From Hyphomicrobium sp. LHD-15 (GTDB taxonomy: Bacteria > Pseudomonadota > Alphaproteobacteria > Rhizobiales > Hyphomicrobiaceae): a stretch of DNA of 64,000 nucleotides. Under the pieces are notes generated by a model that ran no database searches, was not told where the DNA came from, and saw only the letters and a program-made list of their open reading frames with translations. The position numbers were made by a program, and so were the translations under genes. This document shows positions 1 to 64,000 of the stretch, piece after piece. Numbering within the stretch: position 1 is the first letter of the stretch; every line of letters begins with the position of its first letter. The stretch spans positions 62,001-126,000 of the forward strand of contig NZ_JAVIFT010000001.1 of the NCBI RefSeq assembly GCF_031157355.1, given 5' to 3'.

Positions 1-1392
1 TCGGAGATGGCCGACAAGGGCGGCGTCGGCATCGAACTCGACCTCGATCACGTGCCCCAGCGCGAAGCGAACATGACGGCCTACGAGATGATGCTCTCGG
101 AAAGCCAGGAGCGCATGCTCATGATCCTGAAGCCCGGCCGCGAGGCCGAGGCCGAGGCGGTGTTCCACAAGTGGGGTCTCGACTTCGCAGTCATCGGCGT
201 CACCACCGACACCGGCCGCATGGTGGTGAAGCACAAGGGCGTCATCGAAGCGGACCTGCCGGTGCCGGTGCTCGCCAACTCGGCGCCGGTTTACGAGCGT
301 CCGTGGGTTCCGACGGTTCCGCCGCAGCCGGTGCTGCCGCAATGGGTGAAGGCACCGAACGGCAATCTCGACGCCTTGAAGACGATGTTCGGCGCGCCGG
401 CACTTTGCTCGCGCCGCTGGATCTACGAGCAGTACGATCACATGGTGATGGGCGACACCATCGGGCGCCCCGGTGGCGATGCGGGCGTCGTGCGCATTCA
501 CGGCACGCAGAAGGGCCTCGCGGTCACCTGCGATGTCACGCCTCGCTATGTGGCCGCGGACCCGGAGATGGGCACCAAGCAGGCCGTGGTCGAGACGTGG
601 CGCAACCTCACTGCCGTCGGCGCCGATCCGATCGCGATCACCGACAACATGAACTTCGGCAACCCTGAACGCCCCGAGATCATGGGACAGTTCGTGGGCT
701 CGGTGAAAGGCATGGCGGAAGCCTGCCTCGCCCTCGACTACCCCGTCGTGTCCGGCAACGTCTCGCTCTACAACGAGACCAATGGCGTCGGCATTCCGCC
801 CACGCCCGCGATCGGCGCCGTGGGGCTTATTCCCGATGTCGCGCACATGGCCGACATCCGCTTGAAGCGCGAGGGCGAACTTCTAATCGTGCTCGGCCGC
901 GAGCAGGGCTGGCTCGGCCAGTCGCTCTATCAGCAGATCATCTGCGAGAAACTCGAAGGCGCTCCGCCGCCGGTCGATCTCAACGAAGAGATCAAAGCCG
1001 GCCGGCTCGTGCGCGCGCTGATCCGCGAGGGCAAGGTGTCGGCGGTGCACGACATCTCGGACGGCGGGCTTCTGGTCGCGGTTGCCGAGATGGCGCTGGC
1101 CTCCGGCGAAAAGGGCAGCGGGCTCGGCGTCGAGCTATTTGCCTACGAGGGCAAACTGCCGGTGCACGCGATCTGGTTCGGCGAGGACCAGGGCCGCTAC
1201 GTGCTGGCCGTCGATCCCGAGCGCGCCGAAGAGGTCGTCGAGCGGGCGCGTCTGTTGGCGCTGCCGGCACGTATCGTCGGGCGCACGGGTGGCGATGCGA
1301 TCACGCTCAAGGGCGAGGAGCCGCTGACGCTCAAGGAGCTGGCCGCGATCAACGAGGCCTGGCTGCCGACATACATGGCTGGCGAGGTTTAA
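1..1392 (+). CDS. purL: Phosphoribosylformylglycinamidine synthase subunit PurL (3' part)
   Basis: The reading frame is open from base 1, so the gene starts upstream of the window and only about 463 C-terminal residues of a normally ~735-residue protein are visible. PurL makes formylglycinamidine ribonucleotide from FGAR, ATP and glutamine-derived ammonia in de novo purine synthesis, with PurS and PurQ as partners in the cytoplasm. Family hallmarks seen are NMNFGNPERPEIMGQ, the glycine-rich VSGNVSLYNET stretch, GAVGLIPD and VHDISDGGLLVAVAEM, all from the AIR-synthase-like half-domains. The stop is TAA at 1390-1392. Identification is firm; only the start is missing. Confidence 0.97.
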   Translation, partial: SEMADKGGVGIELDLDHVPQREANMTAYEMMLSESQERMLMILKPGREAEAEAVFHKWGLDFAVIGVTTDTGRMVVKHKGVIEADLPVPVLANSAPVYERPWVPTVPPQPVLPQWVKAPNGNLDALKTMFGAPALCSRRWIYEQYDHMVMGDTIGRPGGDAGVVRIHGTQKGLAVTCDVTPRYVAADPEMGTKQAVVETWRNLTAVGADPIAITDNMNFGNPERPEIMGQFVGSVKGMAEACLALDYPVVSGNVSLYNETNGVGIPPTPAIGAVGLIPDVAHMADIRLKREGELLIVLGREQGWLGQSLYQQIICEKLEGAPPPVDLNEEIKAGRLVRALIREGKVSAVHDISDGGLLVAVAEMALASGEKGSGLGVELFAYEGKLPVHAIWFGEDQGRYVLAVDPERAEEVVERARLLALPARIVGRTGGDAITLKGEEPLTLKELAAINEAWLPTYMAGEV

Positions 1393-1423
1393 GAGGCCGC
1401 CTTTGCAAGGCCTGACGGACGTC

Positions 1424-1497
1424 CGTTGCGCAGAGCCGTCGCGTTCGCGACGGCTCAACGGCGGTTTCCGCATGTCTGCTTCGGGCCAGAAGCGGAC
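1424..1497. repeat. Palindromic elements downstream of purL
   Basis: Two adjacent hairpins. The first (1433-1456) has arms GAGCCGTCGCG and CGCGACGGCTC around TT and belongs to a 36-base block (1424-1459) that recurs, slightly diverged, at 2242-2277. The second (1474-1482 with 1489-1497) has arms GTCTGCTTC and GAAGCGGAC with one mismatch and a 6-base loop. No U-tract follows, so they look more like dispersed palindromic repeats than terminators, although they may stabilise the purL 3' end. Confidence 0.6.
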
Positions 1498-1631
1498 AAG
1501 CAAACACACCGCTTCGACGCGGCTTAAGCGACCGCATCTTTAACCGCGGGCAAGAGACGACGCATCCCGAACAACAGGGATCGCGCCTCTTGCGATGCCG
1601 CGCTATTTTTTATTTGCTCCGAGCGACGACG

Positions 1632-1934
1632 TCAGCCGGGTAAGCACAACCAAGCGCCCAGGCAGGTTTTGGGTGTCGACACCTTGCATGCCATCTGCCA
1701 AGAGCGACACGTCGTTGTACCCGACCCGTCTTCGCACTTCGTGTGGACAGGGCCTTTGCCCTCGCGGCCCTGCCCATAAATGATGTTCGCAAGACCGTTC
1801 GTCGCGAAGGTCTCGGCGATACCGCGGGTCACAGCTTCGCCGACCGACCCGACTTTGACGCAATCGGCTTGAGCCGACGCCGAAAGTGCACAGATCGCTG
1901 CCGTGGCGGCTAAGCCGAGCTTGAAAATACGCAT
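1632..1934 (-). CDS. Small secreted Cys-containing protein, unknown
   Basis: A 100-residue protein. The start is set at the ATG ending at 1934 because GAGGGG lies a few bases upstream and an N-terminal signal peptide (MRIFKLGLAATAAICALSASAQA) begins there; the frame is open farther upstream but that part looks non-coding. The mature part has six Cys (DCVKVG, HTKCED, TTCRSW, MACKVS, KTCLG, LCLPG), suggesting a disulfide-stabilised periplasmic or exported protein. I do not recognise the family. Between its start and the next gene lie about 425 bases carrying a second copy of a palindromic repeat. Confidence 0.7.
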   Translation of the reverse strand: MRIFKLGLAATAAICALSASAQADCVKVGSVGEAVTRGIAETFATNGLANIIYGQGREGKGPVHTKCEDGSGTTTCRSWQMACKVSTPKTCLGAWLCLPG

Positions 1935-2359
1935 TTGCCCCTCAGTAAAATGACCTAATTCCTGCCTGGAAACTAGGTCAGCGCGTGGCCTTCGACAACA
2001 GAGTCGGCCTGCTGCAGGCTCGTTTATCCCGCAAGGAACCTGAAAGCGTGCCGCATTTGTCACGCATCCGGCGGCCTGGCCTAAAACTCGAAGTAATGCT
2101 CGCGTTCGAAGCGAAAACATTGAACGCCGTTGCCCGATTGCCCGCCGAACCGGGCGTGAGTTCAAAGAACCTCTTCGACACAATCAGGCATGGCCGGAAA
2201 CGGCTGCTGATCCTTCTACCTTGCGCGTGGAACCCGCACTTCGTTGCGCAGAGCCGTCGTGTTCGCGACCGCTCTCCGGCTGATAAGATCACGCGCGAGG
2301 CAACCGCTGGCCAATTCTATGATTGCGATCGCAATGTGTGAAAAAGCGTCAGCGCGACG
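1935..2359. other. Intergenic stretch with one repeat copy
   Basis: No gene is supported here. The stretch holds the promoter region of the leftward gene ending at 1632, the second copy of the purL-downstream palindrome at 2242-2277, and a perfect 14-base palindrome ATTGCGATCGCAAT at 2322-2335. A 118-codon rightward frame crosses it but runs through the repeat and has no ribosome binding site, so it was not called. Confidence 0.5.
2242..2277. repeat. Second copy of purL-downstream palindrome
   Basis: The 36-base block matches 1424-1459 closely: both begin CGTTGCGCAGAGCCGTCG and continue GTTCGCGAC. In this copy the inner hairpin arms have decayed (C to T in the left arm, G to C in the right arm). 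Two copies 800 bases apart, both intergenic, indicate a dispersed repeat rather than a gene-specific terminator. Confidence 0.6.
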
Positions 2360-2833
2360 TTAGGGCAGAACCAACTGGCCTTTGTATTTGCCGCCGAACA
2401 GGGTGTCCGTCAGCCCCTCGTACATGTACGTGCCGCCGCCACTGGCCCCTTCGTATTTGCCCGTGCCGCCGGTGTACTTGTACGTATATTCTTTGAGATG
2501 TGAGCCCTCCTCCCAAGTCATGGATGCCTTGTCTCCGTCCTTATAGTTGTTGGCGCAGGTCCCGGCCCCCTTCCAACTCCCGTCAGGCATGTACTCGTAT
2601 TTTCCAACGCAATCCTGAGTTAACTTCGGTGCGGTGGAGTCATCGGGGATGAGGACGCATCGTTGGGTAAGATCGACCAACTTGTGTCCCTTGTCAGGCT
2701 CCGACTCTTTCAAATTGTCGTTGACGCAAGCGATGGCGCCCGCTTCGTCGATGCTCTCGCCTGCAATTGCCAATCCACCGCCAAAAATAAACATCGTTGC
2801 AATTAATTTAGCTAATAGCTGCTTCAGGCTCAT
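2360..2833 (-). CDS. Secreted protein with Gly/Tyr-rich C-terminal half, unknown
   Basis: A 157-residue protein with a clear signal peptide (MSLKQLLAKLIATMFIFGGGLAIAG) and four Cys in the mature part (IACVND, QRCVLI, QDCVGK, GTCANN). The second half is rich in short beta-like segments with Gly, Lys and Tyr (YKYTGGTGKYEGASGGG, GKYKGQLVLP), compatible with a small beta-barrel or lipocalin-like fold. The start is fixed by AGGAGG six bases upstream of ATG. It lies about 50 bases downstream of the diheme cytochrome gene on the same strand and may share its transcript. I cannot assign a function. Confidence 0.8.
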   Translation of the reverse strand: MSLKQLLAKLIATMFIFGGGLAIAGESIDEAGAIACVNDNLKESEPDKGHKLVDLTQRCVLIPDDSTAPKLTQDCVGKYEYMPDGSWKGAGTCANNYKDGDKASMTWEEGSHLKEYTYKYTGGTGKYEGASGGGTYMYEGLTDTLFGGKYKGQLVLP

Positions 2834-2887
2834 GGTGTCCTCCTGTGTTGCAGAACACGTTGCCGTAGAAGATGCCGTTGCTTTGGC

Positions 2888-3532
2888 TCAGGAGTTCGGA
2901 CAAGCCGCTCCCGCGTCGGCCCATGCCTGGATCAGCGCGCCGAACTCCTTCTGAGTTCCCGGTGCGGGCTCGCGCCCTTTCCCCGGAGCCCAACCCCAGC
3001 CGACCAGCGTATCCTCGGCCATGTGGTGGATCAGCTCCTGCATGGACTTCCCGCCGTTGCGTTGCGGATCCTTGATCTGCTGGCAAATCTCGCCGAGCGT
3101 CTTGCCAAGCCATGCCATCTCGACCGGCGCAATATGCCATTGAGGGTGCCCCGGCACTCCGAAACGCACGCCAGCCGGATCAAAGTTCGCCTGACCATGG
3201 CACGTGTTGCAACGCATCCCGATGGCGCCCATACCGTCCTCTCCGCGCGTCACTAACGGCTGATGGGGGCGGTGGTCGTCGCCTTGTGCCGGGCGGTTGC
3301 CGGGCGGATGGCAATTCGTGCAGCGCGGGTGCTGGATCACGCGACCCGCTTCCTCAAACAACGCAATGGATCGCGCGGACGAATCTTTCAGGTGATCGAA
3401 GGCGGAGACGGGCTTCAATGATTGCCGGTTGCGCGTTTCGCCGGCGGCCACCGACCAACCTGCCAGTGCGGCGACCGCGCAGACGCCCCAAACCCTGAAC
3501 AGATTGCGCGAGGAGAAGACAACCGCCATCAT
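2888..3532 (-). CDS. Diheme cytochrome c (isoquinoline 1-oxidoreductase subunit-like)
   Basis: A 214-residue secreted protein with two c-type heme sites, CTNCH (residues 71-75) and CNTCH (108-112), after an N-terminal signal or anchor around residues 11-31. Segments such as HPRCTNCHPPGNRP, PAGVRFGVPGHPQWH and GTQKEFGALIQAWADAG recall proteins annotated in proteobacteria as isoquinoline 1-oxidoreductase subunit, which are really periplasmic diheme cytochromes that may accept electrons from molybdenum hydroxylases. No molybdenum hydroxylase gene lies nearby. The start has tandem ATGs preceded by GGAGG. The family call is good; the redox partner is unknown. Confidence 0.85.
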   Translation of the reverse strand: MMAVVFSSRNLFRVWGVCAVAALAGWSVAAGETRNRQSLKPVSAFDHLKDSSARSIALFEEAGRVIQHPRCTNCHPPGNRPAQGDDHRPHQPLVTRGEDGMGAIGMRCNTCHGQANFDPAGVRFGVPGHPQWHIAPVEMAWLGKTLGEICQQIKDPQRNGGKSMQELIHHMAEDTLVGWGWAPGKGREPAPGTQKEFGALIQAWADAGAACPNS

Positions 3533-3747
3533 TCAACCCTCCAAGCAGCGCACCGCGACGAGGATTGCGACGCGGTTGCAATGACAGGCGCGACAGCGGC
3601 AGGTTTTGCCGTTCCTCGCGCGATCGATGATGGAAAAGCTCGCCATTCACGCCTCGTGAATCCCAAGGCACTCGCCTCATAGCGCAACGTGCGACGGCGG
3701 GAATGGTTCAGCCGGTTGTGCTCGGCTCGGCAGCAACGCCTCGCGCC

Positions 3748-4599
3748 TCACAGCCCGAGAAGCGCGCTCGCGATGCCGTTGATCGCGAGGTCGATCTCGG
3801 CGCTCTTGTCGTCGCCGTCGCCGATGAACCACGCGGCGGACAGGCCGGTCCAAGCGACAATCCACTCGAGCATGCGAACCGGCTCGACTTGCGCCGTCTC
3901 CGCCACGATCTCGAGACGGGATTGCAAACGGCCCGGCAGAACGCCGACCGGCCGGCTTGGATCGCTCAAATCCGGGTTCGTGAAGATGTTGGCAAAGTCG
4001 AAGGCCCTCTCGCCGAGCAGGCCATGCGGATCGATTGCCAGCCAACCCCGCTCGCCGAAATCGAGGACGTTCTCGTGGTGGAGGTCGCCGTGGAGCGCCG
4101 TGACGCATCGCGGTTCCGACAGCAGTCTGCGGGCGGTGACGGCCGCCTTTGCAAGATCGGCATGTTGACCGGCGATATCGAAAAGCGGCTGAAACCACAC
4201 GTCGAGCGGATTGAGATCGGGAGTGGGCTCGCGCCGCGCGGTGTGCAAGCGCGCTGCAGTCTGGCAGAGGATCCGACAGGCTTCGCCATCGTGCCCCGAG
4301 CGCGCCATATCGGCCAGGTCTCGCACGCCAAACGCCCGCTCCAACAGCAAAGCCTTGTCGTCAAACGCGAGCACTTTCGCGGCGCCGTCTCCATTCCACC
4401 AGCGCATCAATTCGTATCCGCGCCGCTCGTCGGGTATTCGCGCGACCTTGAGCACCGCGGGCGCACCGTTTCGGCGGACCGGAAGAACCCAGCTGGAGTG
4501 GGTCGTCGTGAGCGCGCCGTCGGGCTTCAGTCCCCACGTCTCGATGAACTCCAGGACTTCGGACGCCAAGACATCCTGCGAACTCAATGGATCATCCAT
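3748..4599 (-). CDS. Aminoglycoside/hydroxyurea phosphotransferase-family kinase
   Basis: A 283-residue APH-fold small-molecule kinase resembling the streptomycin 6-kinase/hydroxyurea kinase family. Visible are the ATP-lobe lysine in PAVLKVAR, the catalytic loop HGDLHHENVL and the metal-binding IDPHG, followed by GERAFDFANIF typical of that family. The length is normal. It lies 15 bases downstream of the aldehyde dehydrogenase gene on the same strand, so the two are probably cotranscribed. Chromosomal members are common and many have unknown substrates, so antibiotic resistance is possible but not shown. Confidence 0.85.
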   Translation of the reverse strand: MDDPLSSQDVLASEVLEFIETWGLKPDGALTTTHSSWVLPVRRNGAPAVLKVARIPDERRGYELMRWWNGDGAAKVLAFDDKALLLERAFGVRDLADMARSGHDGEACRILCQTAARLHTARREPTPDLNPLDVWFQPLFDIAGQHADLAKAAVTARRLLSEPRCVTALHGDLHHENVLDFGERGWLAIDPHGLLGERAFDFANIFTNPDLSDPSRPVGVLPGRLQSRLEIVAETAQVEPVRMLEWIVAWTGLSAAWFIGDGDDKSAEIDLAINGIASALLGL

Positions 4600-4614
4600 T
4601 CCGCTTTGGGTGGG

Positions 4615-6042
4615 TCACTCCCCCCAGCCGCCGATGGCCTTGACCTCGAGGTATTCCTCGAGGCCGAAGCGGCCCCACTCGCGGCCGTTGCCGGATTGCT
4701 TGAAGCCCCCGAACGGCGCACGGCGATCGTTCATCACGCCATTCAGATTGACGTTGCCCGCGCGAATGCGGCGCGCAACGCGACGCGCCCGCTCGATATC
4801 GGACGACGACACGTAACCCGCCAATCCATACGGCGTGTCGTTAGCGATGCGTACGGCGTCGTCCTCGTCCCTGTAGGGCACGATCGACAGCACGGGACCG
4901 AAGATCTCCTCACGCGCGATCGTCATCTCGGGCGTGACGTCCGCGAACACCGTCGGGCGCACGTAGAAGCCCTTTTTCAATCCCTCGGGGCGTCCGGTGC
5001 CGCCGGCCGCGAGCGTCGCGCCTTCGGCGATGCCGCTTTCGATCAGGCGCTGGATCTTGTCCCACTGCGTGCGATTCACGACCGGGCCAAGATCGATGCC
5101 TGCCGCGCGCGGATCGCCGACGCGCAGACTGTTTGCCACGGCGGCCGCGATCTCGGCCGCCTCGTTCATTCTATCCGCCGGCACCAGCATGCGCGTCGGC
5201 GCGTTGCAGGACTGGCCGGAGTTGTTGAAACAGTGGCGTACGCCGCCGCCAACTGCCTTCTCGAAGTCGGCGTCCGGCAGAATGATGTTCGCAGACTTGC
5301 CGCCGAGCTCCTGCGTCACGCGCTTGACGCTCGGCGCAGCGCGGATCGCCACGTCGATGCCGGCGCGGGTCGAGCCGGTGAACGAGATCATGTCGAGACC
5401 TGTGTGAGCGCTCATGGCCGCTCCGACGTCGGGCCCGAGACCGTTCACGAGGTTGAACACGCCGGCCGGCACGCCCGCCTCGTCCAACACCTCCGCCAGA
5501 ATGAGCGCGCAAGTGGGTGTGAACTCCGACGGCTTCAGCACCATCGTGCAGCCGGCGGCGAGCGCAGGCGCCACCTTGCAGGCGATCTGATTGAGCGGCC
5601 AATTCCATGGCGTGATCATGCCGACGACGCCCACGGCCTCGCGAACTATCTGCGCATGCCCGATCCGTTCCTCGAAGGCATAGGCCTTCAGCGCTTCGAG
5701 GGTCGTCATCAGGTGGCTCAAGCCGGCGCCGGCGTGCGCCCGCTCGGCCAGCGTCAGCGGCGCGCCCATCTCGTCGGACACGGCGGCCCCGATGTCCTTC
5801 ATGCGCTTCGAATAGAGGGCCATGATGCGTTCGAGGAGCGCGATGCGGTCCTCGCGCGACGTGGCTGCGAAGGCCGGCCAAGCGGCACGTGCAGCGGCAA
5901 CCGCGCAGTCGACATCGGCGGCGCTGCCGATCGCGATTTCGTAGAGGGTTTCCTCCGTGGCAGGATTAACGACCGGGAAGGTTTTCGGCTGCTCCGGCGC
6001 AACCCACTTGCCCCCGATGTAGAATTTCGACCGATCGACCAT
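4615..6042 (-). CDS. NAD(P)-dependent aldehyde dehydrogenase family protein
   Basis: A 475-residue cytoplasmic ALDH-superfamily enzyme oxidising an aldehyde to its acid. Catalytic features are complete: TPWNWP with the conserved Asn (residue 147), FTGSTRAG of the cofactor-binding region (221-228), general base Glu246 in ELGGKSAN, nucleophile Cys279 in NNSGQSCNAP, and EEIFGPVL near the C terminus. The length is typical. It heads a two-gene unit with the kinase at 3748. The substrate cannot be read from the sequence. A long frame on the opposite strand spans both genes but has no family resemblance. Confidence 0.93.
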   Translation of the reverse strand: MVDRSKFYIGGKWVAPEQPKTFPVVNPATEETLYEIAIGSAADVDCAVAAARAAWPAFAATSREDRIALLERIMALYSKRMKDIGAAVSDEMGAPLTLAERAHAGAGLSHLMTTLEALKAYAFEERIGHAQIVREAVGVVGMITPWNWPLNQIACKVAPALAAGCTMVLKPSEFTPTCALILAEVLDEAGVPAGVFNLVNGLGPDVGAAMSAHTGLDMISFTGSTRAGIDVAIRAAPSVKRVTQELGGKSANIILPDADFEKAVGGGVRHCFNNSGQSCNAPTRMLVPADRMNEAAEIAAAVANSLRVGDPRAAGIDLGPVVNRTQWDKIQRLIESGIAEGATLAAGGTGRPEGLKKGFYVRPTVFADVTPEMTIAREEIFGPVLSIVPYRDEDDAVRIANDTPYGLAGYVSSSDIERARRVARRIRAGNVNLNGVMNDRRAPFGGFKQSGNGREWGRFGLEEYLEVKAIGGWGE

Positions 6043-6169
6043 CTCGCTGATCCAAATGCCTTAGTTGCCGGCGCACTCATGGCATGGCGCGCCGGGAGAT
6101 GCCAGCCTTGGGGCGCGGGGCGGGTTTGCTCGCCTCGCATGCCGCAAACGCTCGAGGAGAGACACGATT

Positions 6170-6306
6170 AGAAATAGAAAAGTAACTTCGTTTTTGATTT
6201 TAATTTTCTCATTCTTTTCTAGTTTCGCCGCGAAAACTTCCCTGGATAGATAAAAGTTTAAGTAGATTGGCTCATGCTGGCTCTCAGGTTTTTGGGAGTT
6301 TCAGTC
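6170..6306. promoter_or_regulatory. AT-rich divergent intergenic region
   Basis: Between the leftward aldehyde dehydrogenase and the rightward repeat protein lies a marked AT-rich tract (about 6170-6265, with runs such as GATTTTAATTTTC) in an otherwise GC-rich window. It probably contains the promoter of the repeat-protein gene. Nothing coding is supported. Confidence 0.4.
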
Positions 6307-7110
6307 ATGCGTACCGCAACCGCCTGCGGGCTGCTCGTCGCAGCTCTCGTTCCACTGTCTTTGGATCACTATCCGAGCCCCGCGCCTGAGGCGCGTATCT
6401 CGATGCCAACGCTCGGAAGCGAGGTTCAGTCCTCGATTCTGACCGCGCTCTTCACGGCCCGGCGCAACGCCGAGATCAGCAGATCTCTCGCCAAGGTCGC
6501 GATCGTGCGCGAAAAGGAGTTCATCGCCGCGCGCAATCGCGAAATCACCCGTTCGATGGCTGCCAGCGCGCTCGCTCGGCCCGCCTTGTACGCGGCAGCG
6601 CGTGCCGACCAGATCGAAGCCTGGCGGAAACCCGCCGCCCGCGTCCAGACCGCCATGTTCGCCGCCGCTCGCAACGCCGAGATCCGCATGGCCATGGCGC
6701 GGCATGAGCGCGTTCGCCCCATGCTGTTTGCCGAAGCGCGCAATCGCGAAATCGAGATGTCGGCGCACAAGGTTGAAACGACGCGGCTCGCGGCTTTCGC
6801 TGCCCAGCGCAACCAGGAGATCGCTTCGTCGATCGAAGCGACCGAGCGCAACCGCCTCGCGATGTTCGCCGAAGCCCGCAACCGTGAGAGCGACGTGAGC
6901 CACGCGCTCGTCGGCCAGCATCGCGCACTGGCGTTTGCCGCCGCCCGCAATGCCGAAATCGAGCTCTCGCTGGCCCGTGTGAAGGGAGAATCCAATTTCG
7001 CCGCCCTCGGCCGTATCGCACCGCACATCTTCGCGGCCGGCCAGATGGAGGGCAGCCGGATCGAAACCGGCAGTATCAACCGCTGGCCCGCCCCCACCAT
7101 CGGCCGCTGA
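6307..7110 (+). CDS. Secreted protein with eight 23-residue tandem repeats
   Basis: A 267-residue protein starting at the ATG at 6307, which has GGGAG upstream and opens a signal-peptide-like segment (MRTATACGLLVAALVPLSL); an ATG at 6274 has no such site. From Thr at 6442 to Ser at 6993 the protein is eight consecutive repeats of exactly 23 residues with no gaps, consensus xxxFaaARNaEIxxS then a variable half ending mostly in Arg. The Ala/Arg/Glu pattern predicts amphipathic helices. The DNA has diverged between units while phase and key residues (F, ARN, EI) are kept, suggesting selection on protein structure. A degenerate ninth unit may follow. The family is not recognised. Confidence 0.8.
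   Translation: MRTATACGLLVAALVPLSLDHYPSPAPEARISMPTLGSEVQSSILTALFTARRNAEISRSLAKVAIVREKEFIAARNREITRSMAASALARPALYAAARADQIEAWRKPAARVQTAMFAAARNAEIRMAMARHERVRPMLFAEARNREIEMSAHKVETTRLAAFAAQRNQEIASSIEATERNRLAMFAEARNRESDVSHALVGQHRALAFAAARNAEIELSLARVKGESNFAALGRIAPHIFAAGQMEGSRIETGSINRWPAPTIGR
6442..6993 (+). repeat. Eight 69-base coding repeats
   Basis: Unit starts are 6442, 6511, 6580, 6649, 6718, 6787, 6856 and 6925. Each encodes 23 residues with F or Y at position 4 (one I-shifted unit keeps F), ARN or a close variant at 7-9 and usually EI at 11-12. Unit 3 is the most diverged (YAAARADQIEAW). Nucleotide identity between units is visibly lower than conservation of the key residues. Confidence 0.85.
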
Positions 7111-7164
7111 TCGCAAAACTGCCCGCACAAGCCTTTTCCTTCGTTTTCTCCCCCTGTAGACTGC

Positions 7165-7195
7165 ATCAAGGCCGCCTTGCCCGGGCGGCCTTGAT
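7165..7195 (+). terminator. Strong hairpin upstream of bolA
   Basis: A perfect 12-base stem (ATCAAGGCCGCC with GGCGGCCTTGAT, 7-base loop) lies 24 bases before the bolA start. It is followed by CGTTTC rather than a long U-tract, so it may terminate transcription from the repeat-protein gene or act as a leader structure for bolA. Confidence 0.5.
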
Positions 7196-7218
7196 CGTTT
7201 CAGGAGAACACGCCCCCA

Positions 7219-7455
7219 ATGCCCATGGACCCGACCGAGATCGAACGGCTGATCAAGGCAAAACTTCCGGACGCGACCGTCGTGATCCAGGATCTTGCCG
7301 GCGACGGCGATCATTACGCCGCCAAGGTGGAAAGCCGGGCGTTCAAGGGCAAATCCCGGGTGCAGCAGCATCAGATGGTCTACGACGCGCTCGGCGGGCG
7401 CATGGGCGGGGTGCTGCACGCGCTGGCCCTGACGACCACCTCCCCCCCGGATTGA
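7219..7455 (+). CDS. bolA: BolA/IbaG family protein
   Basis: A 78-residue BolA-fold protein, the usual length of the short BolA type that pairs with monothiol glutaredoxins to bind or deliver [2Fe-2S] clusters. Family features are the IERLIKAKLPDA opening, AGDGDHYAAKVES and the HQMVYDALGGRMGG segment; the His residues HY and QHQ are candidate cluster ligands. AGGAGA precedes the ATG. grxD follows 123 bases downstream on the same strand, matching the functional partnership, and purL lies upstream as in many Rhizobiales, here with several genes in between. Confidence 0.93.
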   Translation: MPMDPTEIERLIKAKLPDATVVIQDLAGDGDHYAAKVESRAFKGKSRVQQHQMVYDALGGRMGGVLHALALTTTSPPD

Positions 7456-7578
7456 CGGCCTTTTTCGGCCTCATCCAGGCTCGCTTCCGGGCCGCATTGA
7501 CAAGCGCCCGCGACACGCCACATCTACCCAGCGATATTCACCGGCGCGAGGCCGGGTGTTCAGAACAAGGTTTGCACC

Positions 7579-7920
7579 ATGAGCGAAGCGGCCGCCCACG
7601 AGGCGATCAAAAAGACCATCGAAAGCAACGACGTCGTTCTTTTCATGAAGGGGACGGCGAAGTTCCCGCAGTGCGGATTCTCGGCCCAGGTTGCACAGAT
7701 CCTCAACCACCTCGGCGTTCCCTACAAGGACGTCAACGTGCTCGAGGACCAGGGCCTGCGTGAAGGCATCAAGAGCTTCACCAACTGGCCGACGATCCCG
7801 CAGCTCTACGTGAAGGGCGAGTTCATCGGCGGTTGCGACATCGTCCGCGAGATGTTCCAGGCCGGCGAGTTGCATGACCTGATCCATCAGAAGGGCATCG
7901 CCCACACCAATCACGGCTAA
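7579..7920 (+). CDS. grxD: Monothiol glutaredoxin, Grx4/GrxD type
   Basis: A 113-residue monothiol glutaredoxin with the CGFS active site (Cys32 in FPQCGFSAQ), preceded by VVLFMKGT and followed by the glutathione-binding TFPQ-equivalent segment [23 protein letters not shown] glutaredoxins bind [2Fe-2S] clusters with glutathione and form complexes with BolA proteins, encoded just upstream. A GC-rich hairpin (7921-7948) follows the stop. Identification is firm. Confidence 0.96.
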
Positions 7921-7948
7921 GGCGCGACGCAGCGAAGCGCTGCGCGCC
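7921..7948 (+). terminator. Hairpin after grxD
   Basis: Immediately after the stop, CGCAGCG (7928-7934) pairs with CGCTGCG (7938-7944) around AAG, extended by GGCG/CGCC across a 3-base bulge. There is no U-tract directly after it, so intrinsic termination is only possible; it may instead protect the 3' end. Confidence 0.4.
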
Positions 7949-8055
7949 GCCGCTCTGATCACCGGGGACCCCTGCTCCCCGCCAAATTTTTGCCGTGCGC
8001 GAGCCCTCCTGATAGGCTCGCGTGAGTTGTCGGGCAAAGCGGAGCGGACGGGCGA

Positions 8056-9189
8056 ATGCGGTTGGGTGGCCGGCGATTTTTGTTGAGCCTCGCCATCATC
8101 GGGGCGGCCGTGTGCCTCGCCCTCGGCATATCGCTGCCGATCATCCGCCTCACCAAATACGTGTTCTGGACGACGGAGCACTCGCTGCTCTCGACCGTCG
8201 AGGTTCTGATCTCGGACGGGCAGACCTTCCTTGGCGGCACGGTGCTGGTGTTCTCGATCGTGCTGCCGATCCTGAAGCTTCTTTACCTGCTGCTGGTCTC
8301 GACGCTTCCGGCGGCCGAGATCACGCGCCAGCACAGCCGCCTCAAGGCGCTCGAGTGGCTCGGCAAGTGGTCGATGCACGACGTGCTGGTGCTGGCGCTC
8401 ACCATTTTCTTCATCAAGGCGCAGGGCTTCTACGACGCCGCGAGCCTTTCCGGCGTCTACTTCTTCACCGCGGCCGTCGTGCTGATGATCCTCTCCTACG
8501 CGTGGCTGCGCACCGAAGGACTTGCGGCGCGTACGCCCCAGGAGCCCACGACACAGACGGTGCTTTCGCGGCAAATCTCGCCATTCCGCAACTTCGTCTT
8601 GAGCTTCCTGATCATCCTGGCGACGGTGTTTTTCGCGCTCGGCATCATCCTGCCGGTGATCCGCTTCACCACCGTCTACGTCTGGACCAACGAGCACTCG
8701 ATCGCGACCATCATCTGGGCGCTGTTCGAGAACGAGGAGTACTTCCTTACCGTCGTGCTGTTCCTGTTCTCGATCTTTTTCCCGTTCCTGAAGCTGTTCT
8801 ACCTGCTGACGCTCGTTACCTCCCCCGATATCCCGCCGGAGTTCCGCAAGAAGTCCATCTCGACGATGGAATGGCTCGGCCGCTATTCGATGACCGACGT
8901 CATGGTGCTGGCGCTGATGATCTTCTACGTGAACTCGTCCGGCTATACCGAAGCGACGGTGCAGCCGGGCGTGTATTTCTTCGCGGCGTCGGCAATCATC
9001 ACGATGCTGGCCTACGGGTGGGCGAACACCGTACCGGCAGCGCGGCGCGTAACCGTTCCCACGACCGAAGCGGACGGGCCGCCGCCGGCCGCCTTCTCCT
9101 CCCCTGCGCCGCGCCCGGCGCAGAGCGACGACGGCTCGCACATCGTCACGCTGCCGACCAACCCCGGACGGCGCCACAAGCCCGCATGA
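8056..9189 (+). CDS. Paraquat-inducible protein A (PqiA)-like membrane protein
   Basis: A 377-residue inner-membrane protein with an internal duplication. Residues ~1-155 and ~175-325 align with each other (LGISLPIIRLTKYVFWTTEHS against LGIILPVIRFTTVYVWTNEHS; WLGKWSMHDVLVLAL against WLGRYSMTDVMVLAL), each half carrying about four membrane segments. This matches PqiA domains, which accompany MCE-type lipid transport across the envelope. No pqiB or MCE gene is adjacent, so it is an orphan copy here. The C-terminal tail is Pro/Ala-rich and probably cytoplasmic. Its stop lies one base from the stop of convergent dctA. Confidence 0.85.
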   Translation: MRLGGRRFLLSLAIIGAAVCLALGISLPIIRLTKYVFWTTEHSLLSTVEVLISDGQTFLGGTVLVFSIVLPILKLLYLLLVSTLPAAEITRQHSRLKALEWLGKWSMHDVLVLALTIFFIKAQGFYDAASLSGVYFFTAAVVLMILSYAWLRTEGLAARTPQEPTTQTVLSRQISPFRNFVLSFLIILATVFFALGIILPVIRFTTVYVWTNEHSIATIIWALFENEEYFLTVVLFLFSIFFPFLKLFYLLTLVTSPDIPPEFRKKSISTMEWLGRYSMTDVMVLALMIFYVNSSGYTEATVQPGVYFFAASAIITMLAYGWANTVPAARRVTVPTTEADGPPPAAFSSPAPRPAQSDDGSHIVTLPTNPGRRHKPA

Positions 9190-9190
9190 C

Positions 9191-10501
9191 CTAGGCCGGT
9201 ACGGGCAACGGCCGGCCGTCGAGCTCGGCGTGCATGCGCTCTTCGTCGAGAGCGCCCTCCATCTTCGAGACGACGACAGTCGCCACGCCGTTGCCGATCA
9301 GGTTGGTCAACGCGCGCGCTTCCGACATGAAGCGGTCGATGCCGAGGATGATGGCCATGGCGTTGACGTCGATGGTGTGGGTTGCGGCCAACGTTGCCGC
9401 CAGCACGACGAAGCCCGAGCCGGTGACGCCGGCCGCTCCCTTCGAGGTCAGCAGCAGAATGCCGAGGATGCCAAGCTGCTGCGCCAACGTCAGATCCACG
9501 TTGGTGGCCTGGGCGAGGAACAGTGCCGCCATCGTCAGATAGATGCAGGTGCCGTCGAGGTTGAACGAATAGCCGGTCGGGATGACGAGCCCGACGACGC
9601 TCTCCTCGCAGCCGAGCCGCTTCATGCGCGTAATCATGCGGGGCAGAACCGACTCCGAGGACGAGGTGCCCAACACAATCAGAAGCTCTTCCTTGATGTA
9701 GCGGATGAACTTGAAAATGCTGAAACCGGTGAACCAGGCGATCGGCCCCAGCACGAAGAAAATGAACAATAGGCACGTCAGATAGAAGCTGCCCATGAGG
9801 GCCGCCAGCGAGGCGAGCGTACCGACGCCATACTTTCCGATGGTGAAGGCCATGGCACCGAAGGCACCGATTGGAGCCGCCTTCATGATGATGCCGACGA
9901 TGCCGAAGAAGACATGCGAGGCCTGATCGATAAGATCGAGCACCAGCTTGCCGCGCTGCCCCATCGCCTGCAGCGCGAACGCGAACAGGATCGCGAACAG
10001 CAGCACCTGCAGGATGTTGCCGTCGACGAAGGCGCTGACGACGGTTTTGGGGATGATGTCGAGCAGGAAGCCGACCGTGCTCTGGTGCTGGGCCTTGTCG
10101 ACGTATTCGGCGACGGCCGATGCATCGATGGTCGAGAGATCGATGTTCATGCCGTCGCCCGGCCGCAGGATGTTGGCGACCAGAAGACCGATGATCAGCG
10201 CGAAGGTCGTGACGATCTCGAAATAGATCAGCGCCTTGATGCCGACGCTGCCGACCGTCTTGAGGTTCGACATCGACGCGATGCCGTGCACGACGGTGCA
10301 GAAGATGATCGGGCCGATGACCATCTTGATGAGCTTGATGAAGCCGTCACCCAACGGTTTCATCTGCTGGCCGAGTTCGGGGTAGAAGTGTCCGAGCAGT
10401 ACGCCGACGGCGATGGCAGTCAAAACCTGGACATAGAGGTGGGCGTAAAAAGGCTTTCTTTCAGGCGCGCTTGGCACGCCCTCCGCCGTCTGAACCTGCA
10501 T
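9191..10501 (-). CDS. dctA: C4-dicarboxylate/proton-sodium symporter DctA
   Basis: A 436-residue dicarboxylate/amino acid:cation symporter-family transporter importing succinate, fumarate and malate across the inner membrane. Family signatures are [26 protein letters not shown] near the N terminus, [11 protein letters not shown] in the re-entrant loop 1 region, [11 protein letters not shown] and [17 protein letters not shown] of the substrate site, and [15 protein letters not shown] near the C terminus. The length matches DctA (~430-445). It is convergent with the PqiA-like gene with one base between stops. No dctBD regulator is visible in the window. Confidence 0.95.
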
Positions 10502-10589
10502 CCCCTGGCCGCTCCCTAAGTCCCTTGTTTTGGCGACTATAGATCACTTCATGGACCGGGCGGGAAGGGCGGAAACAACGCTAAAATCG

Positions 10590-10626
10590 AGAAAAACGCA
10601 CCTGCACGGGCAATTCCATGCAGGTG
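10590..10626 (-). terminator. Rho-independent terminator of the basic-tail protein gene
   Basis: CACCTGCA (10599-10606) and TGCAGGTG (10619-10626) form a perfect 8-base stem with a 12-base loop; on the minus strand it is followed by GCGTTTTTC. It sits just past the stop of the leftward gene at 10640. Confidence 0.65.
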
Positions 10627-10639
10627 CCGAGAAAGACGT

Positions 10640-11107
10640 TTAATGATCGGCGGCGAGACGGGTGTAGTATTTCCGTTCGTTTTGCCGTTTCTGGAACTCC
10701 TTCGAAGCGACCTGCTTGCGGGCCGTCTCCTTGCGGGCGACCTTGCGGCGCTCGATGGCTTTCGCTGCATATTTCCGCTTTGCAGCAGGCCGCTGAGCGT
10801 ACTGCTTCTTCTTGGCGCCGCTCTTCATGGCGACCTTCTTCTGAGCGTTCTGCTGAGCGGCGTAGTACTTCTTCTGGACCGACTTCTTGATCTCTCCGGC
10901 ATCGGCAAGCGCGCCGATGCAGCGGGCGGAAAGGCGGGAACCGACGTTCCTCATGCACTGGCGCACCCCGACGCTTCCGGGTGAATGCATGCTGCAGTGC
11001 GCGAAGTAATCGTCTTTGCAAGCGAGTTTGACGGCGAGGCTGACGGCGAACGCATTATTCACTGAGAACGCAAGCACAACGACGGCGGCGATGATCGTGG
11101 CTCTCAT
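10640..11107 (-). CDS. Secreted Cys-motif protein with Lys/Arg/Ala-rich tail
   Basis: A 155-residue protein in three parts: a signal peptide (MRATIIAAVVVLAFSVNNAFA), a ~55-residue Cys domain (LACKDDYFAHC, RQCMRNVG, ARCIGAL), and a ~80-residue tail dominated by Lys, Arg, Ala and Gln with YY pairs (KKYYAAQQNAQKK, KYAAKAIERRKVARKE). The Cys domain has the spacing of a small disulfide-bonded periplasmic domain frequent in alphaproteobacteria. The histone-like tail is unusual for an exported protein and could bind anionic polymers. It is monocistronic with its own terminator. Family and function are not known to me. Confidence 0.8.
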   Translation of the reverse strand: MRATIIAAVVVLAFSVNNAFAVSLAVKLACKDDYFAHCSMHSPGSVGVRQCMRNVGSRLSARCIGALADAGEIKKSVQKKYYAAQQNAQKKVAMKSGAKKKQYAQRPAAKRKYAAKAIERRKVARKETARKQVASKEFQKRQNERKYYTRLAADH

Positions 11108-11236
11108 GGGGTGTCCTCCGTGGCACCCTAGTAATTCACCAGATTCTTATGTTTTTGGCTAAGCGTTTAGCTTGCCTCGCGCCGTGTTTCTTCCCGCGAT
11201 GACTTGGGCGTCATGTAAATTACAGTGACCGCATCG

Positions 11237-11995
11237 TCAGCGGCGCGTGCCGCTCGGCTGCAGACGCAGCAGCAGATACCAGCACATCAGCACCCAGCTT
11301 CCCCCCACAGCCCAGCCGGCCAGCACGTCGGTCGGCCAATGCACCCCGAGATAAATCCGGCTGAGCCCGACCATGATCGCGATCAGCGCGCAAACCGAGA
11401 TGATGAAGACCTTCACCGGATAGCTCGGCTCGACGCGCGCCAGCATCATGCCGAGCATCAGATAGACGATGGTGGCGTTCGCGGAATGGCCGGAGGGAAA
11501 GCTTTCTGTCGTGACGTATTGGCCGTGCGCGACGATATCCGGACGCGGGCGCGCATAGCCAAGCTTGAGCAGCCGGTTGATCAACGAGCCCACGGCAACC
11601 GCAACGACCAGGAATGCCGCCTTCTGCGGCCTTTGAGTCATGATCAGGTAAGCAGCCACGATGACGACCGAGAGCGTCAGCACGATCGTGCTGCCGAGCG
11701 CGGTGACGTCGCGAACCATCTCCTCGAACCACTGCGGACCAATCGGGTCGGCCAGATTGCCCGGCTCGCGCAAAGCCAGCAGCACCCATTCGTCGAAACG
11801 GCGGGTCTCACCCTCCATCACGGCGTCGGCAAACTGAGCGAAGCCGAATCCGGCAAGCCCAATCGCCGCGATCGCGAGGAGCGGCTTGAGCTCGAACCAG
11901 CGGGCAGCCGAGGATAAGCCCCTGATACCGCCAGACTGAGTTCCGCCAGCGTGGCTTTGGGTTCGGCCGTCTTTCTCATTCAAGTTCGCTGTCAT
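11237..11995 (-). CDS. PAP2-superfamily membrane phosphatase
   Basis: A 252-residue integral membrane lipid phosphatase. All three acid-phosphatase signatures are present: KLGYARPRPD, FPSGHS, and SRIYLGVHWPTDVLAG. Five or six hydrophobic segments follow a polar N terminus. Such enzymes dephosphorylate phosphatidic acid, undecaprenyl pyrophosphate or lipid A on the periplasmic side; which one cannot be read here. The start is set at 11995 because GAGGGGAACG immediately precedes that ATG, whereas a longer frame to 12097 lacks one. It is divergent from a lipid kinase at 12103, so a shared lipid-phosphate role is plausible. Confidence 0.9.
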   Translation of the reverse strand: MTANLNEKDGRTQSHAGGTQSGGIRGLSSAARWFELKPLLAIAAIGLAGFGFAQFADAVMEGETRRFDEWVLLALREPGNLADPIGPQWFEEMVRDVTALGSTIVLTLSVVIVAAYLIMTQRPQKAAFLVVAVAVGSLINRLLKLGYARPRPDIVAHGQYVTTESFPSGHSANATIVYLMLGMMLARVEPSYPVKVFIISVCALIAIMVGLSRIYLGVHWPTDVLAGWAVGGSWVLMCWYLLLRLQPSGTRR

Positions 11996-12102
11996 CGTTC
12001 CCCTCAAACGGGCGCGTCTGGTCTTGATCCTGTTGTAGCGCGCAACCAAATCGGGGTGCACGGCATTTTCAATGTGACCATCCCTGCGCTGGAGCACTCA
12101 AC

Positions 12103-13092
12103 TTGGCTTTCGATGCAATCGTTCCGACACCTTCCGGAGACGGTCCCACTCGCGACGTGGCCCGCATGACAGCTCGCGCGATCATCAATCTGCGGGCCGG
12201 GACAGCGCTCGGCCTTTCCGCGGATGAGATGCGCGCTGTGATCGCGGACGCCTTCGCACACCACGGCCACAGCATCTCGGTCGATTGCCTCCCGCCCGAG
12301 ATGATCGAGGAGGCTATCGCGGAGGCAGCCCAGCAGGACATCGACGTTCTGATCGTCGGCGGTGGCGACGGCACACTGCGCACAGCCGCCCGCTATCTCA
12401 TGGGCTCAAGTATCGCGCTCGGCATCTTGCCGCTCGGAACCATGAACCGGCTCGCCAAGGATCTCGAGATCCCACTCGACCTCCGTCGAGCCGCACACTT
12501 TCTGGCCACCGCCCAGCCGACAAAAATCGATGTCGCCAAGATCAATGACAGCATCTTCCTTTGCAACTCGCTGATGGGCACGACACTTCGCTATTCGGTG
12601 GGACGGGCACGGCTTCGCGGCAAGCCCGCGAGCGAACGCTTGCCGAAGTACTTCAGGTTGATCCGGGACATTCTTTCCAGCCGGCAAAAGATCTCCATCG
12701 TCGTCGACAACGGCACCGAGCTGCTTCGGCTGCGCGCGCTTTCCGTGGCGGTGACCAACAACGGGTACGACGAGAGCACAACATGGCTACGGCGATCGCA
12801 GCTCGATCGCGGGAAGCTCACGATGTACGTCTCGAAGCATCGGAACGGCTGGGGGCTGGCCAAGGCACTGTTACGCGCCCTTCTCGGACGTTGGGACGGC
12901 GATCCGCAGATGGACAAGCTCACAGGAACTCGCTTCGTTATTCACTCGCCGCTCAAGCGCAAGCGGCTCGCCAACGACGGCGAGATCAGCAAGTTCGAGA
13001 CTCCGCTCGTCTACGAGATCGTACCGCGCGCCCTCACCGTGCTCGCGACGGAACGTGCGGATCAACACGACGGCGAAAATCGCGCAAGCTAG
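12103..13092 (+). CDS. Diacylglycerol kinase-family lipid kinase
   Basis: A 329-residue protein of the DAGK_cat/YegS-like family, phosphorylating diacylglycerol or a related lipid or sphingoid base at the membrane. The nucleotide-binding VLIVGGGDGTLRTAA and LGILPLGTMNRLAKDL motifs are intact. The start used is TTG at 12103, eight bases after GGAG; an ATG at 12166 would give MTARAIINLRAG, closer to the usual family N terminus but without a ribosome binding site. It is divergent from the PAP2 phosphatase, which could catalyse the opposite reaction. Its stop overlaps that of the convergent flavin reductase in a shared CTAG. Confidence 0.88.
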   Translation: MAFDAIVPTPSGDGPTRDVARMTARAIINLRAGTALGLSADEMRAVIADAFAHHGHSISVDCLPPEMIEEAIAEAAQQDIDVLIVGGGDGTLRTAARYLMGSSIALGILPLGTMNRLAKDLEIPLDLRRAAHFLATAQPTKIDVAKINDSIFLCNSLMGTTLRYSVGRARLRGKPASERLPKYFRLIRDILSSRQKISIVVDNGTELLRLRALSVAVTNNGYDESTTWLRRSQLDRGKLTMYVSKHRNGWGLAKALLRALLGRWDGDPQMDKLTGTRFVIHSPLKRKRLANDGEISKFETPLVYEIVPRALTVLATERADQHDGENRAS

Positions 13093-13592
13093 GACGTCTC
13101 GAAGCTGTCGGGAAACAGCGCAGCGGCACCGTCCAGGGCGCCGGTGTCGCGATAGGCCAGAGGCTCGGCGCCGGGATCGAGCAACTTGCCATCGATCACT
13201 TTTCCCAGCACCAGCGCGTGATCGCCGGCCGGACGCTCATCCTCCAAGGTGCACTCGAACCAGGCAATGGCGTCACGCAGCAACGGCACGCCGGTATGGC
13301 CCGCCGTCCAGCTCTGCGACCGCAGTTTGTCGACTGTGGCCGACTGGCCGAAGTGGGCGGCCAGGTCCAGCCGATCCTTGCCCAGCACGTTGACGCTGAA
13401 CGCGCGCTGCTCCTTCAGCAACCGATAGGACGAATGCCGTGTGTTGATGCTGAGGGCCAGCAGCAAAGGCGCGAACGACACCTGCATCACCCAGGCGGCC
13501 GTGAACGCGTTGCGTTGCTCACCTTCGCCCACACCGATCACGTAGACGCCGTGCGTCAGGCGTTGAAACAAGGCTGCGATGGTCGCGCTCAT
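13089..13592 (-). CDS. Flavin reductase-family (FMN-binding split barrel) protein
   Basis: A 167-residue protein of the flavin reductase-like family, which bind FMN and pass electrons from NAD(P)H to free flavin or act as the small component of two-component oxygenases. Recognisable segments are LTHGVYVIG, FTAAWVMQVSFAPLLLALSIN, FSVNVLG, and IAWFECTLEDERPAGDHALVLGKV. The start at 13592 is preceded by GGAGAG; the longer frame to 13634 lacks a site. No oxygenase gene is adjacent. Confidence 0.87.
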   Translation of the reverse strand: MSATIAALFQRLTHGVYVIGVGEGEQRNAFTAAWVMQVSFAPLLLALSINTRHSSYRLLKEQRAFSVNVLGKDRLDLAAHFGQSATVDKLRSQSWTAGHTGVPLLRDAIAWFECTLEDERPAGDHALVLGKVIDGKLLDPGAEPLAYRDTGALDGAAALFPDSFETS

Positions 13593-13701
13593 CGTTCTCT
13601 CTCCAGCCCTCGACGTCAGATCTCCAAGCCGCAACTCTAGCTGATACGGATCAGCTTATGGAGGGACGCATTTTTTTGCGAAGGGCGGGAGTCGTGAAAT
13701 G

Positions 13702-13733
13702 AAAAAGGCCGGCTCGTGGGGAGCCGGCCTTTT
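13702..13733 (-). terminator. Terminator of rpsD
   Basis: AAAAGGCCGGCTC (13703-13715) and GAGCCGGCCTTTT (13721-13733) make a perfect 13-base stem with loop GTGGG. A-rich and T-rich flanks on the two sides allow bidirectional termination; on the minus strand it lies 45 bases past the rpsD stop. Confidence 0.85.
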
Positions 13734-13777
13734 CGAATTTCAATGCATGGGGCGGGGCCCCACACCAGCACGCGCGA

Positions 13778-14395
13778 TTAGCGCGAGTAGAACTCGACCA
13801 CGAGGTTCGGTTCCATGGTGACCGGATACGGCACATCCGAGAGAGCCGGAATGCGCGAGAGCTTCGCAGTCAGCTTGTTCTGGTCGACGTCGAGGTAATC
13901 CGGGATGTCGCGCTCGGCGCTCTTGATCGCTTCGAGAACGAGCGGAAGCTGACGCGACTTCTCCTTAACCTCGACGACGTCGCCGATACGGAGGCGATAG
14001 CTCGGAATCGTCACGCGGCGGCCGTTGACCGTAACGTGGCCGTGCGAAACGAACTGGCGGGCTGCGAACACGGTCGGCACGAACTTGGCGCGATAGACGA
14101 GCGCGTCGAGGCGGCGCTCGAGAAGGCCGATCAGATGCTCGGACGTCGAGCCCTTGAGGCGGCTTGCCTCAACGTAGAGGCGCGAGAACTGGCGCTCGGA
14201 AAGATTTGCGTAATAGCCCTTGAGCTTCTGCTTGGCGCGGAGCTGCTGGCCGAAGTCCGAAAGCTTGGACACGCGGCGCTCGCCGTGCTGGCCAGGACGG
14301 CTCTGGCGCTTGTTGAGCGGGCTCTTCGGGCGGCCCCAGATGTTCTCTGTTAGGCGACGGTCGATCTTGTGCTTGGCGCGAATGCGCTTCGTCAT
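13778..14395 (-). CDS. rpsD: 30S ribosomal protein S4
   Basis: A 205-residue S4, which nucleates 30S assembly by binding 16S rRNA. The N terminus [29 protein letters not shown], and the S4 RNA-binding domain ([31 protein letters not shown]) are typical. The zinc-finger Cys of the C+ type are absent, as usual in alphaproteobacteria. The open frame extends upstream to 14569 but that part is not S4-like. It is a stand-alone gene with its own strong terminator, as in many Rhizobiales. Confidence 0.98.
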
Positions 14396-14557
14396 GGTAA
14401 CGGCACTCCAAGAGTTGCTGTTCGAAGTTTTATTCGGGAAACCGACAGAACATCGGCTCCCGAGCCTGGAGCGCCCCCTCCTCTGCCCGCTCCCTTGCCG
14501 GAGGCGGACCGACAGGCAGACCCAATAGTCCGGGTGTGCCGCGGGTGCGCAAAATAC

Positions 14558-14582
14558 AACGCGGGCCAAAACGGCCCGCGTC
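14558..14582 (-). terminator. Possible terminator of the 14687-15319 gene
   Basis: CGCGGGCC (14560-14567) pairs with GGCCCGCG (14573-14580) around AAAAC; on the minus strand it is followed by TTGTATTTT. It lies about 105 bases after the leftward gene's stop. The remaining bases between rpsD and that gene show nothing else. Confidence 0.4.
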
Positions 14583-14686
14583 GTGGCGTTTCCATAGTCG
14601 AGGGCGCGGGCGGCGTCAATGGGCGGCGTTAACTCTGACGCCCGTTCACCAAAACCGCGGCCCCGCCTAGGCGGGACCTCGATCCC

Positions 14687-15319
14687 TTATTTCTTCTGGG
14701 CCGGCGGGGGGGCCGCCGATCCCGTCGGCTCCGGCGCAGCGCCCTTCTCGTTCGAAGCGAGCGCCGGTCCGGCCTTCACGTAGGCTGCGACCAGGTCCTT
14801 GACCTTCTGGCGCTGCTCGTCGGTGCAGGTCTGCTGCGGCTGCTGCTTTTCGTCGACGACGACATCCTTGTCGCCGTCCTTCTCGACCAGCTTGATCTTG
14901 CCCGAGAGCAACATCACCGTCGTGAGGTGAAGCTGGTTGATGTAGAGCGTCTGCTGATCGGTCCACTTCTTCTTGTCGACCTCGCGACGCATCAGCGAGC
15001 GGTGGTTCAGGGTCTGCTCCTCGGGGAGGTTGCAGACCTGGGCATGAGCCGAGATGCGCGCCACGCGCACGACTTCGCGCGCAACATCGAGCGGAACCAT
15101 TGCCGCGTCGCGCTTCGACTTGTCGACGACGATGACGGTGCCGTCCTTCTTGCTGAACTGCTGCGGCGTGAGGGCCCAGGCGTAATCCATGATGATCTGC
15201 ACGGACTTGTCGCTCAAGTCGCCCTCGCCGGCCGAAGCCGTCGTTGCAGCCAGCGCCGCCGCGCCCGCCAGAACGGCTCCGACAAATGCTCTTTTCGCCA
15301 TGATCATTGTCCGCATCAT
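14687..15319 (-). CDS. Secreted protein of unknown function
   Basis: A 210-residue exported protein. The start is set at the ATG ending 15319 because CAGGGGCAG precedes it and a signal peptide follows (MAKRAFVGAVLAGAAALAATTASA); an ATG at 15355 lacks a site. The mature part is mostly helical and hydrophilic (SVQIIMDYAWALTPQQFSKKDG, LDVAREVVRVARISAHAQVCNL, YINQLHLTTVMLLSGKI) with two Cys, and ends in a Pro/Ala-rich tail (PTGSAAPPPAQKK) common in envelope proteins. I do not recognise the family. The gene is 124 bases downstream of the methyltransferase on the same strand. Confidence 0.75.
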   Translation of the reverse strand: MMRTMIMAKRAFVGAVLAGAAALAATTASAGEGDLSDKSVQIIMDYAWALTPQQFSKKDGTVIVVDKSKRDAAMVPLDVAREVVRVARISAHAQVCNLPEEQTLNHRSLMRREVDKKKWTDQQTLYINQLHLTTVMLLSGKIKLVEKDGDKDVVVDEKQQPQQTCTDEQRQKVKDLVAAYVKAGPALASNEKGAAPEPTGSAAPPPAQKK

Positions 15320-15442
15320 CTGCCCCTGCTGCGATCCTGTTTTGTTATTCGCCATGAGGCAACGCCGGGTTCGCCCTCGGACATTGCTTATGCCGTGTTT
15401 GCGGGCATCGCTCTGCCCAAAAACTGGCAAGATCATGGCGGC

Positions 15443-16720
15443 CTACGAAGACGTCTTACGACTGTGCCCTTTGCCTTTGGACAGAGTGGCAACAATACCA
15501 CGAAGGGAGCGCACTTCCTGCTCCGTTAATGCCATCCTCGTAAACATTGTCCTCAAATTTTGGACGACAGAAGGGCGCTTCTCCACCGGATTGAAGAATC
15601 CGTGGCGGTCCAGCTCGGATTCGAGGTGGCTAAAGAAGCCGAACAGCTCATTCTTCTCGGCCAGCCGGTCGGATCCGAGGTTCAGGCCTGTGGAAATCGG
15701 AGCCTCGTAGGTGGTGACCCGGCCCAGCGAACCGGTGCCACTCTCGCGAATCCAGGCGTAGCCTAGCAGCAGCACGGCTTGCGCCAAGTTCAACGACGCA
15801 AAGCGGGAATTGACCGGAATCATCACCAGGGCATCGCAGTTGGCGACTTCCGACGTCTCAAGTCCGTTGCGCTCGCGTCCGAACAGAATTCCGCAGCGCT
15901 CGCCGCGGGTTATTCGCTCGCGCAGGGCGGCAACGGCCTCCTCGGGCGTCAGCACCGGCTTTTTCAGCGGCCGTTGACGCGCCGTGGTGGCAATGACGTA
16001 GCTGAGATCTCCAAGCGAGGTCTCGAGCGTCGGATAGGCGGTGGCGTCGTCGATCACATAGTTAGCGCCAGAAGCCGCAATGCGGGCCTTCTCGTTCGGC
16101 CAGCCGTCGCGCGGGGCGACGAGCCGCAAATCGTCGAGGCCGAAGTTGGCCATGGCGCGCGCCACCATGCCGATGTTATCCGCCAGCTGGGGCTCGACCA
16201 GGATCACGGCCGGGGTTTCGCCGGGCAGTCCCACAGGCTCGCCCGAAATGTGCGCGCGGCGGATGCCGTGGCGCAGTTTGCGCATGACCCTGCGGGCCCA
16301 GAACCAATAGTTTTCGCCGGACCAGGTTTTTTCCAATGCGGCGAGTGCGGGCGTGTGCAGCGTCTCGGTGCCCTGGCCTAAGAGGCGTACGGCGCCGTCT
16401 CCGACCACAATTTCCCGATGCGCGGCGATGAAATCATCGAGGGTATTCAAGCCTTGGATTTCCGTGCGCCGCTTGCAGCCGGGGCAGGTGGATTCATCGG
16501 ATTCGCAGCGCAGCTCGGCACAGTAGGTCAGCACGGTCTGGAGTGCTGACCTGTCGAAATCGGGCGCGCCGAGGGCTGCGAGCCCCTCGTCGATGGTCTT
16601 CTCGTGGCAGGCATGAACGACGGACGCCACGGGCAACCCGAGGCGCGCCACACAGGGCACGCGTTCGCCCGTTTCGGCGGCGATTTCGATGTCATTTAAG
16701 GGCGCGGCGGTGACTTGCAT
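15443..16720 (-). CDS. trmJ: TrmJ-type RNA methyltransferase fused to a DUF433-like Cys4 domain
   Basis: A 425-residue fusion. Residues ~168-325 are a SpoU/TrmH-class SAM-dependent 2'-O-methyltransferase of TrmJ type, which modifies position 32 of tRNAs: AVILVEPQLADNIGMVARAM, GILFGRERNGL and IPVNSRFASLNLAQAV are the three motifs, followed by a helical C-terminal extension. Residues ~1-70 (RLGLPVASVVHAC, LQTVLTYCAE) resemble DUF433, and Cys67, 72, 79 and 82 (CxxxxC, then CPGC) could form a zinc site. A plain TrmJ is ~250-270 residues. The start is ATG 16720; GTG 16744 is possible. An internal ATG at Met146 could also start a plain TrmJ. Confidence 0.85.
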   Translation of the reverse strand: MQVTAAPLNDIEIAAETGERVPCVARLGLPVASVVHACHEKTIDEGLAALGAPDFDRSALQTVLTYCAELRCESDESTCPGCKRRTEIQGLNTLDDFIAAHREIVVGDGAVRLLGQGTETLHTPALAALEKTWSGENYWFWARRVMRKLRHGIRRAHISGEPVGLPGETPAVILVEPQLADNIGMVARAMANFGLDDLRLVAPRDGWPNEKARIAASGANYVIDDATAYPTLETSLGDLSYVIATTARQRPLKKPVLTPEEAVAALRERITRGERCGILFGRERNGLETSEVANCDALVMIPVNSRFASLNLAQAVLLLGYAWIRESGTGSLGRVTTYEAPISTGLNLGSDRLAEKNELFGFFSHLESELDRHGFFNPVEKRPSVVQNLRTMFTRMALTEQEVRSLRGIVATLSKGKGHSRKTSS

Positions 16721-16870
16721 GGCTTGGCAATAGCACCCTGACACGCTCCCCGTCCCGCCAAAGTTAAGGGCAAGGTTTCACCCGACCCTGGACTTAGTGC
16801 CTGCTTGTTGCAGCGCACCCGGGCGGCTAAGGTCGGGCCAAATCCATCCCTCCCATCCGAAGGCGTTTCC

Positions 16871-18091
16871 ATGCAGAAAATCAAGGTGACCGGCACTGTC
16901 GTCGAGCTCGACGGCGATGAGATGACACGCATCATCTGGAAGCTCATCAAGGACAAGCTGATCCACCCCTATCTGGATGTGAACCTCGAATACTACGACC
17001 TCGGCATCGAAAGCCGGGACAAGACCGCCGACCAGATCACGATCGACGCCGCCAATGCGATCAACAAGCACGGCGTCGGCGTCAAGTGCGCGACGATCAC
17101 GCCCGACGAAGCGCGCGTCAAAGAGTTCAATCTCAAGGAGATGTGGAAGAGCCCCAACGGCACGATCCGCAACATCCTGGGTGGCGTCATCTTCCGCGAG
17201 CCCATCATCGCCAAGAACGTGCCGCGCCTCGTGCCAGGCTGGACACAGCCGATCGTGATCGGACGTCACGCGTTCGGCGACCAGTACAAGGCCACCGACT
17301 TCAAGTTCCCCGGCAAGGGCAAGCTCACGATCAAGTTCGAGGGCGAGGACGGCAAGGTCATCGAGAAGGAAGTGTTCAAGGCGCCGAGCGCCGGCGTCGC
17401 GCTGGCGATGTACAATCTCGACGACAGCATCCGCGAGTTCGCGCGCGCCTCGTTCAACTACGGCCTCGGCCGCGGCTTCCCGGTCTACCTCTCGACCAAG
17501 AACACCATCCTCAAGGCCTATGACGGACGCTTCAAGGATCTGTTCCAGGAGGTATTTGACGCCGAGTTCAAGGACGCGTTCGCGGCCAAGAAAATCGTCT
17601 ACGAGCACCGCTTGATCGACGACATGGTGGCTTCCGCGCTCAAGTGGAGCGGCGGCTACGTCTGGGCGTGCAAGAACTACGACGGCGACGTGCAATCCGA
17701 CACGGTTGCGCAGGGCTTCGGCTCGCTCGGCCTCATGACCAGCGTGCTGATGACGCCGGACGGCGCGACGGTGGAAGCCGAGGCCGCACATGGCACCGTG
17801 ACGCGCCACTATCGCGAGCACCAGAAGGGCAAGGACACCTCCACCAACTCGATCGCCTCGATCTTCGCGTGGACGCGCGGCCTCGCGCACCGCGCTAAGC
17901 TCGACAACAACGAGGAGCTGGCGCGCTTCTCGAAGACGCTCGAGAAGGTATGCGTGGATACCGTCGAAGCCGGCTTCATGACCAAGGACCTCGCGCTGCT
18001 GGTCGGCCCCGATCAGAAGTGGCTGACCACAACCGGCTTCCTCGACAAGATCGACGCAAACCTCAAAGCCGCAATGGCGAAGGGCGCATGA
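16871..18091 (+). CDS. icd: Isocitrate dehydrogenase (NADP+)
   Basis: A 406-residue IDH of the eukaryote-like, homodimeric NADP-dependent type found in alphaproteobacteria, converting isocitrate to 2-oxoglutarate in the TCA cycle. Substrate-binding [13 protein letters not shown], the [14 protein letters not shown] region, [13 protein letters not shown] with metal-binding Asp, and the NADP-binding [14 protein letters not shown] and [15 protein letters not shown] segments are present. The start is ATG 16871, after GAAGG. The TGA overlaps the ATG of the next gene (ATGA), implying translational coupling. Confidence 0.97.
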
Positions 18092-18858
18092 CGATCCGGC
18101 GCGCGCTCTCGGGGATCGCGGCCGCGTTTTTCGGCCTCCTCCCTTCGGCGCGCGCCTCGGCCTCGCCAGGGGATCCGCCGATCTTTTCGGCGGTCTTCGA
18201 CCAAGCTTTCGTTCCCGGGTTTTCGTTGGAGACGCGAGATACGTTCCAGGGCGAGACGCGTATCGAGCGCGTGCCGTTCCGAATTGTGGAGGCGGGCGCG
18301 CTCAAACTCCCGAGCGGGCAAGTGTGCGCGACCGATCCCTTCATCGCCCTCGCCGAAGCCAAGCCTTTCACACAAGCCGTGCCTGCCGGCACGTTTCCCG
18401 TCCGCCTTGCGGTCGGTGATTTTCCGTCCGGCGGCATACGGGTCGCGTTCGCGCGCGTCGATTTCTCGGAAGCTCGCGTGGTTCGCTGGGCGATGGCCGT
18501 GGTCGAGGGGCAAGACATCGCGACGCTGAAAGCCGACGAAATCTTCGGCTACGGCGTCGACGCGGGCACGGGCTCGTTCTTCGACCCCGTGGCAAGCAAG
18601 GCTGCGGCCGAACTCCTCAAAGCCGACGAAGACGCCTGGGAGACCTGGCAGACCGATGGCGAAACCAACGGAGCCAAGGTCATCGGTCCCTACTCGTTCC
18701 TGCTCGACCTGCCGCTCGGCGACGCCAACGCGATCATGTTCCACAGCGGTTGGGGCGACGGGTTCTACGCGTCGTGGTTCGGGTTCGATGCCGACGGCCG
18801 CGTCGCGGCGCTGGTGACGGACTTCACGACCATCGATTGGGCGACGGCGAAGTGGTGA
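18088..18858 (+). CDS. Secreted DUF4241-family protein
   Basis: A 256-residue protein with a probable signal peptide ([25 protein letters not shown]) followed by a domain matching what I know of DUF4241: [66 protein letters not shown] and [30 protein letters not shown]4241 proteins often occur near polymorphic-toxin or immunity loci and have no settled function. The start overlaps the icd stop in ATGA, so expression is tied to icd. No terminator with a U-tract follows. Confidence 0.8.
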
Positions 18859-19373
18859 GATCCGCGCGCCTCAGCTGATCAGGTCGCGGCGGCGCGTTAT
18901 CCAAGGATCTCGATGAAAGTATCCGGACCAACCGCATCCACGCCCTCGCGCCGCTCGTACAAGCGGGCAGCGGATCATGACCCGATAGCGCCGAATAACG
19001 GCGCTTCCGATCGGTCTCCGTCAGTGGACTAGTCCAGACGGGCGCCGGGGCGCGGCCCTGCCAGCGGCGCATGACGGCGCTGGTAACGGGCGCAGGCCCA
19101 GCTCTTGCCGAAGATCAGACGAAGAAGGCCGTTCCGGACGTAACCAGCAAGGCCTTCGAGGCGCGACGCTGCGCGCATGCTCGTTTGCATGTGTTCCTGG
19201 TCGTTGTTCGACTATCCCCCAACGAGCGGCATATTAAGCCGAGTCGTCCGCTCAACGGAGGGGGCGGGAAAAAGTTCCCACACTGATGGGGCGCTGACAT
19301 AGGTGGCCGCCGGGTCCAGGTCAATGGACGACTTGCCGCTGGGGGATAGAACCTTAGTTGACCCCTCGTCGGG
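18859..19373. other. Non-coding stretch between DUF4241 gene and HTH gene
   Basis: About 515 bases without a supported gene. It contains a hairpin AGCGCCG/CGGCGCT (18987-19005) that could end the icd transcript, and a 12-base palindrome TGGACTAGTCCA (19025-19036). A rightward frame at 19071 starts ALVTGAGPALAEDQTKKAVPD, which reads like the remnant of an exported protein but soon becomes unconvincing. The stretch is probably decayed accessory DNA. Confidence 0.4.
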
Positions 19374-19943
19374 CTACGGGACGTAGGCCCCGAAGCTCGA
19401 CCGCAGGTTGCGCGCATGCCCGAGGCCGGCGTTGGTGATCTCGTACATACCGGTGCTGTTGGCCGGCTGGCGGATCAGGTCGAGCTTTTTCAGGCGATGG
19501 AGCTGCGACACAACTGCCGATGGGGTGTCCTGGAACCCGCGCTGCGCCAAGGCGGCCATGAGTTGCTGGAGGGAGTAAGCCTTCGTCTCGCGCGAAAGCG
19601 CCTCCAGCAGCACCAGCTCGCGTACGCGGCTTCGCTGGTTGCGGCCGATCTCGTCCAGGGCCGAGCCATCGGCTTCCGGGTCCGCGGCCGTGATCTCGGG
19701 GGGCAGGCTATCGGGGTAGGCGGTGGGGAAAACCGGCGTGGGATAGGTGGCCGCGTCGGCGGTGGCGATCACCTGCTCGACCACATCGAGCCGGCGGCGG
19801 ATCTCGTCCAAGAGGCGGCGACGCTCGGCCGTGGAGACCCCGCTGAGGGCCACCATCGGGTTGAAGACCTCGCGGGCGAACGTCGCAAAAATGTGCGCGA
19901 CCTGATCGTGGGCAGGTCCGCCGCTGGTCCCGTCGGCAGCCAT
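19374..19943 (-). CDS. Winged-helix-like protein, unknown
   Basis: A 189-residue protein with no recognised family. Residues ~1-55 are helical (ERRRLLDEIRRRLDVVEQVIATAD), a Pro-rich linker follows, and residues ~105-180 look like a winged helix-turn-helix (RVRELVLLEALSRETKAYSLQQLMAALAQRGF, SAVVSQLHRLKKLDLIRQ, GMYEITNAG). The DNA upstream is AT-rich with repeated CATTC/GAATG words and a palindrome, which could be its operator. It lies in a ~1.7-kb stretch between icd and alaS, genes that are often close neighbours in relatives, so it may have been acquired. Confidence 0.65.
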   Translation of the reverse strand: MAADGTSGGPAHDQVAHIFATFAREVFNPMVALSGVSTAERRRLLDEIRRRLDVVEQVIATADAATYPTPVFPTAYPDSLPPEITAADPEADGSALDEIGRNQRSRVRELVLLEALSRETKAYSLQQLMAALAQRGFQDTPSAVVSQLHRLKKLDLIRQPANSTGMYEITNAGLGHARNLRSSFGAYVP

Positions 19944-20312
19944 TGTTCGCTACCTCATACGAATGGAATTGAATGGCTTGGCATTCGCATGCGTCGGAAG
20001 CGAATGCGTACCGTTCTTTCTATTGCATTTGATCCGATCCGTCGCAAGTCAGATGCTGATGCATTCATTTCATTCGTTACATTTCACTCTAATTCGAATT
20101 CACACTCGATTGTTTTAACTTGCAATTCCTGGCTTTCCCAATCTCAACATTCGGTAGCATGCGCGCCATGCGAGTTGCAGAAGCCCTCGTTGATTTCAAT
20201 TCTTCGCTGTTGGCTTCAACGCATTTCGTTTGCTCACCCTTTTCACCTTCTCGCTGGACCATCTTAAGGATGTTTTCAGCTTTCGCCCGGGTGCTACTCA
20301 GGAGGGCGGGTG
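19944..20312. promoter_or_regulatory. AT-rich region with CATTCG/CGAATG words
   Basis: The 369 bases upstream of the HTH gene are clearly poorer in GC than the surroundings. They hold several CATTC or GAATG words (for example near 19960, 19981, 20002 and 20073) and an inverted repeat GCATTCGC (19981-19988) / GCGAATGC (20000-20007) with an 11-base spacer. This is a plausible operator cluster for the adjacent HTH protein. No gene is supported within it. Confidence 0.4.
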
Positions 20313-20546
20313 ATGGCGGCGTCTCAACAGGTTTCCGAATATCTCTACGATCTTATTCTCGATCCCACGCTGCTCGATCTGGTGCTGGCGATGCCGGATC
20401 TGACCTGGCGCGAGATCGCGACCACGGCCGCCACGCTGATGATCTGGGACGTGATCTCGAAACCGCTGGCGTCGCTGGCGTGGCGGCACGCGCGCCGGCC
20501 GCTTTCGTGGGGGCTGTTCAAGCTGGCGGTGGCGCTCAGGCCGTGA
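20313..20546 (+). CDS. Small hydrophobic-segment protein, unknown
   Basis: A 77-residue frame whose ATG (20313) is seven bases after a perfect AGGAGG, the best evidence that it is translated. The sequence is helical with moderately hydrophobic stretches (YLYDLILDPTLLDLVLAMPD, LTWREIATTAATLMIWDVI, LSWGLFKLAVALRP), so it may be membrane-associated. I do not recognise it. It ends 58 bases from the convergent alaS stop. Confidence 0.6.
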   Translation: MAASQQVSEYLYDLILDPTLLDLVLAMPDLTWREIATTAATLMIWDVISKPLASLAWRHARRPLSWGLFKLAVALRP

Positions 20547-20604
20547 GGGTGCAGCAGGCAGGGTGCCCGCTGCCTTCAAGACCGCGCAAAAGAAATCGTG
20601 ACCG

Positions 20605-23301
20605 TCAGGCGCCGGCGCCGAGGCGTGCTTCGATGGCCGCGAGCGCGTCCGGGGCCTTGGCGCCGTCGGGACCGCCGGCCTGGGCCATGTCGGGCCGTCC
20701 GCCGCCGCCCTTGCCGCCGAGCGCTTCCGCGCCAACCTTGACCAGCTCGACCGCACTCCAGGTCTTGATGAGGTCTTCGGTCACGCCGACCGCGAGCCCG
20801 GCCTTGCCGTCCTCGGTGACGCCGACAATCGCGACCACGCCGGAGCCGACCTGCTTCTTGCCGTCGTCAACAAGGCCGCGCAGGTCCTTCGGGTTCAAGC
20901 CCTGCACCGAGCGGGCCAGGAGTTTCACGTCTCCGATGGTGCGGACGGCGTCAGCCTGCGCCGCGGCGCCATTGGCGCCGCCGCCACCGCCGAGCGCGAT
21001 CTGCTTCTTGGCGTCGGCCAGCTGGCGCTCGAGCGTCTTCCTCTCGTCGACCAGCGCCTTCAGGCGCTCGACCAGATCCTCGGGCCGGGTTTTCAGAACG
21101 GCGGCCGCTTCCTTGAGGCGGGCGTCGGCGTCCGCAAGGTAGGCGCGTGCGCCATCGCCGGTCAGCGCCTCGATGCGGCGGACGCCGGCCGAACTGGCGC
21201 TCTCAGCGAGCACCTTGACGAGGCCGATGTCGCCGGTGCGGCGTGCGTGGGTACCGCCGCACAGCTCCACAGACCAGGCCTTGTTGGAGCCTTCCCTTCC
21301 CTCACCCATGGAGACGACGCGAACTTCATCGCCGTACTTTTCGCCGAACAGCGCCATCGCGCCCGAGGCCTTGGCGTCTTCGAGCGCCATCAGCCGCGTC
21401 TCGACCGGGCTGTTCTCAAGTATGATCTCGTTGGCGAGCTTTTCGACGGCCGCGATCTCGTCGGCGCTCATCGGCTTCTGATGCACGAAGTCGAAGCGCA
21501 AGCGGTCGGGCGAAACGAGCGAGCCCTTCTGGGCCACGTGCAGTCCGAGGACCTGGCGCAGCGCCTCGTGCAGAAGATGGGTGGCCGAATGGTTGGCGCG
21601 CGTTGCCGTGCGGCGCGCATGATCGACTTCAAGCTCGACCGCTTCGCCGACCTTGAAGCTGCCCTTCTCGACCTTGCCGAAATGAACGAACAGGTCGCCG
21701 AGCTTCTTCTGGGTTTCGGTGACGCGGAACAGCGCACCCTTCGCGCCTTTGATGAGACCCTGATCGCCGACCTGGCCGCCGCTCTCGCCGTAGAACGGCG
21801 TCTGATTAAGGATGAGTGCAGCCTCGTCGCCGGCCTTGAGGGTTTTGGCGGGCTTGCCGCCCACGACCAGCGCGCGGATCTCGCCTTCAGCCTTCTCAGT
21901 ATCGTAGCCCAGGAACTCGCTGGCGCCGGTCTCTTCCTTGATCTCGAACCAGATCTCTTCGGTGGCGGCTTCGCCCGAGCCCTTCCAGGCGCGGCGCGCT
22001 TCGTCCTTCTGCTTCGCCATGGCGGCGTCGAAGGCCTTGGTGTCGACGGCGATGCCGCGCGCGCGCAGCGCATCTTCCGTGAGGTCGAGCGGGAAACCGA
22101 AAGTGTCGTAGAGCTTGAAGGCGACGTCGCCCGGGAAAGTCGCGCCCTGCTTGAGCCCGCTCGAGGCTTCGCCGAGCAGCTTCAGGCCGTTGCCGAGCGT
22201 TTTCTTGAACCTGGTTTCCTCGAGCTTCAGCGTTTCGGTGATCAGGGCTTCGGCGCGTCCGAGTTCCGGATAGGCCGCGCCCATCTCGCGCACGAGCGAC
22301 GGCACGAGGCGGTACATCAGCGGATCGGAGCAACCGAGCTGATGGGCGTAGCGCATGGCACGGCGCATGATGCGGCGGAGCACGTAGCCGCGGCCCTCGT
22401 TCGACGGCAGCACGCCATCGGCGATCAGAAAGCTCGTGGCACGGAGGTGATCGGCGATGACGCGCCGGGCGGGCTTCACGTCGACGCCTTCGGGATTGTC
22501 GGAGGCGCCGAGCTTGCGGCTTTCATCGCGGATGGCGGCGATGAGATTCTTGAAAAGATCGATCTCGTAGTTGTCGTGCGTGCCCTGGAGCACGGCCGCG
22601 ATGCGCTCGAGGCCCATGCCGGTGTCCACGGAGGCCTTCGGCAGGTTGATGCGCTCGCCCGAGGGGAGCTGCTCGAACTGCATGAAAACGAGATTCCAGA
22701 TCTCGATAAAGCGGTCGCCGTCGGCGTCGGGCGAACCTGGAGGGCCGCCGGGGATCTTGGGGCCGTGATCGTAGAAGATCTCGGTGCAGGGACCGCACGG
22801 GCCGGTGTCGCCCATCTGCCAGAAGTTGTCCTTGGTGGCGATCCGGATGATGCGGTCGTCGCCAAAGCCGGTCAGCTTTTTCCAGATGTCATAAGCCTCG
22901 TCGTCCTCGTGATAGACGGTGACGGAGAGGCGCTTGGCGTCGAGGCCGAATTCCTTGGTGATAACGCGCCAAGCGAACTCGATCGCGTTCTCCTTGAAGT
23001 AATCACCGAAGGAGAAGTTGCCGAGCATCTCGAAGAAGGTGTGGTGACGGGCGGTGTAGCCGACGTTGTCGAGGTCATTGTGTTTGCCGCCGGCGCGGAC
23101 GCACTTCTGCGAAGAAGCCGCGCGCGAATAGGGGCGCGTCTCCTGGCCGGTGAACACGTTCTTGAACTGCACCATGCCGGCGTTGGTGAACATCAGCGAG
23201 GGGTCGTTGCGCGGCACGAGCGGCGAAGACGGCACCACCTCGTGGCCCTCCGCCTTGAAGTACTCGAGGAACGCCCGTCTGATTTCGTTGACGCCAGTCA
23301 T
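20605..23301 (-). CDS. alaS: Alanyl-tRNA synthetase
   Basis: An 898-residue full-length AlaRS charging tRNA-Ala. The class II catalytic core starts at [38 protein letters not shown] in pieces recognisable to the family; the editing domain has the zinc-type motif [11 protein letters not shown] and the distant [16 protein letters not shown]; the C-terminal C-Ala/oligomerisation part includes a GGGGG stretch and [23 protein letters not shown]. The length is in the normal range. It lies downstream of recA on the same strand, the standard Rhizobiales order. Confidence 0.98.
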
Positions 23302-23441
23302 CTGATGCTCTCGTTGGCGGCCGGCCGGACCGAGGGGCGTTTGCCCGCTCAGCTCGGGTTTCTCAGGGATTTTGGCCGATTGTGCTTCGAATTTGCTAGA
23401 GGCCGCTTTTAGCGGCCCTCCTGCCGGGTGTCCAGAAACGC

Positions 23442-23497
23442 AACAGGCGCAGCCCCCGGATATTTCCGAGCGCTGCGCCCCGTAAAATTTGCCTGTT
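23442..23497 (-). terminator. Hairpin region after recA
   Basis: On the minus strand the bases after the recA stop can fold with GGCGCAG pairing to CTGCGCC and an inner CGG/CCG around AAATAT; AACAGGC/GCCTGTT offers an alternative outer pairing. A T-rich stretch follows only loosely, so termination between recA and alaS may be partial. Confidence 0.35.
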
Positions 23498-23518
23498 CAG
23501 TGGCCTCGGCAGCCGCAG

Positions 23519-24679
23519 CTAGCGCTTGGCAGCGCGGCCGGCGCCCTTTTTTACCGAGGCTTCCGTGGCTTCCGGCAGCACGCCATCCTCGTCGGGCAAC
23601 TCGCTGTCTTCGGCGGCGTCCGATTCCGGCTCGACCAGCATCTTGTCGACGATGAGGCCGGCGCTGGCGCGAATGGCCCGCTCGATCTCATTGGCGATCT
23701 TCGGATTCTGCTTCAGAAACAACTTCGCGTTCTCACGGCCCTGGCCGATCCGCTCGCCCTGATAAGAGATCCAGGCGCCCGATTTCTCGATGATATTGGC
23801 CTTGACGCCGAGGTCGATCAGCTCGCCGGTTTTGGAGATGCCCTCGCCGTACATGATGTCGAACTCGACCTGCTTGAACGGGGGAGCCACCTTGTTCTTG
23901 ACGACCTTGACGCGGGTCTGGTTGCCGACCGTCTCCTCGCGCTCCTTGATCTGGCCGATGCGGCGGATATCGAGGCGGACGGACGAATAGAACTTGAGCG
24001 CGTTGCCACCGGTCGTCGTTTCGGGATTGCCGAACATGACGCCGATCTTCATGCGGATCTGGTTGATGAAGATCACCATGCACTTCGACCGCGAGATCGA
24101 GGCGGTGAGCTTGCGCAGCGCCTGGCTCATGAGGCGCGCCTGGGCACCCATAGTGACTTCGCCCATCTCGCCTTCGAGCTCGGCCTTGGGTGTCAGCGCC
24201 GCCACGCTATCGACGACGACGACATCGATTGCACCCGAACTGACGAGCGTATTCGTAATCTCGAGCGCCTGCTCACCGGCATCCGGCTGCGAGACGAGCA
24301 GATCCTCGATCTTCACGCCGAGCTTCTTGGCATAGGTGGGATCGAGCGCGTGCTCGGCATCGACGAAGGCGCAGATGCCACCCTTCTTCTGGGCTTCGGC
24401 AATCACCTGCAGCGTCAGTGTCGTCTTGCCGGAACTCTCCGGTCCGTAGATCTCGACCACGCGGCCCTTAGGCAGGCCGCCAATGCCGAGGGCGATATCG
24501 AGCCCCAGCGAGCCCGTCGACACGGCCTCGATGTCCATCGAGCGCTCGTTGGCGCCGAGGCGCATGATCGACCCTTTTCCGAAGTTCTTGTCGATCAGCT
24601 CCAACGCGTGCGCGAGTGCCTGCGCCTTGTTCTTGTCCATCTTGCCCCCTTCGACGACGTGCAGCTCCGGCTTGCTCAT
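23519..24679 (-). CDS. recA: Recombinase RecA
   Basis: A 386-residue RecA, which forms filaments on single-stranded DNA for strand exchange and triggers LexA self-cleavage. Walker A GPESSGKT, Walker [24 protein letters not shown], and the L2 region [25 protein letters not shown] (seen in parts) are present. The C-terminal tail is acidic ([15 protein letters not shown]) and ends with a short basic stretch. The start at 24679 is preceded by AAGGTG. A candidate SOS box lies 68-82 bases upstream. Confidence 0.98.
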
Positions 24680-24746
24680 GTGGCACCTTATGACATGTTA
24701 ACAGAATTGGTTACAGGGTACGGGCGACTCGACACGTGAATAAGTT

Positions 24747-24761
24747 GTACTTGTTTTGTTC
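24747..24761. promoter_or_regulatory. Candidate LexA (SOS) box of recA
   Basis: GTAC, seven bases, GTTC. The alphaproteobacterial SOS box is GTTC-N7-GTTC, so this has one mismatch in the first half. Its position 68-82 bases upstream of the recA start is right for repression by LexA. Confidence 0.5.
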
Positions 24762-24864
24762 TCACCTGTAAAGCCGATGTTCCGAATGCGTCCGATGCTT
24801 TTAACGGGCTTTTAGGCCGGGTCGGCCAAGCTAAGGGGGTTCGCGTCGCCATGAGCCCCGCCCC

Positions 24865-25170
24865 ATGCTCCCTGCCCTCACCACCGCATCGAATGCGCTC
24901 CAGGTCCAAAGCCAGCGGGCCGCCGAGATCGCGTCGGCTATCGCGACCATGGGGGCAACGCCGACCGCTTCGGCTCCCAAGAACGTGGGCGGAGCTGCGT
25001 CGACCTCTCCGGTTCGGATCGGGGCGCTGCCGATCGACGATCCGACGGAAGCCTTCGTTTCGCTCAAAGAAGTGGAGCTTGCCTACAAGCTCAACGCGGC
25101 GGTGATCAAAACCGCCGACGAAATGCTGGGTACCCTGCTCGACATGCTCGACCCGGCCGACGAGCGATAA
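24865..25170 (+). CDS. Short protein with flagellar rod-like termini
   Basis: A 101-residue protein whose ends resemble flagellar axial proteins of the FlgB/C/E/F/G family: an N-terminal helix LTTASNALQVQSQRAAEIASAIA and a C-terminal VSLKEVELAYKLNAAVIKTADEMLGTLLDML, close to the rod/hook ELVNMIVAQRAYEANAKVIKTADEML type. The central D0-D1 regions of a real rod protein are missing. No flagellar operon adjoins. It may be a degenerate or repurposed rod-protein relative. The start has no strong ribosome binding site; an out-of-frame ATG lies 14 bases upstream. Confidence 0.7.
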   Translation: MLPALTTASNALQVQSQRAAEIASAIATMGATPTASAPKNVGGAASTSPVRIGALPIDDPTEAFVSLKEVELAYKLNAAVIKTADEMLGTLLDMLDPADER

Positions 25171-25240
25171 ATCCAACGCTGCGTCTTTCCGAAACCCGAT
25201 TGCGCCTTACGTGGTTCAGATGAAGAACCCGGAGGATGCC

Positions 25241-25435
25241 ATGCACAACGACACCTTCAATCTCTCGCTCCGCCGCTTTCTGAAGGAAGTCGGCATCTCC
25301 TCGCAGCAGGAGATCGAGCGGATCGTGCGCGAACGTGGGCTTGCCGGCGAAGGCACGCTTAACGTGAAAATGGTGCTGACCGCGGAGGGCACGGATCTTC
25401 GCCACGAGGTGGACGGGCGCATCGATCTCGGGTGA
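25241..25435 (+). CDS. DUF6494-family small protein
   Basis: A 64-residue protein beginning MHNDTFNLSLRRFLKEVGIS, matching the DUF6494 pattern I know from alphaproteobacteria (N-terminal DTFN, RKFLK, TSQREIE and a C-terminal beta part ending VDGxIxL). The start is chosen at 25241 because GGAGG lies five bases upstream; two earlier in-frame ATGs have no site. Such proteins are short, soluble and of unknown function. Confidence 0.8.
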   Translation: MHNDTFNLSLRRFLKEVGISSQQEIERIVRERGLAGEGTLNVKMVLTAEGTDLRHEVDGRIDLG

Positions 25436-25477
25436 ACGCGCCAAGCCGGAGAGATGCGTACCTGCGTCACGCGCCGC

Positions 25478-25921
25478 TTACGCGGCTCCGGCTTTCATGC
25501 GTGCAAGAGCCTCTTCGGCGAGTGCTTCAAGCTCGGGCAGAAGCACGACGCTTTCCTGCTCGTTGGGATCTGTGCGCGCGATCACGGCCGACGCCGGCTT
25601 GTCCGACAGGTTGATCGGCAGATGCGGAACGCCGGCCGGGATGTAGACGAGATCACCCGCCCTGTTGATCATCTGGTGCTGGAGGCGATCCCCATAGAGG
25701 GTCAGCGTCTCGCCAGCGAGGATGTAGATCGCGGTCTCGTGGTTCTCGTGCAGATGAGCTTTGGCGCGCGCACCCGGCGGGATGGTCAGCAAGTGCATGC
25801 AGATGCCTTTGGAGCCGACCGTCTCGGCGGCGACACCGCAGAAGTAGGTCAGGCCCTGCTTGCCGTCGTAGGTGGTCTCGGGACGAACCACGCGACAGGT
25901 GGGTTTAAACGGATCGCTCAT
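25478..25921 (-). CDS. Cupin-domain protein
   Basis: A 147-residue single-domain cupin. The metal-binding motif 1 reads PPGARAKAHLHENHETAIYILAGE (two His, then Glu), and motif 2 includes AGDLVYIPAGVPHLPIN with the third His. Cupins of this kind bind Fe, Mn or Zn and act as dioxygenases, isomerases or sensors; the substrate is unknown. The start at 25921 follows GGGAG; a longer frame to 25954 exists. It is downstream of the autotransporter gene on the same strand, about 85 bases away. Confidence 0.88.
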   Translation of the reverse strand: MSDPFKPTCRVVRPETTYDGKQGLTYFCGVAAETVGSKGICMHLLTIPPGARAKAHLHENHETAIYILAGETLTLYGDRLQHQMINRAGDLVYIPAGVPHLPINLSDKPASAVIARTDPNEQESVVLLPELEALAEEALARMKAGAA

Positions 25922-26006
25922 TTCGAAAAACTCCCGATCGACGTCTTTGCCCAACTTTATCGCGGTTTGGCCTCGAACACGAGGTGGGACGCTCTTGCCT
26001 CGCCAC

Positions 26007-28277
26007 TCAGAACGGGATTGCAGCCTTAGCGCCGAGCGACAGCATGGTCGAGTTGTCGGAGTAGCGGCCGTCGTAGGTGAGCTTCAAGTCGACGCCGTCG
26101 GCGGTCAGGACGTCGAGCCCGACCGTCACGTCCACATAGTGGTCGTCGAACTCCTGGGTCGCGGTAAAGAACTGTCCGGGAGCGGCCACGAAACTCGCCG
26201 TCACGTCGAAGGTTGCGTCATCGAAGAAAGTGCCGCCGGCTCGCACATACGGCCTGTAGATGATGCCGTCGTGACGGATCTCGGTGCCGATCTCGATGGC
26301 CGGGCTGGCGGCCAACACCCAAGTCCCATCCCCTTCCACGGCGAGATTCGCGCCGATTGCGCCGCTCTCCGTGAAGTCCTTGGTGGCGATGTGCGTCGCG
26401 CTGAGATCTACCATCGGCTTGACGTACCAGCGGTTCGGCAGGTCGAAAAGATGGCTCAGCCGCAGGTTGGCGCCGGAGAGCCACATCTCGCGGTCGCTCT
26501 TGGCGGTACCGATGAGACCGAACATCTTTCGCTCGGTGTCGGCCCAGGCGTAGCCCGCGAACGCGGTCGCAGCCACGCTCAGATTCTCCCAGCGGTTCTT
26601 GAGGACCATCGCGCCGCTGAAGGTATCGCGATCGGAGCTGACACCTGTCGATGTGTTAAGGCTCGCGGTCTCATAGGAACCGGCAAACCCCAGGCGCCAT
26701 TCGTCCCGCAGCGCGACCTGGACGCCGCCCGAAAAGCTGTAACCCTGATCCTGTCCGCCGATGTTGGTTGCGGTGCGCTCCCAATCGGTCTGGCGTCCGG
26801 CGAACTTGGCCCAGTAGCACTCGCCTTCGAGGATCAAGCCGGGGCTGCCTTCGAGCTTGGGGCAACTGTTCACGGCTTGTGTAAAGCCGTTTGTCGACTG
26901 CCAAAGGCTGTTGTAGTCAGCCACGAAAGTCGCGGGCGACAGCACGTTGCCAACGAGTGTCTGCGCCGTTGCTGCGCTGACGTCCAGAAGCGAGTCATTG
27001 AGGAAGCGGATGGCCGCGCTGCCCGATTCCGAATGCTGCAATATGCCCGCGACCTCGGCCTGATGGTCGGTAAGCGTGACCGAGCTCAAGTAGTTCATCA
27101 GTGCGAGGCGGTTCCAGCTCAGCACAAGCTGGTCGCCGGTCGTGGGGAGCGTGGTCAGCGAGGTGATGTTGTATCCGCCGTGCCCGTCGGGCTCATACAG
27201 GCGTGTCGACCAGTTCACGCCGTCGCCGATCATCGAGGTCGTGGCGACGACGTAGTTTCCGCAGCAATTGGCGAGGTCGTAGCGATAGTAGGTCGTGCCG
27301 CCGGAGGAACCGGGAACGACGCTCAGCGCATATTGCCAGCCGTTCTGGGTCAGCGACGTGATGCCATTGGTCAACGATCCGCCCGAAGTCATGATCACGG
27401 CGGAGCCGGAGTTGCCGATCGCGCGGGTGCGGTTCACGATCACGGAACCTGCGATCTCCGCCGTGCCGGACACCGCGATCTGATCGGCGTTCGACGATCC
27501 CTGAAGCGTCAGGAGATAGGCCGCGCTCGCGTACTGATTGAAATCGCCGGTGAAGGTCGTGGTCTGGACGTTGCTCCATCCTCCCGGCGAGATCAGGCCG
27601 TAGTTCTCGAGCGAATTGCCGGCGCCGACCGAGAAGGTGGCGCCCGACTCGACCAAGCCGCCCCAGAAGTTCACGAAGCTGTTGGTGCCGGTGCCGAGGT
27701 TGATGTTGCCTTTGATCGTTCCGGAGTTGATCACCACGTCGTTGCCGGCCGCGGTCTGAATTCCGCCATTCAACGAAGCACCTGCAAAGTTCAGAATCTG
27801 AATGTCGCCGTCGTAGCTCGATACGCGGCCGCCGACCTTGCCGTAGTTGCTGAAGACGAGATCGCCGGTTTCAAGTTTCACCTCGCCACCAACTGTTCCG
27901 CGATTGATGAAGCTGTATCCATCCAACAAGGTGCCGGCGTTGTTGGCGCTGAACGTGAAGCTGCCGTTGATCTTGCCGGTGTTGGTGACGGCGTAAGGCC
28001 CACCCGTGTAATTGAAGGCCGAGAGCTCGTTGAGTGTGCCTGCGTTGGTGAAAGTCGCGTGGACCTGTCCGACGTTCGCGGTGCCGGTGAAGGTGTCAGG
28101 GCTGTAACAGACGATGCCGCCCATATACGGTTCGCAGCCCGCGGCGTCAGCGTTCGATACCGGAGGCGCGAACACCGACAGCGCTGCGAGAATGGCAACT
28201 GCACGTAAATGAGGGCGCAACAAACAGCGCGCGCAGAAACCAGCCCAGCAGGGCGGCTGCTTCGTAATGCGGATCAT
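26007..28277 (-). CDS. Autotransporter with outer-membrane beta-barrel
   Basis: A 756-residue type Va autotransporter-like protein. A signal peptide ends near ADA-AGC; residues ~45-260 are a repetitive beta-helix passenger rich in TNAGT/NTGKI/NRGTVGG/NYGKVGG turns; a PL1-like autochaperone segment (LENYGLISPGG, TTFTGDFNQYASAAYLLTLQG, ADQIAVSGTAEIAGSV) follows; the last ~270 residues form a 12-stranded autotransporter barrel ending in the C-terminal Phe needed for BAM recognition (SLGAKAAIPF). A Cys pair appears at AGCEPYMGGIVCY. The passenger function, adhesin or otherwise, is unknown. Confidence 0.9.
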   Translation of the reverse strand: MIRITKQPPCWAGFCARCLLRPHLRAVAILAALSVFAPPVSNADAAGCEPYMGGIVCYSPDTFTGTANVGQVHATFTNAGTLNELSAFNYTGGPYAVTNTGKINGSFTFSANNAGTLLDGYSFINRGTVGGEVKLETGDLVFSNYGKVGGRVSSYDGDIQILNFAGASLNGGIQTAAGNDVVINSGTIKGNINLGTGTNSFVNFWGGLVESGATFSVGAGNSLENYGLISPGGWSNVQTTTFTGDFNQYASAAYLLTLQGSSNADQIAVSGTAEIAGSVIVNRTRAIGNSGSAVIMTSGGSLTNGITSLTQNGWQYALSVVPGSSGGTTYYRYDLANCCGNYVVATTSMIGDGVNWSTRLYEPDGHGGYNITSLTTLPTTGDQLVLSWNRLALMNYLSSVTLTDHQAEVAGILQHSESGSAAIRFLNDSLLDVSAATAQTLVGNVLSPATFVADYNSLWQSTNGFTQAVNSCPKLEGSPGLILEGECYWAKFAGRQTDWERTATNIGGQDQGYSFSGGVQVALRDEWRLGFAGSYETASLNTSTGVSSDRDTFSGAMVLKNRWENLSVAATAFAGYAWADTERKMFGLIGTAKSDREMWLSGANLRLSHLFDLPNRWYVKPMVDLSATHIATKDFTESGAIGANLAVEGDGTWVLAASPAIEIGTEIRHDGIIYRPYVRAGGTFFDDATFDVTASFVAAPGQFFTATQEFDDHYVDVTVGLDVLTADGVDLKLTYDGRYSDNSTMLSLGAKAAIPF

Positions 28278-28453
28278 TCAAGCTCTCAGGTTTGGCGACG
28301 AGGCTTCAGGTCACGCACACAGAATCGGCTTCTGCTCTCGACGGTAACAAACCTTACTGATCTGTGTATAAAAATATCCGTAGCAAGAAACAACTATGCC
28401 AAGTCTGTAGACGGATTGATCGCCTTAACGCAGTCAGCGCCAGGAGACAGAGA

Positions 28454-31051
28454 TCAGCGCGCGAGCTGCTCTTTCACCTTGGCGGCAAGCTGGGGAAGCG
28501 AGAACGGCTTCGGCAGGAAGGCGAACTGCTCGTTCTTGTCGAGACTGGTCTCGAACGCCTCGTGCGGGTAGCCCGAGACGAAGATGATCTTCAGATCCGG
28601 GTTCTTCTTGCGCAGCTCCTTCAGGAGCGTTGGCCCATCCATCTCCGGCATCACGACGTCGGAGACGACGATATCGACCTTGTCGCCATGCTGCGCCATC
28701 ACCTCCAGCGCCTCGACGCCGGTAGACGCTTCCAAAACCTCATAGCCCTGCCGCTTCAAGGCGCGGACCGCGAACGAGCGAACGATGTCCTCGTCCTCGA
28801 CCAGCAGCACGCGGCCGGTACCGGTGAGATCCTGCGGACGCTCCTTTTTGGCGGTCTTCTGCGCGACCAACTCGTCCTCGTGGCGGGGTAGATAGCGCGG
28901 AAGATAGACGCGGAATGTGGTGCCGTGCCCCAGCGTGCTTTCGGGATAGATAAAGCCGCCCGACTGCTTGACGATGCCGTAGACGGTCGCCAGGCCGAGG
29001 CCGGTGCCCTTGCCGACGCCCTTGGTGGTGAAGAACGGCTCGAAGATCTTGTCCATCACCTCGCGCGGCATGCCGGAGCCGGTGTCGCTCACCTCGATCA
29101 GCACGTACTCGCCGACGACCATGCCGTGATGCTGCAGGCGCTGGCTTTCGCGCTCGGTGACGTTGCGGGTGCTGACGGTCAGGGTTCCGCCATCCGGCAT
29201 GGCGTCGCGGGCATTGACGGCGAGATTGACGATCACGCGCGCAATTTCCGTCTTGTCCACCTTGACGTGCCACAGGTCGCGCGTGGTCTGCGTTTTGATC
29301 TCGATCTTCTCGCCCAACGAGGTCTTGAGCATGTTCGAGTTCTCGGCGAGCACGTCGCTCAGGACGACCGCCTCGGCCTGCAGCGTCTGTCGGCGTGAGA
29401 AAGCCAGCAGGTTGGCGACGAGCCCCGCCGCGCGCGTCGCGCTCGAGCGGATGTTCATGATGTCCTTGTGCGCCGGATCCGTCGGCCGATGCGTCTGCAG
29501 CAAGAGATCCGAGAAGCCGATGATCGCCGTCAGCACGTTGTTGAAGTCGTGCGCGATGCCGCCCGCGAGCTTGCCGACTGCCTCCATCTTGGAACTTTGC
29601 GCAAACTTGACTTCGAGCGCCTTCTGCTCGGTCGCGTCGATCAGATAGACGATTGCGGCTTCACGCGCGTCCTTGGCCTGGGTCAGCGGCGCGAGATAAA
29701 GGCGCAGCGAGAACTCGTTCTTCGCGCCGACTGTGATGTCGATCGGCGTCGTCATGACGGTTCCGGCGAGGGCCTGCTTGATCGCCGTCTTGACGGTGGC
29801 GAGCGTATCGGCATCGGCGGATCGGCAGAGGACCGGGGCGGCGGGCGACCCGATCGCGGCCGAGCCGTCGGGGATCATCCGCGCGAACGCGGCATTGGTG
29901 CTCATGAGCCGTCCGTCGGCGCCGATGGTGGCAATGCCGAACGGGGCCGACTGGAAGAAGCGGGCGAAACGAATCTCGGCGGCGCCGGGCTCACCATCGG
30001 CGGCGCTGGCCTCGCGGCGGAACGCGGCCACGAGGAGACCGCCTTGCGGATCGCGGCGCGCGAAGAAGCGCATCGGAACGCGGGCGCCCTTGTCGATCGC
30101 GACATCCAGATCGACGCCCTGGCCGTGGGTGTAAAAGGCCGCCGCGGCATTGGCGATCAGCTCGGCGCCTTCGGGCGAGACGATATCGGGCAAGCGCAGG
30201 CCGCGATCGGACAGGCTCTGCGGCTCGAGGCCGAGCCAGCGCAGGAACGTCGCGTTGAGGCGCATGACGGAGCCGCGGCTATCGACCTCCATCAAACCGG
30301 CCGGCAGGCTGTCCATGCGCTCGAGCACGGCTTCCAGTGTCTCGACGGCGCTCGCCTGACGGGCGCGCTCGGCCGTGACGTCCGAGATGGTCCATAGAAT
30401 CATCGGGCCAAGATCGCGCTCCTGGCCGGGCACGGTGCAGGGGCGATTGGCAACGCGGACGAGGCGCGTCGGCTGTCCGGCGGCGGCCAGCTCGATGTCC
30501 TCGCGCCACGGCTCGCGGCGGGAAGCGGCACGTTCGAGGCGGAAGTACGCGGCGGCGGCTTTCGAATCGCCGGCAAACAGACCTTCAAGGGCGTTGACCT
30601 CGCCCGCGGCCGTCGTGCCGACCAGACGGGCCATGGCTTTGTTGGCGTAGAGCGGGCGGCCGTCACGGCGGGTGACGAGCACACCGTCGTCGAGGTTGTT
30701 GGCAAAGGCGCGGATAAGATCGTCGTCGCGGACACGCTCGCCCACTCGGATGTGACCGGCCGCGTATCCGAACAGCGCGAACAGTCCGACCATGGCGAGC
30801 ACGGACATCAGCGTCAGCAGCAACGGCTCACCGGCCGGAGAGGCGACGAGCGCAAGCACCAGGGCACCTGCGGCTATGGCCGCGGCAATAACGGGAATAA
30901 AGCCGGCTTCATGGACGCCCCCGTTCAACGTCTGGGCACGTGCCATTCCGGACTGGGGCTGGCGGACATCGCTATCGCTCATGAAGGCGAAAGCTATCTG
31001 ATTCTCGGCAGCAGCCGTCTTCGATGCCTGCATGGGGACTTCGATACTCAT
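28454..31051 (-). CDS. cckA: Hybrid sensor histidine kinase CckA
   Basis: An 865-residue essential-type cell-cycle kinase that phosphorylates CtrA and CpdR through ChpT in alphaproteobacteria. Two membrane segments (residues ~48-95) are followed by three PAS-like domains, a HisKA domain with phospho-acceptor His501 in GGIAHDFNN, a HATPase domain ([41 protein letters not shown]) and a receiver domain with Asp798 in [11 protein letters not shown]. The architecture and length match CckA. The start could also be an internal ATG at 31033 or 30982. chpT and ctrA are not in the window. Confidence 0.95.
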
Positions 31052-31160
31052 ACGCTTACGCTACGCCCGTGTCGTGACTTGGTGCCGCGCCGCCGCCTGA
31101 AACATCCGTTTCGGAGCGTGCCTCGCCCATCCACAGTTCGATCAATAGGGTTAAAATGGC

Positions 31161-31595
31161 ATGAATTCCGCGCTATACGAGCAACGGTCAGCGGCTGCGA
31201 GAGGAGACCGCGAGGGAACTCGCGACGACAAGCTCATGTGGGACATAGTTTATTATCTCGCGATCGTTTTGTTTCTTGCGGTCGCGATGATCGGCGGTGC
31301 GTTCGCGGTTCGCGCTTATCTCGGCGGCACAGGACCGATGCAGGCGATGAGCGGGCTGTTCGGACCGAAGCCGGAGAAGCGCATCTACGTCACCGAACAG
31401 TACAACATCGACGGGAAACGCCGGCTGGTTCTGATCCGTCGCGACGACGTCGAACACCTGATCATGACCGGCGGTCCGGTCGATGTGGTGATCGAGACCG
31501 GAATTCGTGCGCCGCACTATGCACCTGTCGATCAATCGGCCGATCATGGCGCCGCCGCCTCTCCCACGTCCTCGCACGGATCGCTGCGGGTTTAG
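31161..31595 (+). CDS. FliO-like single-pass membrane protein
   Basis: A 144-residue protein with one membrane segment (IVYYLAIVLFLAVAMIGGAFAV, residues ~29-50) and a short cytoplasmic domain EKRIYVTEQYNIDGKRRLVLIRRDDVEHLIMTGGP, whose pattern is that of FliO. Rhizobiales carry such FliO-like proteins beside cckA without other flagellar genes, so a general envelope role is possible. A start at 31236 (MWDIVYY) is an alternative. It is divergent from cckA and followed by an MscS channel gene 63 bases later. Confidence 0.75.
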   Translation: MNSALYEQRSAAARGDREGTRDDKLMWDIVYYLAIVLFLAVAMIGGAFAVRAYLGGTGPMQAMSGLFGPKPEKRIYVTEQYNIDGKRRLVLIRRDDVEHLIMTGGPVDVVIETGIRAPHYAPVDQSADHGAAASPTSSHGSLRV

Positions 31596-31658
31596 GTCCG
31601 TTCGGCGGGCTCGCCTTCTCCCAGGCCAGCTCTCGCACTTCACCCGCGAGGACGCGCG

Positions 31659-34307
31659 ATGGCTTCACTACGGTTTTCGGTTCGGACCAGGGCGCTGCTT
31701 TCGGCGCTGCTGGTCGTCGTCGCCCCCGCGCTGTGCCTGTCTAATGCGCTCGCCCAGACACCTCAGGCTGCTCCTCAGGGAAAGCCTGCTCCAGCGGCGG
31801 CGGCGCCGGCGCAGCCACCTGCGGCGCCCGCGACCGAAGCAACCCCTGCGCCTGCCCCGCCCGTCCCGGTGCTCTCGGCCGACGATCAAGCCTCGATCGA
31901 GGACATTCGCGTTCGCGCCGCCAAGGTCAAATCGACCCAGGACGTGCTCGAGAAATCGGTCGAGCGCGGCCTCGACAACGACGAGGAGCTGCGCCAGCTC
32001 CGGGTTGACCTGCTGGCGCTTATCGACAGCGCGCAGGCGATGTTCGATGCCTTGAAGCCGAAGGCTGAATCCCTCCGTCAGCTCGTCGAGAAGCTCGGCG
32101 CCGCGCCGGAGAAGGATGCGGCGCCGGAATCCGAGCAGGTCGCCGCCGAACGCGCCCGCCTCAATGCGCTGGTGGCGGAAGTCAACGGCGCGCTCAAAGC
32201 CGGGGAACTCGCGCAGGTGCGCGCGCGCCAGCTGCTGGCAACGGTGCAGACGGCGCGGCAGAGCCTGTTCGCCAAGCAGGTTTTGAAGCGCAATCCCTCG
32301 CCGGTGTTTCCCGGCACGTGGACGCAACTTATCGACGACATTCCAAGCGCGAGCCGGCAGCTTTCCTACTCGCTCTCCGGCTGGACGGGCACGGCGAAGC
32401 AAAAGTGGATGGAGCTCGCGAGTCTCGCGGTCGGCCTCCTGGTGCTGTTCGTTGCGCTGACTGCGATCGTACGTTGGTTCCTCGCCTATCGGCTCGATCA
32501 TCCGCGGGAAAAGCCACCCGGCTTCTTCGAGCAAGCCGCCGCGATCGGCTGGGTCGCGCCGATCCTGGCGCTGCCGCCGCTGGCGACGCTCGGCGTCGCC
32601 GCCGTGGGGCTCGAAAGCCTCGGCCTGCTCGTTCTCGATGTCGGCCAGATCGCCAAGGTCGCGTTTCCGGCGCTCGTGCTATTCATTGCGGTCGCGGCGC
32701 TGACGCGCGCCATTCTCTCGCCCGGCCGTGCCGCCTGGCGGGCAGTCGATCTCTCGACGCGCGCCGCCCGCAAAATCACTCGCATCATCACGCGCATCGC
32801 GGCGGTGTTTTCGTTCGATGTGATCGCGCAAGAGGCGCTGCAGCGCCTCTACCTGCCGCTTTCGATCAGCATCATGGAATCGGCGCTCGCGAGCGTCGCG
32901 ATCGGGCTTTTGATGCTGCAGCTCGTTCGCACGCCGTTCGAGCGGCGCTCCGACTCCGGCGCCGCCAGCCGGGCGGGTGCAGGCGGAAATGCGGTGGCGG
33001 AAGGAGCGCCGCCGGAGGCGCTGCCGGCAGCCGTACCGGATTCCCGCCTTCGGCCTTTCCTGATCAAACTGCCGCTGCTCATCGCTGCGCTCGCCATTCT
33101 GACGTTGTCGCTCCTGGGCTACATCTCGCTCGGGCGCTTCATCACGACCCAGGTGGTCGTCACCGGAAGCGTGATCGCGGTGCTGCTGGTGTTCCATCTC
33201 GCGATCCGCGCCGTTCTCGGGGAGCCCGGGACCGGCATCAAGCCATTCTCGACCGTGCTCCAGGAGCGGGTCGGGCTCGATGCCGACCAGAGCGAAGCGC
33301 TGTCGCGAACGCTGTCGTTCCTGCTGAATGCCGGCCTCGTGCTGGTTGCGTTGCCGCTGATCCTGGTCACCTGGGGCTATTCGCTCTCCGAGGCGATGGC
33401 CTGGCTCAAGGCGGCGGTGTTCGGCTTCGAAATCGGCGACTTCCGGATTTCGCTCGCACGCATCCTGATCGCGATCGGGCTGTTCCTGGCGCTCGTGTTC
33501 GTGACGCGGCTCGCCCAGCGCTGGCTCGACACCGGCGTGCTCAGATCGCGCCGGCTCGATCCCGGCATCGCCAATTCGATCCGCACGGCCGTCGGCTATA
33601 CGGGCTTCATCGTCGCGACGCTTGCGGCGGTCTCGTACGGCGGGCTCGACATCACCAACATTGCCATCGTGGCCGGCGCGCTTTCGGTCGGCATCGGCTT
33701 CGGCTTGCAGTCGATCATCAACAACTTCGTGTCGGGCCTGATCCTGCTGGTCGAGCGGCCGATCAAGGTCGGCGACCGGGTGTCGGTCAAAGGACAGGAA
33801 GGCTTCGTACGGCGGATCTCGGTGCGCTCGACGGAGATCGAAACCGCCGACAGGGCGAGCCTCATCGTTCCCAACTCGGAGTTCATCACCTCCACGGTGA
33901 CCAACTGGACGCACCGCAATGCGTTGGGAACAGCGACCGTGAAGGTTTCCGTCAGCTACAAATCCGATCCCGAGCGGGTGCGGGAGATCCTGCAGAAGGT
34001 GGGAGCCGAGTGCCCGACGGTTCTGCAGCATCCCGCGCCGAGCGTCGGCTTCGACGGCTTCGGCGCGAACGGCCTCGATTTTTCTCTCAGCACCGTCATC
34101 CCCGACGTCACCAAGGCGGCCACGGTGCAAACCGAATTGCGCTTCCGCGTCCTCAAGGCGTTCCGCGAGGCGGGGATCGAGATGCCGTATGCGCAGCATG
34201 ACGTGCATCTGCGCGATCTCGACCTCGTGCGGACGGTGCTGACGCGGCTTGGCGAGGAACGCGCGCGACAGGCCGGCGTCACGTTTCCGGATCCTCCCAA
34301 AACATAA
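31659..34307 (+). CDS. DUF3772/MscS-family mechanosensitive channel
   Basis: An 882-residue inner-membrane protein. It has a signal peptide, an Ala/Pro-rich linker, a periplasmic coiled-coil domain of DUF3772 type (~85-230), about ten membrane segments, and a C-terminal MscS domain: pore helix and following VGIGFGLQSIINNFVSGLILLVERPIKVGDRV, beta domain, and the C-terminal alpha/beta cage. Large MscS proteins like this open under membrane tension to release solutes in hypo-osmotic shock. GAGG precedes the ATG. It shares a bidirectional terminator with convergent dksA. Confidence 0.93.
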   Translation: MASLRFSVRTRALLSALLVVVAPALCLSNALAQTPQAAPQGKPAPAAAAPAQPPAAPATEATPAPAPPVPVLSADDQASIEDIRVRAAKVKSTQDVLEKSVERGLDNDEELRQLRVDLLALIDSAQAMFDALKPKAESLRQLVEKLGAAPEKDAAPESEQVAAERARLNALVAEVNGALKAGELAQVRARQLLATVQTARQSLFAKQVLKRNPSPVFPGTWTQLIDDIPSASRQLSYSLSGWTGTAKQKWMELASLAVGLLVLFVALTAIVRWFLAYRLDHPREKPPGFFEQAAAIGWVAPILALPPLATLGVAAVGLESLGLLVLDVGQIAKVAFPALVLFIAVAALTRAILSPGRAAWRAVDLSTRAARKITRIITRIAAVFSFDVIAQEALQRLYLPLSISIMESALASVAIGLLMLQLVRTPFERRSDSGAASRAGAGGNAVAEGAPPEALPAAVPDSRLRPFLIKLPLLIAALAILTLSLLGYISLGRFITTQVVVTGSVIAVLLVFHLAIRAVLGEPGTGIKPFSTVLQERVGLDADQSEALSRTLSFLLNAGLVLVALPLILVTWGYSLSEAMAWLKAAVFGFEIGDFRISLARILIAIGLFLALVFVTRLAQRWLDTGVLRSRRLDPGIANSIRTAVGYTGFIVATLAAVSYGGLDITNIAIVAGALSVGIGFGLQSIINNFVSGLILLVERPIKVGDRVSVKGQEGFVRRISVRSTEIETADRASLIVPNSEFITSTVTNWTHRNALGTATVKVSVSYKSDPERVREILQKVGAECPTVLQHPAPSVGFDGFGANGLDFSLSTVIPDVTKAATVQTELRFRVLKAFREAGIEMPYAQHDVHLRDLDLVRTVLTRLGEERARQAGVTFPDPPKT

Positions 34308-34314
34308 GAGCGGC

Positions 34315-34356
34315 CAAAAAATAAGAGCGGGCAATCACGCCCGCCCTTATGTTTTT
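34315..34356. terminator. Bidirectional terminator between mscS-type gene and dksA
   Basis: ATAAGAGCGGGC (34321-34332) pairs with GCCCGCCCTTAT (34339-34350) with one mismatch and loop AATCAC. GTTTTT follows on the plus strand and TTTTTTGG on the minus strand, so it can stop both converging transcripts. Confidence 0.85.
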
Positions 34357-34386
34357 CGTCAGCGAGATCGCCGCCCGAGGCGCCGA

Positions 34387-35088
34387 TCAGTCCTCGCGAT
34401 AGACACGTTCGCGGCGCTCGTGGCGCTCCTGTGCCTCGACCGAGAGCGTGGCGATCGGGCGGGCGTCGAGACGCCTCAAGCCGATCGGATCGCCGGTCTC
34501 TTCGCAATAGCCGTAAGTGCCGTCCTCGATGCGTGCGAGGGCCGCGTCGATCTTGGAGATCAGCTTGCGCTGACGGTCCCGATCACGCAGCTCGAACGCG
34601 CGGTCCGTCTCCGTGGTGGCGCGATCGGCGAGATCGGCGTGCTGCGTCGAGTCCTCGTGCAGACCGGCGATGGTCTCCTTGGTTCTCAGAACGATTTCTT
34701 CTTTCCACTTCAGCAATTTCTGGCGGAAGTACGCCCGATGCCGCTCGTTCATGAACGGCTCGTCCTCGGAAGGGCGATAGTCGGGCGATAGAACGATGCT
34801 GGACGTACCTGCCTTGGCCGTCAGCTTCTTGTCTTGTGCCTTTTCGATGGCGCGCGTCCTTGCTTTGGGCCTGCTCTCGACCGCCACGGCGGCTTTCGGC
34901 GGCGCCTTGGCTGCCTTGGCCACCGGCTTGGCGGCAGAGCGAGCGGAACTCTTCGAGACTTGAGACTTCAAAACCTGGGATTTCGACACTTGCGCCCGGG
35001 CCGGCGGCTTTGCGGCTGCCTTGCTTTTGGGAACAGACTTCGGCGCGGCCTTGGCTTTGGCCGGCTTCGACGTGGCTCGCTTGCTCAT
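34387..35088 (-). CDS. dksA: DksA-type RNA polymerase-binding protein with long basic N-terminal tail
   Basis: A 233-residue DksA. The C-terminal ~125 residues hold the canonical part: coiled coil with tip DLADRATTETDR (the Asp/Ala residues that enter the RNA polymerase secondary channel), then GYCEETGDPIGLRRLDARPIATLS. Only one of the four zinc Cys remains (C; the others read T, S, A), as in the alphaproteobacterial form. The first ~100 residues are an unusual Lys/Ala/Pro/Ser-rich extension with repeated SKSQVLKSQVSKS-like units. GGAGG precedes the ATG. DksA works with ppGpp in the stringent response. Confidence 0.93.
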   Translation of the reverse strand: MSKRATSKPAKAKAAPKSVPKSKAAAKPPARAQVSKSQVLKSQVSKSSARSAAKPVAKAAKAPPKAAVAVESRPKARTRAIEKAQDKKLTAKAGTSSIVLSPDYRPSEDEPFMNERHRAYFRQKLLKWKEEIVLRTKETIAGLHEDSTQHADLADRATTETDRAFELRDRDRQRKLISKIDAALARIEDGTYGYCEETGDPIGLRRLDARPIATLSVEAQERHERRERVYRED

Positions 35089-35510
35089 ATGGGGCCTCCG
35101 ATGATGGGCCTGCCTGAGGGTCGTGTGTTCCGATTCCGAGCGAAGTGTTGGGCGTGCTCATTTGGAGAATGCGGCCGCTTATGTCAAGGAATTCCGCCGT
35201 TTAACTGTTAAAAGTCCAGCCTGTGGGCCACCTGCAAGTGGCCGGAATCGCGGGCATTTTGCTCTGCAGCCACACGGCGCCGCAGATTGGGGACAACAAA
35301 AGTTGCATCAACCCCTCCCCGCAACCCGCTTTTTTGGCCGTCGTTCGGGGCTGGCCCAATCCCCGCGGCCTGCGACGCTGATACCCGCGGGGTGCTGTTG
35401 CAGCAGGCGGACGCGGCGCCTATGACGAACCGAATTCTCGCGTTCCCCGGTTTTCACCCGCGCCCTGGCCCTCCGGCCGTGCCCGGGCCCAGACGGAGAT
35501 CATCCGGCGC
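35089..35510. other. Intergenic region between dksA and MoxR ATPase gene
   Basis: These 422 bases hold the divergent promoters of dksA and the MoxR gene. Short inverted repeats are seen (GGCCAC/GTGGCC at 35226-35243; CCCCGCGG/CCGCGGGG at 35361-35392). No coding frame is supported. Confidence 0.4.
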
Positions 35511-36371
35511 ATGACAGCACCCGGCCCCACCCGTTTCGACGGCACCACGAGCTACGTCGCAACGCGCGACCTCACCGTCGCCGTCAACGCGGCCGTCACG
35601 CTCGAGCGGCCCCTGCTCGTCAAAGGCGAGCCCGGCACCGGCAAGACCGTTCTCGCGCTCGAGGTGGCCCGCTCGCTCGGCGCGCCGCTGATCGAATGGC
35701 ACGTCAAATCGACGACCAAGGCCCAGCAGGGTCTCTACGAATATGACGCCGTCTCCCGCCTCCGCGACGGGCAGCTCGGCGACGAGCGCGTCAAGGACAT
35801 CCGCAACTACATCAAGCGCGGCAAGCTGTGGGACGCGTTCGTCGCCGACCAGCGCCCGGTGCTTCTGATCGACGAAATCGACAAGGCCGACATCGAGTTT
35901 CCGAACGATCTCCTGCAGGAGCTCGATCGGATGGAGTTCTTCGTCTACGAGACCGGCGAGACGGTGCGGGCGCGTGTACGCCCGATCGTGATCATCACCT
36001 CGAACAACGAAAAGGAGCTTCCGGACGCGTTCCTGCGCCGCTGCTTCTTCCACTACATCAAGTTCCCCGATCCCGAGACGATGGCGGCGATCGTGGAGGT
36101 GCATTTCCCCAAGCTGAAAAGCCGGCTCGTCGGCGAAGCGCTGCGCGTGTTCTACGAGCTGCGCGACATGCCAGGCCTCAAGAAGAAGCCTTCGACCTCG
36201 GAGCTTCTGGACTGGCTCAAGCTGTTGCTCAACGAGGATATCGACCCGGCCGTGCTGCGCGAGACCGACAGCCGGAAGGTCATTCCGCCCCTCGCGGGTG
36301 CGCTGCTCAAGAACGAGCAGGACGTGCACCTGTTCGAACGGCTGGCGTTCATGAGCCGGCGGAAGGATTAG
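35511..36371 (+). CDS. MoxR-family AAA+ ATPase
   Basis: A 286-residue AAA+ ATPase of the MoxR branch. Walker A GEPGTGKT (residues ~38-45), Walker B VLLIDEIDKA, sensor 1 IITSNNEKELPDAFLRRC with the arginine finger, and the helical lid toward the C terminus are present. MoxR ATPases act as chaperones with VWA-domain partners in metal-cofactor insertion or complex maturation. In many relatives the VWA gene follows directly; here a VWA protein of that type is at 47988, 11.6 kb away. Confidence 0.93.
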   Translation: MTAPGPTRFDGTTSYVATRDLTVAVNAAVTLERPLLVKGEPGTGKTVLALEVARSLGAPLIEWHVKSTTKAQQGLYEYDAVSRLRDGQLGDERVKDIRNYIKRGKLWDAFVADQRPVLLIDEIDKADIEFPNDLLQELDRMEFFVYETGETVRARVRPIVIITSNNEKELPDAFLRRCFFHYIKFPDPETMAAIVEVHFPKLKSRLVGEALRVFYELRDMPGLKKKPSTSELLDWLKLLLNEDIDPAVLRETDSRKVIPPLAGALLKNEQDVHLFERLAFMSRRKD

Positions 36372-36505
36372 AGCGGGCAGCGCCGGAACCTGATTTTCCT
36401 GGTGGCGCCAGGAATCTTCGACGGGGAGACAGCCTGGTGCCGTAAAGCTGCCCCATGGCTTTGCTCTTTCGCGATGCTCTTTCAATCAGCTGTGTGCGGA
36501 TTTTC

Positions 36506-37198
36506 ATGACAGGCATCGATACCCGACCCGCCAACGACGGATCAGATCTCAACATCGCGGAGGTCGGCGGACGCGGCGGGCGCATCGCCTCCGTGCTGTC
36601 GGCGCTGGCGCTTGGTTTCTCCGGGCTTTCCTTCTACGAGAGCGTGCTCAAGACCGCTCAGCTCGAAGTCTACGTCCCGCCCGTCGTCCACTATGCGCGC
36701 GACCAGGGCGGCGATGTCGAGCTGTTCGCGATCCCGCTCACGATCGTGAATTCGGGGGCCCGCACCGGCACGGCGCTGACGATGGAACTCACCGTCGAGA
36801 GCCTGCGCGCCGATGCGGCCGTCAAGACCAAGCGCTACTACAGCGCCTACATCGGAGAGCATTCGCCGAAAGACGATGCAGACAACCGCTCGTTCGCGCC
36901 GCTCAGCCTCGCGGGCCGGCAGACTTTCTCCGACACGGTGCGTTTCTATCCGGAAGGCAACCCGCTGCCGGCGCTGGTGGACGACGCCGGCGACTACCGC
37001 TTCACATTGAAGCTCACGACGGCGGTGCCCGCAAATCCTGGTTTGCTCGACGGCTTCCTCAGCCGGGATATTCCGCCGATCTCGTTCGAGCGGACGCTGC
37101 CCTGGTTTTCCGAACAGCAGCTCGGAATGCGCCGGATCACGATCCCGATGCACGACAAGGATTGGAAGCCGACGACGACGCCCGCAAAGGATGGCTAG
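36506..37198 (+). CDS. Single-pass membrane protein, unknown
   Basis: A ~230-residue protein with one hydrophobic segment near the N terminus (IASVLSALALGFSGLSFYESVL) and a following beta-rich, probably periplasmic domain (QLEVYVPPVVHYARDQGGDVELFAIPLTIVNSGARTGTALTMELTVESL in pieces), reminiscent of an Ig-like or CARDB-type fold. An ATG at 36455 in frame gives 17 more residues; neither start has a strong site. I do not recognise the family. Confidence 0.7.
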   Translation: MTGIDTRPANDGSDLNIAEVGGRGGRIASVLSALALGFSGLSFYESVLKTAQLEVYVPPVVHYARDQGGDVELFAIPLTIVNSGARTGTALTMELTVESLRADAAVKTKRYYSAYIGEHSPKDDADNRSFAPLSLAGRQTFSDTVRFYPEGNPLPALVDDAGDYRFTLKLTTAVPANPGLLDGFLSRDIPPISFERTLPWFSEQQLGMRRITIPMHDKDWKPTTTPAKDG

Positions 37199-37333
37199 AT
37201 GCGTTCGGCTGGGCCCGGTGCCGAGCATGAACGTTTTCTGTAAGGCCGCTTCAGGCCCCGTTCATTGGCAACATCGTAAGTCTTCTCACGTACTCTTCGA
37301 AAAGAAGTTTCGAAGGGTCTCTTGGAGAAGACC

Positions 37334-37420
37334 ATGAGTGAATTCCTGAGAAGCGCGACCCTCGTGCTGATGGGGCTGACCGTCATCGGTGCCGGCGTCA
37401 TCGTCGTTTTTTACGGCTGA
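37334..37420 (+). CDS. 28-residue single-TM peptide
   Basis: The frame ATG to TGA encodes MSEFLRSATLVLMGLTVIG followed by AGVIVVFYG: a short polar head and one membrane helix. GGAGA stands five bases upstream of the ATG. It is too short for usual gene calling. Its composition and the good ribosome binding site favour a real small membrane protein. Confidence 0.55.
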   Translation: MSEFLRSATLVLMGLTVIGAGVIVVFYG

Positions 37421-37517
37421 GGCCGATCCCTCTGCGTTCCTGTCGCACTCGTTCGCGAATGTGCGGCCCAACAGCCTTGCGACTTAGGCAACCCCTGCCT
37501 ATTTAGGGAAACCCATC

Positions 37518-38984
37518 ATGAGGTTTCCCTTGGACGCCCGAGACCTTTCTCTTTCCGTGGCCGACACCTGGGCCCAGGCCGGTAAACGGATCGGGGATTT
37601 CCTGACGCCCTCGCTGCGGCTCGGCGTGACCGGGCTCGCGCGATCCGGAAAGACCGTCTTCATCACCGCGCTCATCCGCAACCTCACGCAAGGCGGGCGG
37701 CTGCCGTTCTTCGCGCCCTACGCCGAGGGCCGGCTGATCTCCGCCGATCTCGAGCCGCAGCCCGACGACAACGTTCCGCGCTTCGACTACGAGGGGCATG
37801 TGAGCGCCCTCTCCGCCGATCCGCCCAACTGGCCGGACAGCACGCGGCGGGTTTCCGAGGTCCGAGTTTCGATCTCGTTCACGCCGGAGCATCGCCTGCG
37901 GCGCGCGCTCGGCATCCGGCGGCTCAATCTCGACATCGTCGATTATCCCGGCGAATGGCTGCTCGATCTCGGGATGCTCGGCGAAAGCTACGAGACGTGG
38001 TCGCGCGATGCGCTCGATCGGGCACGGATGCCGTCGCGCGGAGCCGCGGCGGCCGATTGGCTGGCATTCGTCTCCGGCCTCGATCCGGCGCAAGCCGAGG
38101 ACGAGCAGCTGGCGCTCGATGGCGCACGACGCTTCACCGACTATCTTCGCGCCGTGCGCCAGACTTCGGCGGTCGCCACGCTCGGTCCCGGGCGTTTCCT
38201 GATGCCGGGCGATCTCGAAGGCTCGCCGCTGCTCACCTTCTTCCCGCTCGCGCTGCCGCCCGATAGCGCTCCCCAGCGCGGGAGCCTCGCCGCGATGATG
38301 GCGCGGCGCTACGACAGCTATGTGCAGCATGTGGTGCGCCCGTTCTTTCGCGACCATTTCAGCCGGCTCGACCGGCAGATCGTGCTTGTCGACGTGCTCG
38401 GTGCGCTGAACGGCGGGGCCGACGCCATCGCCGAACTCGAACGCGCGCTGGCGTCGGTATTGCGGGCATTCCGTCCGGGCGCCGCGAGCTGGCTGGCAAG
38501 CCTCATTGGCGCCCGGCGTATCGACCGGCTGCTGTTTGCCGCCACCAAGGCCGATCACATCCATCACACCAGCCACGACCGCATGGAGGCGATCCTCAAG
38601 CTTCTTACTGTGCGGGCGGCGGTACGCGCGGGGGAAGCGGGGGCGGACGCACGCGTCATGGCGCTTTCGGCGCTCAGGGCCACGCGCGAAGCCCAGGCGC
38701 GGGACGGCCGTGGAACGCTCCCCTGCATCGTCGGCGTTCCACTCCCGGGCGAGACGGTCGGGCGCGAGCGGTTCGACGGCATGCGTGAAGTGGCCTTGTT
38801 TCCGGGCGACCTGCCGGACGATCCTGCTGCCGTGCTTTCGGGCGCCGCACCGTTCAACGCGACGTTCCCGCGCTTCCGCCCGCCCCGGCTGCTTGCCGTG
38901 CAGAAATCCGGCGAAGTGCCGGCCTCCCCTCACATCCGCCTCGACCGCGCCCTCGATTTTCTGATCGGAGACTGGCTGGCATGA
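37518..38984 (+). CDS. YcjX/DUF463-family P-loop protein
   Basis: A 488-residue YcjX-type protein with a Ras-like P-loop (VTGLARSGKTVFI, residues ~35-47) and the LDIVDYPGEWLLDL switch-like motif. YcjX and its membrane partner YcjF/TIGR01620 are a conserved proteobacterial pair linked to envelope stress in enterobacteria; the partner follows here with its ATG overlapping this stop (ATGA). The protein is cytoplasmic or membrane-associated. Identification is firm; the biochemical role is not established. Confidence 0.93.
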   Translation: MRFPLDARDLSLSVADTWAQAGKRIGDFLTPSLRLGVTGLARSGKTVFITALIRNLTQGGRLPFFAPYAEGRLISADLEPQPDDNVPRFDYEGHVSALSADPPNWPDSTRRVSEVRVSISFTPEHRLRRALGIRRLNLDIVDYPGEWLLDLGMLGESYETWSRDALDRARMPSRGAAAADWLAFVSGLDPAQAEDEQLALDGARRFTDYLRAVRQTSAVATLGPGRFLMPGDLEGSPLLTFFPLALPPDSAPQRGSLAAMMARRYDSYVQHVVRPFFRDHFSRLDRQIVLVDVLGALNGGADAIAELERALASVLRAFRPGAASWLASLIGARRIDRLLFAATKADHIHHTSHDRMEAILKLLTVRAAVRAGEAGADARVMALSALRATREAQARDGRGTLPCIVGVPLPGETVGRERFDGMREVALFPGDLPDDPAAVLSGAAPFNATFPRFRPPRLLAVQKSGEVPASPHIRLDRALDFLIGDWLA

Positions 38985-39958
38985 GCGATATCCGCGAGCC
39001 TCGCGTTTTTTCACCCGACGATCCGAAGATCGTCGGCGAGACGGCACAGCCGGCGGACGATGCGCCGTTGCCGCTCGACGAGGAGATCCCGCCTCAGCAA
39101 AGGCGCAACACGGGAGCTAGCGTCGGCGGCCTCTTCCTTTCGGCCGTCGCGGCGCTTGCCGGCCTCGCGCTCACCGTCAGTTTCGCGAATTTCGTTTCGA
39201 CGGCGCTCGCCCGCGACGGTTGGGTGGGCTGGACGGCCCTGAGCCTGCTCGTCATCGCGATCGGAACCGGGCTCATCATCCTCGGGCGCGAGATCATCGG
39301 CCTGGTCCGGTTGCGCCGCCTCACGCGGCTGAGGCGCAACGCCGAGACCGCGATCAGAACCCGAGACATCGCGCTCGAACGCAAAACGGTGGCGGGCCTT
39401 TCCGCCACGTTCCGCGGGCGGCGGGATCTCACCTGGAACCTCGCGCGGCTGCGCGATCACGCGGGTGACGTGCGCGATCCCGGTGATCTCCTGCGGCTCG
39501 CCGACCGCGAGGTGATCGCGCCCCTCGATACCGTCGCGCGCCGCCTGGTGCTGAAATCGGCAAAGCGCGTGTCGGTCGTGACCGCGATGAGCCCGATGGT
39601 GTGGGTCGCGATGCTCTACGTGATGGTCGAGAATCTGCGCCTGCTGCGTGGTCTCGCCACGCTTTATGGTGGGCGACCCGGCGGGATCGGCGCGCTGCGA
39701 ATTGCGCGCCTGGTGATCACGCACATCGTGGCGACCGGCGGCCTCGCGATGACCGACGACCTGCTCGGCCAATTTCTCGGGCAGGATCTCTTGCGGCGGC
39801 TTTCGCGGCGTCTCGGAGAGGGCGTGTTCAACGGCGCGTTGACGGCGCGTGTCGGGGTTGCGGCCATCGAGGTGACACGGCCGATCCCGTTTCTCGATTC
39901 AGAGCCGATCCGCGTGCGCGATCTTCTGCCGGAGCTGCTGCGCCGCTCCGGTTCGTAG
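38981..39958 (+). CDS. TIGR01620/YcjF-family (DUF697) membrane protein
   Basis: A 325-residue protein starting inside the YcjX stop codon (ATGA overlap), so translation is coupled. Two membrane helices lie at residues ~45-70 and ~80-105 (VGGLFLSAVAALAGLALTVSF, WVGWTALSLLVIAIGTGLIIL) and a C-terminal DUF697 domain includes KRVSVVTAMSPMVWVAMLYVMVENLRLLRGLATLYGGRPG (in parts). It is the expected membrane partner of YcjX. Confidence 0.92.
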   Translation: MSDIREPRVFSPDDPKIVGETAQPADDAPLPLDEEIPPQQRRNTGASVGGLFLSAVAALAGLALTVSFANFVSTALARDGWVGWTALSLLVIAIGTGLIILGREIIGLVRLRRLTRLRRNAETAIRTRDIALERKTVAGLSATFRGRRDLTWNLARLRDHAGDVRDPGDLLRLADREVIAPLDTVARRLVLKSAKRVSVVTAMSPMVWVAMLYVMVENLRLLRGLATLYGGRPGGIGALRIARLVITHIVATGGLAMTDDLLGQFLGQDLLRRLSRRLGEGVFNGALTARVGVAAIEVTRPIPFLDSEPIRVRDLLPELLRRSGS

Positions 39959-39973
39959 ATCAAAACGAATGTT

Positions 39974-41971
39974 TCAGGCGGCGGTCGCGAGGCGTCCGCG
40001 GCGCTCGGCTTCGGCAACTTCGGCGGCTGCGGCCAGCCGCTCGCTCCATGCCTGGGTATGACGCAACGACCGCAGCTCGATCGACGACGGCGATCTGTCG
40101 ACCGGCGTCGAAAGGATGACGTTCATGGCCGGGCCAGCGGTCTGCGAGGTCATCCAGTTCAACGGGCCCGATAGCACGAGGCCCAGCACCACCGGCGCCA
40201 TCCAGACGAGCAAGCCCGGCGAAGTTTCCCAGCAGACGATGGTGACGACCACGCCTACGAGCATGTGGGTCCAGTGGAAGCGCATGGCATCTCCCAGCTC
40301 CATCGCCGCGTCGTCACGCCGCTGCACTTTCCAGCCCGCGTCGCGCCCGAAGAAGATCTGCAGAACGGAAGCGGTCTGCGTCATCATCATGATCGGGGCC
40401 AGCAGCATCGAGTAAACCGTTTCGGTAGCGACACCTGCGATCGCGCGCGGCATGCCGAACAGCTCGCGGGCGCGTTGGGCGCGCTTCAGCTCGAGCGCGA
40501 GTCCCAGCGCCTTCGGCAGCAGCACGACTGCCATGGTGGCGAGGAACAGACGCATGGCGGCGCCGGGGTCGATGACCGGCCAGATCGGGAACAGGGTCTT
40601 GGAATCGGTGAAGTAGCTCGGCAGCAGCTGCTGGCCCTGCAACGCCAGCACGAGACCGACGGCCAGAGATGCCGCCCAAACGGCCGACACGACGTAGGCG
40701 GTCGCGCCCATGAAAAGATGTAGGCGCCCCATGCCGGGCACGCCGCGCCGGAAGACCAGTGCGAGATGCTGGATGTTGCCCTGCGACCAACGCCGATCCC
40801 GCACGATGAGATCGGTCAAGGCCGGCGGCATGCTTTCGAAGGAGCCCTCGATCGACGGCGCCATGTGCACACCCCAGCCAGCGCGCTGAAGCAGCATCGC
40901 CTCGACGAAGTCGTGGCTCATGATGTGACCGCCGAACGGCGGGGGGCCGGGCAGATGCGGAAGACCTGCAGATCCCGCAAAGGCGCGGGTACGAATGATG
41001 GCGTTGTGGCCCCAGTAGTTGCCCTGGTCCTTGCTCCAGAACGCCAGACCGGCGGACATGGCGGGGCCATAGATGTTGGCCGCGAACTGCATCAATCTCT
41101 GCAGCAGCGTCTTGCCGCCGATGAGCTTCGGCACGGTCTGGATGAGGCCCGCCGACGGATCGGCATCCATCGCGCGCGCTAGCCGCACGAGCGCCACGCC
41201 GGACATGATGCTGTCGCCGTCAAAAATCACGAAATTCTCGTAGGCGCCGCCGAACCGCTCCACCCAATCCTTGATGTTGCCGGCCTTGCGGGCGGTGTTC
41301 TCGATGCGGCGGCGATAATAGATCCGGGCCTGCCCTGCGAGCACGCGGGCGAGATCAGCATAAACGGCTTCTTCGCGGGTGCCCTCTTCGGCGCCGCGCG
41401 TGTCGGACAGCAGAAAGATATCGAAAGCATCCGCCTTGCCGAGGGCCGTCAGCTCCTCGACGATCGCCGAGATCGTGCCGGAGATACGGGCGGGGTCTTC
41501 GTGGTAAACGGGGAACAACAGCGCGACGCGGCCTTCGATGGGACCATCGGCTTCGGGGATCGCGATGTTGTCGGCCTTCTCGCCGGCAAAAAGCGGCAGG
41601 AAGCCGAGGGCGGCCGAGAGCGTGCCGACCGAAATCCAGGCGAACGTCAGGGTCGAGAGGACGAGAAACATAAGCTGGATCGGCGTCATCTGCACGAATG
41701 ACAGAACGCCGTAGAGCTCATAGGCGAAGGCCGCCGTCATCAAGCCCGCGCCGAGAAACACCGCCGTGCGCGGGATGCCGGGCCCGCGCCGCTTCGGCCA
41801 CGCCCGCTGAGGGCGGGCGGAGAAATCCTGCTCGGGCATTTCCAGAGGGGCGCCTTCGGGGAGAAGAGCGGGATCGCTTGCGTCGAGACGGGGCCGGCTG
41901 GAGCGGGCCGCAGCAGGCGATCCGCTCGCCGCGCCAGATGCGAGGTCTTCGGCGATCATGCTCTCGTCCAT
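39974..41971 (-). CDS. opgH: Glucans biosynthesis glucosyltransferase H
   Basis: A 665-residue inner-membrane family 2 glycosyltransferase making osmoregulated periplasmic glucans from UDP-glucose. N-terminal membrane helices (residues ~50-110) are followed by the catalytic domain with FVIFDGDSIMSG and DRRWSQGNIQHL (Q/RxxRW type), then four or five C-terminal helices. Its start overlaps the end of opgG by 16 bases, forming the usual opgGH operon. The C-terminal tail is shorter than in E. coli OpgH, as expected for the alphaproteobacterial form. Confidence 0.95.
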   Translation of the reverse strand: MDESMIAEDLASGAASGSPAAARSSRPRLDASDPALLPEGAPLEMPEQDFSARPQRAWPKRRGPGIPRTAVFLGAGLMTAAFAYELYGVLSFVQMTPIQLMFLVLSTLTFAWISVGTLSAALGFLPLFAGEKADNIAIPEADGPIEGRVALLFPVYHEDPARISGTISAIVEELTALGKADAFDIFLLSDTRGAEEGTREEAVYADLARVLAGQARIYYRRRIENTARKAGNIKDWVERFGGAYENFVIFDGDSIMSGVALVRLARAMDADPSAGLIQTVPKLIGGKTLLQRLMQFAANIYGPAMSAGLAFWSKDQGNYWGHNAIIRTRAFAGSAGLPHLPGPPPFGGHIMSHDFVEAMLLQRAGWGVHMAPSIEGSFESMPPALTDLIVRDRRWSQGNIQHLALVFRRGVPGMGRLHLFMGATAYVVSAVWAASLAVGLVLALQGQQLLPSYFTDSKTLFPIWPVIDPGAAMRLFLATMAVVLLPKALGLALELKRAQRARELFGMPRAIAGVATETVYSMLLAPIMMMTQTASVLQIFFGRDAGWKVQRRDDAAMELGDAMRFHWTHMLVGVVVTIVCWETSPGLLVWMAPVVLGLVLSGPLNWMTSQTAGPAMNVILSTPVDRSPSSIELRSLRHTQAWSERLAAAAEVAEAERRGRLATAA

Positions 41972-43530
41972 CGATAAAGCCAGGTTTCGGAAATCTGCTG
42001 ACCGGCCAGCTTAAGGCTTAAACGCAATTCGATAAGCTCTGTTCCCGCGGTGTTTAACTCGAACTTCACCCGCAGCCCCGGCAGCTCCGGATGACGCTGC
42101 ACGGTGAGGTTCGAAGATGCCCCGCCGCTGATGAACAGATCGGCGACCGGCAGCTCCCGCGCATCCCGAGCGGCAGGTCCCGCAAAGTCGACAACGAACA
42201 CCACCGTGTCCGCATTCCGTCCCGCGCCGATCCGCGTCTCAGCCGTCCAGGCCGGAGACCAGACTTCGGGCGCTTCGCCGCCCCAATAAATCCGATAGGC
42301 GTATTTGTAGCTCTGGCCCGGCTCCAATGGTTTGGCGGGCTTCCAGTAGGCGACGATGTTGTCGTGGATCTCTTCGGTGATCGGGATCTCGATCAGCTCG
42401 ACATAGCCGTCGCCCCAATTGCCCTGCGGCTCGACCCAGGCCGTGGGACGGCGATCGTAGCGGGCTTCGAGATCCTCGTAGGACTTGAACGCGCGATCGC
42501 GCTGAACGAGGCCGAAGCCTTTGAGGTTCTTGTCGATGAAAGCGCTGGTCTGCAGCGTCTTCGGATTGGTAAGCGGGCGCCACAAGCGCTCACCCTGGCC
42601 GTTGACGACAGCAAGACCCTCGCTGTTGTGTACGGCCGGGCGATAATCGCTGCCGAAGCGGCTTTGCGCGGGCCCGTGGAAATACATGCTGGTCAGCGGC
42701 GCAAAGCCGACATGCGCCAAAGATCGGCGCGGGAACAGCACGGCCTCGATATCGGCAACGGTCTCGGCGCCGGGACGGATTGTAAAGCGATAGGCGCCGG
42801 CCACGCTTTCGCTGTCGAGCAGCGCGTGGATCAGGATGTCGGCTGCGCCAGGCTTCGGCTTTTCGATCCAGAACGCGCGAAAAACCGGGAACTCCTCGCC
42901 GCCGGGACGCGCCGTGTTGACAGCGAGCGCGCGCGCCGAAAGGCCGTACTGCTGATTGCGGCCCACGGATTTGAAATAGCTCGCGCCCTGAAAAGCGACG
43001 AACTCGTCCAAGGCGTCCGGCCGATTGAGCGCTCCCGAAATGCGAAATCCGGAGAAACCGAACGGCGCGGCATCGGGGGCTTTCTCGATAGAGGGCCCGA
43101 TGGCGAAACTCGCACTGTCGGCTTTCAGGCTGCGGGCTTTTCCACCCTCAACGATCCAGACTTCGACCGGCGTTTCATAAAGCCAGCCCAACGCGAGAAG
43201 CTGCACTTCGTAGCCGAGGTTTTCACCGCGCCAAACGGATGCCTCGGGACGAAAACGAATATCGCGATACTGCTCCGGCTTGAGCGCGTTGAACGGCTCC
43301 GGCAGATCGATGCGCGGTTTCACGAACTCGCGGGCCGACAGCTCCTCGGCGAGCTTCTTCACATGGTCGGCTGCAAAGGATTCGTCGGGTGCATCGGCGG
43401 CGGCGCCAGCATGGGCCGGACCGAGAGCAAGCACATGCTCTGCCAGCGCGATCATGGCCGTAACCGCGCCCGCACCGATCAGAACCCGACGCCGATTTGG
43501 GCCTGCGCCCGTGCCAGGATCGTCACTCAT
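41956..43530 (-). CDS. opgG: Periplasmic glucan biosynthesis protein OpgG/OpgD
   Basis: A 524-residue periplasmic protein needed to branch or release periplasmic glucans. It starts with a Tat-like signal (NRRRVLIGAGAVTAMIALAEHVLA), a feature of OpgD rather than OpgG in E. coli, so the G/D assignment is open. Family segments are YRDIRFRPEASVW, GFSGFRISGALNRPD, EFVAFQGASYFKSVGRNQQYGLSARALAVNTA and SMYFHGPAQSRFGSDYRPAVHNSEGL (in parts). It is first in the operon with opgH. Confidence 0.93.
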   Translation of the reverse strand: MSDDPGTGAGPNRRRVLIGAGAVTAMIALAEHVLALGPAHAGAAADAPDESFAADHVKKLAEELSAREFVKPRIDLPEPFNALKPEQYRDIRFRPEASVWRGENLGYEVQLLALGWLYETPVEVWIVEGGKARSLKADSASFAIGPSIEKAPDAAPFGFSGFRISGALNRPDALDEFVAFQGASYFKSVGRNQQYGLSARALAVNTARPGGEEFPVFRAFWIEKPKPGAADILIHALLDSESVAGAYRFTIRPGAETVADIEAVLFPRRSLAHVGFAPLTSMYFHGPAQSRFGSDYRPAVHNSEGLAVVNGQGERLWRPLTNPKTLQTSAFIDKNLKGFGLVQRDRAFKSYEDLEARYDRRPTAWVEPQGNWGDGYVELIEIPITEEIHDNIVAYWKPAKPLEPGQSYKYAYRIYWGGEAPEVWSPAWTAETRIGAGRNADTVVFVVDFAGPAARDARELPVADLFISGGASSNLTVQRHPELPGLRVKFELNTAGTELIELRLSLKLAGQQISETWLYRWTRA

Positions 43531-44327
43531 CTATTATTTCTGTTATTCTGTTCGTTCCGGAGAAGTGTCTTGCTCCGGCTTGACGCGTCGCCCAATTCAA
43601 CCCGGATCAGTGCCCCCCGCATCAACCCGGTGATCAAATCGGATGCTCCCCACGGGGCAAGCCGGCATTTCATAAGCACGGAAACCGAATTCCCTGCTGT
43701 CTGGTGCTGATAGACGTCGAATGTGGCAACATTTACTGGCCGACAGCTTCTTAAAGCAGAGCACGACTTAAAGAAGCCTCGAAATCAATCGGCCAATCTG
43801 TATATTGCACCGCAATAACAATATCCGACAGGACGGCTCGTCGCAAGGCACCCTCTGTCCAATATTTTCGTTGGCCGGAAGTTCGCCGCAGGGCGATTGA
43901 GAGCGCCGTTAACTCGGATGGATGCGTGGATCCGGGGCGGTTGCGAGAGGTGAGCGGCGGCGTCCTACTTGGACAGGGCTTTTTTCCCAAATGAGATAAT
44001 CTTGCAGCGCTCGAATTCGTCCGACCACGCAGGGTCTCTCTCCTGCACGCGCAAATGGAAAACTCCAACGAGTTCGAAAATTCGTTCGTTATCTCAGCAT
44101 GTTAAAGGCGCAACACAGCTCGTGGCAATAGCGCCACACGGGGGGTGAATTCCACTGGAAAGCGCATCTTCTCCATTCCCTGCCGACGAGAGATCTGCGT
44201 AGTATCTCGGCCTGGGCGGTGATTCGGTTAAGGGTCATACGACCGCTGTTCGAGTTGTGAGCGCGTGGCGTTGATTAACATAATGCGTCAAGCGCCCGTT
44301 TCGAAGTTAGTAGACGGGAGAAGGTAA
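43531..44327. other. Long intergenic region upstream of porin 1
   Basis: About 800 bases with no supported gene between opgG and the first porin, lower in GC than the coding neighbours. It contains an inverted repeat GCTTCTTAAAG (43746-43756) / CTTAAAGAAGC (43767-43777) and the likely porin promoter (see 44255-44284). A long 5' leader or regulatory RNA is possible but not demonstrated; a 105-codon leftward frame has no ribosome binding site. Confidence 0.45.
44255..44284 (+). promoter_or_regulatory. Putative sigma70-type promoter of porin 1
   Basis: TTGTGA (44255-44260) and CATAAT (44279-44284) separated by 18 bases resemble -35/-10 boxes, about 45 bases before the porin ATG. The call is by inspection only. 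Confidence 0.3.
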
Positions 44328-45560
44328 ATGAAAAAGCAAAGCCTAAGCGCCCTGGCGGCGGCCGGCCTCCTTGCAGGTGGTCTGTCTGTTACCAGTGCGT
44401 CCGCAGCCGATCTCGGGGGGAACTGCTGCGCTGACCTCGAAGAGCGTATCGCCGAGCTCGAAGCGACCACGGCCCGCAAGGGTAACCGCAAGGTTTCGCT
44501 CACGATCTCTGGTTGGGTTTCCGAGCAGGTGACCTACTGGGATGACGGCTTCGAAGACAACGTTTACGTGACGGGCACTGGCGCAACGATCGCCACGAAC
44601 GTCAAGTTTACCGGCCAGGCCACGATCGTTCCGGGCTGGACCGCAGGTTACGTTCTGCATCTCGAGTTCGACGGCTCCAATACTCTTGGCACCAGCCAGG
44701 ACGATCCGTCGGGCGGCCCCCTCAACAGCGCTCTGCAGTCGTACTGGTTCCTCAAGAGCGAGAGCCTCGGTAAGGTCAGCGTCGGCTTGCAGTCGATGGT
44801 TTCTGACAACGCTGCGATCCTCGTTGACGGCTCGGGCTCGCTCGTCCCCGCCAACTGGGTGGCCTTCGACGCCTTCGCTTTCAACATTCGCAGGTCGTCT
44901 GACGGTACCTCGCCTGCTAACGGCACCTGGGGCCAGGCTGGCGCTTGTATCGCAGGCGATTGCTACGGCGTTCCTGTGAACTCGGTTCGCTACGACTCGC
45001 CGACCTTTGCCGGCTTCTCGGCTTCGGCTTCTTGGGGCGACGACGACACTTGGGACGTTGGCCTGCGCTACGCGGGTGAAGTTGTTGGCTTCAAGCTCGC
45101 TGCGACCGCCGTTTACGCGGAAGCTTCGGGCGACGTAAGTTCGCTCTACGGCGACAGCGAATACTTCCAGGCTGGCGTCTACCTGCAGCACATCGGCACC
45201 GGCCTCTTCGGTCTCGTCAACTACGCCGATATCAAGGACAATGCTCCGGGCGCCGGCGCATTCCACAACGGCGATGGCAACACCTGGTACTTCAAGGCTG
45301 GTCTCCGCCAGCGTTGGACGCCGCTTGGCCACACCGTGCTGTACGGTGAGTATCTCAAGAGCGAAGGCGACGATTTCGATCTGAATGGCGACGCTGGCAG
45401 CCGCGAACTTACGTGGTACGGCGGTGGCATCGTCCAGGAAATCGACAACGCTGCTATGTCGCTCTGGCTCAAGGCTCGCCAGTACGAAGCAGAAGATTCC
45501 TCGGGCGACGCTTTCGAGGACTTCACGGAAGTCACCTTCGGCGCTCTCATCAACTTCTAA
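44328..45560 (+). CDS. Outer-membrane porin (Porin_2-like), paralogue 1
   Basis: A 410-residue alphaproteobacterial porin. A signal peptide ends near SASA-ADLGG; then comes a short coiled-coil head with a CC pair (NCCADLEERIAELEATTARKG) and a beta-barrel from KVSLTISGWV to the C-terminal GALINF, whose terminal Phe is the BAM signal. A Cys pair GACIAGDC probably closes an external loop. GGGAGAAGG precedes the ATG. A strong terminator follows. The second porin at 46602 is a clear paralogue. The function is general diffusion of small solutes. Confidence 0.95.
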   Translation: MKKQSLSALAAAGLLAGGLSVTSASAADLGGNCCADLEERIAELEATTARKGNRKVSLTISGWVSEQVTYWDDGFEDNVYVTGTGATIATNVKFTGQATIVPGWTAGYVLHLEFDGSNTLGTSQDDPSGGPLNSALQSYWFLKSESLGKVSVGLQSMVSDNAAILVDGSGSLVPANWVAFDAFAFNIRRSSDGTSPANGTWGQAGACIAGDCYGVPVNSVRYDSPTFAGFSASASWGDDDTWDVGLRYAGEVVGFKLAATAVYAEASGDVSSLYGDSEYFQAGVYLQHIGTGLFGLVNYADIKDNAPGAGAFHNGDGNTWYFKAGLRQRWTPLGHTVLYGEYLKSEGDDFDLNGDAGSRELTWYGGGIVQEIDNAAMSLWLKARQYEAEDSSGDAFEDFTEVTFGALINF

Positions 45561-45588
45561 TCGAAGCTGAGACTGCCAAACCAAACAG

Positions 45589-45620
45589 GAAGCCGCCCTC
45601 CGGGGCGGCTTCTTTGTTTT
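45589..45620 (+). terminator. Terminator of porin 1
   Basis: GAAGCCGCCC (45589-45598) and GGGCGGCTTC (45603-45612) with loop TCCG, followed by TTTGTTTTTG. The same sequence, one loop base shorter, ends porin 2. Confidence 0.9.
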
Positions 45621-46601
45621 TGTGACGTGCTCTGACCCGGGCCCTCTCCTTTTTTCGTGAGCAAAGGAAACAGGGACTCGCGGCAGCATTGGAGGCTTGG
45701 GAGCGCGCGGTCCGCGGCTTCCTCGCAATGCTCAAGGCTCTTTCTGTGACTGACGCAGGAGCCTCTCGACTCTCTCGCGGCACAGCGGCTCTCTTAGATA
45801 GAGCCCGCCACGTATTTATATAGTGCGCGCCGAGGAGAGAGGCCGTCACGGCATTCCACCAAACCGGCGCTGTGATCAGGACTGCGCGCGGCGCATTTGG
45901 ACTCTTCATCTATATAGAGTGAGAGCGGCCGATCACGGTGGGTCAGCAGCGTTGCGTCTGGTTCGAGATCTTGTCGCTCCCAGATTCCACGATGGAATGC
46001 GTCCTGGCTCCTTGAGGATGCGTCTTCTTAAATGCACCTCAGTTGCGCGCACGGTTCGATGCCGATGCGTGACCGATTGAGACGTGCACGTTCAATGCCC
46101 GCCGCTCAGGCACTGATGCCTCGAAGTGCCCAATTTAGGGGATTTCAAGACCGAATTGCCCGTCGCGAAGGCAATCGAATATCGCCCCAGGGACAGCTCC
46201 GGCTCCGTCATAGTCTCGATCTCGAATCGACCTAATGATCAATTCCGCCGTTCAAAATCCGGATAGCGCGAAGCCGTGACCTGACGTGAAAAGCCCTGAT
46301 ATCCCCAATTCGTCCACCGCCGCGCACCGCCACAGGCCTTACCGCCTTCCTAAGCAACCCCCTGATTTTCCGCCCTCTGCCGATCTCTTCGTGTCTCACG
46401 AGCCACAGTTGCAGAGTAGTCAGGGACAAAATCGCATTGCTCGATTGTTGCGCAGGTGAGAATCACAGACTTTCGGCTCCAGCGGCGGTTCCGAAGGAAA
46501 CTTCAGCGCCGTCAACATCGCAGAGTGCGGCCTAGTTTGCGTATTTTTCCGAGTAAGGGCGTCCGCCATCTCGATTACCAACGCAGATTGGGAGAAGGTC
46601 T
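45621..46601. other. Intergenic region between the porins
   Basis: About 980 bases without a supported gene, with mixed composition and AT-rich words such as TATTTATATAG (near 45812) and CATCTATATAGAG (near 45908). It presumably carries the separate promoter and leader of porin 2. Short frames on both strands lack ribosome binding sites. No pseudogene of a third porin was seen. Confidence 0.4.
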
Positions 46602-47867
46602 ATGAATAAATATAGCCTAAGCGCCCTGGCGGCGGCCGGCCTGCTCGCAGGTGGTCTCGCTACGAGCGCAAATGCAGCTGACCTTGGGGGCAACTGCTGC
46701 GCGGACCTCGAGGAGCGCGTCGCCGAACTCGAGGCAACCACGGCCCGTAAGGGCAACCGTAAGGTTTCGCTGACGGTTTCCGGTTGGGTCGCCGAGCAGG
46801 TGACCTGGTGGGATGACGGCGTCGAGTCGAACTCTTACGTCACTGGCACCGGCACCACGCTCGGCTCGAACGTAAAGTTCACCGGCCAGGCCACGATCGT
46901 CCCCGGCTGGACCGCCGGTTACGTTCTCCATCTTGAAATGGATGGTTCGGATGCGCTGACGACCAACCAGGATCGTCCGAATGGTCCGGGCCTCTTTGCA
47001 GGCACCGCCAACTACGCTCAGACGCTCCAGTCCTACTGGTTCATCAAGAGCGACACCTTCGGTAAGGTCGGCGTCGGTCTTCAGTCGATGGTTGCTGACA
47101 ACGCAGCAATCCTCGTCGACGGATCGGGCTCGCTCGTTCCCGCCAACTGGGTGGCCTTCGACGTTCTCAGCTTCGGCATCCGCGCCAAGGGCGTTGGTGG
47201 TCGCGGCTTCGTTCAGGCTGACCGGACACCCGGTGGCGTTCTTGGCTCTACGGATCCGGACGCTGCTTTCACCTGGGGCGGCGCTGGCGCTTGTATCCCT
47301 GGCGACTGCTACGGCGTTCCCGTGAACTCGGTCCGCTACGACTCTCCGGTGTTCGCTGGCTTCAGCGCCTCGGCATCGTGGGGTGATGATGATGCCTGGG
47401 ATATCGGCCTGCGCTACGCTGGCGAACTCCACGGCTTCAAGGTTGCTGCGACGGTTGTTTATGCTGAAAGCACTGGCACTGTTAGCTCGTCGTTCGGCGA
47501 CAGCGACTACACGCAGGCTGGCCTCTACATTCAGCACATCGGCACTGGCATCTTCGGCTTGATCAACTACGGCGAGCTTGATGATCATGTGGCCGATACC
47601 GACGGCGACACTTGGTACTTCAAGGCTGGTCTCCGTCGCAACTGGAACCACCTCGGCGCAACGGTTCTGTACGGTGAGTACATGAACAGCGACAAGGACG
47701 ACTCGTTCGACAGCGAGTTCAAGTGGTGGGGCCTCGGTGCCGTCCAGGAAGTCGACGCTGCTGCAATGTCTCTCTGGCTCAAGTATCGCAACTATGAGTT
47801 CGAAGACAACGTCAACAGCTACGAAGACCTGAGCGAAGTGACCTTCGGCGCCCTCATCAACTTCTAA
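46602..47867 (+). CDS. Outer-membrane porin (Porin_2-like), paralogue 2
   Basis: A 421-residue porin sharing most of its sequence with the one at 44328: SLSALAAAGLLAGGL signal core, NCCADLEERVAELEATTARKG head, VSLTVSGWVAEQVTWWDDG first strands and the C-terminal GALINF. It differs by an insertion of about 15 residues before the GACIPGDC loop (GFVQADRTPGGVLGSTDPDAA region), other loop changes and lost length near the end. GGGAGAAGG precedes the ATG and a near-identical terminator follows. Tandem duplicates with divergent loops suggest differential regulation or altered surface exposure. Confidence 0.95.
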   Translation: MNKYSLSALAAAGLLAGGLATSANAADLGGNCCADLEERVAELEATTARKGNRKVSLTVSGWVAEQVTWWDDGVESNSYVTGTGTTLGSNVKFTGQATIVPGWTAGYVLHLEMDGSDALTTNQDRPNGPGLFAGTANYAQTLQSYWFIKSDTFGKVGVGLQSMVADNAAILVDGSGSLVPANWVAFDVLSFGIRAKGVGGRGFVQADRTPGGVLGSTDPDAAFTWGGAGACIPGDCYGVPVNSVRYDSPVFAGFSASASWGDDDAWDIGLRYAGELHGFKVAATVVYAESTGTVSSSFGDSDYTQAGLYIQHIGTGIFGLINYGELDDHVADTDGDTWYFKAGLRRNWNHLGATVLYGEYMNSDKDDSFDSEFKWWGLGAVQEVDAAAMSLWLKYRNYEFEDNVNSYEDLSEVTFGALINF

Positions 47868-47895
47868 TCGAAGCTGATAACGCCAAGTCAAACAG

Positions 47896-47926
47896 GAAGC
47901 CGCCCTCCGGGCGGCTTCTTTGTTTT
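47896..47926 (+). terminator. Terminator of porin 2
   Basis: GAAGCCGCCC (47896-47905) and GGGCGGCTTC (47909-47918) with loop TCC, then TTTGTTTTTG. It is almost identical to the porin 1 terminator, showing that the duplication included the 3' flank. Confidence 0.9.
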
Positions 47927-47987
47927 TGTCGCCTTGCCCGTTTCCGCTATTCGCGTTACGCGATGAGGAACACAGAGGACGAGGCGT

Positions 47988-49163
47988 ATGTTCGCAACGT
48001 TTTTCAAAGAGCTGAGGGATGCCAAGATCCCGGTGACGCTCAAAGAGTATCTCACGCTGCTTCAGGCGCTCGACGCGGAAGCGGCCGGGCAGCGCGTCGA
48101 AGATTTCTATTATCTCTCGCGTGCTGCGCTGGTTAAGGACGAGCGCTTTCTCGACCGCTTCGATCAGGTGTTCGGGCACGTTTTCAAAGGGCTCGATCTG
48201 GTGGGCGAGGCCGCTACGGCCGAAATACCCGAAGAGTGGCTGCGCGCCGTTTCTTCGCTCTATCTCACCGACGAAGAGAAAGCCAAGATCGAGGAACTCG
48301 GCGGCTGGGAAAAGATCATGGAGACACTGGCCCAGAGACTCGCTGAGCAAAAGGAGCGCCATCAGGGCGGTAACAAGTGGATCGGCACCGGCGGCACATC
48401 GCCGTTCGGTGCATACGGTTACAATCCTGCCGGCATCCGGATCGGGCAGAAGGAAAGCCGGCACCAACGCGCGATCAAGGTTTGGGACAAGCGCGAGTTC
48501 AAGGATCTTGCGGGCGACGTCGAGCTTGGTGTCCGCAACATCAAAGTGGCGCTGAGGCGCCTGCGCCGCTTCGCGCGTGAGGGTGCGGCGGACGAACTGG
48601 ATCTCGACCAGACCGTTCGTGGAACCGCGCGCAAAGGCTATCTCGACCTCGCGCTACGCCCCACCCGGCGAAACGCGGTGAAGGTGCTGATGTTCTTCGA
48701 TGTCGGCGGATCGATGGACTGGCACGTAAAAACCGCCGAGGAGTTGTTCTCGGCCGCGCGTACCGAGTTCAAGCATCTCGAATACTATTACTTCCACAAC
48801 TGCCTCTATGAAGGCGTCTGGCGCGATAACGCGCGGCGCTGGACGGAGACGACGCCGACCTGGCAGGTGCTCAACACCTATCCGGCCGACTACAAGGTGA
48901 TTTTCATCGGCGACGCTTCGATGAGCCCCTACGAGATCTCGCATGTCGGCGGAGCCGTGGAGCACATGAACCCGGAAGCCGGCGCGACATGGCTGCAGCG
49001 CGTGACCGGAATTTACGCGCATGCGGTTTGGCTCAATCCGGTGCCCGAGACGCATTGGGGCTACACACCGTCGATCGGGATGGTGCGCCGTCTGATGGAG
49101 GGGCGCATGTACCCGATGACGCTCAGCGGGCTCGATTCGGCCATGCGCGAGCTGATGCGCTGA
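47988..49163 (+). CDS. VWA-domain (CoxE-like) protein
   Basis: A 391-residue cytoplasmic protein. The N-terminal half is helical (FFKELRDAKIPVTLKEYLTLLQAL, YLSRAALVKDERFLDRFDQVF) and the C-terminal ~190 residues are a VWA domain starting KVLMFFDVGGSMDWHV. The metal-site motif reads DxGxS instead of DxSxS, so one MIDAS Ser is Gly. IFIGDASMSPYEI carries a second metal-site acidic residue. In relatives such proteins are encoded next to a MoxR ATPase; the likely partner here is at 35511. Confidence 0.92.
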   Translation: MFATFFKELRDAKIPVTLKEYLTLLQALDAEAAGQRVEDFYYLSRAALVKDERFLDRFDQVFGHVFKGLDLVGEAATAEIPEEWLRAVSSLYLTDEEKAKIEELGGWEKIMETLAQRLAEQKERHQGGNKWIGTGGTSPFGAYGYNPAGIRIGQKESRHQRAIKVWDKREFKDLAGDVELGVRNIKVALRRLRRFAREGAADELDLDQTVRGTARKGYLDLALRPTRRNAVKVLMFFDVGGSMDWHVKTAEELFSAARTEFKHLEYYYFHNCLYEGVWRDNARRWTETTPTWQVLNTYPADYKVIFIGDASMSPYEISHVGGAVEHMNPEAGATWLQRVTGIYAHAVWLNPVPETHWGYTPSIGMVRRLMEGRMYPMTLSGLDSAMRELMR

Positions 49164-49465
49164 GGGCTCCAGCCTCGCCGCAAGCCGGGATTCGGACTCA
49201 TTTTGGAGGGTTGGATTGCGAGAAAGCCCTTTGGCCGGGCTTTTGGAGCCCCTTCTTAACCTCCCTCATAGGCCTGTTTAGGCTGAGTTTCACCGGTGTT
49301 TTCAAGGTCCCGTTGTGCCTTGAATCTGCGTGTTGCCGAGTTGTACACGCTGGCGTCCAAAATTGTGCTGATTCGCACACAATCTTGCCGCGCCCGGCGG
49401 ATTGACCTCATCTCAAAAACGGCGCAAATCTGCGCTGAATTTGTGCAGCTTTGAGGTCACCGTCG
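49164..49465 (+). other. Intergenic region with weak terminator
   Basis: After the VWA gene AAAGCCC (49223-49229) pairs with GGGCTTT (49237-49243), a weak hairpin with no U-tract. The rest is the probable promoter and leader of the lipoprotein gene at 49466. No gene is supported. Confidence 0.4.
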
Positions 49466-50035
49466 ATGCATCGCGCTGCCATTCCCACCTTGATCGTTGC
49501 CGTCGCCATTGCGGGCTGCTCGTCCAGCGGCAACGGCGTGTCGACCTCGTCCATTCTCGGTTCCGCGCCGACGCCTCCGGCTGTCGAGGCCGCTGCGGCT
49601 TTGCCGGCCGCCTCTACGCCAACCTCAAGGGCATTCCAGGCCGGCAGCGTTTCGGCGCGCGCCAAAAAATGCGGCTATAATTTCGACGAAGCGCGTCTCC
49701 GGTCATCTTTCCTCGCCCACGAGGTCAGTGTCGGCACCACGCCCGACCAGATGGCCCAGATCGAGAAAGTCTACGACGTCGCCCACAACGGCATCGCGAA
49801 GGCCGCCGCGGGCGAAGCCAACTATTGCTCCGACCAAAAGACCCGGATCATCAAAGCCGATCTCAATCGCCTGCTCGCGGGCGATTTCGAACCGCCTCCC
49901 CAGCCTGTCGCGAAGAAGCAGGAAGATGACGACGGAGGTTTCTTCGGTGGCCTGTTCAGCGGCGGCTCGCAGCAGGAGGACAACTTCGGATCGGGCGATT
50001 GGTGGCAGAAGCAGCAGGAAAAGGCGGGCGGATAA
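49466..50035 (+). CDS. Putative lipoprotein, unknown
   Basis: A 189-residue protein with a lipoprotein signal (LIVAVAIAGCSS, lipobox AIAGC). The N-terminal part after the lipid-Cys is Ser/Pro/Ala-rich; the middle carries KKCGYNFDEARLRSSFLAHEVSVGTTPDQMAQIEKVYDVAHNGI with a second conserved-looking Cys in EANYCSDQK. The tail is Gly/Asp-rich (DDDGGFFGGLFSGG). GAGGT lies nine bases before the ATG; a TTG at 49451 in frame is less likely. It is exported and probably anchored in the outer or inner membrane. Confidence 0.75.
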   Translation: MHRAAIPTLIVAVAIAGCSSSGNGVSTSSILGSAPTPPAVEAAAALPAASTPTSRAFQAGSVSARAKKCGYNFDEARLRSSFLAHEVSVGTTPDQMAQIEKVYDVAHNGIAKAAAGEANYCSDQKTRIIKADLNRLLAGDFEPPPQPVAKKQEDDDGGFFGGLFSGGSQQEDNFGSGDWWQKQQEKAGG

Positions 50036-50144
50036 TCACTCCCCCTCTCGCGCTTTCGTGTCGCCGGACCTTCACGCCGGTCTTCTTTTCCGGCTCACTT
50101 CCGCCAACAGGTGATTTGGCGCCAACCGTGATCTGGCTTCGTTC

Positions 50145-50507
50145 GTGCAGCAGCTTCTCTGGTTCGAAACGCTTCTCAAGCTGACAGGTGGCGCCATCCT
50201 TGTGCTGGCCCCGCTCGCGACCCTCAGGCTTCTCGGACTGCCCACCCCAGCGAGCGGATTTTGGCCGCGCCTGCTGGGTGCGGTGCTGATCGGGCTCTCG
50301 GCCGCTACTTTCATCGAAGGCGCCTGGGAGGGCTCGCGAGGTCTCGGCCTCGCCGGGCTGATCGTCATCAATATTCTGAGTGCTGCCGCGATCGCGCTTG
50401 CCGGCCTTTTCGGGGGCGGGGCGTCGACGCGGCGCGGCACCTTCACCCTCTCCGCTCTGGTCGTGCTGCTGTTCGTTCTCGCCCTGGTCGAGATCGCGCA
50501 CGCCTAG
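50145..50507 (+). CDS. Small multi-pass membrane protein, unknown
   Basis: A 120-residue protein with four hydrophobic segments (LLKLTGGAILVLAPLATLRLLGL, LLGAVLIGLSAATFI, LAGLIVINILSAAAIALAGLF, LSALVVLLFVLALVEIA). The start is GTG at 50145 without a clear ribosome binding site. The composition and unbroken transmembrane pattern support a real gene. I do not recognise it. The stop lies just before the repeat cluster at 50513. Confidence 0.6.
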   Translation: MQQLLWFETLLKLTGGAILVLAPLATLRLLGLPTPASGFWPRLLGAVLIGLSAATFIEGAWEGSRGLGLAGLIVINILSAAAIALAGLFGGGASTRRGTFTLSALVVLLFVLALVEIAHA

Positions 50508-50590
50508 AGATCGATAATTCACGCTTCAGGCATTTCCTGCGCTGCCGATTCACGCCGCGCCCGATAGGAGCCGCGGCGATCGGAGCGCGT

Positions 50591-50671
50591 GGGCCTGAAG
50601 CAACCATGGTGGTTTTTAGTGAGACCGATGATTCACGCTTAAGGCTGGTAGGGCCTGAAGCGATCATGGTC
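50591..50671. repeat. Dispersed palindromic repeat, copy A
   Basis: An 81-base element sharing its order of words with copies at 52291 and 61108: GGGCCTGAAGC, CATGGTGGT, TTTAGTGAGACCGATGATTCACGC, then a hairpin (50637-50645 with 50653-50661, 7-base loop) and GATCATGGTC. In this copy the stem has one mismatch (GCTTAAGGC with GCCTGAAGC). All copies are intergenic. Confidence 0.8.
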
Positions 50672-50790
50672 TAGGCCCACTTTTGTCGTGCTGATACAGC
50701 CATTTTGGGCAGCGTTCGCACCAAAGCGTTATCCTTTTCGTGAGACGATCCACGCTGGTCTGGTTCGCATCCCGTTTTGGGATGCCGGCG

Positions 50791-50840
50791 AGAGCACGTT
50801 CACTCTCGATTAAGTAAAACTTCCCGAGTGAACGCGCTCT
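50791..50840. repeat. Long inverted repeat
   Basis: AGAGCACGTTCACTC (50791-50805) and GAGTGAACGCGCTCT (50826-50840) are inverse complements except for one base, with a 20-base AT-rich spacer. No U-tract follows, and it is 122 bases before the next gene. It looks like an interspersed palindromic element rather than a terminator. Confidence 0.6.
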
Positions 50841-50962
50841 AAGTCTTTGTTTGAGAGTCTGATTCACGTCCTCGATGCGAGCGCTTTCCTTGGACCTGCC
50901 TCCGGCGGGACATTCGCATCTCGGACGATTAGGCTCTCGTCTTGCGTAAGGGATCGTTGCCC

Positions 50963-52246
50963 ATGTCAGCAACATCGGTTCTCATGAACCGCCAGAGCGA
51001 ACGGCTCTCGCGGGACACGACTGCGGTCTCCCTTCAGTTGCCGACAGTGGCCGCGGATGCGGCGAGACAGGCCGCGCCAGACCAAGCCTCGTTCGACCTC
51101 GTGACCACGCGCGCAGGCTTCGAAGCGCTCGAAGCCGATTGGAACGATCTTTTCGCGCGTGCCGGCCGTGACATTCATCTGTTCCAGACCTTCAACTGGC
51201 TCTGGCACTGGTCCAATCATTTCCTGCCGGCGGCCGATGCGGCCGGCCCTCGCCTCGCGATCGTGACCGCGCGGATCGGCGGACGCCTCGTGATGGTGTG
51301 GCCGCTCGTTTCCGAACGCGTGGGTCCAATCAAGCGGCTCAGCTGGATGGGCGAGCCCGTAAGCCAGTATGGCGACCTGCTGATCGACGACGTCGCGGAC
51401 AGCCCCGCGCTGCTTCGCGCCGCATGGGATTTCGTCACGCGCCGGACCGGCGCCAGCGTGCTGCAACTGAGGAAGGTGCGCCAGGATTCCGCCATCGCGC
51501 CGCTGCTCGAGGAGAAGGGCGCGGCGATCATCCAGGAACTCACCGCGCCGTTCCTCGATCTCAAGAGCGCGCCGACGTTCGCGGAGTACGAGACGCGCTA
51601 TTCCAGCGGCGCGCGACGCAACAGAAAACGGCAGCGGCGCCGGCTCGACGAGCGCGGAGGGATCGCGCTTCAATTTCTTTCGAATGGCGCGGAGGCCGCA
51701 GCGCGTGTGGCCGAGGTCTTCACCTGCAAGATGGCGTGGCTGCGCCAGCGCGGGATCGTTTCACCGGCTCTCGTCGACCCGAGGACCGAGCGCTTTTTCG
51801 CCGACGTGGCCCGTGCTGATGCTCGTCCCGCTGGATGCCACGTCATGACGCTGTCGTCGGGTGGGCGTCCGGTCGCGTTCGAGATCGGCGTTCGCTGCAA
51901 GGGCCGCTCCGCCATTCATATCATCGCCTACGATCTCGAATTCGAGAAAACGGCGGCGGGCGCTTTGCTGATGGAAGACAGCATCCGGAGCGCGATGGCT
52001 GACGGCATGACCGTCTACGATCTCCTGGCGCCCGGCGACGGCTACAAGCTTGAATGGGCCGACGACGCGGTGGTGGTGCGCGATTGGGCGATGCCGCTCT
52101 CGCTGATCGGCCGCACGTATTCGACGCTCTATCTCGGCTCCCGTCGTGCGCTCAAACGCGGGCTCGATACGCTGCCGGTCGGTGCGCGCCGCAAAGTAAC
52201 GGGCCTTCTTTCGGCACTGATCTCGCGCGGCGGAAAATCCGCTTAG
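50963..52246 (+). CDS. GNAT-fold acyltransferase (CelD/BcsL-like)
   Basis: A 427-residue protein of the CelD-like Acetyltransf_6 group. Recognisable are ADWNDLFARAGRDIHLFQTFNWLWHWSNHF, IGGRLVMVWPLV, and the second GNAT half GGRPVAFEIGVRCKGRSAIHIIAYDLEFEKTAAGALLMEDSIRSAMADGMTVYDLLAPGDGYKLEWADD (read in parts). Members modify exopolysaccharide or lipid precursors, but targets vary. The start at 50963 follows AAGGGA; a TTG at 50942 is possible. It is flanked by dispersed repeats on both sides. Confidence 0.88.
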   Translation: MSATSVLMNRQSERLSRDTTAVSLQLPTVAADAARQAAPDQASFDLVTTRAGFEALEADWNDLFARAGRDIHLFQTFNWLWHWSNHFLPAADAAGPRLAIVTARIGGRLVMVWPLVSERVGPIKRLSWMGEPVSQYGDLLIDDVADSPALLRAAWDFVTRRTGASVLQLRKVRQDSAIAPLLEEKGAAIIQELTAPFLDLKSAPTFAEYETRYSSGARRNRKRQRRRLDERGGIALQFLSNGAEAAARVAEVFTCKMAWLRQRGIVSPALVDPRTERFFADVARADARPAGCHVMTLSSGGRPVAFEIGVRCKGRSAIHIIAYDLEFEKTAAGALLMEDSIRSAMADGMTVYDLLAPGDGYKLEWADDAVVVRDWAMPLSLIGRTYSTLYLGSRRALKRGLDTLPVGARRKVTGLLSALISRGGKSA

Positions 52247-52282
52247 AGCGTGATTGCTTTTCCTTGGATCGCAATCCCGCTC
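52246..52282. repeat. Inverted repeat after the GNAT-fold gene
   Basis: GAGCGTGATTGC (52246-52257) and GCAATCCCGCTC (52271-52282) pair with one mismatch around 13 bases containing TTTTCCTT. It begins at the stop codon of the upstream gene and could serve as its terminator or be another dispersed palindrome. Confidence 0.5.
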
Positions 52283-52290
52283 TAGGTTCT

Positions 52291-52347
52291 TGATGAGACC
52301 GATGATTCACGCTTCGGACTGATAGGGTCCGAAGCGATCATGGTCTA
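52291..52347. repeat. Dispersed palindromic repeat, copy B
   Basis: A shorter copy (57 bases) with GATGAGACCGATGATTCACGC, hairpin arms GCTTCGGAC (52311-52319) and GTCCGAAGC (52327-52335) around a 7-base loop, then GATCATGGTC. Two stem positions differ from copy C with the pairing bases changed on both arms, i.e. compensatory changes. Confidence 0.8.
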
Positions 52348-52360
52348 GAACGCGCTATCT

Positions 52361-54058
52361 TCAGAGGCGCGACAACCGCAGCGTCGCAAGACCGAACGTG
52401 ATCTGATTGCCGGCTCCCGTGATCGTCACGGTGCGTTTTCCGATGCTCTCTCCGTCGAGCTTGGTGCCGTTCATCGAGTTGATGTCGCGCAGCATCAGGG
52501 CTTCGCCTGGATTGAACATGAGCTGAGCGTGCAACGCCGAAACGCTGCCGTCGTCGATGACAAAGCTCGCGCGCCCGGGATCGCGGCCGAATGTCCACGT
52601 CGCGGGTAGCTCCCTGCCGGACTGTGGATCGATCACGGGACGCAGCTCGAACTGGAGCGCCCGCCCCGATGGATCGAAGCCCGACAGCATCCAGCCCATT
52701 CCGTGCGCCGCAGCAGCGGCTTCAGGCGCGCTTTTTGCGGCGGGCTTTTCGAGCAACAGCTCATAGTCGACCGTGCCAAAGCGCAGAACCGAACCCGCAG
52801 CGGCATCGGCTTCGCGGATCCACACGCCATCAAGGTAAGTGCCGTTCGACGAATTGAGATCGGTGACGTGGATCCGCTGCGCCTTGCGATCGTAGGCAAG
52901 GCGCGCGTGCAGCTTGGAAACCGTATCGCTCGCGACGACGATATCGGTTCCGGGGCCACGCCCGATGGTGACGGCGCGTCCGGTTTCGTCGAGGCGGATG
53001 GTCTCGCCGCTTTCCAGCGGCCGCAGCACCAGCAGGCCCGCCGCCGAGGCGTTGTCCCGTAATGGCAGAAGCCGCCTGACGCTGATCTTCTTTTCCCCGG
53101 CCCCGCCAGTCTGCGGGCCAATCAGCGGAATGTGCCGGCTGATTACCTCCGGCAAAGCGGCCCGCAAAGGCGCCGTGCCTTGTTTGCGGATGGCGTAGAC
53201 TGCGGCCGCGAGGGCCAGCACCGCGGTCATCGCCACCAGAAGCGGAAGAACGCTGCCCGGTCCGCCGGAGCACGGCCGGCTGCTCGAAGCGAAGGCAATC
53301 TGGCCTTCACGCAAGAAGCGCCCGACCTCGTTGGCGTGGATCGAGAAGAACAATCCTTGCGAGTTGAGCCCCTGCAAGGTGTTGATGCCGACAACGAGTC
53401 CGCAAGCGTCGAACAGGGGGCCGCCGCTGTTGCCCGGATTGATCGCCGAATTGTGCTGAACCGTACGCGCACTCAAGACCTGGGTTTCGCTGACCTTCAG
53501 ATTGGTGAAGGTCATGCGCGACACGACGCCGGTGGTGATGGTCGACTCGAGATCGGTCAGCGGCACGCCGCGCGCATCGGGCCCCGGCACCAGCTCCTTG
53601 TTGAGATTGGCGGCGCCGGGGTATCCGATCGCCACGACCTCGGCGAGTTTCTCCGGCTCATATTCGCCGAGTATCAGCGGCTCGCCAGGCAAATCCTCGC
53701 GCGCCTCGAGCAACGCGAGGTCGATGTTCGGCCGCGCATCGGCGCGCTTGGCCTCGACGAGCTTGGCTTCGCGTCCATCCCGGAAGGCGATGTAGAAGCG
53801 AGCGCCATTTTCCACGACGTGGAAGTTGGTCATGACGTAACGGCGGCCTGAGATCAGGAAGCCGGTGCCGGACGACACCGTGAACTGGTTCTTCTCGGGA
53901 ATGAAAGTGTAGATCTTGTAGACGCTCGGCTCGACGCGATGCGCATCGAAGGCGCGCGATGCGAGCGGCGCCAATCCGGCCACGACGATCGCCACGGCCG
54001 ACAGGGCAAGGGCGCGCAGAACAACGCCGCCGCGCGTTCTTCGGTTCTCTAACGGCAT
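52361..54058 (-). CDS. Membrane trypsin-like protease with two FHA domains
   Basis: A 565-residue fusion. Membrane segment 1 is at ~12-33; a trypsin/HtrA-like serine protease spans ~45-255 with His80 (TNFHVVENG), Asp113 (PNIDLALLE) and Ser211 (NPGNSGGPL); membrane segment 2 is at ~269-290; FHA domain 1 at ~350-435 (VTIGRGPGTD, SKLHARL, NSSNGTYLDG) and FHA domain 2 at ~470-562 (TFGRDPGRA, SALHAQL, NSMNGTKLDG). Topology should put the protease in the periplasm and the phosphothreonine-binding FHA domains in the cytoplasm. No PDZ domain is present; a PDZ protein is encoded divergently at 55259. Confidence 0.93.
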   Translation of the reverse strand: MPLENRRTRGGVVLRALALSAVAIVVAGLAPLASRAFDAHRVEPSVYKIYTFIPEKNQFTVSSGTGFLISGRRYVMTNFHVVENGARFYIAFRDGREAKLVEAKRADARPNIDLALLEAREDLPGEPLILGEYEPEKLAEVVAIGYPGAANLNKELVPGPDARGVPLTDLESTITTGVVSRMTFTNLKVSETQVLSARTVQHNSAINPGNSGGPLFDACGLVVGINTLQGLNSQGLFFSIHANEVGRFLREGQIAFASSSRPCSGGPGSVLPLLVAMTAVLALAAAVYAIRKQGTAPLRAALPEVISRHIPLIGPQTGGAGEKKISVRRLLPLRDNASAAGLLVLRPLESGETIRLDETGRAVTIGRGPGTDIVVASDTVSKLHARLAYDRKAQRIHVTDLNSSNGTYLDGVWIREADAAAGSVLRFGTVDYELLLEKPAAKSAPEAAAAAHGMGWMLSGFDPSGRALQFELRPVIDPQSGRELPATWTFGRDPGRASFVIDDGSVSALHAQLMFNPGEALMLRDINSMNGTKLDGESIGKRTVTITGAGNQITFGLATLRLSRL

Positions 54059-54471
54059 GATCCGCCCAGCGATGCTGCCCCTGATGGGCTACACCTAGCG
54101 CAACCCCCGATCAGCATCCAGATCTATCGGCGGCGCGGCGCTTGGGGTTGAAGCTACAGCAAATCCGGGATGTTGGCGGACAAGGCCAAGATTAAGCGAG
54201 CCCTCGTTTCTCTCTCCCCGATCAGCGGCCGATCGGATACTCTTTTGCCGGATCGGTGGCATCCTCCGACGGTTTACGGGCCTTTTGCCAAGATGAAGCA
54301 GTGGATGATCCGCGTCCGCCGTTTCATCATGGCGTGAGCCTAGACTTGCAGAAAAATTACCGGGATGCTCCCGATATTCCTTGAAAATGCCAAACACCCT
54401 GGCTTTTTGATCAGTTGTGCTTCTTTCCGGAAAAAGCCCCCGCTATTCCGGACGCCTCTTGGGAGACGGAC
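54059..54471. other. Divergent intergenic region
   Basis: About 410 bases between the leftward protease-FHA gene and the rightward gene at 54472; it must carry both promoters. AT-rich words lie near 54350-54420. Short frames on both strands were not supported. Confidence 0.4.
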
Positions 54472-55236
54472 ATGCTCGCTCGTACGACTTCGGCGGTTGT
54501 TGCGGCCTCGATGCTTCTGACCACCCTTCCCCCGCCCGCCGTGGCGCAGTTCGGTATCAAACGGGCTTTCAAGAAGGTCGTGCGCGCGCCGACCCGCATC
54601 GTTCCGGGCGTCGGGGTCGGTGTTGCCGGCGTCGGCGTTCCACTGGTCGTGTTCGGCGGGCCGTTCCGTTCCGCGTTCGGCGTGGTCGCGGCGGTGGCAA
54701 TCGGCACCGTGATCTTCAATCACTTGTCGAAGAGCGAGCGGCGCGAAGTTGCGCAGCGCGCCAAGACCGTCGTCGCCAAGGATCCCGAGCAGCGCGTCAC
54801 CGACACCTACACCTCGAAGGACGGCAAGAAGCAGGTGACGATCGTCGCCGAGCCGATGCAGAAGGCCTCCGACCTCAAGAACGATCCCGCAATCCTGATG
54901 GTGGCGGACACGGTCGTGAAACCCGACAGCAAGGCCGGCAATACTCCCGGCACCAACTTGGCTTCCGACACTTCGAAGGCGACGGATGCAGGACCGCAGA
55001 CCACCCCACCGGCCGGAGCAGCGGCCGCGACCACGGCGGCACCCGCCGCCAAGCCGGTCGCTGACGAAGAGGTCGTGCGCATCAACGCCATTCCTCCCGA
55101 TACCCAGTGCCGCAAGGTGACGACCGAGCTCGAACTTCGCAAGAAGAAGGGCCAGGAGACCGCTGACGAGAAGAGCGCCAACACCGCCATCTTCTGCCAG
55201 ACGGCTCCGGGAGAATGGAAACCCGCTTCAGCCTAG
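54472..55236 (+). CDS. Secreted protein with glycine-rich hydrophobic segment, unknown
   Basis: A 254-residue protein. The start is set at 54472 (GGAG upstream; signal peptide LARTTSAVVAASMLLTTLPPPAVA follows). Residues ~35-80 are a basic stretch then Gly/Val-rich hydrophobic repeats (GVGVGVAGVGVPLVVFGGPF, SAFGVVAAVAIGTVIF) that could insert in a membrane. A hydrophilic region, a Thr/Ala/Pro linker and a C-terminal segment with two Cys (DTQCRKVTTELELRKKKGQE, AIFCQTAPGEW) follow. The PDZ/Sel1 gene begins 22 bases after its stop, so the two probably form an operon. Family unknown. Confidence 0.75.
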   Translation: MLARTTSAVVAASMLLTTLPPPAVAQFGIKRAFKKVVRAPTRIVPGVGVGVAGVGVPLVVFGGPFRSAFGVVAAVAIGTVIFNHLSKSERREVAQRAKTVVAKDPEQRVTDTYTSKDGKKQVTIVAEPMQKASDLKNDPAILMVADTVVKPDSKAGNTPGTNLASDTSKATDAGPQTTPPAGAAAATTAAPAAKPVADEEVVRINAIPPDTQCRKVTTELELRKKKGQETADEKSANTAIFCQTAPGEWKPASA

Positions 55237-55258
55237 CTCTCTCTTCCGTCGTGGTGAT

Positions 55259-56743
55259 ATGGCAATTCTAGGCTCGTTCCGATCTAGCCGGGGTAGCGGA
55301 GCGGCCAACCGGATGCTGGCGGCGGCGCTCTGTTGTGTTGCCGCGCCTGTTGCTCATTGCTTCGCTGCGCCGTTCGACACCGGGCTGAAGACGGCCGGCT
55401 CACAGCGCACATCGGTCATCCGCGTGGCGGACGAGCCCGACGATCGGGACATCATCCGGCTGCTGCCGCCGTCTGCCGGATCTCAGGAGGGCACGCAAGC
55501 TCCCTCCGCGCCCGATCTTCCCATGCCAGAAGGTGCGGCTCCCGGCGCGGATCTGCAGCTCAGCGGGCAGTCCATTCAGGTGCCGATCAAGTTTCGGGCT
55601 TGGCCGGGTCACGAGCCGCTGTCGTATGTCGGCGTGCGTCTCGATGGCGTGAGCGATACGGCGCTCGCGGCGACGCTCGGCCTCGCTCAGACGGGTGCGG
55701 TGTTCGTGGTCGACGCGACACCGGGCGGCCCGGCCGCCGAAGCCGGCTTGCGGTTCGGCGATTTCGTTCTGGCGCTCGATGGCGAGCCGGTCGCGGACAC
55801 AACCGCCTTCGTCGCGGCGATCCAGGCGCGCAAGCCCGATACGCAGGGCACGCTCACCGTGTGGCGCATCGGCGAAGACGGCAACTCGTATCTGCAGGCG
55901 CTCCGCCAACTGGGAGAGCGCGGCAGTACGCCGGCGATGATGTTTCTGGCTCGCCTTTACACCAACGGCACGGGTGTCGGACGCGACGCCTCCGAAGCGG
56001 TCTCCTGGTACAAGAAGGCGGCGCTCGCGGGCAGCACGAACGGCATGCTGCTCTACGGCGATGCGCTCGCCTCCGGCCAGGGCACGGCGAAGGACTTGGC
56101 CGAAGCCCAGCGCTGGATCCGCAAATCCGCCGAAGCGGGCAACGTCGCGGCGCTGTTCCGGCTCGGGCGCATGTATCGCGACGGCGAGGGCGTGATCCGC
56201 GATCCGCTCGAAGCGGTCAACATGTTCAAGCGTGCGGCGGAGAGCAACTATCCGCCTGCGATGGTGGCCGTCGGTCTGATGTTCGAGGGCGGCAACGGGC
56301 TCGAAGCCGACAACTTCCAGGCCGCGCAATGGTACAAGAAGGCCGCCGACGCGGGCGACCCCGAAGGCATGGCCGCGCTCGGGACCATGTACTCCACCGG
56401 ACGGGGCGTCGAGAAGAACTACGCGACGGCAGCCGCCTGGTATGGCGAGGGCGCCAAGCGCGGCCAGCTCCTCGCCGTTCACAACCTGGCCGTTCTGTAC
56501 GACAAGGGGCTCGGCCTCGGCCGCGATCCGCAGATGGCGGCGAGCTACATCTATCGGGCGCTCGAATTGCGCTACCAGTTCACCCAGCAGCAGATGCTGC
56601 AGAACAGCCGAGCCTGGACCCGCGAGTTCCGCAAGGCGCTGCAGCAGCGCCTCGCCGAGGGCGGCTATTACAGCGGGCCCTACGACGGGACTTTCGGGCG
56701 CACCACGTTCGACGCCATCAATGCGATGATGCAGGCGAAATAG
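55259..56743 (+). CDS. PDZ and Sel1-repeat periplasmic protein
   Basis: A 494-residue exported protein. A signal region covers residues ~15-37 (RMLAAALCCVAAPVAHCFA); ~120-205 resembles a PDZ domain (VGVRLDGVSD, GAVFVVDATPGGPAAEAGLRFGDFVLALDGEPV); ~224-440 has six Sel1/TPR-like repeats of 36 residues (ARLYTNGTGVGRDASEAVSWYKKAA and five others); the last ~50 residues (RLAEGGYYSGPYDGTFGRTTFDAINAM) resemble a peptidoglycan-binding domain. It probably scaffolds proteins in the periplasm. It lies near a PDZ-less membrane protease. The start has no strong ribosome binding site. Confidence 0.88.
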   Translation: MAILGSFRSSRGSGAANRMLAAALCCVAAPVAHCFAAPFDTGLKTAGSQRTSVIRVADEPDDRDIIRLLPPSAGSQEGTQAPSAPDLPMPEGAAPGADLQLSGQSIQVPIKFRAWPGHEPLSYVGVRLDGVSDTALAATLGLAQTGAVFVVDATPGGPAAEAGLRFGDFVLALDGEPVADTTAFVAAIQARKPDTQGTLTVWRIGEDGNSYLQALRQLGERGSTPAMMFLARLYTNGTGVGRDASEAVSWYKKAALAGSTNGMLLYGDALASGQGTAKDLAEAQRWIRKSAEAGNVAALFRLGRMYRDGEGVIRDPLEAVNMFKRAAESNYPPAMVAVGLMFEGGNGLEADNFQAAQWYKKAADAGDPEGMAALGTMYSTGRGVEKNYATAAAWYGEGAKRGQLLAVHNLAVLYDKGLGLGRDPQMAASYIYRALELRYQFTQQQMLQNSRAWTREFRKALQQRLAEGGYYSGPYDGTFGRTTFDAINAMMQAK

Positions 56744-56866
56744 CGCCTTGCCCCGCCTCCGGCTCAAACTGCTGGAACAGAGGCGCGGGAACCTTGTATA
56801 GACGCGCTTCGACCCGATAGCGCCGGCTTCGCCGGGCGCTCCTGCAATGTATTCTCCCGGAACCTC

Positions 56867-58696
<1,830 letters not shown>

Positions 58697-58735
58697 GGCG
58701 CGGCGGCGGACAGCAGGCAACGGGCAGGTAAGCCG

Positions 58736-59992
58736 TTAGGGCGCCGGGGTCCGCTGGAGATGCGAAAGCAGGCCTTCGGCGGCGGCGCGTCCGGTGGCGA
58801 AGCAAGCCTGTAGAAGATAACCGCCGGTCGGCGCGTCCCAATCCAGCATTTCGCCCGCGACGAACGTTCCGGGGCGTGCGCGCAGCATGAACGTTTCATC
58901 GATGTCATCGAACGAGATGCCACCTGCCGTCGAGATCGCGCGATCGATCGACGCGAGGCCAGTGACACGCAGCGGGATGCTCTTGATCAGGCGTGCCACG
59001 ACTTCCGGCGCCATCGCGGCGAGCGGCGTTCCGGCCGCGTGTGTGGCCTCCTGCAGCAGGCCGATCGCCGCCGCATCGAGCGCCAGGGATTTGCGAAGGT
59101 AGGTTGCGAGCGACTGTTTCCCGCGCGGCTTCTGCAAACGCGCGGCAAGCTCGTCGGCAGATAGGTCGGGCCTCAGATCAAGCGTGAGAGTTGCATCGCC
59201 CTTCGCCGCAATCGCATTGCGGATCGGCGCCGACAGCGCATAGATCGCGCCGCCCTCCAGACCATCTGCCGCGATCATCGCCTCGCCGCGCACCGTTTCG
59301 GCGCCTGATGGTTCGCCGACAAGCGTTACGGCAATGCGTTTCAACGGATGGCCGGCGAAGCGCGTACGCATGATCTCCGACCACGCGATCCGCACGCCGC
59401 AGTTTGCAGGCGCAAGCGGCGCGACTTTCACGCCCGCCGCTTCGATCGGCGCGGTCCATCCGCCATCCGAACCGAGGCGCGGCCAGCTGGCGCCGCCAAG
59501 CGCGAGAACGGCGCCTTGGGCCTCGACCGCCTGCGCGCCCTCCGCCGTCTCGAACAGCAAGCGCCCTTGCGTGTCCCATCCGGTCCAGCGATGCCCGAAC
59601 TTGAAGGTGATGCCGAGGCCAGCCAGGCGCTGCAGCCAGGCACGGAGCAGCGGCGATGTTTTCATGGCGCGCGGAAAGACGCGCCCACTGGTGCCGACGA
59701 AGGTTTCCTGACCCAGCTCTTCCGCCCACGCGCGCAGGCTTTCGGGCGGAAACGCCTCGATCGCCGGGCTGAGGCGGGGTGCAGCTTCGCGGTAGCGGGT
59801 GAGAAAAATCGCGAGAGGCTCGCTGTGCGTGAGATTGAGACCGCCACGCCCGGCCAGCAGAAGCTTGCGCGCCGCACGCGGCATACGCTCATACACCGTG
59901 ACCGTCACGCCGGCTTTGGCAAGCGTCTCGGCCGCCATGAGCCCAGCAGGGCCGGCGCCGACGACGGCTATGCGATGGGGGTGCTGCGTCAC
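58736..59992 (-). CDS. HI0933/BaiN-type FAD-dependent oxidoreductase
   Basis: A 418-residue flavoprotein. The N-terminal Rossmann motif VVGAGPAGLMAAETLAKAG with the acidic end VTVYERMP binds FAD; KLLLAGRGGLNLTHSE, LALGGASWPRLGSDGGW and the C-terminal GTFVAGEMLDWDAPTGGYLLQACFATGRAAAEGLL motifs (in parts) match the TIGR03862/HI0933 family. Members reduce C=C bonds or have unknown substrates. Length typical. Confidence 0.93.
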   Translation of the reverse strand: MTQHPHRIAVVGAGPAGLMAAETLAKAGVTVTVYERMPRAARKLLLAGRGGLNLTHSEPLAIFLTRYREAAPRLSPAIEAFPPESLRAWAEELGQETFVGTSGRVFPRAMKTSPLLRAWLQRLAGLGITFKFGHRWTGWDTQGRLLFETAEGAQAVEAQGAVLALGGASWPRLGSDGGWTAPIEAAGVKVAPLAPANCGVRIAWSEIMRTRFAGHPLKRIAVTLVGEPSGAETVRGEAMIAADGLEGGAIYALSAPIRNAIAAKGDATLTLDLRPDLSADELAARLQKPRGKQSLATYLRKSLALDAAAIGLLQEATHAAGTPLAAMAPEVVARLIKSIPLRVTGLASIDRAISTAGGISFDDIDETFMLRARPGTFVAGEMLDWDAPTGGYLLQACFATGRAAAEGLLSHLQRTPAP

Positions 59993-60212
59993 GAGATGGA
60001 TTGCGATTTTCCTGTTGCGGATGCGAAGGCGATTATCACCGAATTTCGATCCTCACAATGTGGCGCAGCGGACGAATGTGCGCTGCAAGAGACGGATGTT
60101 GCCACGAATCTCGGCTAGCCAGCGGTTGGGCGTCCTGGCGGGGAACCGGACACCCACTTTACGTTGGACCGCGTTACGTTGAACTACGTGCTCAATGCCT
60201 ACGGAGAACTCA

Positions 60213-60473
60213 ATGAAAAAAATCCTTTTCGCTCTCGCCGGCGCTCTTTGTTTCGGCGTCGTCGCCTCTGCCGCCGAGGCCGCCCCGCTGGGGGCAGCCG
60301 GAACCGCCAGCGCCGCTGCCGCCACCTCGGAAGTCATTCAAGTCCATGGGCTTCATTCCTCGTGCAAAGTAGATCGCCGCGGATGGCACCGGTCCCATTT
60401 CTGGGGCCGTGAGCGTTGCTTCCCGCCGCACTGGCGCAAGCATCATCACCGCCACTGGAAGAAGCGGCACTGA
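60213..60473 (+). CDS. Small secreted His/Arg/Trp-rich protein
   Basis: An 86-residue protein with a signal peptide (MKKILFALAGALCFGVVASAAEA), an Ala/Ser/Thr linker, and a C-terminal half VHGLHSSCKVDRRGWHRSH, WGRERCFPPHWRKHHHRHW with two Cys and many His, Arg and Trp. Likely a disulfide- or metal-binding periplasmic peptide. GGAGA precedes the ATG, and a strong terminator follows. Confidence 0.75.
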   Translation: MKKILFALAGALCFGVVASAAEAAPLGAAGTASAAAATSEVIQVHGLHSSCKVDRRGWHRSHFWGRERCFPPHWRKHHHRHWKKRH

Positions 60474-60499
60474 GCCCGTTCTTTCGATCCTGCTTCGAG

Positions 60500-60537
60500 G
60501 CCGTCTGCGGAGGCATCCGCGGGCGGCTTTTTGTTTT
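60500..60537 (+). terminator. Terminator of the His/Trp-rich gene
   Basis: GCCGTCTGCGGA (60500-60511) and TCCGCGGGCGGC (60516-60527) pair over 12 positions with two G-U wobbles and loop GGCA, then TTTTTGTTTT. Confidence 0.85.
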
Positions 60538-60672
60538 GGGGCGCTGCAAGGAAGCATCGGCATTCGGCGGCAACAGCCCGCTTTCCAAGAAATTCCGCGC
60601 CGGTGCCGGTTCGTCGCTGTTACGTTTACCGAGGACCTCTATGATCTCGGTCGTCAACCCCGAGGATCTCCC

Positions 60673-61080
60673 ATGCGCATATCTCCCCTGCTCGCCGTCC
60701 TGATGCTTCTTCCGATCGCAAATCCTGCGCAGGCCGACGAGCCGATCGACTGCAACAACGCCAGCACGACCGTCGAGATGAACTTCTGCGCCGACAAGGA
60801 TTTCAGGGCGGCGGATGACAAGCTCAATGCGGTCTACAAGAAAGTGCTCGCACAGATCGCGGAGGGCGATCTCGAAAAGCCTTACGATCGGGCGAGCTGG
60901 GAAGAGGCGATGCGCGCGAGCCAACGGGCGTGGGTGGCGTTTCGTGATGCGGACTGCAAAGGCGCGGTGCCGATGGAGTGGTCGGGCGGCACCGGAACGA
61001 CAGCGGCGGTCGTCGGGTGCATGACGTCGTTGACGGAAGCGCGGACGAAAGATCTCTCCGGCCGCTACGACGTGGAATAG
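60673..61080 (+). CDS. LprI/DUF1311-family secreted protein
   Basis: A 135-residue protein with a signal peptide (MRISPLLAVLMLLPIANPAQA) and a DUF1311 (lysozyme-inhibitor LprI N-terminal) domain: IDCNNASTTVEMNFCADKDFRAADDKLNAVYKKVL, EAMRASQRAWVAFRDADCKG and GCMTSLTEARTKDL (in parts), with four Cys in conserved positions. Members are periplasmic; some inhibit host lysozyme. The start at 60673 follows GAGGA; the frame is open farther upstream without signs of coding. Confidence 0.88.
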   Translation: MRISPLLAVLMLLPIANPAQADEPIDCNNASTTVEMNFCADKDFRAADDKLNAVYKKVLAQIAEGDLEKPYDRASWEEAMRASQRAWVAFRDADCKGAVPMEWSGGTGTTAAVVGCMTSLTEARTKDLSGRYDVE

Positions 61081-61107
61081 AAGGCCCCTCCCCGCCGTGG
61101 CGAGGAA

Positions 61108-61188
61108 GGGCCCGAAGCGATCATGGTGGTCTTTAGTGAGACCGATGATTCACGCTTCAGGCTGATAAGGCCTGAAGCGATCATGGTC
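61108..61188. repeat. Dispersed palindromic repeat, copy C
   Basis: An 81-base element equivalent to copy A, with a perfect hairpin GCTTCAGGC (61154-61162) / GCCTGAAGC (61170-61178) and 7-base loop TGATAAG. It lies between the LprI-like gene and the stop of the convergent His-rich gene (stop at 61189, directly adjoining). Confidence 0.85.
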
Positions 61189-61428
61189 CTAGTACTTGCA
61201 GGCGTAGTACTTCTTCAGAAACACCTTCTTGCCGGTCTTGTGATAGTGCTTGAGCCAGTGCTTGCAGCTATAGGCCGGCGGGCCGATCACGATCACCGGG
61301 CTGTAGAAGCGGTGATGGAAGTGATGATGATGGAAGTGCTTTTTCCCGGCGTTGGCAGCGGTCATGGTGCTCGAAAACGCAGCAGCAACGACAAGGGCCG
61401 AAACAACGGCCGTCTTCGTGAACGACAT
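61189..61428 (-). CDS. His-rich secreted peptide ending YYACKY
   Basis: A 79-residue protein: signal peptide (MSFTKTAVVSALVVAAAFSSTMTAANA), a His cluster (KKHFHHHHFHHRF), a hydrophobic SPVIVIGPPAY, and a C-terminal block CKHW, YHKTG, KKYYACKY. AGGAG stands nine bases before the ATG. The protein at 63534 has the same architecture and C-terminal spacing, so they are paralogues. Likely metal binding in the periplasm or outside; not recognised as a named family. Confidence 0.75.
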   Translation of the reverse strand: MSFTKTAVVSALVVAAAFSSTMTAANAGKKHFHHHHFHHRFYSPVIVIGPPAYSCKHWLKHYHKTGKKVFLKKYYACKY

Positions 61429-61567
61429 TCGTAAAGTCTCCTGGGGGTGATTGGCCGTGCCGGAACAAGCCGGTGACGGCGGCGGGGGCGTGATGGACAC
61501 ACTTTCGCCGATGGCCCGCCTCCACGCTGTCTCGCGCGGAACAGGGAACGCCCCGCAGGTCGAACAT

Positions 61568-61660
61568 CTATTTTCTGAAATAGAGCCCGAGCAGAACAGC
61601 CACCAGAATGGCGCCGGCAACGTAAGCCCCCACGACGAACCAAGCCGGGTCTATGGCCAT
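61568..61660 (-). CDS. 30-residue single-TM peptide
   Basis: The frame encodes MAIDPAWFVVGAYVAGAIL then VAVLLGLYFRK: a short head, one membrane helix and a basic end. GGGAGGGG is four bases before the ATG. A longer version from 61723 (51 residues, MQIDTVAVSQF start) also has GGAGG upstream. Size and pattern recall CcmD-like peptides, but no ccm genes are adjacent. Confidence 0.55.
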   Translation of the reverse strand: MAIDPAWFVVGAYVAGAILVAVLLGLYFRK

Positions 61661-61908
61661 GGAACCCCTCCCGAAAAACTCATCACGAATGAATTGTGAC
61701 ACCGCGACGGTGTCAATCTGCATCGCACCTCCCCGGCAAATTTGGACACTTTTGCGCTGATATTTTGCAACACGAGGCACGGGATCGGCCCTAAGGCAGC
61801 CGGATTTCTGGTATGAGTTCGTTCAAACGCGGCAGCGTGGTTTCGATAGGAACAGCGTGACGGGTGTCATGGCGTCAGTCTCCCTTCGAAACCGTTCGGG
61901 GAATTGCC

Positions 61909-62358
61909 ATGAGAGAACTCAAGCTCGCACTGATCCTGCTTACGGCTCCTCTCGTCGCGCTTTTCGCTTTGTCGCAAATCCGCGCAGACTACGCGCTCTA
62001 TGCAGAGGTGCGTGACTACGGACACCATGCAACCGCGATCGTGGAAAGCGTGGCGCCGGACACCTTCATCGGCCGCAACACCAGTGGGCGCGAGCTGATC
62101 TATACGCTCGAGGTACCGGGCTTCGCGCCGATCACCGGCTCGGCGCACATGTCGAAGTCGGCGGCCGACAAGTTCAGCCCCGGTCAGGAGATCGAGGTCG
62201 TCTACGCGGCCACCGATCCGGCGCTCACCACGCTTTCCGTCACGCATGCCTGGCGTGCGCTGATCAGCGATCTCATCATTTTCGGCGCATACGCCGCCGT
62301 TCTCGCGCTCACCTTCGCGCTGTCTCGCGCGCAGCCCGAGAGAATGGCCCGCGCGTAG
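61909..62358 (+). CDS. DUF3592-like membrane protein
   Basis: A 149-residue protein with membrane helices at both ends (LKLALILLTAPLVALFAL and LISDLIIFGAYAAVLALTFAL) and a beta-rich middle (HATAIVESVAPDTFIGRNTSGRELIYTLEVPGF, FSPGQEIEVVYAATDP), matching the DUF3592 arrangement. GGGGA precedes the ATG. Function unknown; such proteins are often stand-alone. Confidence 0.75.
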   Translation: MRELKLALILLTAPLVALFALSQIRADYALYAEVRDYGHHATAIVESVAPDTFIGRNTSGRELIYTLEVPGFAPITGSAHMSKSAADKFSPGQEIEVVYAATDPALTTLSVTHAWRALISDLIIFGAYAAVLALTFALSRAQPERMARA

Positions 62359-62382
62359 GCGATACGCGGACGGCCAGGCGCT

Positions 62383-62850
62383 CTAGGACAAAGCCTGCAG
62401 GAACCGAAGCTGCTGACGCTCGTCGGGGCGAAAGCAGGTATCCCGCGCGCCGAACCAGCCGATGCGATTCCGTTGAATCCAGTCGTAGATCCGATCGCCG
62501 ATGCTATTCGGCACGACACGCCCAAGCGCGCCGAGCCACGACCACGGGGCCGGCATCGTGCGCGCCGCTGCGAGGAGGCCGCTCCAACGCGTGTGGGGAA
62601 CGCCATCGGCCAACACCATGAAGGTGTCGAAGAGGTCGGGATCCAACCCATAGTGCCGATAGAGCGCCCGGGGAATGGGATCTTGGATCGCGGTGAAGCG
62701 CGCCGTGCCATGAGGATCGCGATTCAGCATCCACTGGACGCCCGACGAGCAGAGCACGCAATGGCCATCGAAGATAACAAGCGGCGTGCTGTCATCGAAT
62801 TTCGGAACCGATGGATCGGCGCGATAGCTGAAGGCGCGGAAAGACGGCAT
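62383..62850 (-). CDS. DUF393/DCC-family thiol-disulfide oxidoreductase-like protein
   Basis: A 155-residue protein with the family-defining DGHCVLC motif (DxxCxxC) near residue 30, followed by LNRDPHGTARFTAIQDP and TFMVLADGVPHTRWSGLLAAART. DCC proteins have a thioredoxin-like fold and are thought to be redox-active in the cytoplasm. The start is set at 62850; a GTG at 62910 would add 20 residues. Confidence 0.88.
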   Translation of the reverse strand: MPSFRAFSYRADPSVPKFDDSTPLVIFDGHCVLCSSGVQWMLNRDPHGTARFTAIQDPIPRALYRHYGLDPDLFDTFMVLADGVPHTRWSGLLAAARTMPAPWSWLGALGRVVPNSIGDRIYDWIQRNRIGWFGARDTCFRPDERQQLRFLQALS

Positions 62851-63148
62851 GCGCTCGGGTGCCCCTGACAAGTTTTTTACCTTAGCGCGAAACGCTCCGG
62901 TTTTGCCCACCTATCAACGTGGCTCAGGCCACCGTCCACGATCTACCTACGCGGCAAGCGCGCGCTGTCAGGTGGCTTTCAGGTTTGGGGATCAAGGTGG
63001 CTCATGGGTCCGTTAGCCCAGATGCTAGCGAAAAACGACCGATGTGGCGCGGTGTTAGGGTTTAACACGCCTGTCGCGATCGTCCCTTATTCAGTTGACT
63101 TCAGCGTCCGCCGATAGCCTTGGCGACGCCAAACCGGGTGGGGCCACC

Positions 63149-63439
63149 ATGCAATCCTTGGAAATCGTCTTGTCGGCGTTTGCGCTGATGCTCGTTGGCG
63201 CTGCCGCTCTCTATTACCAGCGCAAGGGCGCGAGACGCTTTGAAAGCCTGATCGCCTTCTGCGGTGTTGCGCTTCTCGCGAGCGGGTTCGCCATGTTCCA
63301 GGACGGCATCTCGGGCTCGCGGAAAATTCTCTGGATGCTGCCCCACGCCGAACCGGTGGCCGCAGCCCAATCGCTGCCTGTCGCGCAGATCGCAGCCCGC
63401 GCTGCCGCTGCTCCGCACGCCCTGGTCGTTGCCGACTGA
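63149..63439 (+). CDS. Small two-TM membrane protein, unknown
   Basis: A 96-residue protein with two hydrophobic segments (IVLSAFALMLVGAAALYYQ, LIAFCGVALLASGFAMF), a basic connecting loop QRKGARRFES, and an Ala-rich C-terminal tail. The ATG at 63149 is preferred over an upstream TTG (63095). A terminator follows at 63494. Not recognised. Confidence 0.6.
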   Translation: MQSLEIVLSAFALMLVGAAALYYQRKGARRFESLIAFCGVALLASGFAMFQDGISGSRKILWMLPHAEPVAAAQSLPVAQIAARAAAAPHALVVAD

Positions 63440-63493
63440 TCGGCACCTCTGAGCTTCGCGCTCGACCCTCGCCCGTCGCGCATTCAAAGGCAA

Positions 63494-63527
63494 CCCGGCG
63501 CAGGCTCTCCGCGCGCGCCGGGATTTT
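63494..63527 (+). terminator. Terminator of the 63149-63439 gene
   Basis: CCCGGCGC (63494-63501) pairs with GCGCCGGG (63515-63522) around 13 bases, followed by ATTTTCTC. It may also serve the convergent gene ending at 63534. Confidence 0.6.
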
Positions 63528-63533
63528 CTCGTC

Positions 63534-63821
63534 TCAATATTTGCAGGCGTAGTAGCGATCGAGATAGTAGGGGTTGCCCGTTCGCTTGTAGCGGGACTTC
63601 CACTTCTTGCAGTCGTAGTAGGCAGCGGTACCGATCACGATCGCGGCGGCGGCGGCGGCCGTGCCATATCCGCGATACTTATGCTTGTTGTGGCCGTGAT
63701 GATGATGGCCGTAGCCGTGATGGTGGCCGTGTCTCTTCTTGGCGAACGCGGCCGTGGGGACCGCAGCAAATGCAATCGCCGTCACCATCGTTGCGGCAAC
63801 GGTAGACTTCCAAATCGACAT
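63534..63821 (-). CDS. His-rich secreted peptide ending YYACKY, paralogue
   Basis: A 95-residue protein: signal peptide (MSIWKSTVAATMVTAIAFAAVPTAAFA), His/Gly/Lys cluster (KKRHGHHHGYGHHHHGHNKHK), Ala-rich hydrophobic AAAAAAIVIGTAAY, then CKKW, YKRTG, LDRYYACKY. Cys-to-Cys and Cys-to-end spacing equal those of the protein at 61189. AAGGAGA lies upstream of the ATG. Probably exported and metal-binding; family not known to me. Confidence 0.75.
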   Translation of the reverse strand: MSIWKSTVAATMVTAIAFAAVPTAAFAKKRHGHHHGYGHHHHGHNKHKYRGYGTAAAAAAIVIGTAAYYDCKKWKSRYKRTGNPYYLDRYYACKY

Positions 63822-64000
63822 ACTCAAAATTCTCCTTTGGGCGAGGCTCATTATGGGGCGAAACTTCTGGCCGCCAGCCTCCCCGTCCATTGTTGGCAGA
63901 GCGACCTAACAGCGGGTTACGACGGACGCACAAATTGCGCCGAAGTCGTTTTGTCCTGGCTATAGCGAGGCCGTCTTCCCGAGTTCTGCCTGGAAACTTG

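Follow-up and report, generated by a model that had tools for sequence, protein, structure and literature searches.

The window analysed here, a 64,000-nucleotide stretch of the Hyphomicrobium sp. LHD-15 genome, contains a gene for a 267-residue repeat protein. The features of this gene and its upstream region are as follows.

6307..7110, + strand: coding sequence of the repeat protein (267 amino acids), from the list of open reading frames, with GGAG no more than 20 bases 5' of the start in 7/7 genomes of the genus
6307..6396, + strand: presumed signal peptide or signal anchor, the first ~30 residues, from conservation, its signal nature judged by eye
6442..6993, + strand: eight 23-residue units in the register of the original prediction, the third degenerate
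6451-7002, + strand: the same array in the core register, in which each 16-residue core starts at its F, the first at 6451
7060..7077, + strand: C-terminal motif I-E-T-G-S-I, with small changes only in all relatives read
6294..6298, + strand: likely ribosome-binding site GGGAG
6246..6260, + strand: upstream element ATAGATAAAAGTTTA, its ATAGATAAA part found in 6/7 genomes of the genus and absent from G006
6171..6186, + strand: second upstream element GAAATAGAAAAGTAAC, TAAC with an A-rich lead, found in 6/7 genomes of the genus and absent from G006

The start at 6307 is aligned in six of six proteins, and an alternative in-frame ATG lies upstream at 6274. Nine residues are invariant in all six N-termini (M1, R2, G8, L10, A12, L14, P16, L17 and D20). 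The two upstream elements (within 6171-6260; GAAA..AAAAAGTAAC and ATAGATAAA.xTTTA) are retained in six of the seven genomes, with the coding sequence only ~50-60% identical. The genome holds one exact copy of the upstream element and two with one mismatch, compared to 1 for the control; the frames around the two extra copies revealed nothing that could be linked to the element, and the idea of a regulon was dropped.

The gene was found in seven of eight genomes of the genus. Identity to the window protein is 59% in H. zavarzinii and 50% in two Hyphomicrobium metagenome assemblies. The seven genomes share the order aldehyde dehydrogenase, repeat gene, BolA, Grx4 and PqiA-like (split across two contigs in G003). 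In one of them, G006 (locus L007), the order is the same and the protein is a naturally reduced form, 214 residues long and left with two clear cores. The eighth genome, G005, also lacked a match to the neighboring Grx4 at an E limit of 1e-30; because that match is missing too, the failure to find the repeat gene says little, and G005 was not used as a true absence.

The interval between PurL and BolA that houses the gene (1393-7218 in the window) is variable. It measures 5.8 kb in the window and 4.4-6.3 kb in the three other loci of the genus that reach PurL (L014, L015 and L017), all with the dehydrogenase and repeat gene inside. In three genomes of g11, one of two further genera with relatives of the repeat protein, it measures 4.7-5.3 kb and holds no match to either gene; the g11 repeat gene is located elsewhere in the genome. 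Among 13 Grx4 loci in other genera, PurL was seen in six, at 28-153 bases from BolA in four (L117, L118, L125 and L128) and ~0.7-0.8 kb in two (L126 and L127), and no repeat-like frame was seen in the 12 of the 13 loci that were scanned. A genus-specific insertion between an ancestral PurL-BolA pair was rejected on account of the interval in the three g11 genomes. The same interval of the window contains, at 3748-4599 on the - strand, a gene matching APH(6)-I aminoglycoside phosphotransferase (469 bits against an NCBIfam cut-off of 460; Pfam PF04655), which is a chromosomal relative of streptomycin kinase.

Eight gapless units of 23 residues had been predicted from the sequence, and this is borne out: residues 46-229 are encoded by eight 69-base units that translate to 23-mers. 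When the protein was scored against itself with BLOSUM62 at lags of 1-59, lag 23 was highest (1.17 per position), followed by lag 46 (1.12), with the next best at -0.08; in 2000 shuffles, the best lag had a mean of -0.12 (sd 0.08) and a maximum of 0.24. The repeat is real and far above chance. Mean identity between units is only 39% of residues (17-52%) and 50% of bases (41-64%), which indicates an old array rather than recent duplication of DNA. The original prediction also placed F, ARN and EI in phase throughout. Counted by eye, R is present in all eight units and F (Y in unit 3) and RN in seven, whereas the full ARN is present in only five and EI in six, the exceptions being QI in unit 3 and ES in unit 7. 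Unit 3, YAAARADQIEAWRKPAARVQTAM, is the degenerate one; it did not reach the threshold of the unit scan, which listed seven units in the window protein. The description of the mature protein as almost wholly repeats was slightly strong, as the array covers 184 of 267 residues, or ~78% of what follows a presumed 30-residue signal peptide.

Codon-position, unit-identity and charge-pair tests were conducted on four proteins (from the window, G004, G002 and G001). Differences over the 184 codons were commonest at codon position 3 in six of six genome pairs (for example, 49, 53 and 91 at positions 1, 2 and 3 between G000 and G004), consistent with the predicted selection on the protein. Units at the same position in different species are 53% identical (n=48), compared to 38% for different units within one genome (n=112), and in 60 of 96 cases the unit most similar to it in another genome was its same-position counterpart. 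The array is old and under selection.

Comparison among relatives defined a conserved 16-residue core, F-x-x-x-R-N-x-E-I-x-x-S-[ILM]-x-x-V, which a position matrix over 16 sequences rendered as F-x-x-[AE]-R-N-[AR]-E-I-x-[AR]-S-[LMI]-A-x-V. The core is 59% identical between orthologous units, compared to 41% for the 7-residue linker (n=48). Several of its best-conserved positions are polar: among 104 units from 13 proteins (G006, both G003 pieces and unit 3 of G007 omitted, weak G014 and G082 units kept), N6 is found in 95, E8 in 93, and R5 and S12 in 85 each. The core scan covered 16 sequences from 15 genomes, with G083 omitted as broken and G087 found only later; units were listed above a threshold of 5, compared to a 95% point of 3.6 for 320 shuffled maxima, one of which reached 11.9.

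The spacing of the units had been expected to be conserved in orthologues, and largely is within the genus. Eight units at exactly 23 residues are present in the window protein and three orthologues; the unit scan listed all eight for G004 and G002, and missed the below-threshold unit 3 of the window protein, of G001 and of the N-terminal G003 piece, which therefore show a listed gap of 46. The exceptions are G007, which has one unit more and in which one gap measures 45 residues instead of the 46 expected of two units, and the reduced G006. The expectation fails in the wider family, since the same motif occurs at other spacings in two other genera, at 17-31 residues where no OmpA domain was seen and at 21-79 residues in OmpA fusions; a fixed design constant of 23 is thus not supported. 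For example, the gap series 23, 20, 31, 23, 20, 24 is identical in five of five g11 proteins, the gaps of G086 are 23 and 17, and those of the OmpA-fused G014 and G082 range from 21 to 79. The conserved object is the 16-residue core, with a spacing mostly fixed within a genus. A helical-phase rule for the spacings was not significant on a rough hand estimate and is not claimed.

The family has a narrow range. Within the taxonomic family, a profile of the proteins of the genus matched 16 of 103 genomes, which represent three of the 25 genera, and a two-unit profile built from those three genera also matched 16 of 103, with G087 replacing G006. The absence of a match to the first profile in the other 22 genera suggests that the protein is dispensable for such an envelope in general. 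Outside the family, no match was found in samples of the order, class and phylum (matched genomes, 6/397, 1/385 and 1/398), in runs limited to 19 scored first-look candidates for each genome, which may miss weak relatives. A mobile or viral origin was rejected, as the window protein had no tblastn match among plasmid and phage records. In PHROGs, neither the window protein (at E 0.01) nor the g11 protein of G104 had a match, G086 had two weak matches, and G014 matched three families of unknown function in its OmpA region.

The prediction that the repeat belongs to no named family was sustained: look-ups of the window protein in Pfam, NCBIfam and the sequences of solved structures returned only matches of E 0.2 and above. 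Matches of G086 to Tudor_4 (19.4 bits, cut-off 25.8) and of G001 to DUF7050 (17 bits, cut-off 27) were below cut-off and taken as chance. Among the papers listed in searches of the open-licence literature, none described the family.

The second architecture of the family is a fusion. In the g8 members G014, G082 and G087, the repeats are followed by E-T-G-A-[LI] and then by an OmpA domain (PF00691; E 5.7e-10 to 2.8e-16, above the Pfam cut-off). G083 likewise combines two cores, E-T-G-T-I and an OmpA domain behind a signal-like N-terminus, with stop codons breaking up the frames; its locus, L040, is either a pseudogene or contains sequencing errors. In G086, the contig ends just after E-T-G-T-I. 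The window protein has no OmpA domain (Pfam, E up to 1), and neither do the scanned relatives from g1 and g11. These free-standing versions end shortly after a similar motif, mostly I/L-E-T-G-S-I, with I-E-T-A-S-I in G002 and V-T-G-S-I in three g11 proteins. The two architectures could be explained simply by an OmpA domain that was lost or gained at the E-T-G motif. We rejected E-T-G-[ST]-I as a general export or sorting motif: a looser DNA pattern, which admits some other residues, had 11 sites in the genome compared to 3 in a reversed control, and the 11 comprise the window gene, L106 (exported-looking, with the motif in a linker), L105 (with no E-T-G-[ST]-[IV] frame) and eight other or doubtful short frames. 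The g8 loci L018, L039 and L073 (G014, G082 and G087) also have repeated cysteine-pair inserts between helical cores, such as THCKSASDTSPRC, which could form disulfide-closed loops along a stalk.

The fusions are the strongest hint to location. OmpA-type domains bind peptidoglycan in the proteins studied, and the usual Asp and Arg of the peptidoglycan-binding motif are presumably present in the fused g8 relatives. The joining of the repeats to such a domain points to the periplasm. The N-termini resemble signal peptides by eye, and we infer that the window protein is exported.

The original prediction offered a helical solenoid or a coiled rod, and the rod is favored by structure prediction. 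AlphaFold2 modeled a single helix over residues 38-226 of the window protein; when an orthologue was the query, the helix covered 38-227. Built from four-row alignments, the models had block-mean pLDDT values as high as 96-97 but a pTM of only 0.30-0.32. AlphaFold2 tends toward long single helices for sequences of this kind. At 0.15 nm per residue, a 189-residue helix would give, by arithmetic, a rod of ~28 nm. An alpha-helical solenoid of antiparallel pairs, as in TPR or HEAT proteins, was not supported, as both predictions returned one continuous, unbroken helix of ~190 residues and no Pfam repeat family matched at E up to 1. A fold search returned 31 matches at E up to 10 and none at 0.001.

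Conservation within the core sides with one face of a helix in three genera, centered 48, 57 and 61 degrees from F1 (permutation p 0.024, 0.072 and 0.033) with a best period of 3.7-3.85. Opposite charges three residues apart are in excess in all four proteins tested (16, 19, 21 and 19, compared to shuffle means of 7.2, 6.9, 9.0 and 8.6, with 0 of 1000 shuffles as high), and those four apart are not (4-6, compared to 6.9-8.9 expected from shuffles). Hydrophobic periodicity was computed for 11 of the 16 core-scan sequences. On an aliphatic/aromatic scale, it was not significant in five of five proteins of the genus or in G086 (shuffle p 0.15-0.40), the strongest peaks in the genus lying near 3.8 in four and at 3.28 in one; right-handed coiled coils with hendecads or pentadecads have hydrophobic periods of ~3.67-3.75. 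The g11 proteins peak at 3.9 residues (shuffle p <=0.003 in four of five, 0.077 in the fifth), a period that fits no classical coiled coil. On the Kyte-Doolittle scale, none of the 11 proteins showed significant periodicity. For a regular left-handed heptad coiled coil, which has a period near 3.5, there is no support in this unclear hydrophobic periodicity, none of the five proteins of the genus having a significant peak. Position 21 of the unit is P in 6 of 32 units.

Analogous rods have been described elsewhere. The neck of DC-SIGN and DC-SIGNR reportedly consists of ~7-8 tandem 23-residue units, is mostly helical and forms an extended stalk, each unit being stabilized by an in-chain arginine-glutamate salt bridge and starting with a proline-containing break (PMC5275740). 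The window repeats share the 23-residue tandem unit, which is measured here, the helix, which is predicted here, and the occasional P at position 21. Unlike them, the neck belongs to a primate receptor and reportedly has a heptad Leu/Ile/Val pattern that we did not see in the window repeats. Profile A1 and profile A3, the latter from an alignment of 34 of 47 two-unit windows, gave 0 matches among solved-structure sequences at E up to 1, and the likeness is convergence, not membership. Omp-alpha of Thermotoga is also a long helical rod and proposed periplasmic spacer, but is reported to be ~45-50 nm long and to carry an SLH domain as well as a membrane helix at its C-terminus (PMC5082667, PMC9388160), and neither domain nor membrane helix was matched in the window protein. 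SlpA of Deinococcus has a helical periplasmic stalk of ~28 nm, equal to the length computed here, but is reported as a homotrimer with an SLH domain and a beta-barrel (PMC9388160), in contrast to the window protein, which has no Pfam domain. The window protein has no SLH match in Pfam at E up to 1, and no outer-membrane anchor was identified. Proteins with an OmpA C-terminal domain resemble the g8 relatives, which share that domain, but not the window protein, which lacks it and in which no beta-barrel was identified. The spacer stalks Omp-alpha and SlpA appear to be the closest analogues, along with, by convergence, the DC-SIGN neck.

We tentatively propose, at slightly less than an even chance, that the protein is an exported periplasmic helical stalk of repeated packing modules. 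The body of the protein would be one long alpha-helical rod whose unit consists of the 16-residue core and the freer 7-residue linker, with F1, R5, N6, E8, I9, S12, L/I/M13 and V16 gathered for the most part along one helix face and with R5 and E8, three residues apart, placed for an in-chain salt bridge. In each unit, the conserved face may pack on its equivalent in further copies of the protein, in the manner of the DC-SIGNR neck, or on a partner protein, and the resulting ~28-nm stalk would span or line the periplasm. Packing of this type with a break at the junction, as reported for the DC-SIGNR neck (PMC5275740), could avoid the phase problem. The OmpA domain is missing from the window version, whose chain stops soon after the motif found ahead of that domain in g8. 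The conserved polar R, N, E and S, which would be needless in a pure spacer, count against a stalk, as does the reduction of G006 to two clear units. A broader statement, which we hold with less assurance, is that the family is an undescribed envelope module of the Hyphomicrobiaceae, defined by the 16-residue core around R-N-x-E-I, whose long periplasmic stalks stand alone in two genera and are attached to an OmpA domain in a third, with a spacing reset between genera and nearly frozen within them, and a helix packing that matches no heptad and no established right-handed periodicity.

Alternatively, the protein may be a multivalent docking scaffold, in which each core binds a partner (a protein, a cell-wall fragment or another ligand) and the rod sets out the sites, with length and spacing of little matter. 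We consider this unlikely, though it would explain why the core is kept while spacing ranges over 17-79 residues between and within genera and why polar N6, E8, R5 and S12 are among the most conserved positions; cores 23 residues apart would also face 140 degrees apart on a straight helix (by arithmetic, at 100 degrees per residue). However, the exact spacing of 23 in four proteins of the genus and the identical gap series in the five g11 proteins indicate that spacing is not free. Nor is any neighboring gene common between genera: when nine other genes of the window were searched for in the 13-kb surroundings of the repeat gene at five g11 loci, none had a match.

Two further interpretations are improbable. 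Apolipoproteins have helical repeats near 22-23 residues with a junction proline, and the length of the units and their occasional P21 would suit an amphipathic lipid-binding protein of this 22-mer-like kind on the inner face of the outer membrane or on the inner membrane; yet the conserved face is not a broad hydrophobic strip but bears R5, N6, E8 and S12, and the dimeric apoA-IV chain in the fold search, at E 8.3, is meaningless in a search with no match at E 0.001. An unexported cytoplasmic helical filament or granule-associated protein with a merely signal-peptide-like N-terminus, for which the invariance of nine N-terminal residues (unusual for a signal peptide) and the lack of a clear common cleavage site by eye would speak, is just as doubtful given the more typical-looking signal peptides, judged by eye, of the g11 and g8 relatives and the OmpA domain of the g8 members.

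What is new here is a lineage-restricted core motif, found in two architectures and at spacings that vary between genera. Hyphomicrobium and its near kin are budding, stalk-bearing methylotrophs. If the periplasmic stalk reading is right, the cell envelope of these bacteria would contain a building block that is unnamed and confined to their lineage, and sister genera would provide a clear example of an envelope stalk with and without an OmpA domain. One core motif at many spacings would then be a natural series for testing helix periodicity and how the length of such a stalk is set.
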